Assembly (NCBI GenBank): GCA_028707085.1
Contig: JAQTUW010000016.1
Span: 1 to 64,000, forward strand
Reading direction: 5' to 3'
Length of the DNA: 64,000 nucleotides
DNA from: Methylococcales bacterium
GTDB lineage: Bacteria > Pseudomonadota > Gammaproteobacteria > Methylococcales > Methylomonadaceae
Shown here: positions 1 to 64,000 of the stretch, one piece after another
Position numbering within the stretch: position 1 is the first letter of the stretch
Layout of the letters: each line of letters begins with the position of its first letter
Position numbers and translations under genes: made by a program
Notes under the pieces: generated by a model
Databases searched by the model: none
Told to the model about the DNA's origin: nothing
What the model saw: the letters and a program-made list of their open reading frames with translations, nothing else

Positions 1-497
1 TGTGCATCCGAAACATCCGCCATCGCTTTGCCCTGAGTCTGATCGGAAAAAACGGTTAACACCGCCTGAACAACACTCTTGGCAACTTCCGCATCATCCG
101 ATGCATAAGCAATATCGAAAATATCCCTATCCCCGGAACTTTTGATCGTTATCTCTTTTTTCAGCTTTTCGATCAATTCATTACTGACCACTTCCCGGCT
201 TGGATTTAAAAGAGATAATTCTATGATTTTTTCCAGATTCGGCCGGGTAAACATTAACTGCTGAATAATTCTGATCATCGCGCCTACATCCGGCTCAATC
301 ACCATACCTTTCATCAAAGGTCTTATCATTGTAGCCGTATCAATATGGACTTTGGCTTGAGATTCATATTTATCTCGCATGAAAAAAACAAAAGTCCAGG
401 CTGCGGCACAAAAAAATAGCGCAATAAAAACCGCTATCCTTTTATACCTCATCAGTCCTTTAAAATAAAAATAAATCTCTGAAAATTGTTGCTGCAT
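1..497 (-). CDS. Polysaccharide chain-length determinant (Wzz/XrtA-system-type), N-terminal part; runs off the left edge
   Basis: Manual reverse-strand translation from ATG at 497: MQQQFSEIYFYFKGLMRYKRIAVFIALFFCAAAWTFVFFMRDKYESQAKVHIDTATMIRPLMKGMVIEP...; N-terminal TM helix and Wzz-like layout; lies downstream of an export protein gene. Not in the ORF track because it is truncated. Confidence 0.85.
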   Translation of the reverse strand, partial: MQQQFSEIYFYFKGLMRYKRIAVFIALFFCAAAWTFVFFMRDKYESQAKVHIDTATMIRPLMKGMVIEPDVGAMIRIIQQLMFTRPNLEKIIELSLLNPSREVVSNELIEKLKKEITIKSSGDRDIFDIAYASDDAEVAKSVVQAVLTVFSDQTQGKAMADVSDA

Positions 498-701
498 TCT
501 TAAAGTTTAATTGTTTGTTAGAAACCCACCATCTTACAGCTACATCATCATGCCTGCTATCGCATAATAATCAAAGCTTAATTATGGTTTTTTTAAATAC
601 CAAACCCTACACATTAAATTTTCATTGAGGTTTTACACACCATAATAGAGTGATTTTCACAAGTTACCCATTTTTGATCTATTGAACCCTACCCAAACCA
701 T

Positions 702-1478
702 TTAAAACAGGCTATCAGGTATAATTAAAATATCGCCTGGCATCATTAATACATTGGCCGTTAGATCTGCATTATCAATCAGATCGTCAATCCGGACGGC
801 ATATGTTTTTAACTCGCCATTTGTCTTGCGGATGACCGAGGATCTATTTCCATCAGCGTATTGATTAAGGCCAATCTGAATCACCACATCAAGCAATGTC
901 ATGCCTCTCTCGTAAGGTATATTTCTTCCCTGATAGCGGCCTATTCCACCCATGCCACCCATGCCGCCACCGCCGCCACCGCCTATACCGCCGCCTATAC
1001 CGCCACCTCCGCCCATGCCGCCGCCCATTCCACCGCCGCCGGTACCGCCGCCAATCCGACCTATCACCCGGATCTGCTGATCTTTAACGCCTTTAAAACC
1101 ATGCGCCATCACTACGACTTGCGGGCTTTTTACATAGGTCATCAATACATTTTCAATATCCCGCGCCAGTTCATAGGGTGTTTTGCTCATTGCCAATAAT
1201 TCTTCCACCAGCGGGAAACTGATCTTCCCGTCCGGCCGAACAACCGCCGAGGTTGACAATTCGGGGTTACCCCAGACAAAAATGGACAAACTGTCGCCCG
1301 GTCCAATTTTATAGGTGTAATCCGAGTCCTGGCGCACATCCTCAAGTAAAGGATACGAATAACAGCCCACCAATCCTGTTCCAAAAATCATACACAACAA
1401 GCCAAGTCGAAATATCCTACCCGTCATAAACATGATTGTGCTCTTGGAATTTTGCAATAGATAAGAATTTAATAACAT
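702..1478 (-). CDS. Polysaccharide export outer-membrane lipoprotein (Wza/EpsD-like, exosortase-associated) with internal Gly-rich tract
   Basis: 258 aa; lipobox-like GLVGCYS; YKIGPGDSLSIFVWGNPELSTSAVVRPDGKISFPLVEEL poly_export motif; SLBB-like C-terminal part; Gly-rich insert. Confidence 0.9.
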   Translation of the reverse strand: MLLNSYLLQNSKSTIMFMTGRIFRLGLLCMIFGTGLVGCYSYPLLEDVRQDSDYTYKIGPGDSLSIFVWGNPELSTSAVVRPDGKISFPLVEELLAMSKTPYELARDIENVLMTYVKSPQVVVMAHGFKGVKDQQIRVIGRIGGGTGGGGMGGGMGGGGGIGGGIGGGGGGGMGGMGGIGRYQGRNIPYERGMTLLDVVIQIGLNQYADGNRSSVIRKTNGELKTYAVRIDDLIDNADLTANVLMMPGDILIIPDSLF

Positions 1479-1481
1479 TGG

Positions 1482-3905
1482 CTATTTTTTTCCATTGGAT
1501 TCAAGTTCTTTCATCAGTTTTTTAGCATCGCTCTTCCCTGCAAAATTCAGATGCTGCTTTTCGGATAAGGCAAGCGCATGCTTTAACTCACTTAACGCCG
1601 TTGCTTTATTACCATTATCAAAGTGCGCAACAGCCAAATGATATCTTAACTCCACCAGCGTAGGCTCCTTGAGAATCAGACTGTCCAATAGCTTGAGCCC
1701 GAGCGCTAACTGTCCGGTTCTGACCAGTCCCCATCCGTATGTATCCTGAAAAACCGGCTTGTCGCTTTCTTTAAATTTCTCGGCTAGCGCAAAGCCTTTT
1801 TTAACATTATCCGGATTGATGGAATCAAGCAGCAACTCAGCCAAATTATTAATGGCCATTTCCGATTCCGGATGCTTTTCCAACAGGCGTTCATATGTTT
1901 TAATCGCATTCGAACTATCACCCGTTTGCTGATACCAACCGGCTAAAGCCAATTCTAACCTGAGATCATCAGGATTCGCCTCAAGACCTTGCAAATATAT
2001 TTCTCTGGCCGGCTCAGGGCTTTTGCGCAGCACCACCTCGATTCGGGCCAATTCCAGATAAAGCGACACCACATTGGGCATTCTCACCAGTTGCTCCGTC
2101 ATTAACTGCTTGGCATTGGCAAGATCGTGATTGGCGAAATAAAGCTCACCCAGCACGCCCACTACAGTCAGATTATCCGGATATTTGCGATGGTGCTTTT
2201 GTAAGTAGGCAATTGCTTTATCCCTGGCTTTAAGTCCGTCATACGATCGGGCCAGATTGACCATCGATTTGAAATCATCCGGGCGATTTTCAAGCAGTTT
2301 CTCGTAGATGGCAATGGCTTCGGCATATTGCCCCTTACCTTGTAAAATATTGGCTTGAAAGTAAAACGGTGTAGCTTTGTCTCTTGAAAACATGGCAAAA
2401 CGCTGCACGGTGGTTTCGGCGTCGTCCCATTTTTTTTCTTCAATGTCCAGAGCGGCTTTTACGCCAAGCAGCATTTCCTGATTAGGCTTGAGCTTTAAAG
2501 CCTTTTCCAGAATCATTCTGGCCATTTCTTTCTGATTTGCCTGCAGGTAAGCATCGTACACGGGAAAAAAAGCGCCCATATTTGCCGGATTGACATCAAG
2601 CGCCTGCTTAAAATATTTTTCCGCCTGTCGGCTATCATTCTTTGCAACATAGGCCTGACCCAGCAATAAAAATGCATCGCCGGTATCGTTCCTGCTCCAG
2701 GAGGTTTTATTGAGCAAATCAATGGCTTCATCCAGCCTGTTTTGACTGATCAATAACCGGGCTTTCAGCAAACTGGCGTCGACAAAATCGGAATTGGCTT
2801 TTAAAACCTTGTCAACAATCGCCTCAACTTCATTATATTGTTTTTTGCTCAAGGCGACTTCACCTAACAGCGTCTGGGCAATCAACCCCAGCGGCTGATT
2901 CTGTTCCTTTTCGATGACCTGCTGTAAACCTTTTACAGCCGAATCCGGATAATTGTTCGCCAGCATCCATCTCGACAGCTCAAGTACATGGACAGTACTC
3001 AGCTTATTACTGTTTATCCATTGCAGGTATTGCTCTTCAACACGGTTCTTGTTTTTAGCGTTCAAAAATTCCAGCAGAATCAATTTGGGTTCGAGCTTAT
3101 CCGGTGATTCATCAACCAGGCCTTGCAACAACGCTTCAGACTCTTTCAACTTGTCAACCATGGAATAAATAGTTGCCAGTTTGAATCTGTACTCTTCCGT
3201 CTCAGGATAATATTTAATCAATTCCTTGTAATCTTCGATCATTGCATTACTATTGTTTCGTTCAGCACTGACTTTGATTCTGCTAAAGCGTAGCGGAATG
3301 TTCGCTACGTTCATTTTCAGGCCGGCGTCAATTAACGCCAAAGCCTGATCCAGTTCGCCATGCCTGATATGCAGACCGACTTTCAAGGAAAGCACATCAA
3401 TGTTTCCGGGATCAACCGCCTCAACAGCAGCCAGGGTTCGCAGAGCCGCATCGTCCTTGCCCTGGCGAATATAAGCAGTCGCCTTAAGAATTTGCGCGTC
3501 AAGATTGTTAGGGTGAGCAACCAAAACAGCTTCCGCCTGTTCCAGGGCTTTATCATAGTCATTGAATAGAATGTCGATCACGCCCAATTTTAATCTTGCT
3601 GCAATCAAGCCGGGATCCAGCTCCAGAGCTCTACCTAAATTTTGCCGCATCGATTTGAAATTGTTATGCTTTTCATCCATCATCGCCATGTAGTAATATG
3701 CTTCGCCCTTCTGGTCTTTCTGGCTGGATAATTTGAATTCAAGCAGCGCATGGTCAAAATCGCCATGCTCAAAGAATTTCCTGCCTTTGTCCAAATGGCT
3801 GTCCGCCGATTCCTGAGACGAACTACAGGCTGTCAATAACAAGATGCCCACTGCCAACAGAACTGGTTTTTTTCTAATGCTTTTCATTAATAAATTCACC
3901 AACAT
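1482..3905 (-). CDS. prsT: PEP-CTERM/XrtA system TPR-repeat lipoprotein (PrsT-like)
   Basis: 807 aa; lipobox LLTACSS; many TPR repeats; directly upstream of the export gene in the same orientation, as in exosortase EPS clusters. Confidence 0.85.
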   Translation of the reverse strand: MLVNLLMKSIRKKPVLLAVGILLLTACSSSQESADSHLDKGRKFFEHGDFDHALLEFKLSSQKDQKGEAYYYMAMMDEKHNNFKSMRQNLGRALELDPGLIAARLKLGVIDILFNDYDKALEQAEAVLVAHPNNLDAQILKATAYIRQGKDDAALRTLAAVEAVDPGNIDVLSLKVGLHIRHGELDQALALIDAGLKMNVANIPLRFSRIKVSAERNNSNAMIEDYKELIKYYPETEEYRFKLATIYSMVDKLKESEALLQGLVDESPDKLEPKLILLEFLNAKNKNRVEEQYLQWINSNKLSTVHVLELSRWMLANNYPDSAVKGLQQVIEKEQNQPLGLIAQTLLGEVALSKKQYNEVEAIVDKVLKANSDFVDASLLKARLLISQNRLDEAIDLLNKTSWSRNDTGDAFLLLGQAYVAKNDSRQAEKYFKQALDVNPANMGAFFPVYDAYLQANQKEMARMILEKALKLKPNQEMLLGVKAALDIEEKKWDDAETTVQRFAMFSRDKATPFYFQANILQGKGQYAEAIAIYEKLLENRPDDFKSMVNLARSYDGLKARDKAIAYLQKHHRKYPDNLTVVGVLGELYFANHDLANAKQLMTEQLVRMPNVVSLYLELARIEVVLRKSPEPAREIYLQGLEANPDDLRLELALAGWYQQTGDSSNAIKTYERLLEKHPESEMAINNLAELLLDSINPDNVKKGFALAEKFKESDKPVFQDTYGWGLVRTGQLALGLKLLDSLILKEPTLVELRYHLAVAHFDNGNKATALSELKHALALSEKQHLNFAGKSDAKKLMKELESNGKK

Positions 3906-4958
3906 AATTCAGTTACTAAAAGTTGCTCACGAGAGGCTACGGAATACCCAGGATCAAACAGCGCAAACCCACTTCACCCGGCCCAGAAAAGCCGGACAAG
4001 CTAAACATCCGGGTTGTTAACACTGTTTCAGCATCTTTCTGCGTCGAACCGGACGGATCTTAGCTACCCGGGAGTTCCCACTTTTCTGCCTTTACATCTA
4101 TGACTAACCAAAAGCCTAAGCGCATCTTCGCATTGCAACTCATATCGTAATGAGCGCACATAGCACATTTGTTTTCTTAAATATCCAGAACCCGGAGACT
4201 CATTTTCGCGGCAAAGACAATTTCTAACACTAACCCGCATCCGGAAACCGCATTTCCCGATTTCCTGCAATTGAGTCATGGATCATTCACCTGCAATTTG
4301 GCTCATAATCTGTTTACATAAAATCATGCAACCCATGATAACGCCCCGACATTCGATAAATACCGGAAAGGCGCAAGCTGAAAACTGTCCGGGGGATAGA
4401 AAATAGTCGCGTAAAATCAACCTGAACCAATCATAGCGCATTTCAGGCAGCGCAAATGCATAAAAATTTAGAGGCAAAATGCTATAGAGTATTCGCACAT
4501 CAAATCCGGGTTTTCATAATCCTCCTACCCTTCCTGTAGCAGAGGAAACTGAGGCGCCACAATTAGATGTGCAATAATTATATTCTAGCATGGAAGCGCC
4601 CTCTCAGGCAGTCATGTAACGTTTCCAAGGAATCTCGGATTTGTTCGTCCGGTTTGACGCAAATTCGACAGCAGATGGCGAATACCCGCCATTCCGGCCG
4701 ACATCTTCGGCAACCAGCATTCAACTTGCGAGCAATTTTTTGTTTCCTCGCCGTTTTGCCAACCACACTACCAAGAGGCTGTCCGTCAAAAGAAGATGGA
4801 CGAACGACTGCTTGTCCTCAATCCCTTCCGGTAGGCGAGAAAATATAAAAATGCTAAAAGTGATCGACGCCAGCGATACGTTCAACCCCGGTAAACAGAA
4901 CATTTCAAACCATGTTCCACACTAGTAGTCCGCCAATTTTGTTTTGACGAACAGGCTA

Positions 4959-5066
4959 ATCTGCTGCCGGGGTATTTTGACAGAGGTTTAGGCGGCATGG
5001 ATGCCGACTCAAGCCTACATGGATGTATTCACGGCGTCCTCTGGCGGAATACCCCGGCAGCAGATG
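4959..5066. repeat. Small inverted-repeat-bounded intergenic element
   Basis: Perfect 18-bp inverted repeats ATCTGCTGCCGGGGTATT (4959-4976) and AATACCCCGGCAGCAGAT (5049-5066) bound a 108-bp segment without a plausible gene. Confidence 0.7.
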
Positions 5067-5102
5067 GGTAGCTCTATTCATCATTGTAACATTGGCGAAC
5101 CA

Positions 5103-5268
5103 CTAGGAGCCTGTCCGAGAATAGAAAACCTACTGCGGAAAAGCCATTTTGGCCGGATTTCCTGCGCATTTTCGTTAAATAGCGCAACTATTCCGCCTCA
5201 AATGCCCAAAAAATCCAACTCAAAAGGCTTTCCCTCGCTACGGCTTTTATTCTCGGACAGGCTTCTAG
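5103..5268. mobile_element. MITE-like element, copy 1
   Basis: CTAG-GAGCCTGTCCGAGAATAG...TTATTCTCGGACAGGCTT-CTAG; about 166 bp including flanking CTAG; near-identical to 6211-6374. Confidence 0.8.
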
Positions 5269-5309
5269 GAGACTCATTTCAATTTTGTCGCAGGGTGGAC
5301 AAGAACCAT

Positions 5310-6164
5310 TCAGGTTTTCTGCTCGGGCAAACTTATATTTTCCACCCGTTCAGGCGGAACAGGATGCAACGGCTTTGAATATCTGGATTGAATCTGCTTT
5401 ACATAATTGCGCGTTTCCTGAAATGGCGGAACGCCATGATATCTTTCGACCGCCGCCTCGCCAGCATTATATGCAGCCACCACCCACTCGACTTTTCCGT
5501 CGAAATGGCGTAGCAGCCAGTGCAGATACGCCGTGCCGCCTTTTATGTTCTGAATGGGATTCCAGGTATCCTTAACGCCAAAACGTTCGGCTGTTTCAGG
5601 AATTAACTGCATCAGTCCCTGGGCATTTTTGCCGGACAACGCTGCGGAATTAAAACCCGACTCCACCTGGATGACAGCCATTACCAACTGCGGATCGATA
5701 CCATACCCCAAGGCAATTTGATTGACCCAGGCCGCAACCTTCTGTCTTTCCGGACTTGATTCCAAAACAAAACGAAATGCCGGCTTGGCGGGCTTGCAGT
5801 CATTGTCGGCGACCGGCTCGACATCCCGGAACCTGACCAGCATGTTTTTCGCATGCGGGTCGCCACCATCAGCCGCCTGCTTGAACCAGTGCATGGCCAG
5901 ACCTGAATCCCTGTGTACGCCTCGGCCATTAAAATACATAAAGCCAATATTGTATGCCGATTCGACATCCCCTTCGAGCGCAGCCTGACAATACAAAGCA
6001 AAGGCTTGCCGGTAATCCTGCCTCACACCTTCCCGGCCATGCTCATAAGCGACAGCCTTAAGCCGGATTTTATCTGTCGATTCGGCCACTTCTCCGGCGA
6101 ATCCCAAACGCTCCAGGCAGCTTAAAATCAACACAAGCATTAACTGTTTTTTTTTATTCGACAT
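5310..6164 (-). CDS. Lytic transglycosylase (SLT domain) with Sel1-like repeats
   Basis: Sel1-like ...SAYNIGFMYFNGRGVHRDSGLAMHWFKQAADGGDPHAKNML; SLT motifs VMAVIQVESGFNSAALSGKNAQGLMQLIPETAERFGV and VVAAYNAGEAAVERYHGVPPFQETRNYVKQI. Confidence 0.92.
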   Translation of the reverse strand: MSNKKKQLMLVLILSCLERLGFAGEVAESTDKIRLKAVAYEHGREGVRQDYRQAFALYCQAALEGDVESAYNIGFMYFNGRGVHRDSGLAMHWFKQAADGGDPHAKNMLVRFRDVEPVADNDCKPAKPAFRFVLESSPERQKVAAWVNQIALGYGIDPQLVMAVIQVESGFNSAALSGKNAQGLMQLIPETAERFGVKDTWNPIQNIKGGTAYLHWLLRHFDGKVEWVVAAYNAGEAAVERYHGVPPFQETRNYVKQIQSRYSKPLHPVPPERVENISLPEQKT

Positions 6165-6210
6165 TTGCTTGCTCTCTAAACAGTTGTAAAGCCGAAAACC
6201 TACAAAAAAC

Positions 6211-6374
6211 CTAGGAGCCTGTCCGAGAATAGAAAACCTACTACGGAAAAGCCATTTTGGCCGGATTTCCTGCGCATTTTCGTTAAATAGCGCAATTCCA
6301 CCTCAAATGCCCAAAAAATCCAACTCAAAATGGCTTTCCCTCGCTACGGCTTCTATTTTCGGACAGGCTCCTAG
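6211..6374. mobile_element. MITE-like element, copy 2 (same orientation as copy 1)
   Basis: CTAG-GAGCCTGTCCGAGAATAGAA...TTCTATTTTCGGACAGGCTC-CTAG; differs from copy 1 by a few substitutions and small indels. Confidence 0.85.
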
Positions 6375-6495
6375 CCTTCCAGAATGCCGGCGCATGCCAA
6401 TAACAGCCACTTTGCTCAGTTTACAACGAATTGGCTATTTTCACCACTGTGACAGTTTCAAGATTGCCAGCCACTGCTTCCCGGCGTACTTCCGA

Positions 6496-9400
6496 TCATG
6501 CCTTTTTCTGCGTAAACCGCCCAAATTTCAATAAAACGGCCGGCAACATCAGCAAATTCAATACTGTCGAAGAAGCAAGTCCACCTATGATTATAGCGGC
6601 CATCGGCCCCATTATTTCCCGTCCCGGATTATCGCTATCAATAGCGATAGGCAGCATCGCCAAGGCAGTGACCAGCGCGGTCATCAGAATTGATGGCAGC
6701 CTTTCCTGCGCGCCTCTTACCGCAGTACCATATCCCCATGGCAAACCGTCCACTTCAACCAAATGCCGATAATGGGAAATCAGCATAATGCAATTCCGCA
6801 CCGTGATGCCAAACAGGGTAATGAATCCGACAAAAGAACCCACCGATAAAGCCGAATGGGTCACCAGTACAGCGGCAACGCCACCCAGCAAGGCAAACGG
6901 CAGGTTCACCAGTGTCAGGCAGGTATGCCGAACACTGCCCAGGGCGACATAAATCAGCAGCAAAACACCCGCTCCGGCCAGCAAGGCATGCAAAATCAAA
7001 GCCTGTCTGGCTTTGGCCTGCTCCAGCGCCGCACCGATAAATTCCGGATACACTCCTTGCCGCCAATTTATTTGATTTAATACTTTGCCTTTCAATTCAC
7101 TAATGAATTCATCCATATCCCGATCATCGACATTACAGGTCACTGTAGAAACACGTTGAGCATCATGATGCAAAATATTGTAGCGGCCTTCCGTATGCCG
7201 AATATCGGCAATCTCGCCCAGCAACACCCGCTGACCATCGGCATTTTTCAACGCTAATTGTTGCAAGGACTCCGCCTGCATGCGTAACGACTGCGGCAAA
7301 GTGACAACCACGTTGACGATGCGGTTCCCGTGTATGTTTTTACCGACCATGCGACCTTCGTAAGCGGTTTGCAGCGCCGTCATGACCTGCCCGGAATTTA
7401 TTCCCCGAAACCTGAGCTGCTCCGGATTCAACTGCACCTGCAACATCGCTGTCAGAGGTTGCGAACGCAACTGCACATCTTCGACACCAGCCATGCCATT
7501 CATAATCTGCCGTACACTTTGCGCCTTATCATCCAGTAGCGCCAAATCGTTACCGTAAATATTGACCACAACGGCGGCCGTGTAACCGGAAATGGTCTCA
7601 TCCACTCGCTCTGTCAAAAAGGTGTTGGCCTCATAATGTATCCCCGGAAAAACATCCAGAATTGCCCGTAAACTATCCAATACTGCTTGCTGTTCAAATC
7701 CGGACAACGGTTTTAAACGCACTTCGTATTCGCTGTAATGACTACCATAAGTGTCAGCCCCGCGCTCTGCCCTGCCGGCCCATTGCGAAACCGATTCGAC
7801 ACCTCCTATATCTAAAAATTGCCGAGTCAGTTGAGCGCCAATCCGTATCGACTCCTGCAGCGATGTCCCCGGTACACTGGCCGTATGCACGATGAAATGA
7901 CCTTCACGCAATTCGGGCAAAAACTTATGCTCCATTCGCAAGAAAGCAATCATCCCCAACACGCACAACCCCATCCCCAGGCCCGCGAGCGGATAAAAAT
8001 ATTTCAACACCCAACCGAGCATTTTGGTGTACATTGGTTTTAATCGCCTAACCAAAGGCGGATCAGGTTCGTCAGGCAGACGCTTGTTCAATAGCAGACT
8101 GCACAAGGCAGGCGTCAAGGTCAAGGCCACCAGCAAAGACATCAGAATGGCCAGAATATAGGAATATCCCAAAGGGGCAAACAGTCGTCCAGCCACACCG
8201 TCCAGGGTTAGCAAAGGCACAAAGACCAACGTGATGATAAAACTGGCGTAGACCACCGAACTGCGCACTTCCATCGATGCCTGATAAATGACTTCGCTCG
8301 GCTTGCCCGGTCTGACTTGCAACTGATTTTCCCGTAAACGCCGAAAAATGTTTTCGGTATCAATGATTGCATCATCCACCACCTCCCCCAGCGCAATCGC
8401 CAGGCCGCCCAGAACCATGATATTCAAATTGGCCCCGCTCTCCAGTAACAAGATGACGGCCATCATCAGCGATAGCGGGATTGCCAGCGCAGCAATCAAG
8501 GCGCTTCGAAAATTGAACAAAAACAGATAAAGAATCAGCACCACAAAAAAACCGCCTATCAACAGATGCCGGGATAAATTCTGAACAGAGGTTTCAATGT
8601 AATCGGCAGGCCGAAACAGATGTGAATAAAAATTGATGGATTGCTGTGCGAATAAAGGCCCAAAATCGTTCAATACGGCTTCGACCTGTCTGGATACCGA
8701 CAAGGTATTGGCGCCATACTGACCGATGACCATTAATACAATGCCGGGGTTACCCATAATTTGCGCTGCCCCGATTGGCGGTTCTGCCGAATAGGCAATA
8801 TCGGCAACGTCACCCAGAGTAATATTTTCACCGTTCCGCCGCTTGACGACCACCCCTCTGAATTGCTCCGGATTTACCGGCTGACCCGTGATTTGCAGAG
8901 TAAAGCGCTGATTGCTGTTTTCAATAAAGCCCGCGCCATTCATTTCCGCCGCACCGCCGGCAGCAGTGACGATATCTTCTATCGCCAGATTGAAACGCTG
9001 CAGCGCATCGGGTCTGATCTGCACCTGCAATTGCTGAATATCGCCGCCGAACACATTGATATCGGCAACGCCGGGAATGGCCAGCAGACGCGGCGTCAAT
9101 GACCAGTCCACCAAGGTACGCAACTCCATCAAGGTTCTGACATCCGAACTCATGCCCACAGTCAGCACAGTTGCCGAGGACGAGGACAAGGGAACGGCCA
9201 CTGGCATCGCTATTCCGGCCGGCAAACGCTGACTGATACTTGCCAGCCGTTCACTAACCAACTGCCGGTTACGATAGACATCGCTATCTTCGGCAAATGT
9301 CGCCGTCACAATGGACAAACCCTGAATCGACTGGGATCGCAAGGTTTTCAGGCCGATCAAGCCGCTGATGGCGTTTTCGATCTGCTGGGAAACCAGCACT

Positions 9401-9606
9401 TCTACCTGCTCGGTTGCCAGACCCGGCGCTTCGGTCTGAATAATGACCTGTTTTGGAGCAAACTCGGGAAAAATATCCAGTCCCGCAGCAAAAAACCGGT
9501 ATGTCCCATAGGCGAACAGCAATACTGCCAAAATCAGGACGATGCCGGCATAACGGATGGAGTAGCGAACAAAAAAAGACAGCATGGTGATATTTAACGG
9601 ATTCAA
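6496..9606 (-). CDS. Efflux RND transporter permease (CzcA/CusA-like HME-RND)
   Basis: 1036 aa; FFVRYSIRYAGIVLILAVLLFAYGTYRFFAAGLDIFPEFAPKQVIIQTEAPGLATEQVE; GLAIALGEVVDDAIIDTENIFRRLRE (TM4); two RND repeats. Confidence 0.92.
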   Translation of the reverse strand: MNPLNITMLSFFVRYSIRYAGIVLILAVLLFAYGTYRFFAAGLDIFPEFAPKQVIIQTEAPGLATEQVEVLVSQQIENAISGLIGLKTLRSQSIQGLSIVTATFAEDSDVYRNRQLVSERLASISQRLPAGIAMPVAVPLSSSSATVLTVGMSSDVRTLMELRTLVDWSLTPRLLAIPGVADINVFGGDIQQLQVQIRPDALQRFNLAIEDIVTAAGGAAEMNGAGFIENSNQRFTLQITGQPVNPEQFRGVVVKRRNGENITLGDVADIAYSAEPPIGAAQIMGNPGIVLMVIGQYGANTLSVSRQVEAVLNDFGPLFAQQSINFYSHLFRPADYIETSVQNLSRHLLIGGFFVVLILYLFLFNFRSALIAALAIPLSLMMAVILLLESGANLNIMVLGGLAIALGEVVDDAIIDTENIFRRLRENQLQVRPGKPSEVIYQASMEVRSSVVYASFIITLVFVPLLTLDGVAGRLFAPLGYSYILAILMSLLVALTLTPALCSLLLNKRLPDEPDPPLVRRLKPMYTKMLGWVLKYFYPLAGLGMGLCVLGMIAFLRMEHKFLPELREGHFIVHTASVPGTSLQESIRIGAQLTRQFLDIGGVESVSQWAGRAERGADTYGSHYSEYEVRLKPLSGFEQQAVLDSLRAILDVFPGIHYEANTFLTERVDETISGYTAAVVVNIYGNDLALLDDKAQSVRQIMNGMAGVEDVQLRSQPLTAMLQVQLNPEQLRFRGINSGQVMTALQTAYEGRMVGKNIHGNRIVNVVVTLPQSLRMQAESLQQLALKNADGQRVLLGEIADIRHTEGRYNILHHDAQRVSTVTCNVDDRDMDEFISELKGKVLNQINWRQGVYPEFIGAALEQAKARQALILHALLAGAGVLLLIYVALGSVRHTCLTLVNLPFALLGGVAAVLVTHSALSVGSFVGFITLFGITVRNCIMLISHYRHLVEVDGLPWGYGTAVRGAQERLPSILMTALVTALAMLPIAIDSDNPGREIMGPMAAIIIGGLASSTVLNLLMLPAVLLKFGRFTQKKA

Positions 9607-9709
9607 TTGCCAATATTGTGCATTGACAGCCGGATTTGGTCTAATAACTGCTTAAAATTTTTCTACAGATCGACAGCAATTGATGTAAAAATGGGACATT
9701 ATTTATTCG

Positions 9710-10381
9710 ATGCCGATGCAAACCAGCCCGATCATGCCTGAAAAATTACACTTCGACCCAGACTGCCGGCAATGCCCGCGTCTGACCCAATTTCTCTGCG
9801 AGGTGAAAAACAAATACCCCGAATATCACGCCCGGCCAGTAGCGCCATTTGGCGACCCGGCCGCGCGCCTGCTGGTTGTCGGCCTTGCGCCGGGCATGCA
9901 TGGCGCAAACGCCACAGGCCGGCCATTTACCGGGGATTATGCCGGTTTGTTACTCTATCGTGCCTTATTCGAGTCCGGTTTCAGCAATCAATTGCAATCG
10001 ACAGCACTGGGCGATGGCCTGCAATTGCACAACTGCCGGATCACCAATGCCGTAAAATGCCTGCCTCCGCAAAACAAGCCAACAAGCGATGAAATCAGGA
10101 CATGCAACGCATATCTGGCCGCAGAAATTAAAGCCCTGCCGGAACATTCGGTGATCCTGGCTTTGGGCAATATTGCCCATCAGGCGATATTACGCGCCTA
10201 TGCCTTGAAATCCAGCACCGCCACATTCGGCCATCATCGGCTATTTCAATTGCCCGACGGCAATCGCCTGATCAGCTCCTATCATTGCAGTCGTTATAAT
10301 GTCCAAACCCGACGGCTGAATATGGACATGCTGTCCGCCGTATTCGCCGATATTCGGAAATTGCTTGCAGAAAAACCGTGA
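9710..10381 (+). CDS. Uracil-DNA glycosylase family 5 (UdgB-type)
   Basis: CRQCPRLTQFL; LLVVGLAPGMHGANATGRPFTGDYAGLLLYRAL; C-terminal SSYHCSRYNVQTRRL, typical of UdgB proteins. Confidence 0.88.
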   Translation: MPMQTSPIMPEKLHFDPDCRQCPRLTQFLCEVKNKYPEYHARPVAPFGDPAARLLVVGLAPGMHGANATGRPFTGDYAGLLLYRALFESGFSNQLQSTALGDGLQLHNCRITNAVKCLPPQNKPTSDEIRTCNAYLAAEIKALPEHSVILALGNIAHQAILRAYALKSSTATFGHHRLFQLPDGNRLISSYHCSRYNVQTRRLNMDMLSAVFADIRKLLAEKP

Positions 10382-12219
10382 CTGTCGGAAATTTGGCCAC
10401 CGGCTTTGATGTCAAGGCCTTTTTAAAAACCCTCACGCAATGTCCCGGCATATACAGAATGCTCAATGAAGCCGGTGAAATCATCTATATCGGTAAAGCC
10501 AAAAACCTGAAAAACCGCGTTTCCAGCTATTTTGGAAGCCAGTCCGCCTCACCCAAGCAACAGGCGATGGTCGCCAGAATCAGCGCCATAGAAGTTACCG
10601 TAACCCGCACAGAAGGCGAAGCCTTGCTGCTGGAAAGCCAACTGATCAAGCAGTTCAAGCCACGCTACAATATCAGTCTGCGCGACGATAAATCCTACCC
10701 TTATGTGTTTATTTCCAGCTTTCACGATTTCCCGCAACTGACATTTCATCGCGGCGCCAAAAAAAAACGCGGCAAATATTTCGGCCCCTATCCTAGCGCT
10801 AGCGCAGTTAAGGAGACACTCGGCCTGCTGCAAAAAATCTTTCCCATCCGCCAGTGCGAGGATTCATATTTCAACAGCCGCTCCCGCCCCTGCCTGCAAT
10901 ATCAGATCGAACGCTGTACCGCACCCTGTGTCGGCTTTATCGGCAAGGAACTGTATCAGACTGATGTAGACAACACTCTCTTGTTTCTTGAAGGCCGGAG
11001 CGGGCTGTTAATCGACAATCTGGTCAATAAAATGGAGACTGCTGCGGCACAGCTCGAGTTTGAAACCGCCGCCAGCTACAGGGATCAGATTTTGCGTTTA
11101 CGGGCCATTCTTGAAAAACATTTCGTGCAGGGTGAAAAAGGCGATGTCGATATTATTGCCTGTGCGGTTAAAGGCGATGTAGCCTGTGTTCAGGTGTTTT
11201 TTATCCGCAACGGCCAGAATCTCGGCAATCGGCAGTTTTTACCAAAAACAGCCGGCGATAACGATGAACCCACTGTTTTACATGCCTTTATCAGCCAATA
11301 TTATCTTGACAAATCAATGCCGCATGAATTACTTGTCAGCCACCCATTACCGGAAACCGAATTATTAAGCGAGGTATTAAGCAATCAGGCCGGACACCCT
11401 GTTGCAATTTCCAGCAATGTCCGCGGCGAACGTCTCAAGTGGCTGCAAATGGCAATCACCAATGCCCAGAGTACCTTGCAAGCCAGACTATCGGACAAAC
11501 AAAACATGTTTGCCCGATTCATCAGCCTACAACAAGAACTGGGTTGCAGCGAAACCCCAAAGCGCCTCGAATGCTTCGACATCAGCCATACCCAGGGCGA
11601 ACAGACCGTAGCGTCCTGCGTGGTTTTCGACCGGGAAGGCCCCGTCAAATCCGATTACCGGCGGTTTAACATTGAAGGCGTGACGGGCGGCGATGATTAT
11701 GCGGCCATCCACCAAGCGGTATTCCGCCGCTTCAAGCGCCAAAAACAGGGGGAACACCCTGCACCGGAAATTTTACTGATTGACGGCGGCAAAGGCCAGG
11801 TCGGCGAAGCCAAAAAGGCTCTGGCGGAATTAGAGATAAACAATGTTATGATAGTCGGCGTCTCAAAAGGCCCGGATCGGAAAGCGGGGATGGAGAAAAT
11901 TATTCTCGCCAGTCACGATCAACCTCTGGATGTAACGCCCGGTGCAGGGGCGCTTCTGCTGATTCAGCAAATCCGCGATGAAGCGCACCGGTTCGCCATC
12001 ACCGGACACCGGCAGCGTAGAGGAAAATCCAAAAAACGCTCCGTGCTGGAAGATATTGCCGGACTTGGCCCAAAACGCAGGCAGATTTTGTTGAAACAAT
12101 TTGGCGGCTTGCAAGGCGTCAGTAATGCAAGTGCGGATGCACTTGCAGGAATTGATGGCATTAGCAGACAATTAGCGCAACGTATATACGATTTATTTCA
12201 CCCCCAAGATGGCAGTTAA
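10378..12219 (+). CDS. uvrC: Excinuclease ABC subunit C
   Basis: 613 aa; GIY-YIG-type N-terminus CPGIYRMLNEAGEIIYIGKAKNLKNRVSSYF; UVR domain; C-terminal HhH. GTG start overlaps the previous stop by 4 bp. Confidence 0.97.
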   Translation: MTVGNLATGFDVKAFLKTLTQCPGIYRMLNEAGEIIYIGKAKNLKNRVSSYFGSQSASPKQQAMVARISAIEVTVTRTEGEALLLESQLIKQFKPRYNISLRDDKSYPYVFISSFHDFPQLTFHRGAKKKRGKYFGPYPSASAVKETLGLLQKIFPIRQCEDSYFNSRSRPCLQYQIERCTAPCVGFIGKELYQTDVDNTLLFLEGRSGLLIDNLVNKMETAAAQLEFETAASYRDQILRLRAILEKHFVQGEKGDVDIIACAVKGDVACVQVFFIRNGQNLGNRQFLPKTAGDNDEPTVLHAFISQYYLDKSMPHELLVSHPLPETELLSEVLSNQAGHPVAISSNVRGERLKWLQMAITNAQSTLQARLSDKQNMFARFISLQQELGCSETPKRLECFDISHTQGEQTVASCVVFDREGPVKSDYRRFNIEGVTGGDDYAAIHQAVFRRFKRQKQGEHPAPEILLIDGGKGQVGEAKKALAELEINNVMIVGVSKGPDRKAGMEKIILASHDQPLDVTPGAGALLLIQQIRDEAHRFAITGHRQRRGKSKKRSVLEDIAGLGPKRRQILLKQFGGLQGVSNASADALAGIDGISRQLAQRIYDLFHPQDGS

Positions 12220-12769
12220 ATTTACTTTACCTACTTATTTGACATTATTGCGAATTGCCTTGATCCCTTTACTGGCAATCGTATTTTATTTGCCCTGGGA
12301 ATATTCGAAACTTGCCTGCACCCTGATTTTTCTGTTCGCCTGCCTTACCGACTGGCTGGATGGTTATCTGGCCAGAAAGATGAGCCTGGAAACCACTTTT
12401 GGCGCTTTTCTTGATCCGGTGGCCGACAAACTGATGGTCGCTTTCATTCTGGTGCTGGTCGTCCAGGCAGAAGCCAGCCCTTATCTGGCCATTCCTGCCG
12501 CTATCATCATCGGCCGGGAAATCACCATCGCTTCCCTGAGAGAATGGATGGCGGAAATTGGCCAGCGCGCCAAGGTCAAGGTTTCACAATTGGGAAAATG
12601 GAAAACGACAGCGCAAATGACCGCGGTCAGTTTGCTGCTGTATCGCGATGATTTGTTTGGATTGCCGATCAATAGCATGGGATATTGGCTACTTTACCTT
12701 TCAGCAATTTTAACGCTATGGTCTATGGTCAATTATCTTATCGCAGCCCTTTCGACATTTAGAGAGTAA
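12209..12769 (+). CDS. pgsA: CDP-diacylglycerol--glycerol-3-phosphate 3-phosphatidyltransferase
   Basis: CDP-alcohol phosphatidyltransferase motif TDWLDGYLARKMSLETTFGAFLDPVADKLMVA; follows uvrC with 11-bp overlap. Confidence 0.95.
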   Translation: MAVKFTLPTYLTLLRIALIPLLAIVFYLPWEYSKLACTLIFLFACLTDWLDGYLARKMSLETTFGAFLDPVADKLMVAFILVLVVQAEASPYLAIPAAIIIGREITIASLREWMAEIGQRAKVKVSQLGKWKTTAQMTAVSLLLYRDDLFGLPINSMGYWLLYLSAILTLWSMVNYLIAALSTFRE

Positions 12770-12843
12770 CACTACCGCTAACGGCGGCCAGCCGGTCGCG
12801 AACTATAAGAGAGAAAACAGCAGGTAAAGCTGTAAACAAGAGC

Positions 12844-13443
12844 ATGGAACAAGAATTAGAAAATACTACAACCAGAACAATCAATCAGGATGAAATTTTA
12901 CAGGCAGCTTTAAGGCTTTTCGCTCAAAAAGGTTATTTCAATACCTCATTGACTGACATTAAAGATGCGGTGGGCCTAAAAACCACTAGTGGAATTTACC
13001 AGTTTTTCAAAACCAAACAGGCTATTGCCCAAACACTACAGGAAAACATACTCGACAGCCTGAGCATATCGATAGACGATATTCGCCGCAGAAACCGCAA
13101 AGCCTCGGAACAATTACGGGAAATTGTCGACCTGCTGTTCAAATTGACTGATGAAGCGCCGGAAATCATTGTGTTTTTGCTATTCGTAAAAACCAATGAC
13201 TTTTTACCGGAACAGCCGCCGCTACTGAATAGCGCTCCGTTTAATAAAATTAAACGCATCATACAAAACGGCATCAAGGAAGGCGAAATCAGGACTCTGG
13301 ATCCGTTGCTGGCTTACAGCTATTTTTTCGGCATTATTCAGCATACAATAAGCATGGTACTCACAGACGCATTGCCAAAATCAGCGGAAAACTATCAGGC
13401 TCAAGCGTGGCTGGCGGCTTGGGGTTGTATTGCAAAAAAATAA
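12844..13443 (+). CDS. TetR/AcrR family transcriptional regulator
   Basis: N-terminal HTH: ILQAALRLFAQKGYFNTSLTDIKDAVGLKTTSGIYQFFKTKQAI. Confidence 0.88.
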   Translation: MEQELENTTTRTINQDEILQAALRLFAQKGYFNTSLTDIKDAVGLKTTSGIYQFFKTKQAIAQTLQENILDSLSISIDDIRRRNRKASEQLREIVDLLFKLTDEAPEIIVFLLFVKTNDFLPEQPPLLNSAPFNKIKRIIQNGIKEGEIRTLDPLLAYSYFFGIIQHTISMVLTDALPKSAENYQAQAWLAAWGCIAKK

Positions 13444-13711
13444 TTGTCCGGCTTCCTGAACAGCATTATACCGGTCATGCCGGCCAACGCCGAAACAAAC
13501 TGCTTAGCCTGCAAAACACCCGATAGCCGACATTTGTCCAGTTGATCATCAGCTTGCAACAAATACGCTATAATCTGTCCGCTGGCCGTCCATGATAAAT
13601 CCAAACAATGCCGAAAACCAATATCAAAGTTCAGAGTAAAACTCAAATAACCAGTCTTTACGTTAAAAATAGCCGCTTCTTGTCGAGCCAACCGATGCAA
13701 GGTTATAAACT

Positions 13712-14719
13712 ATGAAAATCATGGTAACCGGTACAGCCGGTTTTATAGGTAATCAATTGGCGCTAAGACTATTGGATCGAGGTGACGAAGTTATAGGTAT
13801 CGACAACCTTAACGACTACTACGATGTCAATCTGAAGATCAGCCGTCTGGCCCGTATTAAGGATCACCCGTCCTTTACCGATGTCAGACTGGATATTGCC
13901 GACCGCGCCGGCATGGAAGCCGTCTTTAAAAAACACCAGCCGCAAAAAGTCGTCAATCTTGCAGCGCAGGCCGGCGTGCGCTACTCGCTGAAAAATCCTC
14001 ACGCCTACATCGACAGCAACATAGTCGGTTTCATCAACATTCTGGAAGGTTGCCGGCAGCAGCAGGTCGAACACCTGGTTTATGCTTCCAGCAGTTCTGT
14101 CTACGGCGCGAACGAATCGATGCCGTTTTCGGTGCACGACAATGTCGACCATCCGCTGAGCCTGTATGCAGCCTCCAAAAAAGCCAACGAACTGATGGCT
14201 CACACCTACAGCAATCTTTACCAGTTACCGACTACCGGCTTACGTTTCTTTACCGTGTACGGCCCTTGGGGCCGCCCGGACATGGCGCTATTTCTGTTTA
14301 CAAAAGCCATACTGGAAGGCAAAAAAATCGATGTTTTCAATTATGGCAAACATCGCCGCGACTTTACCTACATTGACGACATCGTGGAAGGTGTGATCAG
14401 AACCCTGGATCATACTGCCCGGCCTAACCTGGAATGGAGCGGCGCGAGCCCGGATCCGGGTACTAGCAGGTCTCCCTGGCGAGTCTATAACATCGGCAAC
14501 CAGAACCCGGTTGAATTGATGACTTATATCGAAACCTTGGAGCGCTTTCTGGGCAGAACCGCCGAGAAAAACCTGCTGCCGCTGCAACCAGGTGATGTTC
14601 CCGATACCTATGCCGATGTCGAGGCGCTAGTTACGGATGTGGGCTACAAACCCGGCACCACGATAGAACAGGGTATCAAACGTTTTGTGGACTGGTATCT
14701 GGATTATTATCGCCTGTAG
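13712..14719 (+). CDS. NAD-dependent epimerase, UDP-glucuronate 4-epimerase-like
   Basis: [81 protein letters not shown]. Confidence 0.93.
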
Positions 14720-14761
14720 CATTTTGTTTTAACGCCGAATATCGGGAGCCCACTGCATTCC

Positions 14762-16891
14762 TCAATGCTTATCGCCATAGCCTTTGCCAGCTTTCCCTCT
14801 GGCTCCAGTATATTTGGTCTTAAACACTTGCGTTTTTACCGGCTTTTTGCCCGTATCGTCCAGACTGCCTCTGGGCTGAAACGACGGCACCAGATGCTGT
14901 TTGCCATTGCCGATCAGATCGGCGCGTCCCATTTCTTTCAATGCCTGCCGCAATAACGGCCAATTCTCTGGGTCGTGATAACGCAAAAACGCCTTATGCA
15001 GACGTCTTTGCCTGATGCCCTTTGGAATCGCTATATTTGGGCTATTTCGGGACACTTTGTGCAGGGTATCCTTGCCGGAATGATACATGGCGGTGGCGAT
15101 GGACATCGGCGAGGGCAAAAAAGCCTGTACCTGATCGGCGCGAAAACCGTTACGTTTCAGCCATAATGCCAGATTCAGCATATCCAGGTCTTCAGTACCC
15201 GGATGAGCGGCGATAAAATAGGGTATCAGGTACTGCTCCTTACCGGCCTCCCTGGAAAATTTATCGAACATTTGCTTGAACCGGTCATAAGTGCCCATCC
15301 CCGGTTTCATCATTTTCGACAGCGGCCCCTGCTCGGTATGTTCCGGTGCGATTTTCAAATACCCACCCACATGGTGAGTCACCAGTTCCCTGACATATTC
15401 CGGGGTTTCCACCGCAATGTCGTAGCGCAATCCGGAAGCAATAAAAATTTTCTTGATGCCTGGCAGTTTTCTGGCGCGGCGGTAGAGTTTGATCAGCGGC
15501 GTCTGATCGGTATTCAGATTTTGGCAAATCCCCGGATAAACACAGGATGGCTTACGGCAGGCGGCTTCTATGTCGGAATCCTTGCAGGCCAGCCGCCACA
15601 TATTGGCGGTTGGGCCACCCAGATCGGAAATATGCCCGGTAAAATTCGGAGACGTATCGCGTATGACTTCGATCTCACGGATAATGGAATCCTCGGAACG
15701 ATTCTGGATGATACGGCCTTCATGTTCGGTAATCGAACAAAAACTGCAACCACCGAAACAGCCGCGCATGATCAGCACCGAATGCTGGATCATTTCAAAG
15801 GCAGGGACATTGGCCTTGCCGTAATAACTGTGCGGCAAGCGCGAATAAGGCAAATCAAAAACCCCGTCCATTTCCGCGGTAGTCAGCGGAATAGGCGGCG
15901 GATTGATCCATACCTCCCGATCGCCATGCCGCTGGATCAAGGCGCGGGCATTGCCGGGGTTGGTTTCGCCGTGCATGACCCGCGAGGCATGCGCATACAT
16001 GACCGGATCGTCCTTTACCGCCTCATAATCAGGCAGCCGAATCACGCTCTGCATCCGCTGCAAGTTGGCGATAGGCTTGAAGCTGATCACCCGTTCATCC
16101 TTGTCCTGTATAGGCCCGCTATCGCAAGCCGGTTCCGCCTGATACGGATTCGGGTGGGAAATGACCGCTCCGGGCTTGTCGATAGCGGATGAATCTTTCT
16201 CCATCCAGCCTAACGGCACCTGTTTGACATAATGCACCGTACCGCGTATGCCTTTTAACTCGGCTATGCTTTCGCCCTTGGCCAGTCTGTGGGCAATTTC
16301 GACGATTTGCCGCTCGGCGTTGCCATATACCAGCAAATCGGCTTTCGAATCCAGCAAAACAGACTTGCGAACCGTATCCGACCAATAATCGTAATGGGCG
16401 ATGCGCCTGAGACTGGCTTCTATGCCGCCAATAATGACAGGCACCTGTTTATAGGCTTCCCGGCAGCGATGCGCGTATACATTCACCGCCCGGTCGGGCC
16501 GTTTGCCGGCGGCGCCATCTGCCGTATAGGCATCATTGGAGCGGATTTTCCTGTCGGCGGTGTAACGATTGACCATGGAGTCCATATTGCCGCCGGTGAC
16601 ACCGAAAAATAGCTTGGGAGCACCCAGTTTTTTAAAATCAGCCACCCCATGCCAGTCGGGCTGAGAAATAATGCCAACTCTGAAGCCTTGCGCTTCCAGC
16701 ACCCGGCCTATCACCGCCATGCCGAAACTGGGGTGATCGACATAAGCATCGCCGGTCACCAGGATAATATCGCAGGCATCCCAGCCTAATTGCTGCATTT
16801 CCGCCAGACTCATGGGCAGTTCAGGCGCCGGCCCGAAACGTTGAGCCCAGTATTTTTTGTAGCCGAAAATATTGGCTGCCTTAAGATTCAT
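14762..16891 (-). CDS. YgiQ family radical SAM protein
   Basis: 709 aa; radical SAM motif [30 protein letters not shown]-terminal [28 protein letters not shown]. Confidence 0.95.
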
Positions 16892-17691
16892 GTTTTGATT
16901 AACCGATTGAGAACATTTGGATTATTCCGTTTTAAATCCTGAAGATAAACTGGAAATTCGAGATGATGGCGCTGTTCCAGCCACCTGGCCTTATCGATCA
17001 GTTGCTTCATGTCCAGCCTGGGCGTCTGTTCGCCAAAGGCAAAACCGATGACATTCCCCCGATTGCGTACCGGCAAAAACAGTACCCGATGATTGAATAT
17101 ACGCCCCATATTCCAGGAGACCTGCTGAAACAAATCTCGGTCGGTACCCCATAAATTGATGACCAGCAAACCATCCGCGGTCAACAGCGTTCGACAGTCA
17201 TCGAAAAAGACTTCGCCGCCGACCTCCGAAGCCATGCCTTCGTGATCGTAGGCATCGACCAATATCAGGTCATGCTGTTCGCTATGTTCCCGGCTCTGAA
17301 TTTGAACATGCTGCGCACCGCAACCGATCTTGACTTTCAGACGGCTGTCGAACGGCAAACCGAAATGGCTGCGCGCCACTTTTAAGACGGCACTACGGAA
17401 CTCGACTGCCTTGATGCGGCAATCGGCAAACTGCTGCAATAAAAACTTGGCGGTTGTCCCCCCTCCCAGACCGATCATCAATACTTCCCGGGGATTGTCC
17501 TGAAACACTAATCCCGCCATCATTGCCCTGGCATATAAAGAATGCAGACGATCCGGATCAGCAAGCCACATGCTGCTTTGCTGGGCATGAGAACCAAAAT
17601 GCAGGGCGCGCACCCCTTCCTGTTCCACAACTTCTATGATGCCTTGATCATCATGACTTTGATAAATGAGCAGACCGTCGTATTTGTACAT
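16888..17691 (-). CDS. Spermidine synthase-like (SAM-dependent methyltransferase fold) protein
   Basis: [47 protein letters not shown]; 4-bp overlap with the ygiQ-like start. Confidence 0.82.
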
Positions 17692-17763
17692 GCAGCGTTA
17701 GAATTCAGGGGATGGGTTTTCGCGATTTTGGAGACAACTACCGGAATTGTTCCGGGCATATTG

Positions 17764-18657
17764 CTATGCCAATTCGGCCAGCAACCGCTCGATCATGCTA
17801 TTGGCCTGCGCCAAATAGCCGCCGCCAAACAGATTGAGATGGTTGAGAACATGGTAGAGATTATAGAGTATCTTTCTGATTTTATAACCTGAATCCAGCG
17901 GATATTCATTCCGGTAGGCGGCATAAAAATCCTGACTGAAGCCGCCGAACAGCTCTGTCATGGCTATATCGGCCTCCCGGTCGCCATAATAACAGGCAGG
18001 ATCATAGATTACCGGCTGATCATGGATATCGGCGGCGGCATTGCCGGCCCACAAATCACCATGCAATAGCGCCGGGGCCGGCTGATACCCGACAAACAGG
18101 CCGTCAAGTTGCGCCACCAGCTTTTCGCCGCGGCTTTGCAATGTTCCGCCGTAACCGTTGGCGGCGGCGAACGCCAATTGCCTGCCCAGCCTTTCCTGCC
18201 GCCAGAAACTGATCCAGCCCTCATGCCGGGCATTCGACTGCGGGGTGCTGCCCAGAGTATTGTCCCGCCACCAGCCGAACCAGGATTGCGTTTGCCTGTG
18301 CAGTTGCGCAAGCTGCTCGCCCAGCCGCAGCATCCCCGGCGCCCGCAACGGCCGCAGCTCGATAAAGTTCAACACCAGATAGGCATGCTGCCGAAACTGG
18401 CCGACTGCAATGACCTCCGGCATTTTCAGTGCGCCGCTCGCCGCCAGCGTCTGCAACCCGGCCGCCTCTGCAATAAACATATCGTGCAAATCCGCACGAT
18501 TAAGCTTGATAAACCAGCTTGCATCGGCGGCCTGCAATTTATAGGCAAGACTGATGTCCCCGCCGCCTATACCCTGTAAAACCGGGTTTTGCAGAGCCAG
18601 ACCGGTTTCCCGGGCAAGATGCCGGATCAAAGGCTGCAAATTAAGGGAACCATGCAT
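17764..18657 (-). CDS. Fructosamine kinase family protein
   Basis: GGDISLAYKLQAADASWFIKLNRADLHDMFIAEAAGLQTL; PALLHGDLWAGNAAADIHDQPVIYDPACYYGDREADIAMTELFGGF. Confidence 0.93.
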   Translation of the reverse strand: MHGSLNLQPLIRHLARETGLALQNPVLQGIGGGDISLAYKLQAADASWFIKLNRADLHDMFIAEAAGLQTLAASGALKMPEVIAVGQFRQHAYLVLNFIELRPLRAPGMLRLGEQLAQLHRQTQSWFGWWRDNTLGSTPQSNARHEGWISFWRQERLGRQLAFAAANGYGGTLQSRGEKLVAQLDGLFVGYQPAPALLHGDLWAGNAAADIHDQPVIYDPACYYGDREADIAMTELFGGFSQDFYAAYRNEYPLDSGYKIRKILYNLYHVLNHLNLFGGGYLAQANSMIERLLAELA

Positions 18658-18694
18658 AAAACTGACAGCAATTGCCAGACAACGCCGCGCAACG

Positions 18695-20122
18695 TCACTT
18701 TTTGATGTACAAATCCGTGATAGTGCCTTCCATCATCTCCGCGGCAAAGGCAAATGTTTCGGACAGGGTGGGATGGGCATGAATGGTCAGACTGATATCT
18801 TCGGCATCGGCCCCCATTTCCAGCGCCAGCACAGCTTCGGCTATCAATTCGCCCGCACCTGGCCCCACTATGCCGGCGCCCAGCAGACGCCCGGATTCCT
18901 TGTCGCAAATAATTTTGGTCAACCCTTCATTACGACCCAATGCCAGCGAACGGCCGCTGGCCGCCCAGGGAAATACCGCCTTTTCATACTCCACGCCCTG
19001 TTGCTGCGCCTGATTTTCAGTCAGACCCATCCAGGCAATTTCCGGATCGGTATAGGCTACCGAAGGAATGGTCAGGGCATCGAAACCAGCCTTGACGCCG
19101 CTGATGACTTCGGCGGCGATTTTGGCTTCATAACTGGCTTTATGAGCCAGCATGGGATTGCCGACGATATCACCTATGGCAAAAATATGATGTACATTAG
19201 TGCGCTGCTGACTGTCAACCGGAATGAAACCCTGTTCGTCAACCGCCACCCCGGCCTTTTCGGCTGCAATTTGTTTCCCGTTCGGCCTGCGGCCTACCGC
19301 TACCAGCACAGCATCGAACACCTCGGAATTCGGCGCGTTTTTACCTTCGAAACTGACCTTCAAGCCTTCGTCAGTCGGCTCTATGGCCTGTACGCGGGTC
19401 TGCAGCCAGATATTTTCGTACTGTTTTTTGATGCGCCGCTGCAGTGGGGTCACCAGATCCTTGTCGCAGCCCGGAATGATCTGATCCATCAATTCCACCA
19501 CGCTGACGCCGGCGCCCAGAGCATGATAGACGGTCGCCATTTCCAGACCGATGATGCCGCCGCCCACAATCAATAACTTTTTAGGGATACTCTTCAATGC
19601 CAATGCGTCGGTAGAATCCCACAAGCGTTCGTCTTCATTTGGAAACAGTGGAATTTTGCTGGGATGGGAACCCGCTGCAATGATGGCATGGTCAAAACTG
19701 ATGGTTTGCTGACCACCATCGGCTTTCTCCACAACCACCTCGTTTGCTGTGGCGAATTTCCCCACCCCCTGAATCAGAGTGATATGGCGCTGTTTTACAA
19801 GTTTTGCCAGACCCTGATTCAGAGTCTGAGTCACACTTTGTTTCCAGCTTCTGATTTTATCCAGATCGATAACCGGCCGTGAAAAACTGACGCCATGTTC
19901 GGCAAAGGCTTCGGCCTCGTGGATGACCTGCGCGACATGCAGCAGTGCCTTGGAGGGGATACAGCCGACATTCAGACACACCCCGCCCAAAACCGGGTAG
20001 CGCTCCACCAAAACCACTTTTTTGCCCAGATCGGCAGCACGGAAAGCTGCGGTATAGCCACCGGGGCCGCCGCCCAAAACCAGTACCTCCGCGTGGATAA
20101 CAGAATTTGCATCCATAGCCAT
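18695..20122 (-). CDS. lpdA: Dihydrolipoyl dehydrogenase (E3)
   Basis: GGGPGGYTAAFRAADLGKKVVLVERYPVLGGVCLNVGCIPSKALLH. Start set to MAMDANSV at 20122 rather than the longer track ORF, because 20127 is the end of aceF. Confidence 0.95.
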   Translation of the reverse strand: MAMDANSVIHAEVLVLGGGPGGYTAAFRAADLGKKVVLVERYPVLGGVCLNVGCIPSKALLHVAQVIHEAEAFAEHGVSFSRPVIDLDKIRSWKQSVTQTLNQGLAKLVKQRHITLIQGVGKFATANEVVVEKADGGQQTISFDHAIIAAGSHPSKIPLFPNEDERLWDSTDALALKSIPKKLLIVGGGIIGLEMATVYHALGAGVSVVELMDQIIPGCDKDLVTPLQRRIKKQYENIWLQTRVQAIEPTDEGLKVSFEGKNAPNSEVFDAVLVAVGRRPNGKQIAAEKAGVAVDEQGFIPVDSQQRTNVHHIFAIGDIVGNPMLAHKASYEAKIAAEVISGVKAGFDALTIPSVAYTDPEIAWMGLTENQAQQQGVEYEKAVFPWAASGRSLALGRNEGLTKIICDKESGRLLGAGIVGPGAGELIAEAVLALEMGADAEDISLTIHAHPTLSETFAFAAEMMEGTITDLYIKK

Positions 20123-20126
20123 ACTC

Positions 20127-21443
20127 CTACAGTAACAGGCGGCGAATATCGCCAAGATAGTTTTTCAACGCTTCCATGAAACGTGCGCCTTCTGCACCAT
20201 CTATTACACGATGGTCGTAACTCAAATCCAGCGGCAGCATCAGTTTCGGTTCAAAGCCGGAACCGTTCCACACCGGCTGCATCCGGGAGCGGGTCACGCC
20301 CAGGATGGCGACTTCCGGCGCATTGACAATAGGCGTAAATGCTGTGCCGCCGATCCCGCCGAGACTGGAGATAGTCATGCAGCCGCCCTGCATGTCGGCC
20401 GGTTTCAGCTTGCCTTGTCTAGCCAATTCGCTTTTTTCCGCCAGTTCGGTACTGAGCTGGAATACGCCTTTCTTGTCGACATCGCGCAATACCGGCACCA
20501 CCAAGCCATTAGGCGTATCGACAGCGATACCGATATGGCAATAATGCTTGAAAATCTGTCTTTCGCCATCCGCCGACAGTGAGCTGTTGAAAGCCGGGTA
20601 TTTTTGCATCGCCGCCACCAGCGCCTTCATGATGAACACCAGACCGGTAACCTTTACCGCATCTTTAGCCAGACCGGCATTGACCGCCTTGCGGAATTCT
20701 TCCATTTCGCCTATATCGACTTCGTCGTGATAGGTCACCATAGGCAGGTTCAGCCAGACGCGGCTAAGATTCTGTCCGGTCAGGCGTTTGATTTTGCTGA
20801 GCGGCTTTTCCTCAATACTGCCGAATTGGGTGAAATCGACCGCCGGAATCAGCGGAATTCCGGCTCCGATAGCGGCGACTGACGGCGCTGTCAAAGCCTG
20901 CTTGACAAAGCCTTTCACGTCTTCCTTCAGAATCCGGCCTTTTCGGCCCGAACCGGCGGGGATTTTAGCCAGATCGACGCCCAATTCGCGGGCAAATAGG
21001 CGTACGCTGGGCGTGGCATGCGTGCAGCGGGCATTGTTGCCGGCAGGCATGACGGTTTCTACCGGCAGTGGCGCTGTGTCAACCCGGACGGCCTCAATCC
21101 GTGCGGGCTCCGGCAACGAAACGACTTTCGGGACAATTCCACTCTGTTCGGCGGGCGCGGTGGCAGGAACCGTAGCTGGCTTGCCGACTGGCGGCAATTC
21201 ATCGTTAACCTCCAGCGTCACAATCAGCGAGCCTTCGGCAACCTTGTCGCCCTTTTTAATATGTACCTGCTGTACTTTACCTGCAGCGCTGGACGGCAAA
21301 TCCATGGTGGCCTTATCGGTTTCCATCACAGCCAGGGTTTGCTCAGCAACCACTTCATCGCCGGGTTTGATCAGCACATCGACAATATCAATATCGGCGA
21401 CATTACCCAGATCAGGCACTTTAACTTCAATTAAAAAACTCAT
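20127..21443 (-). CDS. aceF: Pyruvate dehydrogenase complex E2, dihydrolipoamide acetyltransferase (single lipoyl domain)
   Basis: Lipoyl motif VMETDKATMDLPS; E2 catalytic region LPLDLSYDHRVIDGAEGARF; sits between E1 and E3. Confidence 0.96.
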   Translation of the reverse strand: MSFLIEVKVPDLGNVADIDIVDVLIKPGDEVVAEQTLAVMETDKATMDLPSSAAGKVQQVHIKKGDKVAEGSLIVTLEVNDELPPVGKPATVPATAPAEQSGIVPKVVSLPEPARIEAVRVDTAPLPVETVMPAGNNARCTHATPSVRLFARELGVDLAKIPAGSGRKGRILKEDVKGFVKQALTAPSVAAIGAGIPLIPAVDFTQFGSIEEKPLSKIKRLTGQNLSRVWLNLPMVTYHDEVDIGEMEEFRKAVNAGLAKDAVKVTGLVFIMKALVAAMQKYPAFNSSLSADGERQIFKHYCHIGIAVDTPNGLVVPVLRDVDKKGVFQLSTELAEKSELARQGKLKPADMQGGCMTISSLGGIGGTAFTPIVNAPEVAILGVTRSRMQPVWNGSGFEPKLMLPLDLSYDHRVIDGAEGARFMEALKNYLGDIRRLLL

Positions 21444-21456
21444 GTCTCACTTTCCC

Positions 21457-24135
21457 TTAAATCAGCCAGGGTGCAATTGCTTCCGGATTGATATGGTATT
21501 TTGCAATGGCCACATCGACTTTGGCGGCATCGAATTCACCGCTTTGCGCCAGACAGTACAATGCGGCGACAGCAATATGATACCGATCCACTTCAAAGAA
21601 GCTGCGCAGGTTGGCGCGGGTATCGGAGCGGCCGAAACCATCCGTCCCCAGCACCATGTAAGGTTTTTTGACATACGATCTGATCTGTTCCGCAAAGCCG
21701 CGAATGTAGTCAGAAGCCGCAATGACAGGCCCTCGGCTACCATTCAGGCAAACTTCAACATGAGAAACCCGCGGTTTTTCAGTCGGATGCAGACGATTCC
21801 AGCGTTCGCAGCTTTGACCGTCGCGGCTCAGCTCGGTAAAGCTTGGGCAACTCCACAGATCGGCATCCACGCCCCAGTCGTCATGCAGCAATCCGGCCGC
21901 AGCAATCACTTCCATGAAAATGGTGCCGGAACCCAGTAATTGCACGCAGGGATTTTTACTGTTCGAGCCCTTTTTAAACAGATACATGCCTTTCAGGATG
22001 TCGGCTTCCGCGCCCTCCGGCATGGCGGCCTGTTCATAATTCTCGTTCATCAGGGTGATATAGTAGAAAATATCTTCCTGCTCGACATACATTCTGCGCA
22101 GGCCGTCCTGGATAATCACAGCCAGTTCACAGGCAAAAGTCGGATCATAGGCATAACAGTTCGGCACCGTTGCCGCCATCAGATGGCTGTGGCCGTCCTC
22201 GTGCTGCAGACCCTCGCCGTTCAATGTGGTTCTGCCCGCAGTGCCGCCCAGCAAAAAGCCCCGGGTGCGCTGATCGGCCGCAGCCCAAATCAGATCGCCC
22301 ACCCGCTGAAATCCGAACATGGAATAATAGATGAAGAACGGAATCATGGGTACGCCATGCGTGGAATAGGCCGTGCCGGCGGCAATCCAGTCGCACAGGC
22401 CACCCGCTTCGTTGATGCCTTCCTGCAAAACCTGGCCATGCTTGTCTTCCTTGTAGAACATAAGCTGCTCGGCATCCTGCGGAGTATATAACTGGCCGAC
22501 TTGCGACCAGATGCCAAGCTGCCTGAACATGCCTTCCATACCGAAGGTACGCGATTCGTCAGGCACGATAGGCACGATCCGCTTGCCGATCTGCTTGTCT
22601 TTCACCAGCGTGTTGAGAATGCGGACGAAAGCCATGGTGGTGGAAATTTCATGGCCTTCGCCGGTGCCTTCCAGCAGGGTTTTGAATGTCTCCAACGGCG
22701 GCACTTCCAGCGGATAGGCCCGGGTGCGGCGCGCCGGCAGATAACCGCCCAGCTCGACCCGCCGCTGGCGCATGTATTTGAGTTCTTCCGAATCTTCGGA
22801 AAAACGCAGATACGGCAAATTAAGCAACTCCTCGTCGCCGACCGGTAACTGGTAGCGGTCGCGGATGCGTTTGATGGACTCCATGCTCATCTTCTTCTGC
22901 TGATGGCTGGTGTTTTGCGCCTGACCCGAATCGCCCATGCCGTAACCCTTGATGGTTTTGGCAAGAATGACGGTGGGCTGGCCTTTGTGATTAGCTGCGG
23001 CCTGATAGGCGGCAAACATTTTGATGGTGTCGTGGCCGCCGCGGTTCAATTCCCAGATGTCATAATCGGTGTAGTCTTTAACCAGTTCCTGCAATTCCGG
23101 GGTGTTGAAGAAATGCTCACGGACATAAGCGCCATCCTTGGATTTGAAAGTCTGATAGTCGCCGTCCACGCATTCCATCATCCGTTTGACCACCAAGCCC
23201 TTTTTGTCGCGAACCAGAATCGGATCCCAGCGCCGCCCCCAGATAACCTTGATGACATTCCAGTTGGCGCCGCGGAAATTGCTTTCCAGTTCCTGAATGA
23301 TCTTGCTATTGCCGCGCACAGGGCCATCCAGCCGTTGCAGGTTGCAGTTGACCACAAAAATCAGATTATCCAGCTTCTCGCGGCCGGCCATGCCAATGGC
23401 GCCCAGGGTTTCCGGTTCGTCGGTTTCGCCATCGCCCAAAAATGCCCAGACCTTGCGGCCTTCGGTATTGCTTAAGCCCCTATCCTGCATATAGTGCATG
23501 AAACGGGCCTGATAAATCGCCATGATGGGCCCCAGCCCCATGGATACCGTGGGAAACTGCCAGAAGTCCGGCATCAGCCAGGGATGAGGATAGGAAGACA
23601 AACCATGCCCGCCGACTTCCTGACGGAAATTATCCATTTCCGCTTCGCTCAGGCGGCCCAGCAGGAATGCATGGGCATAAATACCGGGTGCGGAATGCCC
23701 CTGAGTAAAAACCAGATCGCCGCCATGCTTGTCGGAAGGTGCATGCCAGAAATGATTCTGGCCGACATCGTACAAGGTGACGGCAGAAGCGAAACTGGCG
23801 ATATGGCCACCCACATTGGTGTGCTTGTTGGCGCGCAGCACCATCATCATCGCATTCCAGCGCACATAGGAACGAATAGTCCGCTCGACATCGGTGTTGC
23901 CTGGAAACTTGGGCTGCTTATCGACCGAAATGGTATTGATGTAGGCCGTGTTGGCCGAAAAAGGAATATCTGAACCTGACTGCCTGGCGATGCTGACCAG
24001 TTTCTCAATCAAAAAGCTGGCGCGATCACTACCTTCTTTTTCTATGACCGCTTCCAGTGCTTCCATCCATTCTCTGGTTTCATCAGGATCGATGTCTGGT
24101 ATGCCGGTAAGGTCTGTATTTAAACTGTTGCTCAT
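21457..24135 (-). CDS. aceE: Pyruvate dehydrogenase (acetyl-transferring), homodimeric E1
   Basis: DPDETREWMEALEAVIEKEGSDRASFLIEKL; VWAFLGDGETDEPETLGAIGMAGREKLDNLIFVVNCNLQRLDGPVRGN. Start set to MSNSLNTD; the track ORF extends to 24201. Confidence 0.97.
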   Translation of the reverse strand: MSNSLNTDLTGIPDIDPDETREWMEALEAVIEKEGSDRASFLIEKLVSIARQSGSDIPFSANTAYINTISVDKQPKFPGNTDVERTIRSYVRWNAMMMVLRANKHTNVGGHIASFASAVTLYDVGQNHFWHAPSDKHGGDLVFTQGHSAPGIYAHAFLLGRLSEAEMDNFRQEVGGHGLSSYPHPWLMPDFWQFPTVSMGLGPIMAIYQARFMHYMQDRGLSNTEGRKVWAFLGDGETDEPETLGAIGMAGREKLDNLIFVVNCNLQRLDGPVRGNSKIIQELESNFRGANWNVIKVIWGRRWDPILVRDKKGLVVKRMMECVDGDYQTFKSKDGAYVREHFFNTPELQELVKDYTDYDIWELNRGGHDTIKMFAAYQAAANHKGQPTVILAKTIKGYGMGDSGQAQNTSHQQKKMSMESIKRIRDRYQLPVGDEELLNLPYLRFSEDSEELKYMRQRRVELGGYLPARRTRAYPLEVPPLETFKTLLEGTGEGHEISTTMAFVRILNTLVKDKQIGKRIVPIVPDESRTFGMEGMFRQLGIWSQVGQLYTPQDAEQLMFYKEDKHGQVLQEGINEAGGLCDWIAAGTAYSTHGVPMIPFFIYYSMFGFQRVGDLIWAAADQRTRGFLLGGTAGRTTLNGEGLQHEDGHSHLMAATVPNCYAYDPTFACELAVIIQDGLRRMYVEQEDIFYYITLMNENYEQAAMPEGAEADILKGMYLFKKGSNSKNPCVQLLGSGTIFMEVIAAAGLLHDDWGVDADLWSCPSFTELSRDGQSCERWNRLHPTEKPRVSHVEVCLNGSRGPVIAASDYIRGFAEQIRSYVKKPYMVLGTDGFGRSDTRANLRSFFEVDRYHIAVAALYCLAQSGEFDAAKVDVAIAKYHINPEAIAPWLI

Positions 24136-24471
24136 TACGGTGCCTGGTAAAATCGTTGGACAAACTGTTAAAAGGATACCTGAATTGACTGGTTTGAGCA
24201 TGTTTTTTTACAAGTCTCCGGCCCGACAGACCGGGCGATCCGCCGAACGAAAGCCGTTATGCCGCATCGGCGGTCTCCGGGCGGGCAAACTTAAGATACC
24301 GGGCTTTGTGATATGCCGTTTCCGGCAGACATTGCCAACAGATCTGGCGAATAACCGCTCCAGGTTTTTAGGACGATGGATAAAGCACGCCGCGCCAGAT
24401 TCCCTTTCGCCACAGTGTCGCCACGCTTTATACTAGGGTAATATTTTTACACTATAAGGCAAGTCGCATCG

Positions 24472-25728
24472 ATGAAAACTTATCTGGTCGGCGGCGCAGT
24501 GCGTGATCGTTTGCTGGATTATCCGGTCAAGGAATACGACTGGCTGGTCATAGGCGAAACCGAGGCGTCCATGCTGGCGCAGGGCTTCCGGCCTGTCGGC
24601 AAGGATTTCCCGGTATTTCTGCATCCGATCAGCCATGACGAATATGCACTGGCGCGTACCGAACGCAAAACCGCGCCCGGCTATAAAGGTTTTGCAGTAC
24701 ACGCCACGCCGGACGTCACGCTGGAGGAAGATCTGCTGCGCCGCGATCTGACCATCAACGCCATGGCGATGGACACGGATGGGGTGCTGATCGATCCGTT
24801 CCGCGGCCGGGACGATTTGCAAAATCGCCTTCTCCGCCATGTCTCCCCGGCATTCAGCGAAGATCCGGTGCGGATACTCAGAGTTGCCCGCTTTGCGGCC
24901 CGATACGCCCATCTGGGCTTTAAAGTCGCCACGGAAACCCTGACCCTGATGCAGGACATGGTGGGCCAGGGCGAAGCCAATCATCTAGTGGCGGAACGGG
25001 TCTGGGCCGAATTGTACAAGGCCTTGCAGGAAGCCACGCCTGCCGCCTTTTTTCAGGTGCTGCGCGAATGCGATGCATTAGAAGTCATTTTCCCGGAAAT
25101 CGACGCCTTGTTCGGGGTGCCGCAACCGGAAAAACACCATCCGGAAATCGACACCGGCATCCATACTCTAATGGCGCTGGAACAGGCCGCAGTTTTGACG
25201 ACAGACCCGGAAACCCGGCTGGCTGCCCTGCTTCACGACCTTGGCAAGGCCAGAACCCCCAGCCGGTACTGGCCGAGTCATCATGGCCATGAACTTGGCG
25301 GCTTGCCGGTTCTGAACAGTTTTTGCGAACGGCTCAGGGTACCGAAATCATTCAAAAACCTTTGCGCCCATGTCATGCAATATCATAGTCACTGTCACCG
25401 GGTGCTGGAATTACGCCCGGACACCCTGGCCGACATGTTACAGGCGATAGGCGCCTTCAAACCGGATAACCGTCTGCAATGCTTTATCCTGGCCTGCGAA
25501 GCCGATGCCCGCGGCAGAACCGGCCTTGAAAACCGCGCCTACCCGCAAGCCGATTATTTACGGCAGGCGGCGCAAGCGGCAAATACAATCGACACCACAT
25601 CAATCATGCAGAACCCGCTCAAAGGCCCGGAGATCGGCGCCGCCATCAGGCAATTGCGGATTGCAGCCATTCGGGATTTTAAAAAACAATATTTCTCGCT
25701 ATCCGTAAGCGAAGCTAGTAACAACTAA
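24472..25728 (+). CDS. cca: Multifunctional CCA tRNA nucleotidyltransferase
   Basis: MKTYLVGGAVRDRLLDYPVKEYDWLVIG; RRDLTINAMAMDTDG; HD motif LAALLHDLGKARTP. Confidence 0.97.
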   Translation: MKTYLVGGAVRDRLLDYPVKEYDWLVIGETEASMLAQGFRPVGKDFPVFLHPISHDEYALARTERKTAPGYKGFAVHATPDVTLEEDLLRRDLTINAMAMDTDGVLIDPFRGRDDLQNRLLRHVSPAFSEDPVRILRVARFAARYAHLGFKVATETLTLMQDMVGQGEANHLVAERVWAELYKALQEATPAAFFQVLRECDALEVIFPEIDALFGVPQPEKHHPEIDTGIHTLMALEQAAVLTTDPETRLAALLHDLGKARTPSRYWPSHHGHELGGLPVLNSFCERLRVPKSFKNLCAHVMQYHSHCHRVLELRPDTLADMLQAIGAFKPDNRLQCFILACEADARGRTGLENRAYPQADYLRQAAQAANTIDTTSIMQNPLKGPEIGAAIRQLRIAAIRDFKKQYFSLSVSEASNN

Positions 25729-25884
25729 AAAACGCATCGCAGCCCGCTCCGTCTTGTTAGCCTCGCCCGGGCGAATCAATTCATGGATATGTGTCCAAAT
25801 TCCGGATAAAAAACCGACTTAATACCTCCAGTCAAGTAAAATAGACAAATATGAAAAATTCGACCGCCAAAACAGGACATCAGA

Positions 25885-26751
25885 ATGCTTAGTTACCGTC
25901 ATGGCTTTCACGCCGGCAACTTTGCCGATGTCTTGAAACACTGCCTGATCTCACTGGTTATTACTGCCTTAAAACAGAAAGACAAGCCTTTTGTCTATAT
26001 AGACACCCACGCCGGAGCCGGTAAATATTCCTTTAAATCCGAACTCGCCCAAAGAACCGGCGAATATCAGCAAGGTATCGGCCGGGTATGGGACAATCCG
26101 CAGCCACCGACGGAAATGAAAGACTATCTGGCGGCTATTCGCGCCGAAAATACCGGACGCCAACTGGTGCGTTATCCCGGTTCGCCGCAACTGGTTCGCC
26201 GTTTGATACGAACCCAGGACAGAATGCAGCTTTCCGAACTGCACAGTACCGATTTTGAAGCACTGCAGCAGCTGTTCGCCCAGGACAAACAGGTCGGCAT
26301 CGCCCGGGAAAATGGCCTGGAAATGCTGGAAAAGAAATTGCCTCCCATCCAAAAACGCGGTTTTATCCTGATTGACCCCAGTTACGAAATGAAAGCCGAT
26401 TACAATCAGGTGGTGCAGACCCTGAAAAGCGCCCACAAGCATTTCGCCACCGGCATTTATGGGCTTTGGTATCCGGTCATCGACCGCCAGATCACCGAAC
26501 GCATGTTGCTGCAGCTTGAAACAAGCGGCATTCCCCGGCAGTTACGCATAGAACACTGCGTTACCGCCGACGGAGCGATGCGCGGCATGACAGGTTCTGG
26601 TATGCTGTTTATAAATCCGCCCTGGCAGCTCGCCAGCCAGGCGGAAAACCTGTTGCCCTGGCTAAATCGGATACTGACGAATAACCAGGGGCATTGGAAA
26701 GTAGAATGGCAAGTACCTGAATCGGTTGCGGAGAGGACTGAAAGGAATTAG
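25885..26751 (+). CDS. rlmJ: 23S rRNA (adenine(2030)-N(6))-methyltransferase
   Basis: MLSYRHGFHAGNFADVLKHCLISLVI; FVYIDTHAGAGKYSF; FILIDPSYEMKADY. Confidence 0.96.
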   Translation: MLSYRHGFHAGNFADVLKHCLISLVITALKQKDKPFVYIDTHAGAGKYSFKSELAQRTGEYQQGIGRVWDNPQPPTEMKDYLAAIRAENTGRQLVRYPGSPQLVRRLIRTQDRMQLSELHSTDFEALQQLFAQDKQVGIARENGLEMLEKKLPPIQKRGFILIDPSYEMKADYNQVVQTLKSAHKHFATGIYGLWYPVIDRQITERMLLQLETSGIPRQLRIEHCVTADGAMRGMTGSGMLFINPPWQLASQAENLLPWLNRILTNNQGHWKVEWQVPESVAERTERN

Positions 26752-26753
26752 CA

Positions 26754-27218
26754 ATGATTAGAAAAAATGTCGATCTCATCATCGTCGCTTTAATTACGAC
26801 ATCGCTTATCCTGTACGATGTTACTTTCGAATTGCTGGAAGAATTTTTTCATCTGCTGTTCGAAGTGCTGCACAATCTGTTCGAATGGGTTGAACTGGGC
26901 GTGGAAGAAGTGGTCGAATTCGGGTTTCACTTCCTGGATATCGGCGAAACCGTGGAATATCTGTTCATTACCGAACGCCACGGCAGCCAGGTTGTGACCT
27001 TTTATTTTCTGATGGGCGTCATCGGCTACGGCATATACAAACTGGCCAAATTCGCCCCGGGTACTTATCGCTATCTGCAACGCTCCATGCTGATGTCATG
27101 GATACGCCGAAAAACCCAATGCCAGCTTTTCTGGCATTCCCAAACACAGATACGAAAAGTAATTCTGCTTGTTAGCGCTGCGAGCATCCTGCTGCTCCTG
27201 CTATTTATCATTATCTGA
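26754..27218 (+). CDS. Uncharacterised membrane protein, probably in an operon with rlmJ
   Basis: 154 aa; starts 2 bp after rlmJ; several hydrophobic segments and an acidic/His-containing stretch HLLFEVLHNLFEWVELGVEEVVEFGFHFLDIGETVEYLF. Confidence 0.75.
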   Translation: MIRKNVDLIIVALITTSLILYDVTFELLEEFFHLLFEVLHNLFEWVELGVEEVVEFGFHFLDIGETVEYLFITERHGSQVVTFYFLMGVIGYGIYKLAKFAPGTYRYLQRSMLMSWIRRKTQCQLFWHSQTQIRKVILLVSAASILLLLLFIII

Positions 27219-27254
27219 TTCCCCGCCTGCATAAGCCAATAGTTTACCAAACTC

Positions 27255-28694
27255 ATGCCATTACTCGAACAAGTCAAACACGCCATACTCGCTCCCAGCG
27301 ACCTGCAAATCCGGAATATAGACAGCATTATCGCCACCCTGCTCAGCACGCCGGTCGATGTGGCGGATGTGTATTTTCAGTCCAGCCATTTTGAATCCTG
27401 GTCGCTGGAAGGTGGCATCATCAAGGAAGGCACTCACTCCATCGAACGCGGAGCCGGAGTTAGAGTCGTCAGCGGCGACAAAACCGGCTTTGCCTATAGC
27501 GACCGCATTGAGCTGCCGATTTTGCTGGAAGCGGCGAAAAATGTAAAAGCCATCGTCAGACATGGACAAAACGCCCAAACCCGAATCGAAACCGCCGGCA
27601 GCCGGCCTCAGCTTTACCCGTCCGCCAATCCTCTAAAATCGCTGGCGGATCAGCAAAAAATCGATCTACTGAAACGCATAGACAGCGAAACCCGCAAGCT
27701 GGACAGCCGAGTCGAAGAAGTCATGATCAGTCTGGTCGCCGCTTACGACAATATCCTGGTCGCCAACCAGGACGGTTCGCTGGCTGCCGATGTCAGACCG
27801 CTGGTCAGACTGAATGTGAGCGTGATTCTGGTGGAAGACGGCCGCCGAGAACAAGGCAGCATGGGCGGCGGCGCACGTCACGATTACAGCTATTTCATGG
27901 AAGGCGACAGAGCCCTGGATTACGGCCGTGAAGCGGTGCGCCAGGCGCAAGTCAATTTGCAGGCCGAAGATGCGCCGGCCGGCAACATGACGGTGGTGCT
28001 GGGCCCAGGCTGGCCGGGCATCCTGTTGCACGAAGCCATCGGCCATGGGCTAGAAGGCGACTTTAACCGGAAAGGCACCTCCGCCTTTAGCGGCAGAATA
28101 GGCGAGCGGGTGGGGTCTGAGCTCTGCACCGTCGTGGATGACGGCACATTGCCGGGCCGGCGCGGTTCGCTGAGCATGGACGACGAAGGCACGCCCTGTG
28201 AAAACACCGTCCTGATTGAAAAAGGCATACTCAAAGCCTATATGCAGGACAAACTCAACGCCAGACTGATGAACGCAAAATTGACCGGAAATGGCCGCCG
28301 CGAATCCTATGCACACCTGCCGATGCCGCGCATGACCAACACCTATATGCTGCCGGGCGAAAGCGATCCCGAAGAGATTATCCGCTCGGTCAAAAAAGGT
28401 CTGTACGCCCAAAACTTCGGCGGCGGTCAGGTCGATATTACCTCTGGAAAATTTGTATTTTCCGCCAGCGAGGCTTATCTGATCGAAAACGGCAAGATCA
28501 CCCGCCCGGTAAAAGGCGCAACATTGATAGGCAACGGCCCGGACGTATTGACCAGAGTATCCATGGTTGGCAACAATATGCAACTGGACAGCGGTGTCGG
28601 CACCTGCGGCAAGGACGGTCAGAGCGTACCGGTTGGTGTCGGCCAGCCGACCCTGAAAATTGACGGACTGACCGTCGGCGGCACCAGTGTCTGA
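27255..28694 (+). CDS. tldD: Metalloprotease TldD
   Basis: 479 aa; [32 protein letters not shown] (HExxxH); paired with the pmbA homologue. Confidence 0.97.
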
Positions 28695-28767
28695 ATACTG
28701 CCGGCTCGCCATTTGCCAACACCAGCCGGCTGCAAGCCGGCGACCCCCAACCTAAAGAGACATTACC

Positions 28768-30099
28768 TTGCAAAATCAGGCAGAAATCAAGCGCTTAAAA
28801 AACGTTGTCCAGCAATTGCTGGACGAAGCCGGCCGCCAGGGCGCAACGGCTGCTGAAGCGGCCTTCAGCATAGACAACGGCCTGTCGGCAACAGCTCGGC
28901 TGGGCGAAGTAGAAACCGTCGAATACCATTGCGATCAGGGCATAGGCGTAACCGTCTACTTTGGCCAGAAAAAAGGTTCGGCCAGCACCAACGACATTTC
29001 CGAAGATTCGCTGAAGGAAACCGTAAAAGCAGCCTGCAGCATTGCCCGTTACGCCAGCGAAGACGAATACGCCGGTCTGCCGGATCCTGAAGAACTGGCA
29101 ACCGAATTCCCCGATCTGGACTTGTATCACCCGTGGGAGATCGACGCCGAACAAGCCATCGATCTGGCTATCGAATGCGAAAACGCCGCCCGCCACCACC
29201 ATCCCGCCATCAGCAATTCCGAAGGCGCGACCATCAGCAGCCACCGGGGCGCACGGGTATTCGGCAACTCGCTGGGATTTTTACACGGCAACCTTTCCTC
29301 CCGCCACTCTCTGAGCTGTTCGGTACTGGCCGGCAGCGGCGACGCCATGCAGCGCGATTACTGGTACAGCGTGTCACGCAATGCCGCCAGTCTGGAATCG
29401 GCGCAACAAGTGGGTGAAAAAGCTGCGCAAAGAACGCTTGCCCGCCTGGATGCCCGCAGCCTGAGCACCCGGCAATGCCCGGTATTGTTTGCCGCGGAAA
29501 TGGCCACTGGCCTGATCGGCTCCATGGTCGGCGCGATCAGCGGCGGCAATCTGTATCGCAAAGCTTCGTTTCTGCTGGATGCGCTGGATACCCAAATTTT
29601 TCCGGAATTTGTCAGGATACACGAACAGCCGCTGCTGGCTGGCGCGCTGGGCAGCAGCAGTTACGACGCCGAAGGCGTGGCGACCCGGAACCGGGATATT
29701 GTCAGCAACGGCATATTAAGATCCTATGTATTGAGTACCTATTCCGCCCGCAAACTGGGCATGCAAACCACCGGCAATGCCGGCGGCGTTCATAATTTGA
29801 CCGTGGAAAGCGGCAGCCGGGATTTAGAAAGCATGTTAAAACTGCTGGATACCGGGCTTCTGGTGACCGAACTGATGGGGCAAGGCGTAAACCGGGTGAC
29901 CGGCGATTATTCGCGCGGCGCGTCCGGCTTCTGGGTGGAAAACGGCGTAATCCAGTATCCCGTCCAGGAAATTACCATCGCCGGCAATCTGAAAACCATG
30001 CTGCGCAATATTGTCGAAATTGGCAACGACGCCGATCTACGCGGCAATATCCGGGTAGGCTCGATACTGCTGGAACAGATGGCTATCGCCGGCGAATAG
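28768..30099 (+). CDS. pmbA: Metalloprotease PmbA/TldE
   Basis: 443 aa; NRVTGDYSRGASGFWVENGVIQYPVQEITIAGNLKTMLRNI; follows tldD. Confidence 0.97.
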   Translation: MQNQAEIKRLKNVVQQLLDEAGRQGATAAEAAFSIDNGLSATARLGEVETVEYHCDQGIGVTVYFGQKKGSASTNDISEDSLKETVKAACSIARYASEDEYAGLPDPEELATEFPDLDLYHPWEIDAEQAIDLAIECENAARHHHPAISNSEGATISSHRGARVFGNSLGFLHGNLSSRHSLSCSVLAGSGDAMQRDYWYSVSRNAASLESAQQVGEKAAQRTLARLDARSLSTRQCPVLFAAEMATGLIGSMVGAISGGNLYRKASFLLDALDTQIFPEFVRIHEQPLLAGALGSSSYDAEGVATRNRDIVSNGILRSYVLSTYSARKLGMQTTGNAGGVHNLTVESGSRDLESMLKLLDTGLLVTELMGQGVNRVTGDYSRGASGFWVENGVIQYPVQEITIAGNLKTMLRNIVEIGNDADLRGNIRVGSILLEQMAIAGE

Positions 30100-30344
30100 C
30101 AGCCGGAAAATGACTCGCCGCCGAAAATCCGTGCGCCGCCCTTTTTCCAGAAACCACCGACCCGCCCGTAACAAAATCCCAAAATTTAAGACAGGCCGCT
30201 TACCCGGACAGACCAATCTCTGTTAACATCCGTCCGGGTTAGGGCTGTTTCGACAGCGCAACCGTTGCAAAGGTCGGGTTTGTAGAATACCTCAATGCAG
30301 ATCCGCACCCAACTATATCAATGAGGTCATAATGAGAGGCAAAA

Positions 30345-30866
30345 ATGGATAAACTGACAGCACTTTCTTTAAGCATAGGCATACTGGCCGGCATCGCAAC
30401 CTTTCTGGCGGTAGGACCAGCCGCCGGCGTGTTCTTTATCTGGGCGGCGACCATCGCCTGGGCTGCCTACTTTTTACTGGGCGCCAATAAAGAGGCGCTG
30501 GTCAACACCATCGTTTGCGGTATTTTTGGCGTATTCATGGCGTGGATCACAGCCATATTGCTGACCGAAATCAATCCCGAAGTCGTTCCCGGCTTTAACA
30601 TCATGGCCGCCATCACCGTCGCCGTTTCCGTGGTAGTGCTGTGTCTTGCCGCAAGACTGCCGCAACTTTCAGTCATTCCTGTCAGTGTACTGGGCTATTC
30701 CTCGACTTTTGCCTATCTGTTACAGACGCCTGATAAATTGAGCCAGGATGTATTGTTAAGCCTGTCCCTGGGCAATCCATTGCTGGTGATTTCCATCTCT
30801 TTTGTGGTGGGTACGTTTTTTGGTCAATGGTCCGGACAACTGGCCGGCAAATGGACTAAAGAATAA
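30345..30866 (+). CDS. DUF1097-type membrane protein
   Basis: 173 aa, multiple TM helices; LGANKEALVNTIVCGIFGVFMAWITAIL; overall DUF1097-like. Confidence 0.75.
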   Translation: MDKLTALSLSIGILAGIATFLAVGPAAGVFFIWAATIAWAAYFLLGANKEALVNTIVCGIFGVFMAWITAILLTEINPEVVPGFNIMAAITVAVSVVVLCLAARLPQLSVIPVSVLGYSSTFAYLLQTPDKLSQDVLLSLSLGNPLLVISISFVVGTFFGQWSGQLAGKWTKE

Positions 30867-30964
30867 AAAGCAGTAAACAGCAAAAGATACCGTTCGCGCT
30901 TCGACAGGGCGGACGGTATTTCAGAATCCCGGCAAACGGGTGTCGTTTTATCAATATCTTCCCT

Positions 30965-31495
30965 TTACAACCGCCCTTCCCCCGCGCCCGCCTCCCTGTT
31001 CAGTAGCGCCGCCTTGCGTTCTACGCCCCAGCGGTAGCCGGACAGCTTGCCGTTTGCGGCGATGACCCTATGACAGGGAATCGCCAGCGCCAGCCGGTTT
31101 GCGGCACAGGCGGCGGCGACCGCCCTGAAGGCTTTAGGCGCGCCTATTTGCCGGGCAAGCTGACCATAGCTGCGCGTTTCGCCCGGCGGAATTTGCCGCA
31201 AGGCCTGCCAGACCTGTTGCTGAAATGCGGAGCCACGTACATCCAGCTCCAAATCGAGACTGGTGGCCGGGAATTCAACATAGTTTATGAGTTTTGCCAG
31301 AATTTGCTGCAAATGCTGATCGTTGCCGGAGTGACTGGCCTGCGGAAATTGCCGCAGCAAATCGGCGATGAGAATTTCCGGATTTTCGGACAAAGAAATG
31401 ACGGCAACACCTTTCCGACTGACGGCGGCCAGAATTGTCCCCAAGCTGGACATGCCTGTGTGGTAACTGATTGGTTCCTGATGATTTGGGGTCAT
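30965..31495 (-). CDS. Methylated-DNA--[protein]-cysteine S-methyltransferase
   Basis: Active-site motif IPCHRVIAANGKLSGYRWGVERKAALL; preceded by GSAFQQQVWQALRQIPPGETRSYGQLA. Confidence 0.95.
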   Translation of the reverse strand: MTPNHQEPISYHTGMSSLGTILAAVSRKGVAVISLSENPEILIADLLRQFPQASHSGNDQHLQQILAKLINYVEFPATSLDLELDVRGSAFQQQVWQALRQIPPGETRSYGQLARQIGAPKAFRAVAAACAANRLALAIPCHRVIAANGKLSGYRWGVERKAALLNREAGAGEGRL

Positions 31496-32002
31496 GGTTT
31501 TTTGCTGGCGGCAGATTCAAGTTATCGACTTGGTAAAATACCACAAATCCTGTAACCCGTTTTTTACCATTGCGCAGACCTCAATGCTGAGGTCGGGCGG
31601 TCAGACGGGCGATTTTACACCTGCTTGTTTGCGGATTTCCACTAATTCCAGCGACTCGAAAAATTGTCTGGCATTATCCAGTGAAAAACCATTACGAAAA
31701 ATGGACGATATTGCTGGCGTCATCGCCGTAAATTTATTTGCAATCCTTGTTCGTACTGTCTGTAACCCCGCACACAACCGGTGGCCAATTGCTAACGAAC
31801 TTCTTGCGAAGCACTTAACGCAGTAATTGATAGTGCATCTCGCCAGCGTTTCTTCTGATGTCTGCTGTTTGATCAAAAACCGCCTTCCAAGCCGGATACG
31901 ATTCAATTTTGTCAATCATTAACACATACTGCATACAAACTCCAATGTTGTTAATTTTGATCATAAACCAAGCTAATACTGGTTTGTCGTTTCACTGTTC
32001 AT

Positions 32003-32545
32003 TTAAACCGCCATTTGATTGGGAATCAGCTCAAGCAGATCTGTCCCCCCAACATCGATACCCAGCTGAGACAGCAAGGTGGTGATCTGGCCGCGATGGT
32101 GAGTTTGATGATTAAAAAAGTGCATTATCAAGCTGAAGAAGGATTTATCTGCGGCTACGCCCTTCATGTTGACATAGTGTAAGACGTGTTCCAAATCAGC
32201 CTCTACCAGCGATTGCGACCATGTGGTAATGATGGTATCCAGCCAATGCCGACGCTCCGAAAGGCTTGCCATGTCTGTGAATAATATTTGCCCAAGGTTA
32301 TTTGGAGCCGGAAGTTGTCGTATTGGCTCTAGCGACAGGTGGTTGCCGGGATGAGTCGCAAAACGTTTTAGCCAAATGGTATCGCCAACCACTATGTGAT
32401 TGAGTGTACCGAGAATTGAGCCGAAGAATGCACCTCTGTCCGCCAACAATTCGTCATCAGACAACTGTCTGGCTTCCGTATACAGTTTGGCATTCATCCA
32501 TGTGTTGTAAGAAGCCATTAGGCCAATATGTTCAATTCTGTTCAC
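32003..32545 (-). CDS. DinB family protein
   Basis: MNRIEHIGLMASYNTWMNAKLY...LNHIVVGDTIWLKRF...FNHQTHHRGQITTLLSQLG: three-His DinB layout. Confidence 0.92.
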   Translation of the reverse strand: MNRIEHIGLMASYNTWMNAKLYTEARQLSDDELLADRGAFFGSILGTLNHIVVGDTIWLKRFATHPGNHLSLEPIRQLPAPNNLGQILFTDMASLSERRHWLDTIITTWSQSLVEADLEHVLHYVNMKGVAADKSFFSLIMHFFNHQTHHRGQITTLLSQLGIDVGGTDLLELIPNQMAV

Positions 32546-32572
32546 GAAGTGACTCCTGATAAATCGCTCGGT

Positions 32573-32749
32573 TTAACTGTAGTGGGCATAAGCTTTACGA
32601 CTTTGCCCACGCCATTGAAATGCAGTATTTCGGCCGCCAAGTCTCTGATAATAAAGCGCCAGACTATTGACACCAACCAGCGTATTCAGCAATTTGAAAT
32701 GTAAGTCTGGCACCCGTTTCAACGCTTCTATCCAATAGGCGGCGACATG
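32573..32749 (-). pseudogene. Remnant of SnoaL/NTF2-like protein, frameshifted and N-terminally truncated
   Basis: Manual translation: HVAAYWIEALKRVPDLHFKLLNTLVGVNSLALYYQRLGG; then the sensible continuation AEILHFNGVGKVVK lies in another frame before returning to AYAHYS*. Confidence 0.6.
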
Positions 32750-32784
32750 CTATTTTCCCTTCAGCATCCCGCGGGGCAAAATCG

Positions 32785-33441
32785 TTAGTCGTTCTTCCTG
32801 TCCTTTATATTGTCATGACGCATCTTGGTGGCTACCAAAGCCGCCATCTCCGGTTTGCCGGATTTATTCAAACCCTCGATTACACTGTCCTGATTCTCCG
32901 CTGGTTGATTCTGACTAACTTTCCATTTGCCGAACAATTGCGTAACGGCAATTTCAATACCGATAATTTGCTTGATCAACTTCTCGGTAAAGTCGTGTGG
33001 TGCATCCGATACCGCCCAGGGTTCCGGGAATGCTGCTTCATGGTGGGCAGTCATTGCTTCAAGTTGATTGCGAATCCATACTGCATTATCAATCATCCGC
33101 AGACCGCCGTAAGCATGCACGGCAGCGTAGTTCCAGGTTGGCGCGACTTTGCCGGATTGCTGTTTGGTGGAGTACCAGGATGGCGAGATATAGACGTTTT
33201 CTGTCTGAAATATCGCTAGTACTTCGTTATTCTGATCGGATTCTTTCCACAATGGATTGGCTCGGGCGACGTGTCCGCGTAGGCATCCAAAATCCGAGCT
33301 GTCGTCCACCCAGTACAATGGAATATGGTTGGCGTTGACTTTATTGGCAGACAAGGTCACCAATGTCGCCAGCGGGTAATCACGGATCAACGCCTGCATG
33401 ACATCAAGACGGGGTTCATCAAAGTGATTGGGGATGTACAT
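32785..33441 (-). CDS. FMN-binding negative transcriptional regulator (PaiB-like)
   Basis: MYIPNHFDEPRLDVMQALIRDYPLATLVTLSANKVNANHIPLYW; SPSWYSTKQQSGKVAPTWNYAAVHAYG. Confidence 0.93.
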   Translation of the reverse strand: MYIPNHFDEPRLDVMQALIRDYPLATLVTLSANKVNANHIPLYWVDDSSDFGCLRGHVARANPLWKESDQNNEVLAIFQTENVYISPSWYSTKQQSGKVAPTWNYAAVHAYGGLRMIDNAVWIRNQLEAMTAHHEAAFPEPWAVSDAPHDFTEKLIKQIIGIEIAVTQLFGKWKVSQNQPAENQDSVIEGLNKSGKPEMAALVATKMRHDNIKDRKND

Positions 33442-33481
33442 AACCTTGGTTCCTCAATATTTATGGTGAATCTGAATGGCG

Positions 33482-33871
33482 CTAAACATTGATTCTGTAA
33501 TTCAATGCCACTTCGTCGCCATACATGCCACGAAAGCCCCAATTACATGCCGGGCTTTCGTAGATGCAAATTTCAATATCCTGATGCGTGACGCCAAGTT
33601 TTCCTTGAATAGCATCGAAAAGTAGACGTATCAGTTTTTTCTTGGTAGCCGTTTCCCTACCTGTGATCATGCTGATTTCGATAATCGTATAGGCATCGGT
33701 TCTACCGCTTGGATAGTACATATTCTCCTTTCCGATAGGGAAAAAGCGATGCGCGCGTTTATCTGCCGGAAATTGTAAGGCTTCAACCACCCAGTCATGA
33801 ATCACATCGGATAATGCCTGCTTGATGGAATTAAGGTAATTTTTGATACCGTAAATTTTGATTTGCGCCAT
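33482..33871 (-). CDS. Tautomerase family protein
   Basis: MAQIKIYGIKNYLNSIKQALSDVIHDWVVEALQFPADKRAHRFFPI; internal start chosen at 33871, which removes overlap with the upstream gene. Confidence 0.8.
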   Translation of the reverse strand: MAQIKIYGIKNYLNSIKQALSDVIHDWVVEALQFPADKRAHRFFPIGKENMYYPSGRTDAYTIIEISMITGRETATKKKLIRLLFDAIQGKLGVTHQDIEICIYESPACNWGFRGMYGDEVALNYRINV

Positions 33872-33909
33872 ATTAAATACTCGTTGAAATCTCACCGAAT
33901 TGTCCCTGG

Positions 33910-34605
33910 CTAATTTGCGTTGCTTGCTACAGCGCTCAAAAATGCCGTGACCAACGGATGCGGTTTTTCTGGTGTAGATCGGGCTTGAGGTACGAATAAC
34001 GTGCCGATAAACAAGGGATGATCGGGCCATTCGATGACCCGGATGTCGCCTTCGGCATCGGCGGCGGTGATGAGCATTGGGCCTCGCTTTAGATTCTCGA
34101 TATAGTCAGGATTGATCCCAAAATTACAATAGTACTGCTCTGTAGCTGTCGTTGTACCGTATATTTCAGCTACCCTCGAATTTGGCTCAAAATTTAGTTG
34201 CATTTCACGCCCAGCCAACGAGCATACCAACTGTGAAATGAATAGACTCGATGCATACGGATCGTATTCGGCATGCTGAGCATCCTTAAAACCTAAAACG
34301 TTGCGTGCGTATTCGATAATCATGTGCTGAAAGCCACCGCAGGTGCCCAAGCATGGAATGTTATTTTCTCGGGCATGGCGAATCGCCTCCAAAGTCCTGT
34401 CCATATCTTTATAGGGACTGCCGGGGGCAATCCATATCCCAGAGTAACGTTCGAACAACGCTGAACTGATGTCGGTAGTCGAAATCCAGTCATAGTCAAT
34501 TTTCAAGTCTAAAACTGTTTTTGCATGTTTGATGGCCGCATTGGTCGATGCATGGGGCGGAAATGTCGGCGTGTATTCGCCAAGAATTGCAATTGATGTG
34601 GTCAT
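33910..34605 (-). CDS. CTP synthase C-terminal-like class I glutamine amidotransferase domain protein
   Basis: MTTSIAILGEYTPTFPPHASTNAAIKHAKTVLDLKIDYDWIST; nucleophile elbow PCLGTCGGFQHMIIEYARNVLGFKDAQHAEYDP. Confidence 0.85.
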   Translation of the reverse strand: MTTSIAILGEYTPTFPPHASTNAAIKHAKTVLDLKIDYDWISTTDISSALFERYSGIWIAPGSPYKDMDRTLEAIRHARENNIPCLGTCGGFQHMIIEYARNVLGFKDAQHAEYDPYASSLFISQLVCSLAGREMQLNFEPNSRVAEIYGTTTATEQYYCNFGINPDYIENLKRGPMLITAADAEGDIRVIEWPDHPLFIGTLFVPQARSTPEKPHPLVTAFLSAVASNAN

Positions 34606-34688
34606 TGACTTTTATATTCCTTAGCTAATTCAATGTGTTGATTGATATGCATATCGTTTGCGCTACCCGATAAAGGCATGAATACCAT

Positions 34689-35039
34689 CTAGAACATCCA
34701 TCTTTGAACAGTTTGGCAATGCCGATTCCAAGTAAACGACCATGAAAACCGGAAACCAGTTACCCAGCATTGATTCATCTGCTCTGCCAAAATAGACGCC
34801 GGATCATAAAGCTTACTGCACAGCAGCCCGGCTTCGTAAATACCTGTCTCGAAAAGCTCAATGACTAAGTTATTATTTCGTCCAATATCCTTAGCCAGAT
34901 CCTTTAAATCTCTTTGGTAAATACCCAGTGCGTTTGCTGCTTTAATACCAAATTTTCCTTCCTTGATCATTATTTTATCCGGGTCGACCAATTTGCCTGG
35001 CGTCTGTTCGGTACGCAATGTAATGCCATGACTATTCAA
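34689..35039 (-). pseudogene. Truncated DNA alkylation repair (AlkD-like) gene remnant
   Basis: KFGIKAANALGIYQRDLKDLAKDIGRNNNLVIELFETGIYEAGLLCSKLYDPASILAEQMNQ(C)WVTGF resembles the N-terminal HEAT-like part of AlkD proteins; reading degrades after this and the C-terminal two-thirds is missing. Confidence 0.65.
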
Positions 35040-35081
35040 TTCTTATTGTGATTGTTGCTGATTCGGTATTTTTAGCCAATC

Positions 35082-35316
35082 CTAATCGTTAGCGCGTATT
35101 AAGCATAAACCCAGTAGAAAACAACCGATTGCAAACGTAAAAATGCCAATGATCGACACATAGAACGAAATCATTGGCCCTAACGCATAAATCATCGCGC
35201 CAATAAATATCGGCACTGCGGCAGGTTTCGGATAGATTGATGAACGATAAAGCCTTAGGCAAAAATAGCATGATACCAATCAATATAGTAACCGAAGCTG
35301 AAATTCGAAAAATCAA
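35082..35316 (-). pseudogene. Frameshifted small membrane protein remnant
   Basis: Two overlapping frames together read MIFRISASVTILIGIMLFLPKAL... then RSSIYPKPAAVPIFIGAMIYALGPMISFYVSIIGIFTFAIGCFLLGLCLIRAND*. Confidence 0.45.
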
Positions 35317-35354
35317 TACAAACTGTCAACCCCTTTTGGACATAGGCCAACTAT

Positions 35355-35729
35355 TTATAGTTTAAAGAGTTTTTCCGATTTGACAAACCGTTTTGGCTTT
35401 TGGGTGCTGTCGGCTATGCACATGGCTTCCCTAGCCCATTCCTGGAGCTGAATAGGATCGGTAAGCACTTCTTCCGGCAATTCGAAATATCTTCGCACCT
35501 GAACTCGGCCTTTCTTGGTCTGGTAGGAGAAAGGCTGCATTCCCGTTTGTGCATATTTCTGCCGCGTGTCGTCATCAACCACAAAATACAAGCTATTGCC
35601 CATAATCATGGCAAACTGTACAAAGCCATTGGAAATGCCGATACCACCAAAGAATCGGCCTATTTTTAGCGAACCGATCGCTTCTAGTCGTTCTAAAACA
35701 GATTCCTTATATTCTGCGCTTGGTGTCAA
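35355..35729 (-). CDS. TfoX/Sxy N-terminal domain protein
   Basis: ERLEAIGSLKIGRFFGGIGISNGFVQFAMIMGNSLYFVVDDDTRQKYAQTGMQPFSYQTKKGRVQVRRYFELPEEVL. Confidence 0.88.
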   Translation of the reverse strand: MTPSAEYKESVLERLEAIGSLKIGRFFGGIGISNGFVQFAMIMGNSLYFVVDDDTRQKYAQTGMQPFSYQTKKGRVQVRRYFELPEEVLTDPIQLQEWAREAMCIADSTQKPKRFVKSEKLFKL

Positions 35730-35779
35730 AGGTTTGTATCCGAGTTAGGTGATTTTGAAATCGGACAAGGGATTCTGGG

Positions 35780-36025
35780 TCATTTCTTCCGCAATAAATA
35801 CCCGGAATACGTCACAAGCTCTTGACCATTGATCGTAACCAATCGAACAGTTTCCTGCATGCTGCGTCCCAATCCACGGATTATGGCTTCGTTATCCGAT
35901 ACGGGCGCAATTGGAAAAGCTAGATTATTCATGTCAAAAGCTGGTAATGAATATTCCAGCATCAAAAATCCATCCCGTTCCCGTATGATGCAGTTTTCTG
36001 GAACATTAGCCTCACCTACAGCCAC
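35780..36025 (-). CDS. Hypothetical small protein
   Basis: 81 aa, protein-like composition (RDGFLMLEYSLPAFDMNNLAFPIAPVSDNEAIIRGLGRSMQETVRLVTINGQELVTYSGYLLRKK); no family recognised; may be a fragment. Confidence 0.4.
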   Translation of the reverse strand: MAVGEANVPENCIIRERDGFLMLEYSLPAFDMNNLAFPIAPVSDNEAIIRGLGRSMQETVRLVTINGQELVTYSGYLLRKK

Positions 36026-36525
36026 ATCAACAATTTTTACTCGTCAATGCGATTACGCAGGGAAGCAGAAATAGGTACGGGTTGAATGGCGCTTACTCAA
36101 GGCTTAATTCTTAATAAAAACAGCATGATACGACGAAATCTGTCAAGCATGGAACTTAGTGTGAACCACCAGAAACCGTGGTTTACAGACGTAAAATCGG
36201 TTGACTTTTCAAATAGCTATTGATAGCTAACACCATAATATACTGATTTAAAATAATTTTTTCATTAAGAAAGTGCCATTCAGGTACGGGTTTGATTTTT
36301 TCGCCCAGTACAAACGCGCCGCCTTACCAATGAACCAAGGCCAGATTATGTCCCGCAATACTATGCAAAGATAGACTGTAGTAGTCAAGTTTTTTAAGGT
36401 AAAGCTTACACATTGATGCTTAATTGCCGTTTCCAGCTGAATCAAGATCCAGGTCGCAATTTAACATATGTGTTATACAGTACGGATACCGTTATAAATT
36501 TTGGCCGCCGTGACTGTAGCGACAA

Positions 36526-36552
36526 AAAAGCCGATGGCATTCAGCGGCTTTT
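36526..36552 (+). promoter_or_regulatory. Hairpin in the leader of the glucan synthase-like gene
   Basis: AAAAGCCG (36526-36533) pairs with CGGCTTTT (36545-36552), 11-nt loop, about 65 bp before the start codon. Confidence 0.45.
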
Positions 36553-36616
36553 CAAGGAGGCTCAGTTCAATAGCCACTAATAACCAATTGATTTTTTAGC
36601 ACTCGGAGACGCCATC

Positions 36617-39600
36617 ATGGCTAAGCAAATGTGGCGTAGAAGGCATGCAAGAGTCGATCATCCAGGCGGCGAAGAATCGCCTATCCGCTTCGAATTGTTC
36701 AGCAACGAACGCCTGGAGGAGCATGCCTATAGTTTGGCGAAAGCGCAAAAAATCGACCACCTTAAAAAAACACAGCAATTGATGCCAAGGGCTCGCGAAA
36801 ACGCCTTGGTTTTATTGGAAGCTTATAAAGCCGTCGCCAAAACGGTGCGCGAACAACATTCTATTACACCCGCTGCTGAATGGCTGTTGGATAATTTTCA
36901 TATTATCGACGAACAGATCAGCAATATCGACCTCGATTTGCCCGAAAGTTTTTATCGTGAGCTACCCAAGTTATCCGAAGGCTATTTAGCAGGTTACCCT
37001 CGGGTTTACGGCATCGTTTGGGCCTTGATAGCGCATACCGACAGCCGATTTTCGGCGGAACTGCTGACCTTATTTATAAAAGCATATCAAAAAATCACCC
37101 CGCTTACCCTGGGCGAACTATGGGCGATACCGATTACCCTCCGAGTATTGTTGATCGAGAATCTTCGCCGCTTAGCCGTCAGCATTATGCGTTCGCAATC
37201 GGGCCGGCAGTTGGCCGATGACTTTATAAAGGAAATCGAACAAATCGTCACTCGCAGCGACAAACCGGATCCGCCCATTCCAAAACCAGTATTGCCATCA
37301 GCTTCGCTGCGTCAGGCTTATGCAGTGCAAATTTTGCTGCGCTCGCACGACCCACATCCTGCTGTGGCGCCTTCACTGGATTTCCTGAATGACTGGCTAA
37401 AGGAGCAAAACCTCAGCCTGGAAGAACTGGTGCATCGCGAACATGCCGAGCAAATTGCCGACAACCAGACCGTTCGCAACATCATTACCAGCATGCGCGC
37501 CATCTCAGCTTTCGAATGGCCCAACTTCGTCGAAGACGTCAGTCTGGTCGATATCTGCCTTCGCGGGCATGATGGCTATGCGGCTATGGATTTTCTTAGC
37601 CGAGACCGCTACCGGCATGCTATCGAAGAGCTAGCCAAACGCTCGCCACATTCGGAACTGGAGATCGCGCAACGGGTAATCAATAAAATCCAGCTGACTC
37701 AGGACGACAGTGAGAATAGCCTGCAGGATCCCGGCTATTATCTGATTGGCGCGGGCCGTTATCCCTTAGAAAAAGAGGTTGGTTATCGGCCTTCATTCAA
37801 ACAATATTTGCTGCGTAGCTATGTCGCCCATACCGGCGTTTCCTATCTTCTCAGTCTAGCCGTCTTGACCTTGTTTTTGCTAGCCCTGCCTTTGACTGCA
37901 GGTATCAGCGCACAATTAAGCGTCATCCAGTTAATCCTGCTCGGTATCTGCATAGTCTTTCCAGTATCGGACATCGCCCTCGGTTTTTTTAACCAATTAA
38001 TCATTGCCGGGCTACCTCCACGCCATCTGCCGAGGATTGAGCTAAAAAACGGGCCGCCGCCGGCCATGAGTACTTTTGTTGTGGTGCCGACCCTGTTCGC
38101 GAAAGAGGCGGAAGTATTGGCCCAGGTAAAGCAAATGGAAATCCGCTATCTTTCCAATCCTGATGGCCAGGTATATTTCGCCTTGCTGTCCGATTGGCTG
38201 GATGCGGAACAGGAAACTCTGCCGGATGATGACAGTTTGTTGCAGGCGGCGGCTGTCGCAGTCGCCGAGCTGAATAGTCGATACGCCGCACAGCGATTTT
38301 TTGTATTTCACCGTAAGCGGCTATGGAATGCAAGCGAAGCCAAGTGGATGGGCTGGGAACGTAAGCGCGGCAAACTTCAGGAATTCAACCGTTTGTTGCG
38401 TGGCGCCACAGACACATCATTTCTACCGATTAACGGTAGTCCCGCCATTGCGCCGCCCGGCGTCTGTTATGTTATTACGCTGGATGCCGACACCCGATTG
38501 CCGATGGGCGTGGTCAGCCAACTAGTCGGCGTGGCTATGCATCCATTGAATCAGCCAGTATTCGACCCCCTTAGTCAACGTATCGTTGCCGGCTACGGCA
38601 TACTCCAGCCCAGGGTAACGCCGGCCTTGCCGCAACGCTGCGAACATTCCATGTATCATCGGCTGTTTGCCGGCGCTTCCGGTTCCGATGCGTATGCAAG
38701 TCCGGTTTCCGAACTTTATCAGGACTTATTTGCGCTGGGCACATACAGCGGCAAAGGCTTATATCACGTCGACAGTTTTGAAGCCGCTTTGGCCGGACGG
38801 GTGCCGGACAATACTCAGCTTAGTCATGACTTATTCGAAAGCATCTACGTACGCTGTGCGCTGGTCAGCGATATTGAGTTTTTCGAGGAATTTCCTTCCC
38901 ATACAGAAGTAGCCGCTTCGCGCGAACATCGTTGGGCAAGAGGCGACTGGCAACTCTTGCCCTGGATCTTCGGCGCTGGCGGACAAAATATGCCCCTGCT
39001 TGGCCGTTGGAAAATGCTTGATAATTTACGCCGTTCTCTTTCTGCGCCGGCGGCCTTTACTGCGCTGGTGATCAGTTGGGCGATTCCGCAGGCGCCGCAG
39101 GAGTTGCTGATCGGCTTGGTGCTCACGGCTTTAGCTATTCCCGCCATCATGGCTTTCGGCAAAGGCTTTAGTTTGCCGCGACGCGGGGTCTCACTAACAA
39201 CGCATTTCCGCGGCATAGCGGAGAATTTGTTTTGGGCGATCTGCAATAGCGTCATCGCGCTGACTTTTTTGGTGCAGCACGCCTGGTCAATGACAGACGC
39301 CATTGTCAGCACATTGATCAGACTTATGATTACCCGGCGCAGCTTATTGAAATGGGTGACCGCCTTGCAGGCGAAGAGCGCATCAGATCATGCTCTAAAA
39401 AGTCTGATCCGCCCCTTTAGCCGTTCGGCTGTCGTGGTATTTGGCGCTGCCGGCTTGGTGTTGATTTTCAATCCGGCCGCCATCGTTTATGCGAGCCCGT
39501 TTCTGCTTTTATGGCTGTTGGAACCCATTGTCGCCCGTAGCTTGAGCATTTCCCCAAAACTTGATGCGGCCGAACTTTTACAAGCCGGAGATACCCGAAA

Positions 39601-42600
39601 GCTGCGTTTGATCGGCAGGCGTATCTGGCGGTTTTTTTCGACCTTTGTTACGGCTGAGGAAAACTATTTGCCACCTGACAATTTTCAGGAAAACCCACAG
39701 GCAGTAATCGCTCATCGCAGTTCCCCGACCAATTTCGGACTTTATCTGTTATCTATCGTCGCCGCTCGTGATTTTGGCTGGATCGGTTTGCAGGACAGCA
39801 TAGACCGACTGGAAGCGACGATAAACACCCTCAACAGTTTGCCGCGTCTGCATGGCCATTTTTATAATTGGTACGATACCCACGATCTACATATTTTAGA
39901 ACCTGCTTATATTTCGACCGTGGATAGCGGTAATCTGGCCGGACACCTGCTGACCCTGGCTGAAAGCTGCCGGGAAACCCTGCGTAGCCCTTTAATACTG
40001 AGAACCGCCTTGCCGGGACTAGCCGATACGCATAGCCTGCTAAGCGCCGAACTGGCAAAAATCAGCGATGATAAACGTACGCAAACGGTTACGCTGAAAG
40101 AGTTGCGGCAAAAAACTTTTCTGCTCGGCGACATGCTGCAAAGCCAACCTGCCGATAGCCAAGCCTGGAGCAATCTCTGGCGGCAATTAATCCAATGCGC
40201 CGATACACTTGCCGATTTGGCGAGCGCCTATGCCGCCGAACGCGGCGATACAGACAACAGCGAAGTGCAGACCTGGGCTGGAATGTTCTGCGGCGATATA
40301 CGTTCTCATGCCCGCGACATTGAAAATCTGTTGCCCTGGGTCAATTTTAGCCATCAGCTTGACAAAATTCAGCAGTTCTCCTCAGCAAAACAGGCGATTG
40401 AGTCATGGTGGCAAGTCCCACACCTGGAAATTCCGCTCGCTGATCTCGCCGGCTTTTATAAGCAGGCTATAGCGGCATTGCAGACGGCCAACCCTGAAGC
40501 ATTGCTACCGGCAGATTTGGCGGTACTGGGCAAACTACGACGCGCCGCGGAGCAAGCCGCGGGACAAAGCCTGCGGCTGGAGACCATAGCTGCTCAAGCG
40601 GACAAACTATTTCGTGAAATGGATTTCCGATTTCTGTATGACGCCAAATGCCATATGCTTTCAATCGGCTATCAGGTTCTGGAAGGCTCTGTCGATCCTA
40701 GCTATTACGATTTACTAGCCTCCGAGGCTAGACTCGCCAGTTTCATCGCCATTGCCAAGCGCGAGGCGCCGAGCGATCACTGGTACCATCTTGGACGGCG
40801 GGTGATACGAGCGGCGCGTGGCACGATGTTACTGTCCTGGTCCGGCTCGATGTTCGAATACTTGATGCCTTCACTGGTGATGTTTACACCGCGTTACAGC
40901 CTCCTGGATCAGACCTGCCGCCTGGTGATAAAACGGCAAATAGAATACGGTAAAGAATGCGGTATACCTTGGGGGGTTTCCGAGTCGGCTTTTAATAGCC
41001 GGGATATCGCCTTAACTTATCAATATTCGGCTTTTGGCGTTCCTGGTTTAGGCATGAAGCGCGGACTGGGCGAAGAGCGGGTGATTGCGCCCTATGCTAC
41101 GGCCCTGGCCGCCATGTATTTTCCGCATGCCGCTGTGGAAAACTTCCAGCGACTGGAAAAACTAGGCGCATTAGGCCGCTTCGGTTTTTACGAAGCTTTA
41201 GACTATACCCCTATTCGCCTGGAAGAAGGCCAAACGGTAGCAATAGTACGTTGTTACATGGCCCATCACCAGGGCATGTCGTTGCTTGCCTTCGCAAATA
41301 CCATGCACGACGGCGCCATGCGCCATCGTTTCCATCATGCCGCCTTGATACAAGCCGCAGACTTATTACTACAGGAACGCATCCCTCAAGGCGCCGATAC
41401 GACCAGTCTGCCGTTATCCCTGGCTCAGGTCGAAATCAAGGAAATTGTGCAGGCATCGGTAAGACACGCGCCGTCGCCCATGTCTCCAACACCCTCAACG
41501 CAACTTCTGTCCAACGGTCAATACGCTGTGATGCTGACCGGCTCAGGCTCTGGTTATAGCCAATGGCGAAACCTGGCTGTGACGCGCTGGCGTGAAGATG
41601 TCACATGTGATGCTTGGGGTAGTTTCCTTTATCTGCGCGATGTAGTCAGCAATCAGGTCTGGTCAGCCGGTTACCAGCCGACAACGGTTGTACCCGATCA
41701 CTACGAAGTGGTGTTCGCGGAAGATCGCGCCCGTATCACCCGTAGCGACCATGGCGTTATCAGCACCCTGGAGATTGTGATCTCGCCGGAAGACGATGCG
41801 GAAATTCGCCGCTTAAGCTTGACGAATAACAGCTCGCGCGTTAAAGAGATTGAAATTACCTCTTATGCGGAGATCGTGCTGGCGGATATGCCGGCCGACA
41901 TCGCCCATCCGGCCTTTTCCAAGCTGTTTGTGCAGACCGAATACCAACCGCAAACCCAAGGCCTGATAGCGCATCGCCGACCAAGAACCGCGGAAGATCC
42001 GGTTATTTGGGCGGCGCACGTCCTGGCCGGCGGCCAAACCAAAAATGGACTGCAGTATGAAACCGACCGCGCCCGTTTTGTCGGCCGCGGCCAGAGCTTG
42101 CGGGCGCCTATGGCGGTCATCAATGGACAGCCTCTGGGCAATACTGTCGGTGCGGTATTGGATCCGATCTTCAGTTTACGCACCAGGGTTCGCATTGCCG
42201 TGGGCGGCACGGAACACCTCAGTTTCATTACCCTGGCGGCATCCTCGCGCCAGGCGGTGGAAGAACTATTGGACAAATATCACAATCTGGCAGCTTGGGA
42301 ACGGGTGTCGGCTCTGGCTTGGACGCATGCCCAAGTGCAATTGCATCACCTGCACGCCAAACCGGAGGAGGCACAGCTTTTTCAACATCTGGCCAATCGC
42401 TTGATTTATGTAGATTCTTCATTAAGACCCTCCGACAAATTAATGCAGACCAATAGCTTGAACGTTACCAGTTTATGGCGCTATGGCATTTCGGGCGACC
42501 GTCCTATTCTTTTACTTAGGGTCAAAGAATTTGAAGACCGCCGCATCGTCGAGCAATTACTGCGCGCCCATGAGTATTGGCGCATCAAAGGCCTTAGAGT

Positions 42601-45325
42601 AGACCTGGTCATCCTCAACGAAAAAGAAGTCTCATATATTGAGGATTTACAGACGCTTCTGGAAGGCATGGTACGCGAAAATCAAGTGCGTTCGGCAGCA
42701 CATGAGGAAGAAAACCAGGGAGCCATTTTTGTAATACGGGCCAACCAGCTTACGGCCGAAGACCTGTGCATGTTGAAAACGGCTGCGCGCGCCATGCTGT
42801 TTAGCAATCACGGCTCCTTAGCCGAGCAATTGTTAAGGCATCCCCGCCCTGAAGCCGCCTTTATCCCCGCCAGACCACGGTTGAACGTAGAACCTCAGCC
42901 GCCCATATTAACCCTGCCAGCGCTGGAATTTTTCAATGGCCTTGGCGGTTTTAGCGCAGACGGTCGCGAATATGTCATCGTGCTGGACAAAGGCCAATGG
43001 ACACCAACGCCCTGGATCAACGTCATCGCCAATGCGGAATTCGGCTTTATGGTCTCGGAATCCGGTAGCGCCTGCACTTGGTCGGGAAACAGCCGCGAAA
43101 ACCAATTGACCCCTTGGTTCAACGACCCTGTATGCGATCACTCTGGCGAAATTTTCTATATTCGTGACGATGAGAGCAAGGAATTATGGTCTCCGACCGC
43201 CTTGCCGATTCGAGTTGAAAATGCCAACTATCTGATACGCCATGGTCATGGCTATAGCCGTTTCGAACATGCCTCGCATGGGATTCATAGCGATTTGCTG
43301 CAATTTGTCAGCCCGGACGATCCAATCAAGATTTCTTGTTTGACCCTAAAAAACATTTCCGGCCGCACTCGCCATATAACGGTAACGGCCTATGTCGAAT
43401 GGGTATTGGGTTCTTCACGCACCGTCACCGCTCCCTATATCATCACGCAGTTGGATGAGGAAACCGGTGCAGTGTTCGCCAATAATACCTGGGACGCGGA
43501 ATTCGGCGAGCGGGTCGCCTTCGCCGATCTTGCCGGCCGACAAAGCGGCTGGACAGGCAACCGTGCTGAATTCATCGGCCGTAACGGCAGCCTGGACGCC
43601 CCGGCGGGCCTGCTTGAACTTAAACCCTTAAAAAAACGGCTCGGCGCCGGACTGGATCCTTGCGCCGCTCTGGAGACGGTGATTGAACTGGCCGCCAATA
43701 GCGAAATCGAGATCATTTTTCTGCTTGGACAGGGCAATAACCGCGCTCATGCCATCGAACTGGTTAAACGCTACCGTCTGATTGCACCGGATACAATATT
43801 AAGTTTGGTGAAGGAATCCTGGCAAGCAATCCTGGGTAAAGTCCAAGTAAAAACACCTGATCGGGAACTGGATTTGCTGCTGAACTCCTGGTTGCTCTAT
43901 CAAACCCTAAGTTGCAGAATGTGGGCCAGAGCCGGGTTTTATCAGGTGGGCGGCGCTTTCGGTTTTCGCGATCAATTGCAAGATTGCATGGCGCTGGCTA
44001 TCGCCAAACCCGATTTGACTCGTCAGCATCTACTATACGCCGCAGGCCGTCAGTTTAGCGAGGGAGACGTTCAACACTGGTGGCATCCGCCCTCTGGACG
44101 AGGGGTGCGCACACATTTTTCCGACGACCGCCTTTGGTTGCCTTACGCTGTCGCTCACTATATTAAAGTCAGCGGCGATATCGCAATTATGGATTGTCCA
44201 CTATTGTTCTTGGACGGCCCGGCGCTGAAGCCGGAGCAAGACGACGCCTACTTTCAACCTGAGCAATCAAACCAGTCAGCCACTCTCTACGAACACTGTG
44301 TCCGCGCCCTTGAGATCAGTTTACAGACAGGTGCGCACGGTCTGCCGCTGATTGGCAGTGGCGATTGGAATGACGGGATGAATCGCGTAGGCAATGAAGG
44401 CAAAGGTGAAAGTATCTGGCTGGCATGGTTCCAGATTGCCTGCCTGGAAGAATTCGCCCTCCTGGCTGAGGCGCGTGGCGAAAACCAGACCGCAAATCGC
44501 TGGCGCGAGCATATTGTCAAATTAAAGCTTGCCGTCGAATCCACAGGCTGGGATGGCGCCTGGTACCGCCGGGCCTATTTTGACGATGGCGCGCCATTGG
44601 GGTCGGCTACCAATGCCGAATGTCGTATTGATTCCATCGCCCAGAGCTGGGCTGTGATATCCGGCGCCGGCGATAAAGAACACGCTCTGCGAGCCATGCA
44701 TTCGGTTAGAGAATATCTGGTGCGTTATGGCGACGATCTGGTGTTATTGTTCACACCGCCTTTCGATAAGACAGAACGCGATCCCGGCTATATAAAAAGC
44801 TATCCGCCAGGCGTGCGTGAAAACGGCGGACAATACACACATGCCGCTATTTGGTCGGTAATTGCTTATGCCATGCTCGGAGAGGGCGATCAGGCGGCGG
44901 AATTGCTGCGCATGTTGAATCCGATTAAGCGTACGGCCACCCGCACAGGCATCTATGCCTATAAGGTGGAGCCTTATGTGCTCGCGGCCGATATCTATTC
45001 GGAAGCGCCGCATGTGCGTCGCGGCGGCTGGACCTGGTATACCGGAGCAGCCGGCTGGTTTTACCGGGCCGGCCTGGAAACGATATTGGGCATGCAAATC
45101 CGCGCCGATACCTTGACGTTAAACCCCTGCATACCCAAAGCCTGGCCTGAATACAGCATGGTCTATCAGCATAAAACCAGCCGTTATGAAATCACTGTTG
45201 AAAATCCCAACGCGGTATCGCACGGTATTTTGTTTATGGAACTGGATGGACAGCGGCAAACAACGGAAAGCATAAGCCTCCGGAACGATGGACAATTGCA
45301 TAAGTTACGGGTAGTGTTAGGTTGA
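36617..45325 (+). CDS. Giant cyclic beta-1,2-glucan synthase-like protein (NdvB/Cgs-type: GT84, glucoamylase-like, GH94)
   Basis: 2902 aa; TM clusters; GT part FVVVPTLFAKEAEVLAQVKQMEIRYLSNPDGQVYFALLSDW...YVITLDADTRLPMGVV; C-terminal GH94-like GAFGFRDQLQDCMAL, QHWWHPPSGRGVRTHFSDDRLWLPYAV and LIGSGDWNDGMNRVG. Confidence 0.93.
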   Translation: MAKQMWRRRHARVDHPGGEESPIRFELFSNERLEEHAYSLAKAQKIDHLKKTQQLMPRARENALVLLEAYKAVAKTVREQHSITPAAEWLLDNFHIIDEQISNIDLDLPESFYRELPKLSEGYLAGYPRVYGIVWALIAHTDSRFSAELLTLFIKAYQKITPLTLGELWAIPITLRVLLIENLRRLAVSIMRSQSGRQLADDFIKEIEQIVTRSDKPDPPIPKPVLPSASLRQAYAVQILLRSHDPHPAVAPSLDFLNDWLKEQNLSLEELVHREHAEQIADNQTVRNIITSMRAISAFEWPNFVEDVSLVDICLRGHDGYAAMDFLSRDRYRHAIEELAKRSPHSELEIAQRVINKIQLTQDDSENSLQDPGYYLIGAGRYPLEKEVGYRPSFKQYLLRSYVAHTGVSYLLSLAVLTLFLLALPLTAGISAQLSVIQLILLGICIVFPVSDIALGFFNQLIIAGLPPRHLPRIELKNGPPPAMSTFVVVPTLFAKEAEVLAQVKQMEIRYLSNPDGQVYFALLSDWLDAEQETLPDDDSLLQAAAVAVAELNSRYAAQRFFVFHRKRLWNASEAKWMGWERKRGKLQEFNRLLRGATDTSFLPINGSPAIAPPGVCYVITLDADTRLPMGVVSQLVGVAMHPLNQPVFDPLSQRIVAGYGILQPRVTPALPQRCEHSMYHRLFAGASGSDAYASPVSELYQDLFALGTYSGKGLYHVDSFEAALAGRVPDNTQLSHDLFESIYVRCALVSDIEFFEEFPSHTEVAASREHRWARGDWQLLPWIFGAGGQNMPLLGRWKMLDNLRRSLSAPAAFTALVISWAIPQAPQELLIGLVLTALAIPAIMAFGKGFSLPRRGVSLTTHFRGIAENLFWAICNSVIALTFLVQHAWSMTDAIVSTLIRLMITRRSLLKWVTALQAKSASDHALKSLIRPFSRSAVVVFGAAGLVLIFNPAAIVYASPFLLLWLLEPIVARSLSISPKLDAAELLQAGDTRKLRLIGRRIWRFFSTFVTAEENYLPPDNFQENPQAVIAHRSSPTNFGLYLLSIVAARDFGWIGLQDSIDRLEATINTLNSLPRLHGHFYNWYDTHDLHILEPAYISTVDSGNLAGHLLTLAESCRETLRSPLILRTALPGLADTHSLLSAELAKISDDKRTQTVTLKELRQKTFLLGDMLQSQPADSQAWSNLWRQLIQCADTLADLASAYAAERGDTDNSEVQTWAGMFCGDIRSHARDIENLLPWVNFSHQLDKIQQFSSAKQAIESWWQVPHLEIPLADLAGFYKQAIAALQTANPEALLPADLAVLGKLRRAAEQAAGQSLRLETIAAQADKLFREMDFRFLYDAKCHMLSIGYQVLEGSVDPSYYDLLASEARLASFIAIAKREAPSDHWYHLGRRVIRAARGTMLLSWSGSMFEYLMPSLVMFTPRYSLLDQTCRLVIKRQIEYGKECGIPWGVSESAFNSRDIALTYQYSAFGVPGLGMKRGLGEERVIAPYATALAAMYFPHAAVENFQRLEKLGALGRFGFYEALDYTPIRLEEGQTVAIVRCYMAHHQGMSLLAFANTMHDGAMRHRFHHAALIQAADLLLQERIPQGADTTSLPLSLAQVEIKEIVQASVRHAPSPMSPTPSTQLLSNGQYAVMLTGSGSGYSQWRNLAVTRWREDVTCDAWGSFLYLRDVVSNQVWSAGYQPTTVVPDHYEVVFAEDRARITRSDHGVISTLEIVISPEDDAEIRRLSLTNNSSRVKEIEITSYAEIVLADMPADIAHPAFSKLFVQTEYQPQTQGLIAHRRPRTAEDPVIWAAHVLAGGQTKNGLQYETDRARFVGRGQSLRAPMAVINGQPLGNTVGAVLDPIFSLRTRVRIAVGGTEHLSFITLAASSRQAVEELLDKYHNLAAWERVSALAWTHAQVQLHHLHAKPEEAQLFQHLANRLIYVDSSLRPSDKLMQTNSLNVTSLWRYGISGDRPILLLRVKEFEDRRIVEQLLRAHEYWRIKGLRVDLVILNEKEVSYIEDLQTLLEGMVRENQVRSAAHEEENQGAIFVIRANQLTAEDLCMLKTAARAMLFSNHGSLAEQLLRHPRPEAAFIPARPRLNVEPQPPILTLPALEFFNGLGGFSADGREYVIVLDKGQWTPTPWINVIANAEFGFMVSESGSACTWSGNSRENQLTPWFNDPVCDHSGEIFYIRDDESKELWSPTALPIRVENANYLIRHGHGYSRFEHASHGIHSDLLQFVSPDDPIKISCLTLKNISGRTRHITVTAYVEWVLGSSRTVTAPYIITQLDEETGAVFANNTWDAEFGERVAFADLAGRQSGWTGNRAEFIGRNGSLDAPAGLLELKPLKKRLGAGLDPCAALETVIELAANSEIEIIFLLGQGNNRAHAIELVKRYRLIAPDTILSLVKESWQAILGKVQVKTPDRELDLLLNSWLLYQTLSCRMWARAGFYQVGGAFGFRDQLQDCMALAIAKPDLTRQHLLYAAGRQFSEGDVQHWWHPPSGRGVRTHFSDDRLWLPYAVAHYIKVSGDIAIMDCPLLFLDGPALKPEQDDAYFQPEQSNQSATLYEHCVRALEISLQTGAHGLPLIGSGDWNDGMNRVGNEGKGESIWLAWFQIACLEEFALLAEARGENQTANRWREHIVKLKLAVESTGWDGAWYRRAYFDDGAPLGSATNAECRIDSIAQSWAVISGAGDKEHALRAMHSVREYLVRYGDDLVLLFTPPFDKTERDPGYIKSYPPGVRENGGQYTHAAIWSVIAYAMLGEGDQAAELLRMLNPIKRTATRTGIYAYKVEPYVLAADIYSEAPHVRRGGWTWYTGAAGWFYRAGLETILGMQIRADTLTLNPCIPKAWPEYSMVYQHKTSRYEITVENPNAVSHGILFMELDGQRQTTESISLRNDGQLHKLRVVLG

Positions 45326-45474
45326 GCAAATATTCATCCAACTTTTCCCCTGCAATTATCTGTATGTCGTCGTCCGGCACTACGTCTACTTATACACTTC
45401 TGGCCGATTGCCGATCTTCACTACCAGAATGCACAAAATGCCGTCTTGTATTTCGCAAATCAAAAGGCCATAAA

Positions 45475-45505
45475 AAACCCGCTAAGCCATATGACTTGCG
45501 GGTTT
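45475..45505 (+). terminator. Possible terminator hairpin downstream of the glucan synthase-like gene
   Basis: AAACCCGCTAAG...CTTGCGGGTTT inverted repeat; weak T-tract. Confidence 0.45.
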
Positions 45506-45675
45506 CTGTATGTTCTTGTACTGCTTGAATCTTTTCTTTGGCACGAGGATCGGAATAACTGTTAGTATATATTTCAATCGCTTATGTGCTAAAAAAATTT
45601 TGTAACTGTTCAGCCTCCCAAAAAAGCGCTATGATTTCGAGATGAAACTGACACTTTAGGTTGTCTGCTTTCAGC

Positions 45676-45858
45676 TTATGACCTTGCTTTGTCTTTGATG
45701 TATTCGGCACTGCCAAAGCTTGCTGAATTTTTTGATGCTGCATTCGGTTCCGAAACTAGGAATCGAATGAGTGATGTGTATTGGTTTGTTAAGTTTTTAT
45801 CAATCCCTGACATCGCCAATCTGGCGACTTCTTCAGCATTTTTTATAAAATCAGCCAT
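45676..45858 (-). CDS. Hypothetical small protein
   Basis: 60 aa MADFIKNAEEVARLAMSGIDKNLTNQYTSLIRFLVSEPNAASKNSASFGSAEYIKDKARS; protein-like composition; between tRNA-Leu and its degenerate flank copy. Confidence 0.4.
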   Translation of the reverse strand: MADFIKNAEEVARLAMSGIDKNLTNQYTSLIRFLVSEPNAASKNSASFGSAEYIKDKARS

Positions 45859-45976
45859 ATCTAATTACTCAGTGGCGACATAAAAAATGTGAAGTCCATC
45901 ACAAAAGCAAATTATGCAATCTGGTTGTTAATCAAGTGCTTAAAATTGCTGATTAGATTATCACAAATCTAAAAAA

Positions 45977-46012
45977 GGAAAGCCCGTAAGTCATTGATTT
46001 ACGGGATTTTTT
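45977..46012 (-). terminator. Terminator downstream of tRNA-Leu
   Basis: CCCGTAA(gtcattgat)TTACGGG hairpin with A/T-rich flanks, just 3' of the tRNA on the minus strand. Confidence 0.6.
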
Positions 46013-46019
46013 CTTTGTA

Positions 46020-46104
46020 TGGTACCGAGGGTCGGAATCGAACCGACACTCCCGAAGGAACCGGATTTTGAATCCGGCGCGTCTACCAGTTTCACCACCC
46101 CGGC
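46020..46104 (-). tRNA. tRNA-Leu (CAA)
   Basis: Minus strand GCCGGGGTGGTGAAACTGGTAGACGCGCCGGATTCAAAATCCGGTTCCTTCGGGAGTGTCGGTTCGATTCCGACCCTCGGTACCA: anticodon loop TTCAAAA, long variable arm, encoded CCA. Confidence 0.97.
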
Positions 46105-46151
46105 AAAGAAAACAGACATTCTACCAAAATATTACAGAATGCAAAATGTTT

Positions 46152-47009
46152 TTATGCTTCCAGCACCACCGCATGTTTCAGTTTTTTCATGGCGTTCTGC
46201 TCGAGCTGTCTAATGCGTTCCGCAGAAACCTGATAACGCTCCGCCAATTCATGCAGGGTGGCCTTTTCGGCGTTCAGCCAGCGGCTGAACAGAATATCCC
46301 GGCTTCTGTCGTCCAGATCGGCCATGGCGTTCATCAACAGGGTTTCCTTGCGCTCTTCCCAGTCGCTGTTTTCCAGCAACAGGGCCGGGTCGGCGCCCTG
46401 CTGTTCCAGATAGGCAATCGGCGCAAATGCGGCTTCATCGCCATTGTCGTCCGAGCCGGGTTCCAGACCAATATCGCGGCCTTCCAGACGCTGTTCCATT
46501 TCATAAACGGCTTTGACATCCACATCCAGGCTTTCGGCAATGGCTTCCGCATCGTCCGGCGACAGATGGGCGACATCCTTTTTCATTTTACGCAGATTAA
46601 AAAACAGTTTGCGCTGAGCCTTGGTGGTGGCGATTTTGACTATTCGCCAGTTTTTGATTACATACTCATGAATTTCGGCCTTGATCCAGTGAACGGCAAA
46701 GGAAACCAGACGCACGCCCTGATCGGGGTCGAAACGTTTGACCGCTTTCATCAGGCCAATATTGCCTTCCTGCACAATGTCGGCCAACGGCAGACCATAG
46801 CCGCCAAAACCTCTAGCGACATGCGCCACAAAGCGTAGATTGGTCATGACCAGTTGGCGGGCGGCATGAATATCGCCCTCGTCTCTATAACGTATGGCAA
46901 GCTCATGCTCTTCCTCTGCCGTCAGTTTAGGCATTTGCGCAATGAGGCTTAGATAAGAATCAAATGTGCCGACCGACAGATTGATCGGTAAAGCCAGATC
47001 GTTGTTCAT
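46152..47009 (-). CDS. rpoH: RNA polymerase sigma factor RpoH (sigma-32)
   Basis: 285 aa; RpoH box QRKLFFNLRKMKKD; LPLADIVQEGNIGLMKAVKRFDPDQGVRLVSFAVHWIKAEIHEYVIKNWRIVK. Confidence 0.97.
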   Translation of the reverse strand: MNNDLALPINLSVGTFDSYLSLIAQMPKLTAEEEHELAIRYRDEGDIHAARQLVMTNLRFVAHVARGFGGYGLPLADIVQEGNIGLMKAVKRFDPDQGVRLVSFAVHWIKAEIHEYVIKNWRIVKIATTKAQRKLFFNLRKMKKDVAHLSPDDAEAIAESLDVDVKAVYEMEQRLEGRDIGLEPGSDDNGDEAAFAPIAYLEQQGADPALLLENSDWEERKETLLMNAMADLDDRSRDILFSRWLNAEKATLHELAERYQVSAERIRQLEQNAMKKLKHAVVLEA

Positions 47010-47048
47010 AATTACCTCGATACAGTAAAAAACATGCTTGAACGAATT

Positions 47049-47075
47049 CTAGCACTCACCCGATGTGAGTGCTAA
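47049..47075 (-). promoter_or_regulatory. CIRCE (HrcA-binding) element upstream of rpoH
   Basis: CTAGCACTC-ACCCGATGT-GAGTGCTAA compared with consensus TTAGCACTC-N9-GAGTGCTAA: one mismatch, exact 9-bp spacer; about 40 bp upstream of the rpoH start. Confidence 0.92.
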
Positions 47076-47386
47076 TAATTTAATCATAGCAGATTATTTC
47101 AGCTTTAGACCGTTTGTACTTCGCTCAAAATAATTTTTTTCAAAAAACCGGAATTAGGCCTTCCGCCAGACCGGACTTAAAGCATTAACCAATTGATTAA
47201 TTAGTATTTATTCTTAAAAACCACATATTTAATCATGAAAAAACGCTACTGGAGTACGGCTTTTCCGGATTCCCTGTAATCCAATCAGATAGGCAGACAG
47301 CCAATCAGCTGGTTACCGCCTTTACGAATTCAGGTTAAACTCGTTAAAATGAGGACAAAATCTCCTTCAGCAGCCATTTACCTCTC

Positions 47387-49048
47387 ATGTCTACAAGCGA
47401 TAGTCCTGTTTCATCGAATTTTATTCGCCATATCATTGCCGCCGATCTGGCGGCCAATAAAAACAATGGCCGGGTCGCCACCCGCTTTCCGCCCGAACCC
47501 AATGGTTACCTGCATATCGGCCATGCCAAGTCGATTTGCCTGAATTTTACGCTGGCGGCCGAAAACAACGGCATGTGCAATTTGCGCTTCGACGACACCA
47601 ATCCGGAGAAGGAAAGCATAGAGTACATGGAGGCCATAGAGCGCGACGTACAATGGCTGGGCTTTAAATGGGCGGGAAAGTATCATGCCTCCGATTATTT
47701 CGAACAACTGTACGCTTATGCGCTACAATTGATTAAACAGGGCGACGCTTATGTCGATAGCTCCACCCCGGAACAAATTCGCGCAGATCGTGGGTCTTTG
47801 ACAGAGCCCGGCAGAGAAAGTGCCGACCGCAATCGCTCAATCGCGGAAAATCTGGATCTTTTCAGCCGCATGCGCGGCGGCGAATTTGCCGACGGCCAAT
47901 ATGTATTGCGGGCCAAAATCGATATGGCTTCGCCAAACATCAATATGCGTGACCCGACTATCTATCGTATTCGCCGGGTTCATCATCAGCGCACCGGCAA
48001 CGACTGGTGTCTGTACCCGATGTACGATTACACGCACTGCATTTCCGACGCGCTGGAAGGCATCACCCATTCCATCTGCACGCTGGAGTTTGAAGACCAT
48101 CGTCCGCTCTACGATTGGGTGCTGGACAAGTTGCAAACCCCCTGCCATCCCCAGCAAATCGAATTTGCCCGCCTGCAACTGGAATACACCATCGTCAGTA
48201 AGCGCAAATTGCTGCAACTGGTGACGGAAAACCATGTCGGCAGTTGGGACGACCCGCGGATGCCAACCATATCCGGCTTGCGCCGGGCTGGCGTCACCCC
48301 GGAAGCCATCCGCGACTTTTGCGAACGCATCGGCGTCACCAAAAAGGATTCCTGGATAGAAATGGCTGTGCTGGAAAACTGCATCCGCGAAGACCTAAAC
48401 GAACGCGCGCCGCGCGCCATGGCGGTTTTGCAGCCGTTACGGGTGGTGATAACCAATTGGGAAGACGGCAAAACGGAAACCTATCAGATAGCCAATCATC
48501 CGCAAAAACCGGAGCTGGGCAGCCGCGAGGTTGTATTCTCAAAAACCATCCTGATAGAACGCGACGATTTCGCCGAAAATCCGCCCAAGGATTTCAAACG
48601 CCTGATTCCGGGCGGAGAAGTGCGCTTGCGGGGTTCGTATGTGATGAGATGCGAACAGGCGATAAAAGACGACGCGGGCAATCTGCTGGAACTGCACTGC
48701 AGCTACGATCCGGCCACGCTGGGTAAAAATCCGGAAGGCCGTAAAGTAAAAGGCGTGATTCACTGGGTATCGGAACAACATTCCATACCGGCCGAGCTGC
48801 GCTTGTACGACAGATTGTTCAGCCATCCTACCCCGGACACCCTGGACAACTTTCTGGACGGCCTGAACCCCAACTCGCTGGAAGTGCTAAGCGATTGCCG
48901 GCTGGAAGCCTCTCTGGCGGCGGCGACGCCGGCCATAGGCTATCAGTTTGAACGCACCGGTTATTTTTGTCTGGATTACGCCGACAGCCACCCCGATAAA
49001 CCGGTGTTTAACCGCACTGTGACGCTGCGTGATAGTTGGGGCAAATAA
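47387..49048 (+). CDS. glnS: Glutamine--tRNA ligase
   Basis: 553 aa; [25 protein letters not shown] class I signature; C-terminal [14 protein letters not shown]. Confidence 0.97.
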
Positions 49049-49290
49049 GCGGGCGACCAACATCCAGCCTCCCTTATTGGCGAAAGCCTTATGAAAACCG
49101 GGCATGGTTACCTGCCCGGCGGGAGAAAGCGCAGACTCGCTACAATTCGATTTGCGATGGGCATCGCCTCCCAAAGCGAATAATGTCCACAATAGCAATG
49201 ACTTTCCGGCTAATTTCCTTTATAATGCTTGTTTAACCGAGCTGGCTGCCACTGCGTCAAGCACAGCAAAAAGCCGGTTAATATCCCTAT

Positions 49291-49367
49291 GCGCCCGTAG
49301 CTCAGCTGGATAGAGCGCGGCCCTCCGGAGGCCGAGGCCAGAGGTTCAAATCCTCTCGGGCGCGCCA
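49291..49367 (+). tRNA. tRNA-Arg (CCG)
   Basis: GCGCCCGTAGCTCAGCTGGATAGAGCGCGGCCCTCCGGAGGCCGAGGCCAGAGGTTCAAATCCTCTCGGGCGCGCCA; anticodon loop CTCCGGA. Confidence 0.97.
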
Positions 49368-49423
49368 TGGGTTACACCCAATTTGATTCCGGCTTTTTTA
49401 CCGTCACTTCCCAGGCCGCATCG

Positions 49424-50578
49424 CTACGCTGCCGGCACAAACTTTTCCAGTATCGCGTCCAGAAAATTCCAGCCCTGTTCGGTACAGTTGATTTGCCCAT
49501 TGTTCTCGTTCAGCAGGTTCTGATTTAGGCATTGCGTCAAGGCAGGTTCAAGCGTTTCGATCGTCAGACCTGTGCGTTGCCGGTAGTCCGGGAATGAAAA
49601 ACCGTCAATCAGTCGCAGGTGATTCATCACAAATTCCAGCGGCAATTGTTCGACAGGAATGGCGGTCAGGCTTGCGACTGTCGGCTGGAGCAGATATTGA
49701 TCGGGATGCCGGCGTTTGAGAGTGCGGACAATATCGGCAGGCGGGTTGCGGCTGATTTTGCCATGCGCGCCAGCGCCTATCCCCAGATAGTCGCCAAACC
49801 GCCAATAGTTGCGGTTATGCCGGGATTGCCGGCCATCTCTGGCATAAGCCGAGACTTCGTATTGCCGATAACCGTTTTCCGCCAGTAATTGCTGACAGGC
49901 TTTTTGCGCCGCAAACAACAGCTCGTCATCCGGCAGGCTGGGCGGATGCTTGTGAAAATAGGTATTGGGTTCCAGGGTGAGCTGGTAAAGGGAAATATGC
50001 GCCGGATCGAGCGAAATGGCGGTTTGTATGTCGTTTAAGGCTTCCGCCGCCATCTGTTCCGGCAGGCCGAACATCAAATCCAGATTGATGTTTTCAAAAC
50101 CGGCCCGCCTCGCCAGCTTTACTGCGTGGACGGCCTCCGCCGCATTATGCACCCGGCCCAGCTTTTGCAAATGCCTGTCGTTAAAGCTTTGAATGCCTAT
50201 CGACAGCCGGTTGACGCCCAGTTTCCGGTAATCCTGAAACTTGCCGCTTTCAAAAGTGCCGGGGTTTGCTTCCAGAGTAATCTCGCATTCTGCTTCGAGT
50301 GGCAGCAACTGTTTGACGCCAGCCAGCAGCCTGTCGAGCGCAGCCGCAGAAAACAGGCTGGGCGTGCCGCCGCCCATGAAAATACTATGCAGGGCGCGCG
50401 TTTCCCCAAACAGCGCCAGATCGTGGCGTAAATCCCCCAGCAGAGCGTCGATGTAAACATCTTCCGGAACCGCAACCTTTGCCTCGTGGGAGTTAAAGTC
50501 GCAATAAGGACATTTGCGTATGCACCAGGGAAAATGGATGTAAAGACTGAGCGGCGGCAAGGTTTGCGTGTTTACCAC
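49424..50578 (-). CDS. hemW: Radical SAM family heme chaperone HemW
   Basis: LSLYIHFPWCIRKCPYCDFNSHEA; FMGGGTPSLFS; RLSIGIQSFNDRHLQKLGRVHN. Confidence 0.95.
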   Translation of the reverse strand: MVNTQTLPPLSLYIHFPWCIRKCPYCDFNSHEAKVAVPEDVYIDALLGDLRHDLALFGETRALHSIFMGGGTPSLFSAAALDRLLAGVKQLLPLEAECEITLEANPGTFESGKFQDYRKLGVNRLSIGIQSFNDRHLQKLGRVHNAAEAVHAVKLARRAGFENINLDLMFGLPEQMAAEALNDIQTAISLDPAHISLYQLTLEPNTYFHKHPPSLPDDELLFAAQKACQQLLAENGYRQYEVSAYARDGRQSRHNRNYWRFGDYLGIGAGAHGKISRNPPADIVRTLKRRHPDQYLLQPTVASLTAIPVEQLPLEFVMNHLRLIDGFSFPDYRQRTGLTIETLEPALTQCLNQNLLNENNGQINCTEQGWNFLDAILEKFVPAA

Positions 50579-51012
50579 ACACCCTCATTCGCCATGGATA
50601 TCCACGGTTCCTGCAACGGCAATGCCGCGTCTTTTTGCAACAGCTCGATGGAAATCCGATCCGGAGAGCGGATAAACGCCATCCAGCCATCGCGCGGCGG
50701 CCGGTTGATGGTGACGCCCTTATCGAGAAGGCTTTGGCAAAAGGCGTAAATATCATCCACTTCAAAAGCCAAATGGCCAAAATTTCTGCCGCCCGCATAT
50801 TCCTCGGCGTCCCAGTTATAGGTCAGTTCCAGCAGCGGCGCACTGGCGGCGTCGGCCTGCGTCCGGTCTTCGGCCGCGGCCAGATAGACCAGCGTGAAGC
50901 GGCCGTCTTCGCTGTCCAGTCGCCGGACTTCCTGCAAACCCAGCTTATTGCAGTAAAAATCCAGGGATTCATCAAGATTACTGACCCTAACCATAGTATG
51001 TAGATAGCGCAT
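50572..51012 (-). CDS. gloA: Lactoylglutathione lyase (glyoxalase I)
   Basis: MRYLHTMVRVSNLDESLDFYCNKLGLQEVRRLDSEDGRFTLVYLAA; LELTYNWDAEEYAGGRNFGHLAFEVDDIYA. Confidence 0.93.
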   Translation of the reverse strand: MRYLHTMVRVSNLDESLDFYCNKLGLQEVRRLDSEDGRFTLVYLAAAEDRTQADAASAPLLELTYNWDAEEYAGGRNFGHLAFEVDDIYAFCQSLLDKGVTINRPPRDGWMAFIRSPDRISIELLQKDAALPLQEPWISMANEGVW

Positions 51013-51039
51013 GGCGATACTCGTCCGCTGTGGTAAAAA

Positions 51040-51606
51040 TTATGCGCGATAGGCGGGCGCGGATAACATTTTGACAAAAACCGCCAGACCCGAAACCACG
51101 GCGACATAAATCACGGTCGCCAGCAGATAAGACGGATAATAACGCGCCACGCCGTCTATATATTGAGCCCATGAACCCTCGGCAAAACGACCGGACAGCA
51201 GAAAAAAACTGCCGTTGGAGATCAGGAATGCTGTGGTGGTGGCCATCAGCAGCGCCGCGAATTGCCGGGACAGGCCCGCCGTCGTCAAAGGCGAAAAGCC
51301 GGCGCACCATTGCCCGCCCAGCCACATGGCCGCGTAGGTGGGAATCAGAAAAACATAGGCCGAAGAAATGCAAAAATCACTGCCGCCAAACTGGGTGATC
51401 GCCAGATAATCGATCAAACCGGCCTCCAGCAGCAAGGCGATAAGCAAATAACGCCCACCCAGCCACAAACCGGCCAGAAAAAACACTGCCAGGGAAGCGT
51501 CCGGCAAGGAAAACGCCGTACCGAAATGGTGGAACCGGGTGACGGCCATCAGCAACATCAGGGCAATAGCGGCGGGCTTTACAGCCGGAATTTGTTTCAG
51601 ATTCAT
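51040..51606 (-). CDS. Uncharacterised membrane protein downstream of btuB
   Basis: Multi-TM; start taken at MNLKQIPAVKPAAIALMLLMAVTRFHHFGTAFSLPDASLAVFFLAGLWLGG; same strand as btuB. Confidence 0.75.
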   Translation of the reverse strand: MNLKQIPAVKPAAIALMLLMAVTRFHHFGTAFSLPDASLAVFFLAGLWLGGRYLLIALLLEAGLIDYLAITQFGGSDFCISSAYVFLIPTYAAMWLGGQWCAGFSPLTTAGLSRQFAALLMATTTAFLISNGSFFLLSGRFAEGSWAQYIDGVARYYPSYLLATVIYVAVVSGLAVFVKMLSAPAYRA

Positions 51607-51887
51607 TAAATGATCTCCAGAATTTGTAACGATTGAGAATCTCGAAAAAACCACCCTTTGACAGGCTCAGGGCGAACGGGGCCTTTTGCAAATCAACAAG
51701 CTACCGCTCACCCCCAGCCTGTCGCAGCATCAAGGCCCGGGGTTTGAAGGTCTATTGTAAAACGCGCCGGCCAAGAACGGCGCATATTATTCAGTTTAAC
51801 GCATAACATCCAGTTTTATCGAAGCCATAGCCGTATGCGCCGCAAATTTCAGTTTTTTAAACCCTGCTCTTCAGCGCCGCCGACTCT

Positions 51888-53810
51888 TTAATAGCTGACC
51901 TTGACCCCGCCGTAGCCGGCGACGCCGCTGGTTCCATAGCCGTAAACCTCTTCGTATTGCTTGTTCAGCAGATTATCGATACGTCCGAACAATTGCAGGT
52001 TGGGGTGAATATCATAACTTGCAGACCAATTCAGCAGGGTATAACCCATCACGGTAGTATAGGCCCCGGTTTGCGCATAATCCAGCTTCTGCCCCACCAC
52101 CAGTACGTTGACGTGCATATGCGCTTTCTCCAGAAAGCGGTAATCGACATCAAAACCGGCCTTGTCGTTGGGTCTGCGCAGCAATTGCGCGCCAGTGGCG
52201 AGATCCCGGGTGTTCTGATGGGTATAACTGGCGCGGAAGCTCAGATCATTGGTGGCGTGCAATTCTGCGTAGGTTTCCACGCCTCTGGCTATGGCGTGAT
52301 CGACATTTTCCGATACATAGGTGGGCGCCAGGCTCTGGATCAGATTATTAAATGTATTATTGAAATAACTGAGACCGGCGGTGATTTTCTCACCCCACAA
52401 ATCCTGTTCCAGACCAGTATCCCAGTTGACGCTGGTTTCCGGCTTCAGATTGGCGTTGCCATACAGTGGATCGTAAAGCTGGTAGAGCGCCGGGGCCTTA
52501 AAACCGGTACCGTAACTGCCTTTCAGCCGGGTTCCGGTTTCCTTGATTGCGTATAATTCGTTTATCCGCCAGGTCAGATGGCCGCCAAAACGGTTATTGT
52601 CATCGAACCTGAGACCAGCCGTGGTAAAAGAACGGTCAAACAGCCTGATCTGATCCTGCAGATAATAACCTACAGTATTCATGGTCTTGCTGGGTATATT
52701 GTCCCGATAGGTGTAGTTGTAATTAGGGTAAAAGGAATTATCGGCGCTATGAATGCTGTCCGCTTCTTCTTCCACGCCCAGGCTGACGGTGTTGGATTTA
52801 TGCAGATTGATAATGCTCTGGTAATCCAGTTTCAGCTTTTCGCCCAGATAGGCCGCCGTGGTCGAGGCTGAATTGGGATAGGCGGCATTATAGACGTCCG
52901 TATTGTTTCTGGCGGATCGGCTGTAAGCCAGGCCCAGGGTTTGTTCCCATAGGTTGTCGAACAGCTTCAGATGCCCGAAACCACGGGTGAACAACTGGTT
53001 GAAGCTGTAATAATTATTGGGATCATTACAGCCCGCGCCGCCGCAATCGTCTATAAAGGTCTTGCCGTCGTTGTAACGCAGGGTGGCCCCGAAATCCAGA
53101 TTATTGCTCACCTTGAGACCCGTACGGCCGCTGACGGTGGTATTACGGTAAGGATCGGCGGTGGTATTGCCCATATTCCTGTCCGCCGCCGGAAAGCCGG
53201 TGGTTTCCATCCGCGATGCGTCCAGACTGTAATTGAGCGCATCCGTGCTGCCGGAAACGCTGCCGCCGGTTTTCCAGGTTCCATAGGAACCGCCTTGGGT
53301 AGTCAGCAGGTATTTTGGTTTGCCGCGGCCTTTTTTGGTGATGACGTTGATGACGCCGCCAATGGCGTCGGAACCATAAACGGCGCTGGCCGCGCCGCGC
53401 AAAACCTCTATGCGCTCGATATTGTCGGTCTGCAGATTGGCGAAATCGAAAGCTGCATTCGGGCTGGAAGGGTCGTTCATCTCCACGCCGTCGATTAGCA
53501 CCAGGGTATGATTGGAATTCGCGCCGCGCATGAAAACCGAAGTCACCTGCCCCGGCCCGCCCGATCGGAGTACATCCACCCCCGGTACGGTTCGTAAAAC
53601 ATCGGCGACATTGTTGAGCTGTCTCGCCGCTATATCCGCCGCCGTGATCACCGTCATGGCGCTGCCGATTTCTTTTTCCGGGGTGGCCGTCCGGGTCGCG
53701 GTGACCACGATGTCGTCCAGACTGTCGGTCTGGTCGTCGGTATCGGCCAGAGAATTAAAAGACACGCCGGCGCTTGCCAGCAATAAAAAGCCGAATAAAA
53801 TTTTTCGCAT
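51888..53810 (-). CDS. btuB: TonB-dependent vitamin B12 receptor
   Basis: Plug domain DIVVTATRTATPEKEIGSAMTVITAADIA; VLRSGGPGQVTSVFMRGANSNHTLVLIDGVEMNDP; beta-barrel; preceded by a cobalamin riboswitch. Confidence 0.93.
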   Translation of the reverse strand: MRKILFGFLLLASAGVSFNSLADTDDQTDSLDDIVVTATRTATPEKEIGSAMTVITAADIAARQLNNVADVLRTVPGVDVLRSGGPGQVTSVFMRGANSNHTLVLIDGVEMNDPSSPNAAFDFANLQTDNIERIEVLRGAASAVYGSDAIGGVINVITKKGRGKPKYLLTTQGGSYGTWKTGGSVSGSTDALNYSLDASRMETTGFPAADRNMGNTTADPYRNTTVSGRTGLKVSNNLDFGATLRYNDGKTFIDDCGGAGCNDPNNYYSFNQLFTRGFGHLKLFDNLWEQTLGLAYSRSARNNTDVYNAAYPNSASTTAAYLGEKLKLDYQSIINLHKSNTVSLGVEEEADSIHSADNSFYPNYNYTYRDNIPSKTMNTVGYYLQDQIRLFDRSFTTAGLRFDDNNRFGGHLTWRINELYAIKETGTRLKGSYGTGFKAPALYQLYDPLYGNANLKPETSVNWDTGLEQDLWGEKITAGLSYFNNTFNNLIQSLAPTYVSENVDHAIARGVETYAELHATNDLSFRASYTHQNTRDLATGAQLLRRPNDKAGFDVDYRFLEKAHMHVNVLVVGQKLDYAQTGAYTTVMGYTLLNWSASYDIHPNLQLFGRIDNLLNKQYEEVYGYGTSGVAGYGGVKVSY

Positions 53811-53933
53811 GAAATCCTCTGCGCCCACCGCGCATCCGGGTAAAAAACGACAGAGGGAAAAGGGTAACCGAAAGAGACGGAGACAAGCTCAGACCATTCC
53901 GCATACAGCCCGCCGCTGTCTCGAATGATTCTT

Positions 53934-54093
53934 CCGGCCAGTCTCCGGGCTTATAAGTGGCTTGCGGCCTGAGCTGCAACCTTCCCATGCTGAACGCACA
54001 GTGGCAAAAATGCAGCTCTTTACTTATCTACCGTTGCGGGGGCAGCGTCGGCATGGGTGATCAATGAGAAGAATCACCGCACCGACTTCCTGT
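53934..54093 (-). ncRNA. Cobalamin (AdoCbl) riboswitch
   Basis: Minus strand: AGGAAGTCGGTGCGG...CATGCCGACGCTGCCCCCGCAACGGTAG...TTTGCCACTGTGCG...CATGGGAAGGTTGCAG...AAGCCCGGAGACTGGCC; matches conserved B12 riboswitch segments. Confidence 0.93.
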
Positions 54094-54241
54094 TTAAGCT
54101 GTTGTGAAAAGAAAACAACAGGCGCCTGAAAGAGGGAGGCAGATTATAGGCAGCGGCAACCGTAAAATCAAGTTGTTACCAAAATCGGCCATTCCGGCGT
54201 AAAGTATCGGCGACAGCGACATTCAGCACCAGGAGTAACCC

Positions 54242-55732
54242 ATGAATACCGAATCCTGTACCTATGTGATTTTTGGCGCGACAGGCAATCTTGCCCGCCT
54301 CAAGCTGATACCGGGTTTTTATCATCTCGAAGTCGAGAAAAAGTTGCCGGACGGCGCCCGCATCATCGCCGTTGGCCGGCGGCCATGGGACAGGGCGGTC
54401 TGGCTATCCGAGGTACGCGGCATCCTGACCGAAAAATTCGGGCAAGCCCTGGATAATGAGACGTTCGAGCGTTTTTCCAGCCGGCTGGATTATCACCGCG
54501 GCAATCTGGATGAGGCCGAATGCTACCGGACTCTGGCCGCCAGCCTGTCCGGCAATTCGCAATTATCCGGGAATATGGCGTTTTATCTGGCAATCAGCCC
54601 CGGCGATTTCGGCCCGGTGGTCGAATCGCTGAGCCGGGTGGATTTATTGAACGAAGAGTATGGCTGGCGGCGGGTGGTCATTGAAAAACCCATCGGTTAT
54701 GATCTGGAAAGCGCGCAGTCTCTGCAAAGGCGGCTGATGCGGCATTTAAACGAAGACCAGATTTATCGTATCGATCATTATCTGGGCAAAGGCATGGTGC
54801 AGAACGTACTGGTGTTCCGCTTCGCCAATGTGATGCTGGAGCCCCTGTGGAACCGCAATTACATCGATCATGTCCAGATCACCCACGCCGAAAGCATGGG
54901 CATAGCCGGCCGCGGCGAATATTACAACAGCGCCGGCGCGATGCGCGACATGCTGCAAAGCCATTTATTGCAACTGCTGGCCCTGGTGGCCATGGAACCG
55001 CCAGTATCCATGGATGCCGAAGCGCTTAGGGACGAAAAAGTCAAGGTTCTGAAATCCATCCGGCCCATTCCGAAATCCGCGGTTCACGCCCATTCGTTTC
55101 GCGGCCAATACAGCAAGGGCGGCATTCAGGGGCAAAAGGTCAAGAGCTATCTTGAGGAAGACGGCATTCCGGCCGATAGCACCACGGAAACCTATGCGGC
55201 GCTGAAATTGCTGATCGACAACTGGCGCTGGCGTGGAGTGCCGTTTTATTTGCGCACCGGCAAGCGCATGGCCGCCTCGCAGTCCAGCATTTCAATCTGT
55301 TTCCGGCATCCGCCCTTACAGTTTTTTCGTGACACGCATGTGAGCTGCATGAATCCAAACTGGGTGCTCATGGGTATTCAGCCCGATGAATGCATTCGTA
55401 TCGAAATGACGGTAAAAGAGCCGGGACTGGAAATGCGCACCCGCAGCACCAGTCTGGACGCCAGTTTTCGCAACCCCGACGAAAGACAGGTCGATGCCTA
55501 CGAAGACCTGTTGCTGGATGTGATGAAAGGCGACCGTTCGCTATTCCTGCGTTTTGACGAAGTGGAATACGCCTGGCGGATTATCGACCCGATTTTGCAA
55601 ACCTGGGCTGTGGAGCGCGATTTTATCGCAACCTATCCGGCCGGAAGCTGGGGGCCGGCGGAAAGCCAGCGGCTATTTGAAAAAGAAGGCCAATTCTGGC
55701 GCAGTTCACTGCTGCCGGAGTGCCCTTTATAA
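54242..55732 (+). CDS. zwf: Glucose-6-phosphate 1-dehydrogenase
   Basis: 496 aa; [45 protein letters not shown]. Confidence 0.96.
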
Positions 55733-56153
55733 ACACCCTTTACTGCAATCCATAGCGGTTATACACATTGTAAACAAAAAATCAAACCGTCAAAAAGCTT
55801 GACAAATTAACTCATTGAAATAGAAGCATTGTTTATAAGCATATGATTTAATTAAAATTAATATCCTGTTTAAATTTTATACAATTTAAGCCCAAGCCAA
55901 GAATACGGCTGGCTGGGTCTGCTCCGCTACAAGAAATCCACAAAGTTATCCACAGATTTTGTGATTAACTGCTTACGGTTTGTAAACCCTGAAACTTGCC
56001 AGCAGCTCGTAAATCGCTTGATTCTGTAGCCAGAAGGCGGATTTGGAACCGATTTTAACGCCTCTACCCGGACGCATGACAGGCAAACGGATGCAAGCGA
56101 CAAAGATTTGCTAAAATGATAAGTCGTGCAAACCCTTCACCAGAGGAATCCTC

Positions 56154-56336
56154 ATGCATAGCACCGCGGAATACCTGATACTAGGCGCATTGTTATTACT
56201 GCTGCTGTTCTGGATGCAGCCGGGCCTGAAAGCGGCCATAGCCCGTAGCAAACAAAGCCCGTCCGACTGGCAAAGCGTATTGCTGCCGATTGGCCTGGTG
56301 GTAATGTTTGTACTTTTTTTAATCGCAATGGTTTGA
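56154..56336 (+). CDS. Small hydrophobic membrane protein
   Basis: 60 aa with two TM segments; ends 1 bp before the next start. Confidence 0.65.
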   Translation: MHSTAEYLILGALLLLLLFWMQPGLKAAIARSKQSPSDWQSVLLPIGLVVMFVLFLIAMV

Positions 56337-56337
56337 A

Positions 56338-56886
56338 ATGAACGACGAATATTACCCAGACGAAAACCCGGATGATGACGAATCGGTAGAGTATTACGCG
56401 ATCCGCCCCAACAAAACCCGCCTTAAAAAGGAAATTGCCGCTATTTCTGAGATGGCGGAGGAAATCAGCCGGTTATCGCCAGGCCTGATAGCCGAATTTG
56501 AACTGCCTGAAGCGCTGGAACATGCCTTGCTGGATGCCGGGAAACTGGGCCAAAATGCAGCCCGAAAACGCCTGCTGAAATATATTACCGCCCAGCTACG
56601 AAATATCGATCTTGAAGCCGTGCAGGAAAAACTGGCGCGTTTAAAGAATCGTAGCGCCCATGCAGTCCGGGAGCACCACCAGGCCGAACGCTGGCGGGAT
56701 CTGCTGCTGGCCGACAACGGTTCAGAACAGTTGACGGCCTTGATGAGCGAATTTCCGCAGATAGATAGCCAGCATTTAAGGCAGTTGCAGCGCAACGCCG
56801 AGAAAGAAGCCCGGGAGAGCAAACCACCCAAATCCGCCAGGCTAATCTATAAATATCTGAAAGACATTATCAGCAGTCAGGAATAG
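56338..56886 (+). CDS. darP: Ribosome biogenesis factor DarP/YjgA family
   Basis: SISEMAEEISRLSP-type N-terminus (AISEMAEEISRLSPGLIAEFELPEALEHALLDAGKL), RKRLLKYITAQLRNID, Glu/Arg-rich, about 180 aa. Confidence 0.9.
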   Translation: MNDEYYPDENPDDDESVEYYAIRPNKTRLKKEIAAISEMAEEISRLSPGLIAEFELPEALEHALLDAGKLGQNAARKRLLKYITAQLRNIDLEAVQEKLARLKNRSAHAVREHHQAERWRDLLLADNGSEQLTALMSEFPQIDSQHLRQLQRNAEKEARESKPPKSARLIYKYLKDIISSQE

Positions 56887-57109
56887 GCCGGCGATTCCGC
56901 ATCGGCCGCCGCGGCAATGCCCGGCCTGTCAGGAAATTCAGTGCCGGTTTGAATTTGACCGGCACAGTCATTCCCTACTGAAAACCCTCCTGAAATTCTG
57001 ATCCAGACCGCCGCTCAACCTCAAAAACCTCTCCGCGTTTACCCCGCTTGCCCTGTTCACAAACTCAGTCCATCGCCGGCAATTAAAAAATTTTCGTCAA
57101 AAACTTGTA

Positions 57110-57152
57110 AATCAATCGATTGATTGAGATAATTAAAATCAATCGTTTGATT
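57110..57152. promoter_or_regulatory. Tandem palindromic operators upstream of the TetR regulator gene
   Basis: AATCAATCGATTGATT (57110-57125, perfect palindrome) and AATCAATCGTTTGATT (57137-57152, one mismatch), 27 bp apart, 22 bp before the ATG. Confidence 0.75.
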
Positions 57153-57174
57153 TAGACTTTTTCGGGTTACGCAC

Positions 57175-57840
57175 ATGGTTAAAAACGACGGCAACAACAC
57201 GACTCATGACGCCAGAAGCAGACTGGTGCTGGCGGCCCTGCGGCTTTTTGCACAGAAGGGTTATGAAGGCGCGACGACACGGGAAATCTGCGAGGCCGCG
57301 GACGCCAATATTTCTGCGATCCGCTATTACTTCGGCGACAAGGCCGGCCTGTATCGCGCCGCTTTCAATGAGCCGCTGGGCGAAAAGTGCTGTCAGGTGG
57401 ATATGGAGACTTACGGCGCATTGCCTCTGGCTGAGGCGTTGAACAGATTCTTTAAGGAATTTCTGGAGCCCTTAAAAATGGGCGAAGACATTAATCTGCT
57501 GATGAAACTGCGATTTCGGGAGATGACGGAACCGACCGGCGTCTGGCAGCAGGAAATCGATGCCGAGATCAAGCCGCAGCATATGGCGCTGGCCAATCTG
57601 CTGAAACAGCATTTGCGCCTGCCCGGCATTGACCCTGATTTGCACAGACTAACTTTTGCCGTTATCGGCATGGCGATCCATTTTTATGTCGGCCAGGAAG
57701 CCATTACCAGCATTTCCCCCGACATGCTGAACAATGCCGCGGCCATCGACACGCTTGCCGAACGCCTGGCCGGATTTGCAACGGCGATGGTGGCGGCGGA
57801 AGCCCAGCGCCGGGAGCGGGAACAGCATGAAACGCTTTAA
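57175..57840 (+). CDS. TetR family regulator (CerR-like C-terminal domain)
   Basis: RSRLVLAALRLFAQKGYEGATTREICEAADANISAIRYYFGDKAGLYRAAF; long C-terminal ligand domain. Confidence 0.92.
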   Translation: MVKNDGNNTTHDARSRLVLAALRLFAQKGYEGATTREICEAADANISAIRYYFGDKAGLYRAAFNEPLGEKCCQVDMETYGALPLAEALNRFFKEFLEPLKMGEDINLLMKLRFREMTEPTGVWQQEIDAEIKPQHMALANLLKQHLRLPGIDPDLHRLTFAVIGMAIHFYVGQEAITSISPDMLNNAAAIDTLAERLAGFATAMVAAEAQRREREQHETL

Positions 57841-59344
57841 CCCCTTATTGTTCTGTCTGCCGCCGATATTCCTATCGGCCTGCAGCGGCGGCTGGCTGAC
57901 CACTGTCGGCCCTGAATATCAAACCCCTTCCATGCCGGCAAGCACAAGCTGGCAAACCCCGCAGGTCGATGCGGACGCACTCCCGATTGCTCATGACGGC
58001 AATCAGGCCAGTCTGCTGGCTTGGTGGGACGGTTTTCAGGATCCGGCGCTGAGCCGGTTACAGGCCGCCGCGCAACAGCAAAGCCCCACCGTAGCCAACG
58101 CCGGCGCAAAGATCGCGCAGTCCAGAGCCAGTTTAGTGGGTTCCGACGCCGCCTTGCTGCCCAGTCTGGACGGCAACCTGGCCGGCAAACGTTCGTCGGC
58201 TTCCTTCGGCGGCCCGGCCTTTCTGTGGACGCAATATCAGGCCGGCCTGCAATCCAACTGGGAGTTGGATCTGTTCGGCGGCCTAAGCCGGCAGCAAGAA
58301 GCAGCGAACAGTCAGCTGGCTTCCCGCGAAGCAGCCTGGCACGACGCCAGAGTGGCGGTTGCGGTGGAAGTCGCCAACGCTTACCTGGCTTACCGCTATT
58401 GCGAATTACAGTTGCAACTGACCACAACGGATGCCGAATCACGCACGGCGTCGGCAAAACTGACCGAGTCCGCCGGCTTAAGCGGTTTTCGCGCCCAGAC
58501 CGATGTTGTGCTGGCCAGGGCCAGCGCCGAAGAAGGCAATAGCGCCGTATTGCAATATCAGGCCCAATGCGAACGCTCAATCAAAGGTCTGGTGGCGCTT
58601 AGCGGTCTGGAAGAAAGTGAAGTACGGCAATTATTACTGGCTTCGGCGGACAAAATCGGCAAATTGCCCGCCCCGCCCCCCTTCAGGATAGACGCCTTGC
58701 CGGCCAATGTGCTGCGCCAGCGCCCGGACGTGGCGGCGGCGGAACGGGATATGGCCGAGGCCTGCGCCAATATCGGCGTGGAACAGGCCAAACGCTACCC
58801 GAAGCTCAGCCTGTCCGGAAACATTACCCCTACCCTGCAAAACATGAACGGCAGCGCTCTGATGCTGGCCCAGACCTGGTCTTTCGGGCCGACCCTGAAC
58901 CTGCCGATTTTCGATGCTGGCAAACGCGCGGCCAATGTGGCGTCCGTACGCGCCCAGTACGATGCCGCCGTCAGCAATTATCGCAGCAAGGTGCGTACGG
59001 CGGTCAAAGAAGTTGAAGAGGCGCTGGTGCGTTTGCAAAGCGCGGGCCAACGTCTGCCGCTAGCCCAGGCTGCCTGCCAGGATTATCAAAACCGGCTACA
59101 GGCCGCGCAAACGCTTCAGCGGGCCGGACTGGGCAGCCTGCTGGAAGTCGAAACAGCCAGACGCAGCCTGCTGGCTGCCGAACGTACGCAGAAAGAACTG
59201 GAACAGGAAAAGGTTAGCGCCTGGATAGCCCTGTACAGGGCCGCCGGCGGCGGCTGGGAAAATCAGGCTATTCGGCAAATTGATACAGTCGGCCCCGGCC
59301 AGCCGAAGCAGCTTGAAGATAATCATAACGGAGAGAACTCATGA
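57827..59344 (+). CDS. Efflux outer-membrane lipoprotein (NodT family)
   Basis: Start MKRFNPLLFCLPPIFLSACSGGWLTTVGPEYQTP (lipobox LSAC); LRQRPDVAAAERDMAEACANIGVEQAKRYPKLSL. Track ORF begins earlier at 57734. Confidence 0.93.
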   Translation: MKRFNPLLFCLPPIFLSACSGGWLTTVGPEYQTPSMPASTSWQTPQVDADALPIAHDGNQASLLAWWDGFQDPALSRLQAAAQQQSPTVANAGAKIAQSRASLVGSDAALLPSLDGNLAGKRSSASFGGPAFLWTQYQAGLQSNWELDLFGGLSRQQEAANSQLASREAAWHDARVAVAVEVANAYLAYRYCELQLQLTTTDAESRTASAKLTESAGLSGFRAQTDVVLARASAEEGNSAVLQYQAQCERSIKGLVALSGLEESEVRQLLLASADKIGKLPAPPPFRIDALPANVLRQRPDVAAAERDMAEACANIGVEQAKRYPKLSLSGNITPTLQNMNGSALMLAQTWSFGPTLNLPIFDAGKRAANVASVRAQYDAAVSNYRSKVRTAVKEVEEALVRLQSAGQRLPLAQAACQDYQNRLQAAQTLQRAGLGSLLEVETARRSLLAAERTQKELEQEKVSAWIALYRAAGGGWENQAIRQIDTVGPGQPKQLEDNHNGENS

Positions 59345-60456
59345 CTAAAGGAAAAATAGCCATTTATGCCACCGGGCTCTGTCTGCTGACAGCGCTGGGC
59401 ATAGCCGGCAGCCGCACGCTCAATGTCAGGGCGGAAAATAACGTCTCCCAACCCGCCGCCCGGCCGGCGCTTAGCGTCAATGTCGTTCGGCCGGCATGGC
59501 GGGATATGCCGGTGACCTTAACCGCCAACGGCTCGATAGCCGCCTGGCAGGAAGCCATTATCGGCTCGGAAGTCGCCGATCTGCATCTAAAAGAAGTCCG
59601 GGCGCAGGTTGGCGACAACGTGCAGAAGGGCCAGATTCTGGCGGTGTTCGAGGACGAGAGCGTTTTGGCCGACGTCGCCCAAAGCCGGGCCGTAGTGGCC
59701 GAGGCCGAGGCCAACCTGTCCGAGGCCGGCCTGAACGCCGGCCGCGCCAGACAGGTTTCCGGTTCCGGCGCGCTGAGCGACCAGCAGATAGACCAATACC
59801 TCAGCAGCGAAAAAACCGCCAGGGCTAAATTACAGTCGGCCAAGGCTCAACTGGACGCGCAATTATTACGCCTGAAATACACTAAAGTATTGGCCAGCGA
59901 CGATGGGGTGATTTCATCGCGTAGCGCCACGCTGGGCGCGGTGGCGGCCAAAGGCCAGGAACTGTACAGGATGATACGCCGGAATCGTCTGGAATGGCGG
60001 GCGGAAGTCACGGCAACCGAAATGGCGCAATTGAAACCCGGCATGACGGTCACGGTAAACATACCGGATGTGGGCGGCGTGCAAGGCGCGATTCGGCAAC
60101 TGGCGCCTACCCTGGATACCATGAACCGTAATGGCCTGGTGTATGTCGATCTGCAACCTGCCGGCCGTCAGGCTTTTAGGGCCGGCATGTTCGCCAGAGG
60201 TGAATTCACCCTAGGCCGCAGCCATGCGCTGACGGTTCCGCAGGAGGCTATTTCCATGCGCGAAGGCTTCAGCTATCTGTTCCGGCTCGATGACCAGACC
60301 GGCGATCTGGCCAGGGTCAGCCAAATCAAGGTGCAACTGGGGCGCAGGGATGGCGACACGCTGGAAGTGCTGTCCGGACTGAATGCCGACGACCGGCTGG
60401 TGGCGGCCGGCGCTACTTTTCTGGCCGATGGCGATAGCGTGAAGGTGCTCGAATAA
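59341..60456 (+). CDS. RND efflux periplasmic adaptor (MFP/HlyD-like)
   Basis: 371 aa; GSEVADLHLKEVRAQVGDNVQKGQILAVFEDESVLADVAQSRAVVAEAEANL; 4-bp overlap with upstream gene. Confidence 0.93.
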   Translation: MTKGKIAIYATGLCLLTALGIAGSRTLNVRAENNVSQPAARPALSVNVVRPAWRDMPVTLTANGSIAAWQEAIIGSEVADLHLKEVRAQVGDNVQKGQILAVFEDESVLADVAQSRAVVAEAEANLSEAGLNAGRARQVSGSGALSDQQIDQYLSSEKTARAKLQSAKAQLDAQLLRLKYTKVLASDDGVISSRSATLGAVAAKGQELYRMIRRNRLEWRAEVTATEMAQLKPGMTVTVNIPDVGGVQGAIRQLAPTLDTMNRNGLVYVDLQPAGRQAFRAGMFARGEFTLGRSHALTVPQEAISMREGFSYLFRLDDQTGDLARVSQIKVQLGRRDGDTLEVLSGLNADDRLVAAGATFLADGDSVKVLE

Positions 60457-63400
60457 TGAATATTTCCAGTTGGAGCATTCGCAACCCCATTCCGGCCGCC
60501 ATGCTGTTCGTGGTGCTCAGTTTTGCCGGCATGATGGGCTTTGAAGCCATGAAGGTTCAAAACTTCCCGGATCTGGATTTACCGACCATCACCGTATCGG
60601 CATCCCTGCCCGGGGCGTCGCCAGGGCAACTGGAAACCGAGGTGGCCCGAAAAATCGAAAACACCATCGCCACCTTGCAAGGCCTTAAACATATCACCAG
60701 CAAGATCAAGGACGGTAGCGTGACCGTGACCGCCGAATTCCGCCTGGAAAAACCAGTGCAGGAGGCGCTGGACGATGTCCGCTCCGCAGTGAGCAAAATA
60801 CGCACAGACCTGCCCGGCGATTTGCGCGACCCGATTGTCACCAGACTGGATCTGGCCGGCAGTCCGATCCTGGCTTTCGCCGTGTCGTCCAGCCGGCGCG
60901 ATGATGAGGCGGTATCCTGGTTTGTGGAGGATACCGTCGCCAAACGCCTGCTGTCAGTCAAAGGCGTGGGCGCAGTAAATCGAGTAGGCGGGGCCAGCCG
61001 GGAAATCAGCGTGGCCCTCGATCCGATCAAGCTTGAAGCGCTTGGCGCGACAGCCACCGACATTTCCCGGCAATTACGCAATGTGCAGCGGGAAAGCGCC
61101 GGCGGCCGTGCCGATCTGGGGAACGGCGAACAGCCACTGCGCACCTTGGGCAATGTGGCTTCCGCCGATGAAATGCGCAAGCTGGAGATTACCCTTACCG
61201 ATGGCCGCCCCATACATCTCGACCAGGTAGCGACCATCACCGACACCATAGCCGAACCCCGCGCCCTGGCCTTGCTCAATGGCAAACCAGTGGTGGGCTT
61301 TGAGGTAACCCGCAGCCGCGGCGCCAGCGAAGTGGAGGTCGGCGCGGGCGTACTTCAGGCGCTGGCCGAATTGCAGGCGGCCAACCCGGATATCGCGTTT
61401 ACGGAAGCCTTTAATTTCGTCATTCCGGTACAGGAAGAGTTTCAGGGTTCCATGAGTATGCTTTATGAGGGCGGTTTGCTGGCCGTCCTGGTCGTCTGGC
61501 TGTTTTTGCGCGACTGGCGAGCCACCTTTATTTCCGCAATCGCTCTGCCGCTGTCGGTGATACCGTCTTTTCTAGGCATGTATTATCTGGGTTTTTCCCT
61601 GAATGTGGTGACCTTGCTGGCGCTGTCTCTGGTAATCGGCATTCTGGTGGATGACGCGATTGTCGAGGTGGAAAACATTGTCCGCCACCAGCGCATGGGT
61701 AAATCCGCCTATCAGGCGGCGATGGAGGCGGCGAACGAAATCGGCATGGCGGTTATCGCCACGACTTTCTCTCTGGTGGCGGTTTTTTTGCCTACCGCCT
61801 TCATGAGCGGCATAGCCGGCCGCTTCTTCAAACAGTTCGGCTGGACGGCTGCTCTGGCCATTCTGGCTTCCCTGCTGGTCGCTCGCCTACTGACGCCGAT
61901 GATGGCCGCCTATATGCTAAAAAACGGCAAACACACCGCAGTGGCCGACGGCAAGGTGATGCAGGTCTATCTAAAGCTGGCCGGCTGGTGTCTGCGCCAC
62001 CGCTTGTTGACCATGCTTGGCGCGGCCGGCTTCTTCGTCGGCTCGCTGTGTCTGATTCCGCTGTTGCCGACCGGCTTCATTCCGGCGGACGACAACCCGC
62101 AAACCCAGGTATTTGTCGAACTGCCGCCCGGCGCCACGCTGGCGCAAACCACGGCTTCCGCCGAAGCGGCCCGCGCCTTGCTGGTCAGCCAACCGTATGT
62201 AAAATCGGTTTTCACCACCATAGGCGGCGGCTCGGCAGGTACCGATCCGATGGCGCCGGCTTCAGGCGGCGGCGAAGTGCGCAAAGCCACGTTGACGATC
62301 CTGCTGGCAAACCGCCAGGACAGACCTGTGCACAAACAGGTGATCGAGCAGGCGATACGCAAGGCATTGCAATTTCTGCCGGGGGTCAGAACCAAGGTCG
62401 GCCTGGGTTCGACGGGTGAAAAATACGTGCTGGTGCTAAGCGGAGACGACCCGCAGGCTTTAGGCTCCGCAGCCCGCAATGTGGAGCGCGAACTGCGCAC
62501 CATCCCCGGCCTGGGCAACATTGCATCCAGTGCGGCGCTGGTAAGGCCGGAGATTGCAGTCAGGCCGACGTTTTCCCGCGCTGCCGACCTGGGCGTCACC
62601 ACCGCCGCCATTGCCGAAACCTTACGCATTGCCACCCTGGGCGATTATGACTGGGCGCTGGCCAAGCTTAATCTTTCCCAGCGTCAAGTGCCGGTGGTAG
62701 TCAAGCTGGCGACCACGGCCAGACAGGATCTGGCCGTACTGGAGCGGCTGGCTGTGCCGTCCGCCAAGGCCGGCGGCGGCGCAATCATGGTCGGCCAGGT
62801 GGCTGAGCTGAGCCTGTCCAGCGGGCCAGCGGTGATCGACCGTTACGACCGCTCCCGCAATATCAATTTTGAAATCGAACTCTCGGGCCTGCCGCTGGGC
62901 GATGTGACCAATGCGGTACGAAATCTGCCGAGCATGCGGCAACTGCCTGCCGGGGTGAAGCAGATCAGTATTGGCGATGCGGAAATGATGGGCGAGTTGT
63001 TCTCCAGCTTTGGCCTAGCGATGCTAACCGGGGTGCTGTGCATTTTTGTGGTGCTGGTGTTGCTGTTCAAGGATTTTTTGCAGCCGATCACCATTCTGGC
63101 GGCCCTGCCGCTATCTTTCGGCGGCGGCTTCGTGGCTTTGCTGCTGGCCGGCAAGAGTTTCTCCATGCCCTCGCTAATCGGTCTGGTGATGCTGATGGGC
63201 ATCGCCACCAAAAACTCGATTCTGTTGATTGATTATGCGATTATCGCCCGCCGCGAACACGGTCTGCACAGGCTGGAGGCGCTGATGGACGCCTGTCATA
63301 AGCGCGCCCGGCCCATCGTGATGACCACCCTGGCCATGGGCGCGGGCATGATGCCGATCGCCCTGGGACTGGGCACGGCCGATTCTTCGTTTCGCAGTCC

Positions 63401-63569
63401 GATGGCGATTGCGGTGATCGGCGGACTGGTGACCTCCACCTTGCTGAGCCTGCTGGTGATTCCGGTAGCCTATACCTATCTGGACGACTTTAAAAACCTG
63501 TTAGTGATGTTGTGGAGGCGATTGTCCGTACCGGAAAGCCACATACCGAAGAACGAAGAGAGGATTTAA
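60456..63569 (+). CDS. Efflux RND transporter permease (HAE1-like)
   Basis: 1037 aa; SIRNPIPAAMLFVVLSFAGMMGFEAMKVQNFPDLDLPTITVSASLPGASPGQLETEV; LVIGILVDDAIVEVENIVRH. Confidence 0.96.
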   Translation: MNISSWSIRNPIPAAMLFVVLSFAGMMGFEAMKVQNFPDLDLPTITVSASLPGASPGQLETEVARKIENTIATLQGLKHITSKIKDGSVTVTAEFRLEKPVQEALDDVRSAVSKIRTDLPGDLRDPIVTRLDLAGSPILAFAVSSSRRDDEAVSWFVEDTVAKRLLSVKGVGAVNRVGGASREISVALDPIKLEALGATATDISRQLRNVQRESAGGRADLGNGEQPLRTLGNVASADEMRKLEITLTDGRPIHLDQVATITDTIAEPRALALLNGKPVVGFEVTRSRGASEVEVGAGVLQALAELQAANPDIAFTEAFNFVIPVQEEFQGSMSMLYEGGLLAVLVVWLFLRDWRATFISAIALPLSVIPSFLGMYYLGFSLNVVTLLALSLVIGILVDDAIVEVENIVRHQRMGKSAYQAAMEAANEIGMAVIATTFSLVAVFLPTAFMSGIAGRFFKQFGWTAALAILASLLVARLLTPMMAAYMLKNGKHTAVADGKVMQVYLKLAGWCLRHRLLTMLGAAGFFVGSLCLIPLLPTGFIPADDNPQTQVFVELPPGATLAQTTASAEAARALLVSQPYVKSVFTTIGGGSAGTDPMAPASGGGEVRKATLTILLANRQDRPVHKQVIEQAIRKALQFLPGVRTKVGLGSTGEKYVLVLSGDDPQALGSAARNVERELRTIPGLGNIASSAALVRPEIAVRPTFSRAADLGVTTAAIAETLRIATLGDYDWALAKLNLSQRQVPVVVKLATTARQDLAVLERLAVPSAKAGGGAIMVGQVAELSLSSGPAVIDRYDRSRNINFEIELSGLPLGDVTNAVRNLPSMRQLPAGVKQISIGDAEMMGELFSSFGLAMLTGVLCIFVVLVLLFKDFLQPITILAALPLSFGGGFVALLLAGKSFSMPSLIGLVMLMGIATKNSILLIDYAIIARREHGLHRLEALMDACHKRARPIVMTTLAMGAGMMPIALGLGTADSSFRSPMAIAVIGGLVTSTLLSLLVIPVAYTYLDDFKNLLVMLWRRLSVPESHIPKNEERI

Positions 63570-63599
63570 CGCGGACTAACCAAGAGTGCTGCTTGCAGC

Positions 63600-63625
63600 G
63601 GTTCCCAGACCAATTACTGGGAACC
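63600..63625. terminator. Hairpin between convergent genes, possible terminator
   Basis: GGTTCCCAG-accaatta-CTGGGAACC perfect 9-bp stem; no clear T-tract. Confidence 0.4.
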
Positions 63626-63655
63626 GACCCTCAATGTAGCGGCTTGAAAATGCCC

Positions 63656-64000
63656 TTACAGCTTGGCCAGCACCCGGGCGACCGTCTCGCCCATCGCCGA
63701 CGGGGTGGGGGCGATGGTGACGCCATACTGGCGGAGAATCTCGACCTTTTCCGCCGCTGATTCGCCGGATGAGGAAATGATGGCCCCAGCATGCCCCATA
63801 CGCCGGCCTTTGGGCGCCGTCAGGCCGGCGATATAGGCCACCAGCGGCTTGCTCATGTTTTCTTTGGCGAACAGGCCGGCTTCCACTTCCTGCGGGCCGC
63901 CGATCTCGCCTATCATCACCACCACCTTGGTTTCGGGATCCACCTCGAATTTTTCCAGAATGTCGCGGTGCGAACTGCCGTTAATCGGATCGCCGCCGAT
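63656..64000 (-). CDS. sucD: Succinyl-CoA synthetase alpha subunit, C-terminal part; runs off the right edge
   Basis: IGGDPINGSSHRDILEKFEVDPETKVVVMIGEIGGPQEVEAG...KPLVAYIAGLTAPKGRRMGHAGAIISSSGESAAEK. Confidence 0.96.
   Translation of the reverse strand: MGGDPINGSSHRDILEKFEVDPETKVVVMIGEIGGPQEVEAGLFAKENMSKPLVAYIAGLTAPKGRRMGHAGAIISSSGESAAEKVEILRQYGVTIAPTPSAMGETVARVLAKL

What the first reader, a model, noticed from the sequence alone, without database searches (positions are those of the whole stretch)
5103..6374. Two near-identical MITEs in direct orientation tightly bracket a lytic transglycosylase gene
Copies at 5103-5268 and 6211-6374 share TIRs (GAGCCTGTCCGAGAATAG / CTATTYTCGGACAGGCTC-like) flanked by CTAG, and differ by a few substitutions and small indels. 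They end about 41 bp after the stop and 46 bp before the start of the Sel1-SLT gene, giving a composite-transposon-like layout without a transposase. CTAG flanks are consistent with IS5-group target preference (established for IS5). The direct repeats could also drive recombinational loss of the gene.
Basis: partly seen in the sequence, partly recalled or inferred. Interest (0 to 1): 0.6.

Follow-up and report, generated by a model that had tools for sequence, protein, structure and literature searches.

The report
Twin jumping-DNA hairpins beside a gene
Two copies of a 158-base, gene-less jumping DNA element sit either side of a cell-wall-enzyme gene, most likely by separate insertions at the rare sequence CTAG; their ends match an IS1182-type transposon rather than IS5, and the same constant-length hairpin is scattered through many unrelated proteobacteria.

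Summary
Two 158/156-bp elements, each flanked by CTAG, lie in direct orientation 41 bp after and 46 bp before a Sel1-SLT transglycosylase gene. They are MITEs, with 18 near-complete copies in this genome (genus of Methylomonas sp. FW.007). The IS5 assignment is wrong: intact IS1182-family elements in other genomes, and a contig-truncated one in the same genus, carry the same ends (CTAG-GAGSCTGTCCGAGAA). The window genome itself holds only an IS1182 remnant with a different end. The composite-transposon reading is not supported: both copies are closer to copies elsewhere than to each other, and 26 congeners have the gene without the repeats, though always among other neighbours. A second, unrelated MITE-like repeat (4926-5102) shares the CTAG at 5103, so three CTAG-bounded insertions cluster here; CTAG is about six-fold rarer than base composition predicts. 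The unexpected part is the element itself: the same 166-168-bp quasi-palindrome occurs in 70 distinct copies from many Gammaproteobacteria and a few Desulfo-type MAGs, with 36 of 64 arm pairs changed on both sides and conserved internal loops. Hairpin-less MITEs with the same ends are also multicopy, so ends plus CTAG seem sufficient for movement; why the hairpin is conserved remains open.

The parts
5103..5268 (+). MITE copy A1: CTAG + 158 bp + CTAG
   Evidence: 17 further near-complete copies in the genome; imperfect hairpin
5107..5124 (+). left TIR of A1, GAGCCTGTCCGAGAATAG
   Evidence: same as ends of IS1182-family elements L265, L326, L327
5247..5264 (-). right TIR of A1 (2 mismatches)
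6211..6374 (+). MITE copy A2: CTAG + 156 bp + CTAG, direct orientation to A1
6215..6232 (+). left TIR of A2
6353..6370 (-). right TIR of A2 (1 mismatch)
5310..6164 (-). Sel1-SLT lytic transglycosylase gene between the copies (284 aa); host gene, not part of the element
   Evidence: orthologues at about 59-67% identity in 26 congeners, none with flanking MITEs
4922..5106 (+). second, unrelated MITE-like element B (CTAG 4922-4925, body 4926-5102, CTAG 5103-5106 shared with A1)
   Evidence: further copies next to CTAG in L005, L008, L015, L016, L023; overlaps a sub-threshold TwoAYGGAY match at 4942-5086

Best explanation
Both repeats are copies of one non-autonomous MITE family mobilised in trans by an IS1182-family transposase that recognises the end GAGSCTGTCCGAGAATAG and inserts at CTAG, duplicating that 4-bp palindrome. 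The two copies arrived separately at two CTAG sites beside the gene; the gene was not carried by them. CTAG is rare and is regenerated at each end of every insertion, so insertions pile up at the same spots; element B adjoining A1 is an example. SHOWN: copies, ends, CTAG flanks, IS1182 elements with matching ends elsewhere, non-sister copies, arm covariation. INFERRED: mobilisation in trans, separate arrival, and that the CTAG pair is a target duplication (no empty site was compared).
For: 18 near-complete copies in G000; all 14 inspected copies have CTAG at both ends and no longer shared flank. Complete elements of 1802-1824 bp (L265, L325, L327) lie between CTAG and ends matching the MITE; L326 (same genus, truncated by its contig) has the identical 21-nt end CTAGGAGCCTGTCCGAGAATA. 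The L239/L265 transposase scores 409 bits against a cut-off of 270 for NCBIfam transpos_IS1182. Other IS1182 elements (Pseudomonas; ISAzo1) also sit at CTAG with the related end CAGCCTGTCGGACTT or close to it. A1 and A2 are 94.6% identical to each other, but A1 is 97.0% and A2 95.2% identical to the copies in L002/L003; L002 and L003 are identical copies at two loci, consistent with recent movement. CTAG: 40 in the window against 249 expected from base composition and 70 from a second-order model.
Against: No intact IS1182 with this end was found in the window's own genome (only a remnant of the CAACCTGTCGGACTT subtype at C44), though the assembly has 73 contigs. Beyond roughly the first 18-23 nt the MITE does not resemble the ends of the IS elements read, so it is not a simple internal-deletion derivative of them. 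No empty site was compared, so the duplication could formally be TA within CTAG.
Confidence: 0.86

Rival explanations
1. The pair forms, or formed, a composite transposon: the outermost ends (5107 and 6370) were used together to bring the transglycosylase gene to this place.
For: MITE-gene-MITE layout of 1264 bp with inward-facing outer TIRs. The four relatives scoring best by the neighbouring efflux gene (G022, G010, G017, G004, 77-79% identical) have only SLT-domain matches, no orthologue of this gene, and no relative examined has the gene among the window's neighbours.
Against: A1 and A2 are each closer to copies elsewhere than to each other. The gene is present without repeats in 26 congeners. 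No second copy of the unit was found. Differing neighbours also fit ordinary rearrangement.
Confidence: 0.06
2. The elements derive from an IS5-group insertion sequence.
Against: Relatives of that IS5 group end in GGGCACCTCGAAAAACC-type repeats; elements with the exact TIR encode IS1182 transposases.
Confidence: 0.03
3. In addition to being mobile, the 158-bp element is kept by selection as a folded DNA or RNA structure (an ERIC- or Correia-like structured repeat). Not exclusive with the best explanation.
For: Constant 166-168 bp length across many genera, conserved interior and internal loops; 36 of 64 pairs changed on both sides, 220 such cells against 63 shuffled and at most 74 when slid. 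Hairpin-less 116-bp MITEs with the same ends are multicopy in S141_33, so the hairpin seems not to be needed for movement.
Against: No orientation bias towards neighbouring genes (19 versus 19 tandem, 13 convergent, 13 divergent). Template switching between the arms of a quasi-palindrome can create paired changes; L166 and L170 look like such corrections. No Rfam family matches above threshold.
Confidence: 0.3

Closest known systems
IS1182 family insertion sequences (ISAzo1, Pseudomonas IS1182; 1.8-kb members in L265, L325, L327)
   Same: CTAG target and near-identical or identical TIRs; the IS transposase has DUF772 + DDE_Tnp_1 domains
   Different: The window element has no transposase, is 158 bp, and shares only about the first 18-23 nt of each end
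MITEs assigned to ISMac2 (IS1182) in Methanosarcina acetivorans (PMC3852290)
   Same: 160- and 169-bp non-autonomous partners of an IS1182 element, 14 and 7 copies in the table
   Different: Archaeal, one species; only the table row was read, so whether those interiors fold is not known here
ERIC / RU-1 and RU-2 (PMC2759123 abstract) and Correia-type repeats (own knowledge)
   Same: 127-168-bp mobile intergenic repeats of constant length
   Different: Different hosts; here the ends and the CTAG target tie the element to IS1182, and the host range crosses classes

Membership tests
MITE (non-autonomous IS derivative) | short, no transposase ORF, terminal inverted repeats | tested here: met
   158/156 bp, 18-nt TIRs
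MITE (non-autonomous IS derivative) | multiple dispersed copies | tested here: met
   18 near-complete copies plus isolated ends in G000
MITE (non-autonomous IS derivative) | target duplication on insertion | tested here: inconclusive
   CTAG at both ends of 14 of 14 inspected own copies and 53 of 70 across taxa, but no empty site compared
IS1182-related | TIR and target shared with an IS encoding an IS1182 transposase | tested here: met
IS1182-related | mobilisation by that transposase | not testable with these tools
   needs a transposition assay
IS5-related | TIR shared with an IS5-family element | tested here: not met
   GGGCACCTC-type ends in the IS5 group present
Composite transposon | flanking copies act as one unit carrying the gene | tested here: inconclusive
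   non-sister copies, gene without repeats in relatives, but neighbours differ
Known Rfam RNA | match above gathering score | tested here: not met
   nothing above threshold in 4800-6500

The most novel reading that the evidence does not exclude
A single 158-bp quasi-palindrome with conserved internal loops has spread through Gammaproteobacteria and a few Desulfo-type lineages while holding its length and restoring its base pairs, although movement by the shared IS1182-type ends does not need the hairpin; the folded structure itself is then under selection, as a DNA or RNA device carried on IS1182 ends.
Probability: 0.3. Interest if true: 0.65.

Novelty: new member of a known kind. Interest (0 to 1): 0.4.

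Why it matters
The bracketed gene is best read as a coincidence helped by target-site preference. The element is worth more: it links a MITE family, for which the literature searches here found no description, to an IS1182 subgroup through its ends; it shows how CTAG targeting leads to stacked insertions; and it offers a natural test of whether a MITE's interior can be maintained for its fold independently of transposition. It also warns that MITE-gene-MITE layouts should not be read as composite transposons before the relationship of the copies is checked.

Tried and rejected
IS630 (TA within CTAG): no DDE_3 match in the own genome. IS701 (DDE_5): none in the own genome, no matching ends in the relatives searched. 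IS5: the apparent link in C43 is a remnant whose group has other ends. Exact-TIR IS among the first 110 genome contigs: none by paired-end search; the lead came from the Pseudomonas plasmid on which the MITE abuts an IS1182 remnant. Literature search with a 10-nt TIR string gave no relevant title in the 20 of 49 papers listed; IS1182 with MITE or CTAG gave few papers. RNA function by strand: no orientation bias; G-U cells 57 in one strand's reading against 98 in the other, not decisive. No match in phages or E. coli genomes. Empty site on the Pseudomonas plasmid: no other plasmid covers the locus.

Full report
OBSERVATION. The two repeats are real. Each is CTAG-158 bp-CTAG (156 bp for the second), in the same orientation, 41 bp after and 46 bp before a 284-aa gene with Sel1 repeats and an SLT domain. 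The TIR motif is found four times in the window, none expected. Folded alone, A1 gives a long imperfect hairpin on either strand (z -8.3 and -11.1) and A2 on the + strand (z -9.9).

COPIES. The window genome (3.02 Mb, 73 contigs) holds 18 near-complete copies and many isolated ends. All 14 copies whose ends were compared have CTAG on both sides and no similarity outside it. The genome's copies form one clade apart from those of other species (99/98), with two identical copies at separate loci, i.e. a lineage-specific amplification. The genus is that of Methylomonas sp. FW.007: the same-genus relative G026 and the genome behind the FW.007 locus (G065) show the same contigs.

PARENT FAMILY. The only plasmid match is on Pseudomonas sp. 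MPC6, where the element abuts an IS1182 remnant ending CGACAGGCTG-CTAG. Intact IS1182 elements (Pseudomonas; ISAzo1) lie at CTAG with ends CAGCCTGTCGGACTT or CAGCGTGTCGGACT. Searching MITE-bearing genomes with IS1182 transposases gave elements bounded by the MITE's own end: L239/L265 (1824 bp, 502-aa transposase), L266/L327 (1802 bp) and one-ended copies in L267, L269, L271, L282 and, in the window's genus, L268/L326; L325 (1817 bp, 516-codon frame whose start reads like the L239 protein) came from the pattern survey. NCBIfam names the L239 protein IS1182 (409 bits, cut-off 270). IS1182-linked MITEs of 160 and 169 bp are already tabulated for Methanosarcina (PMC3852290), so the kind is known. 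Not shown here: that the transposase moves the element. The window genome has only an IS1182 remnant with another end subtype, so its copies may be stranded unless a full IS is missing from the assembly.

BRACKETING. A1 and A2 are 94.6% identical to each other; A1 is 97.0% and A2 95.2% identical to copies in L002/L003, so they look like separate insertions (most forks among the genome's own copies are unresolved, so this rests on the pairwise identities). The search for the gene across 61 genomes returned loci for 29 relatives; the 26 congeners (about 59-67% identity) carry no MITE pair, but none has the window's neighbours, and the neighbours vary among them. The four congeners scoring best by the efflux gene have only SLT-domain hits. 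Movement of the gene is therefore neither shown nor excluded. By simple arithmetic, 18 copies placed at random in 3.02 Mb give about 0.12 pairs within 1.2 kb; the CTAG preference (40 sites in 64 kb against 249 by composition) and the regeneration of CTAG at each insertion should raise this. Element B (4926-5102) shares the CTAG at 5103 with A1, an example of such stacking.

THE ELEMENT ACROSS BACTERIA. The 21-nt end occurs in at least 110 stretches of genome contigs (the scan stopped at its limit), and the commonest spacing of paired ends is 166-168 bp. In a sample of 369 genomes of the class, 16 genomes of 14 genera have the 19-nt end, with zero control hits. The contig scan also hit records titled Desulforhopalus, Desulfofustis, Desulfocapsa, Desulfobacteraceae and Mariprofundaceae. 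Of these outlying records only some hold the 158-bp type: L080 (Desulfuromonadaceae) and L089 (Deltaproteobacteria) are in the alignment, and L098 (Mariprofundaceae) reads as a slightly shorter form; L112 and L142 hold 147-bp elements with the same ends. Seventy distinct copies align with a conserved interior. In 38 diverse copies 91.5% of cells pair, 36 of 64 pairs have a change on both sides, and 220 cells do, against 63 in shuffles and at most 74 in slid controls. Related sequences inflate the shuffle control, while the slid control keeps relatedness. The structure was derived from this alignment, so the percentage paired is biased upward.

MEANING OF THE HAIRPIN. In S141_33, which also has the intact IS1182, 116-bp MITEs with the same ends and CTAG flanks but no internal hairpin (z from 0.1 to -1.3) occur in five loci. 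TIRs plus CTAG thus seem enough. Copies of the 158-bp type show no orientation bias (simple ORF calling), which speaks against a strand-specific RNA role. Two copies (L166, L170) look like quasi-palindromes corrected to near-perfect ones, so template switching probably contributes; it does not obviously explain why the internal loops persist. I leave this as the open question.

LIMITS. No empty site, no expression or transposition data, one genome per species, and many hosts are MAGs whose contigs break at repeats. Searches of IS families in relatives covered 20-36 chosen genomes, not all.

Noticed in passing
window 4922-5106; L005, L008, L015, L016, L023: A second CTAG-bounded repeat family (ends about TAGTCCGCCAATTTTG / TGGTTCGCCAATGTT, roughly 180 bp) containing ATGGAT hairpins; overlaps a sub-threshold Rfam TwoAYGGAY hit (35 bits, cut-off 43). 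It may be another MITE family, and the Rfam motif may include mobile repeats.
   Followed up: partly
L029 (G000 C49) near 2433-2600: Apparent chimera: left part of element B joined to the right end of element A at CAGCAGTAGG.
   Followed up: no
L024 (C36 start) and L026 (C16 end): A 28-nt MITE end joined at the same base to the same sequence in two different genomic flanks; in L024 it reads into what looks like an IS4-type transposase fragment (not tested). Either one target used twice or a larger element carrying the MITE end.
   Followed up: no
G070 (Sedimenticola CSMAG_2797): L082, L096, L140, L156: Copies lengthened in steps of about 49-50 bp; those read carry inserts with ATGGAT-type palindromes in the MITE arms.
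   Followed up: no
L040, L078, L097, L104, L114, L155, L160, L164: In 8 of 64 copies the adjacent open frame ends at the TAG of the element's CTAG, so the gene keeps its stop (simple ORF calling).
   Followed up: no
L112, L142, L173: 146-147-bp MITEs with the same ends but a different, also hairpin-forming, interior.
   Followed up: no
L028 about 2389-2450, L034 about 2510-2572: Roughly 60-bp mini-palindromes with MITE-like ends in the window genome, not flanked by CTAG.
   Followed up: no
L244 (G000 C44) 1404-1912: About 500-bp IS1182 remnant with end CAACCTGTCGGACTT, the only IS1182 trace found in the window genome.
   Followed up: partly
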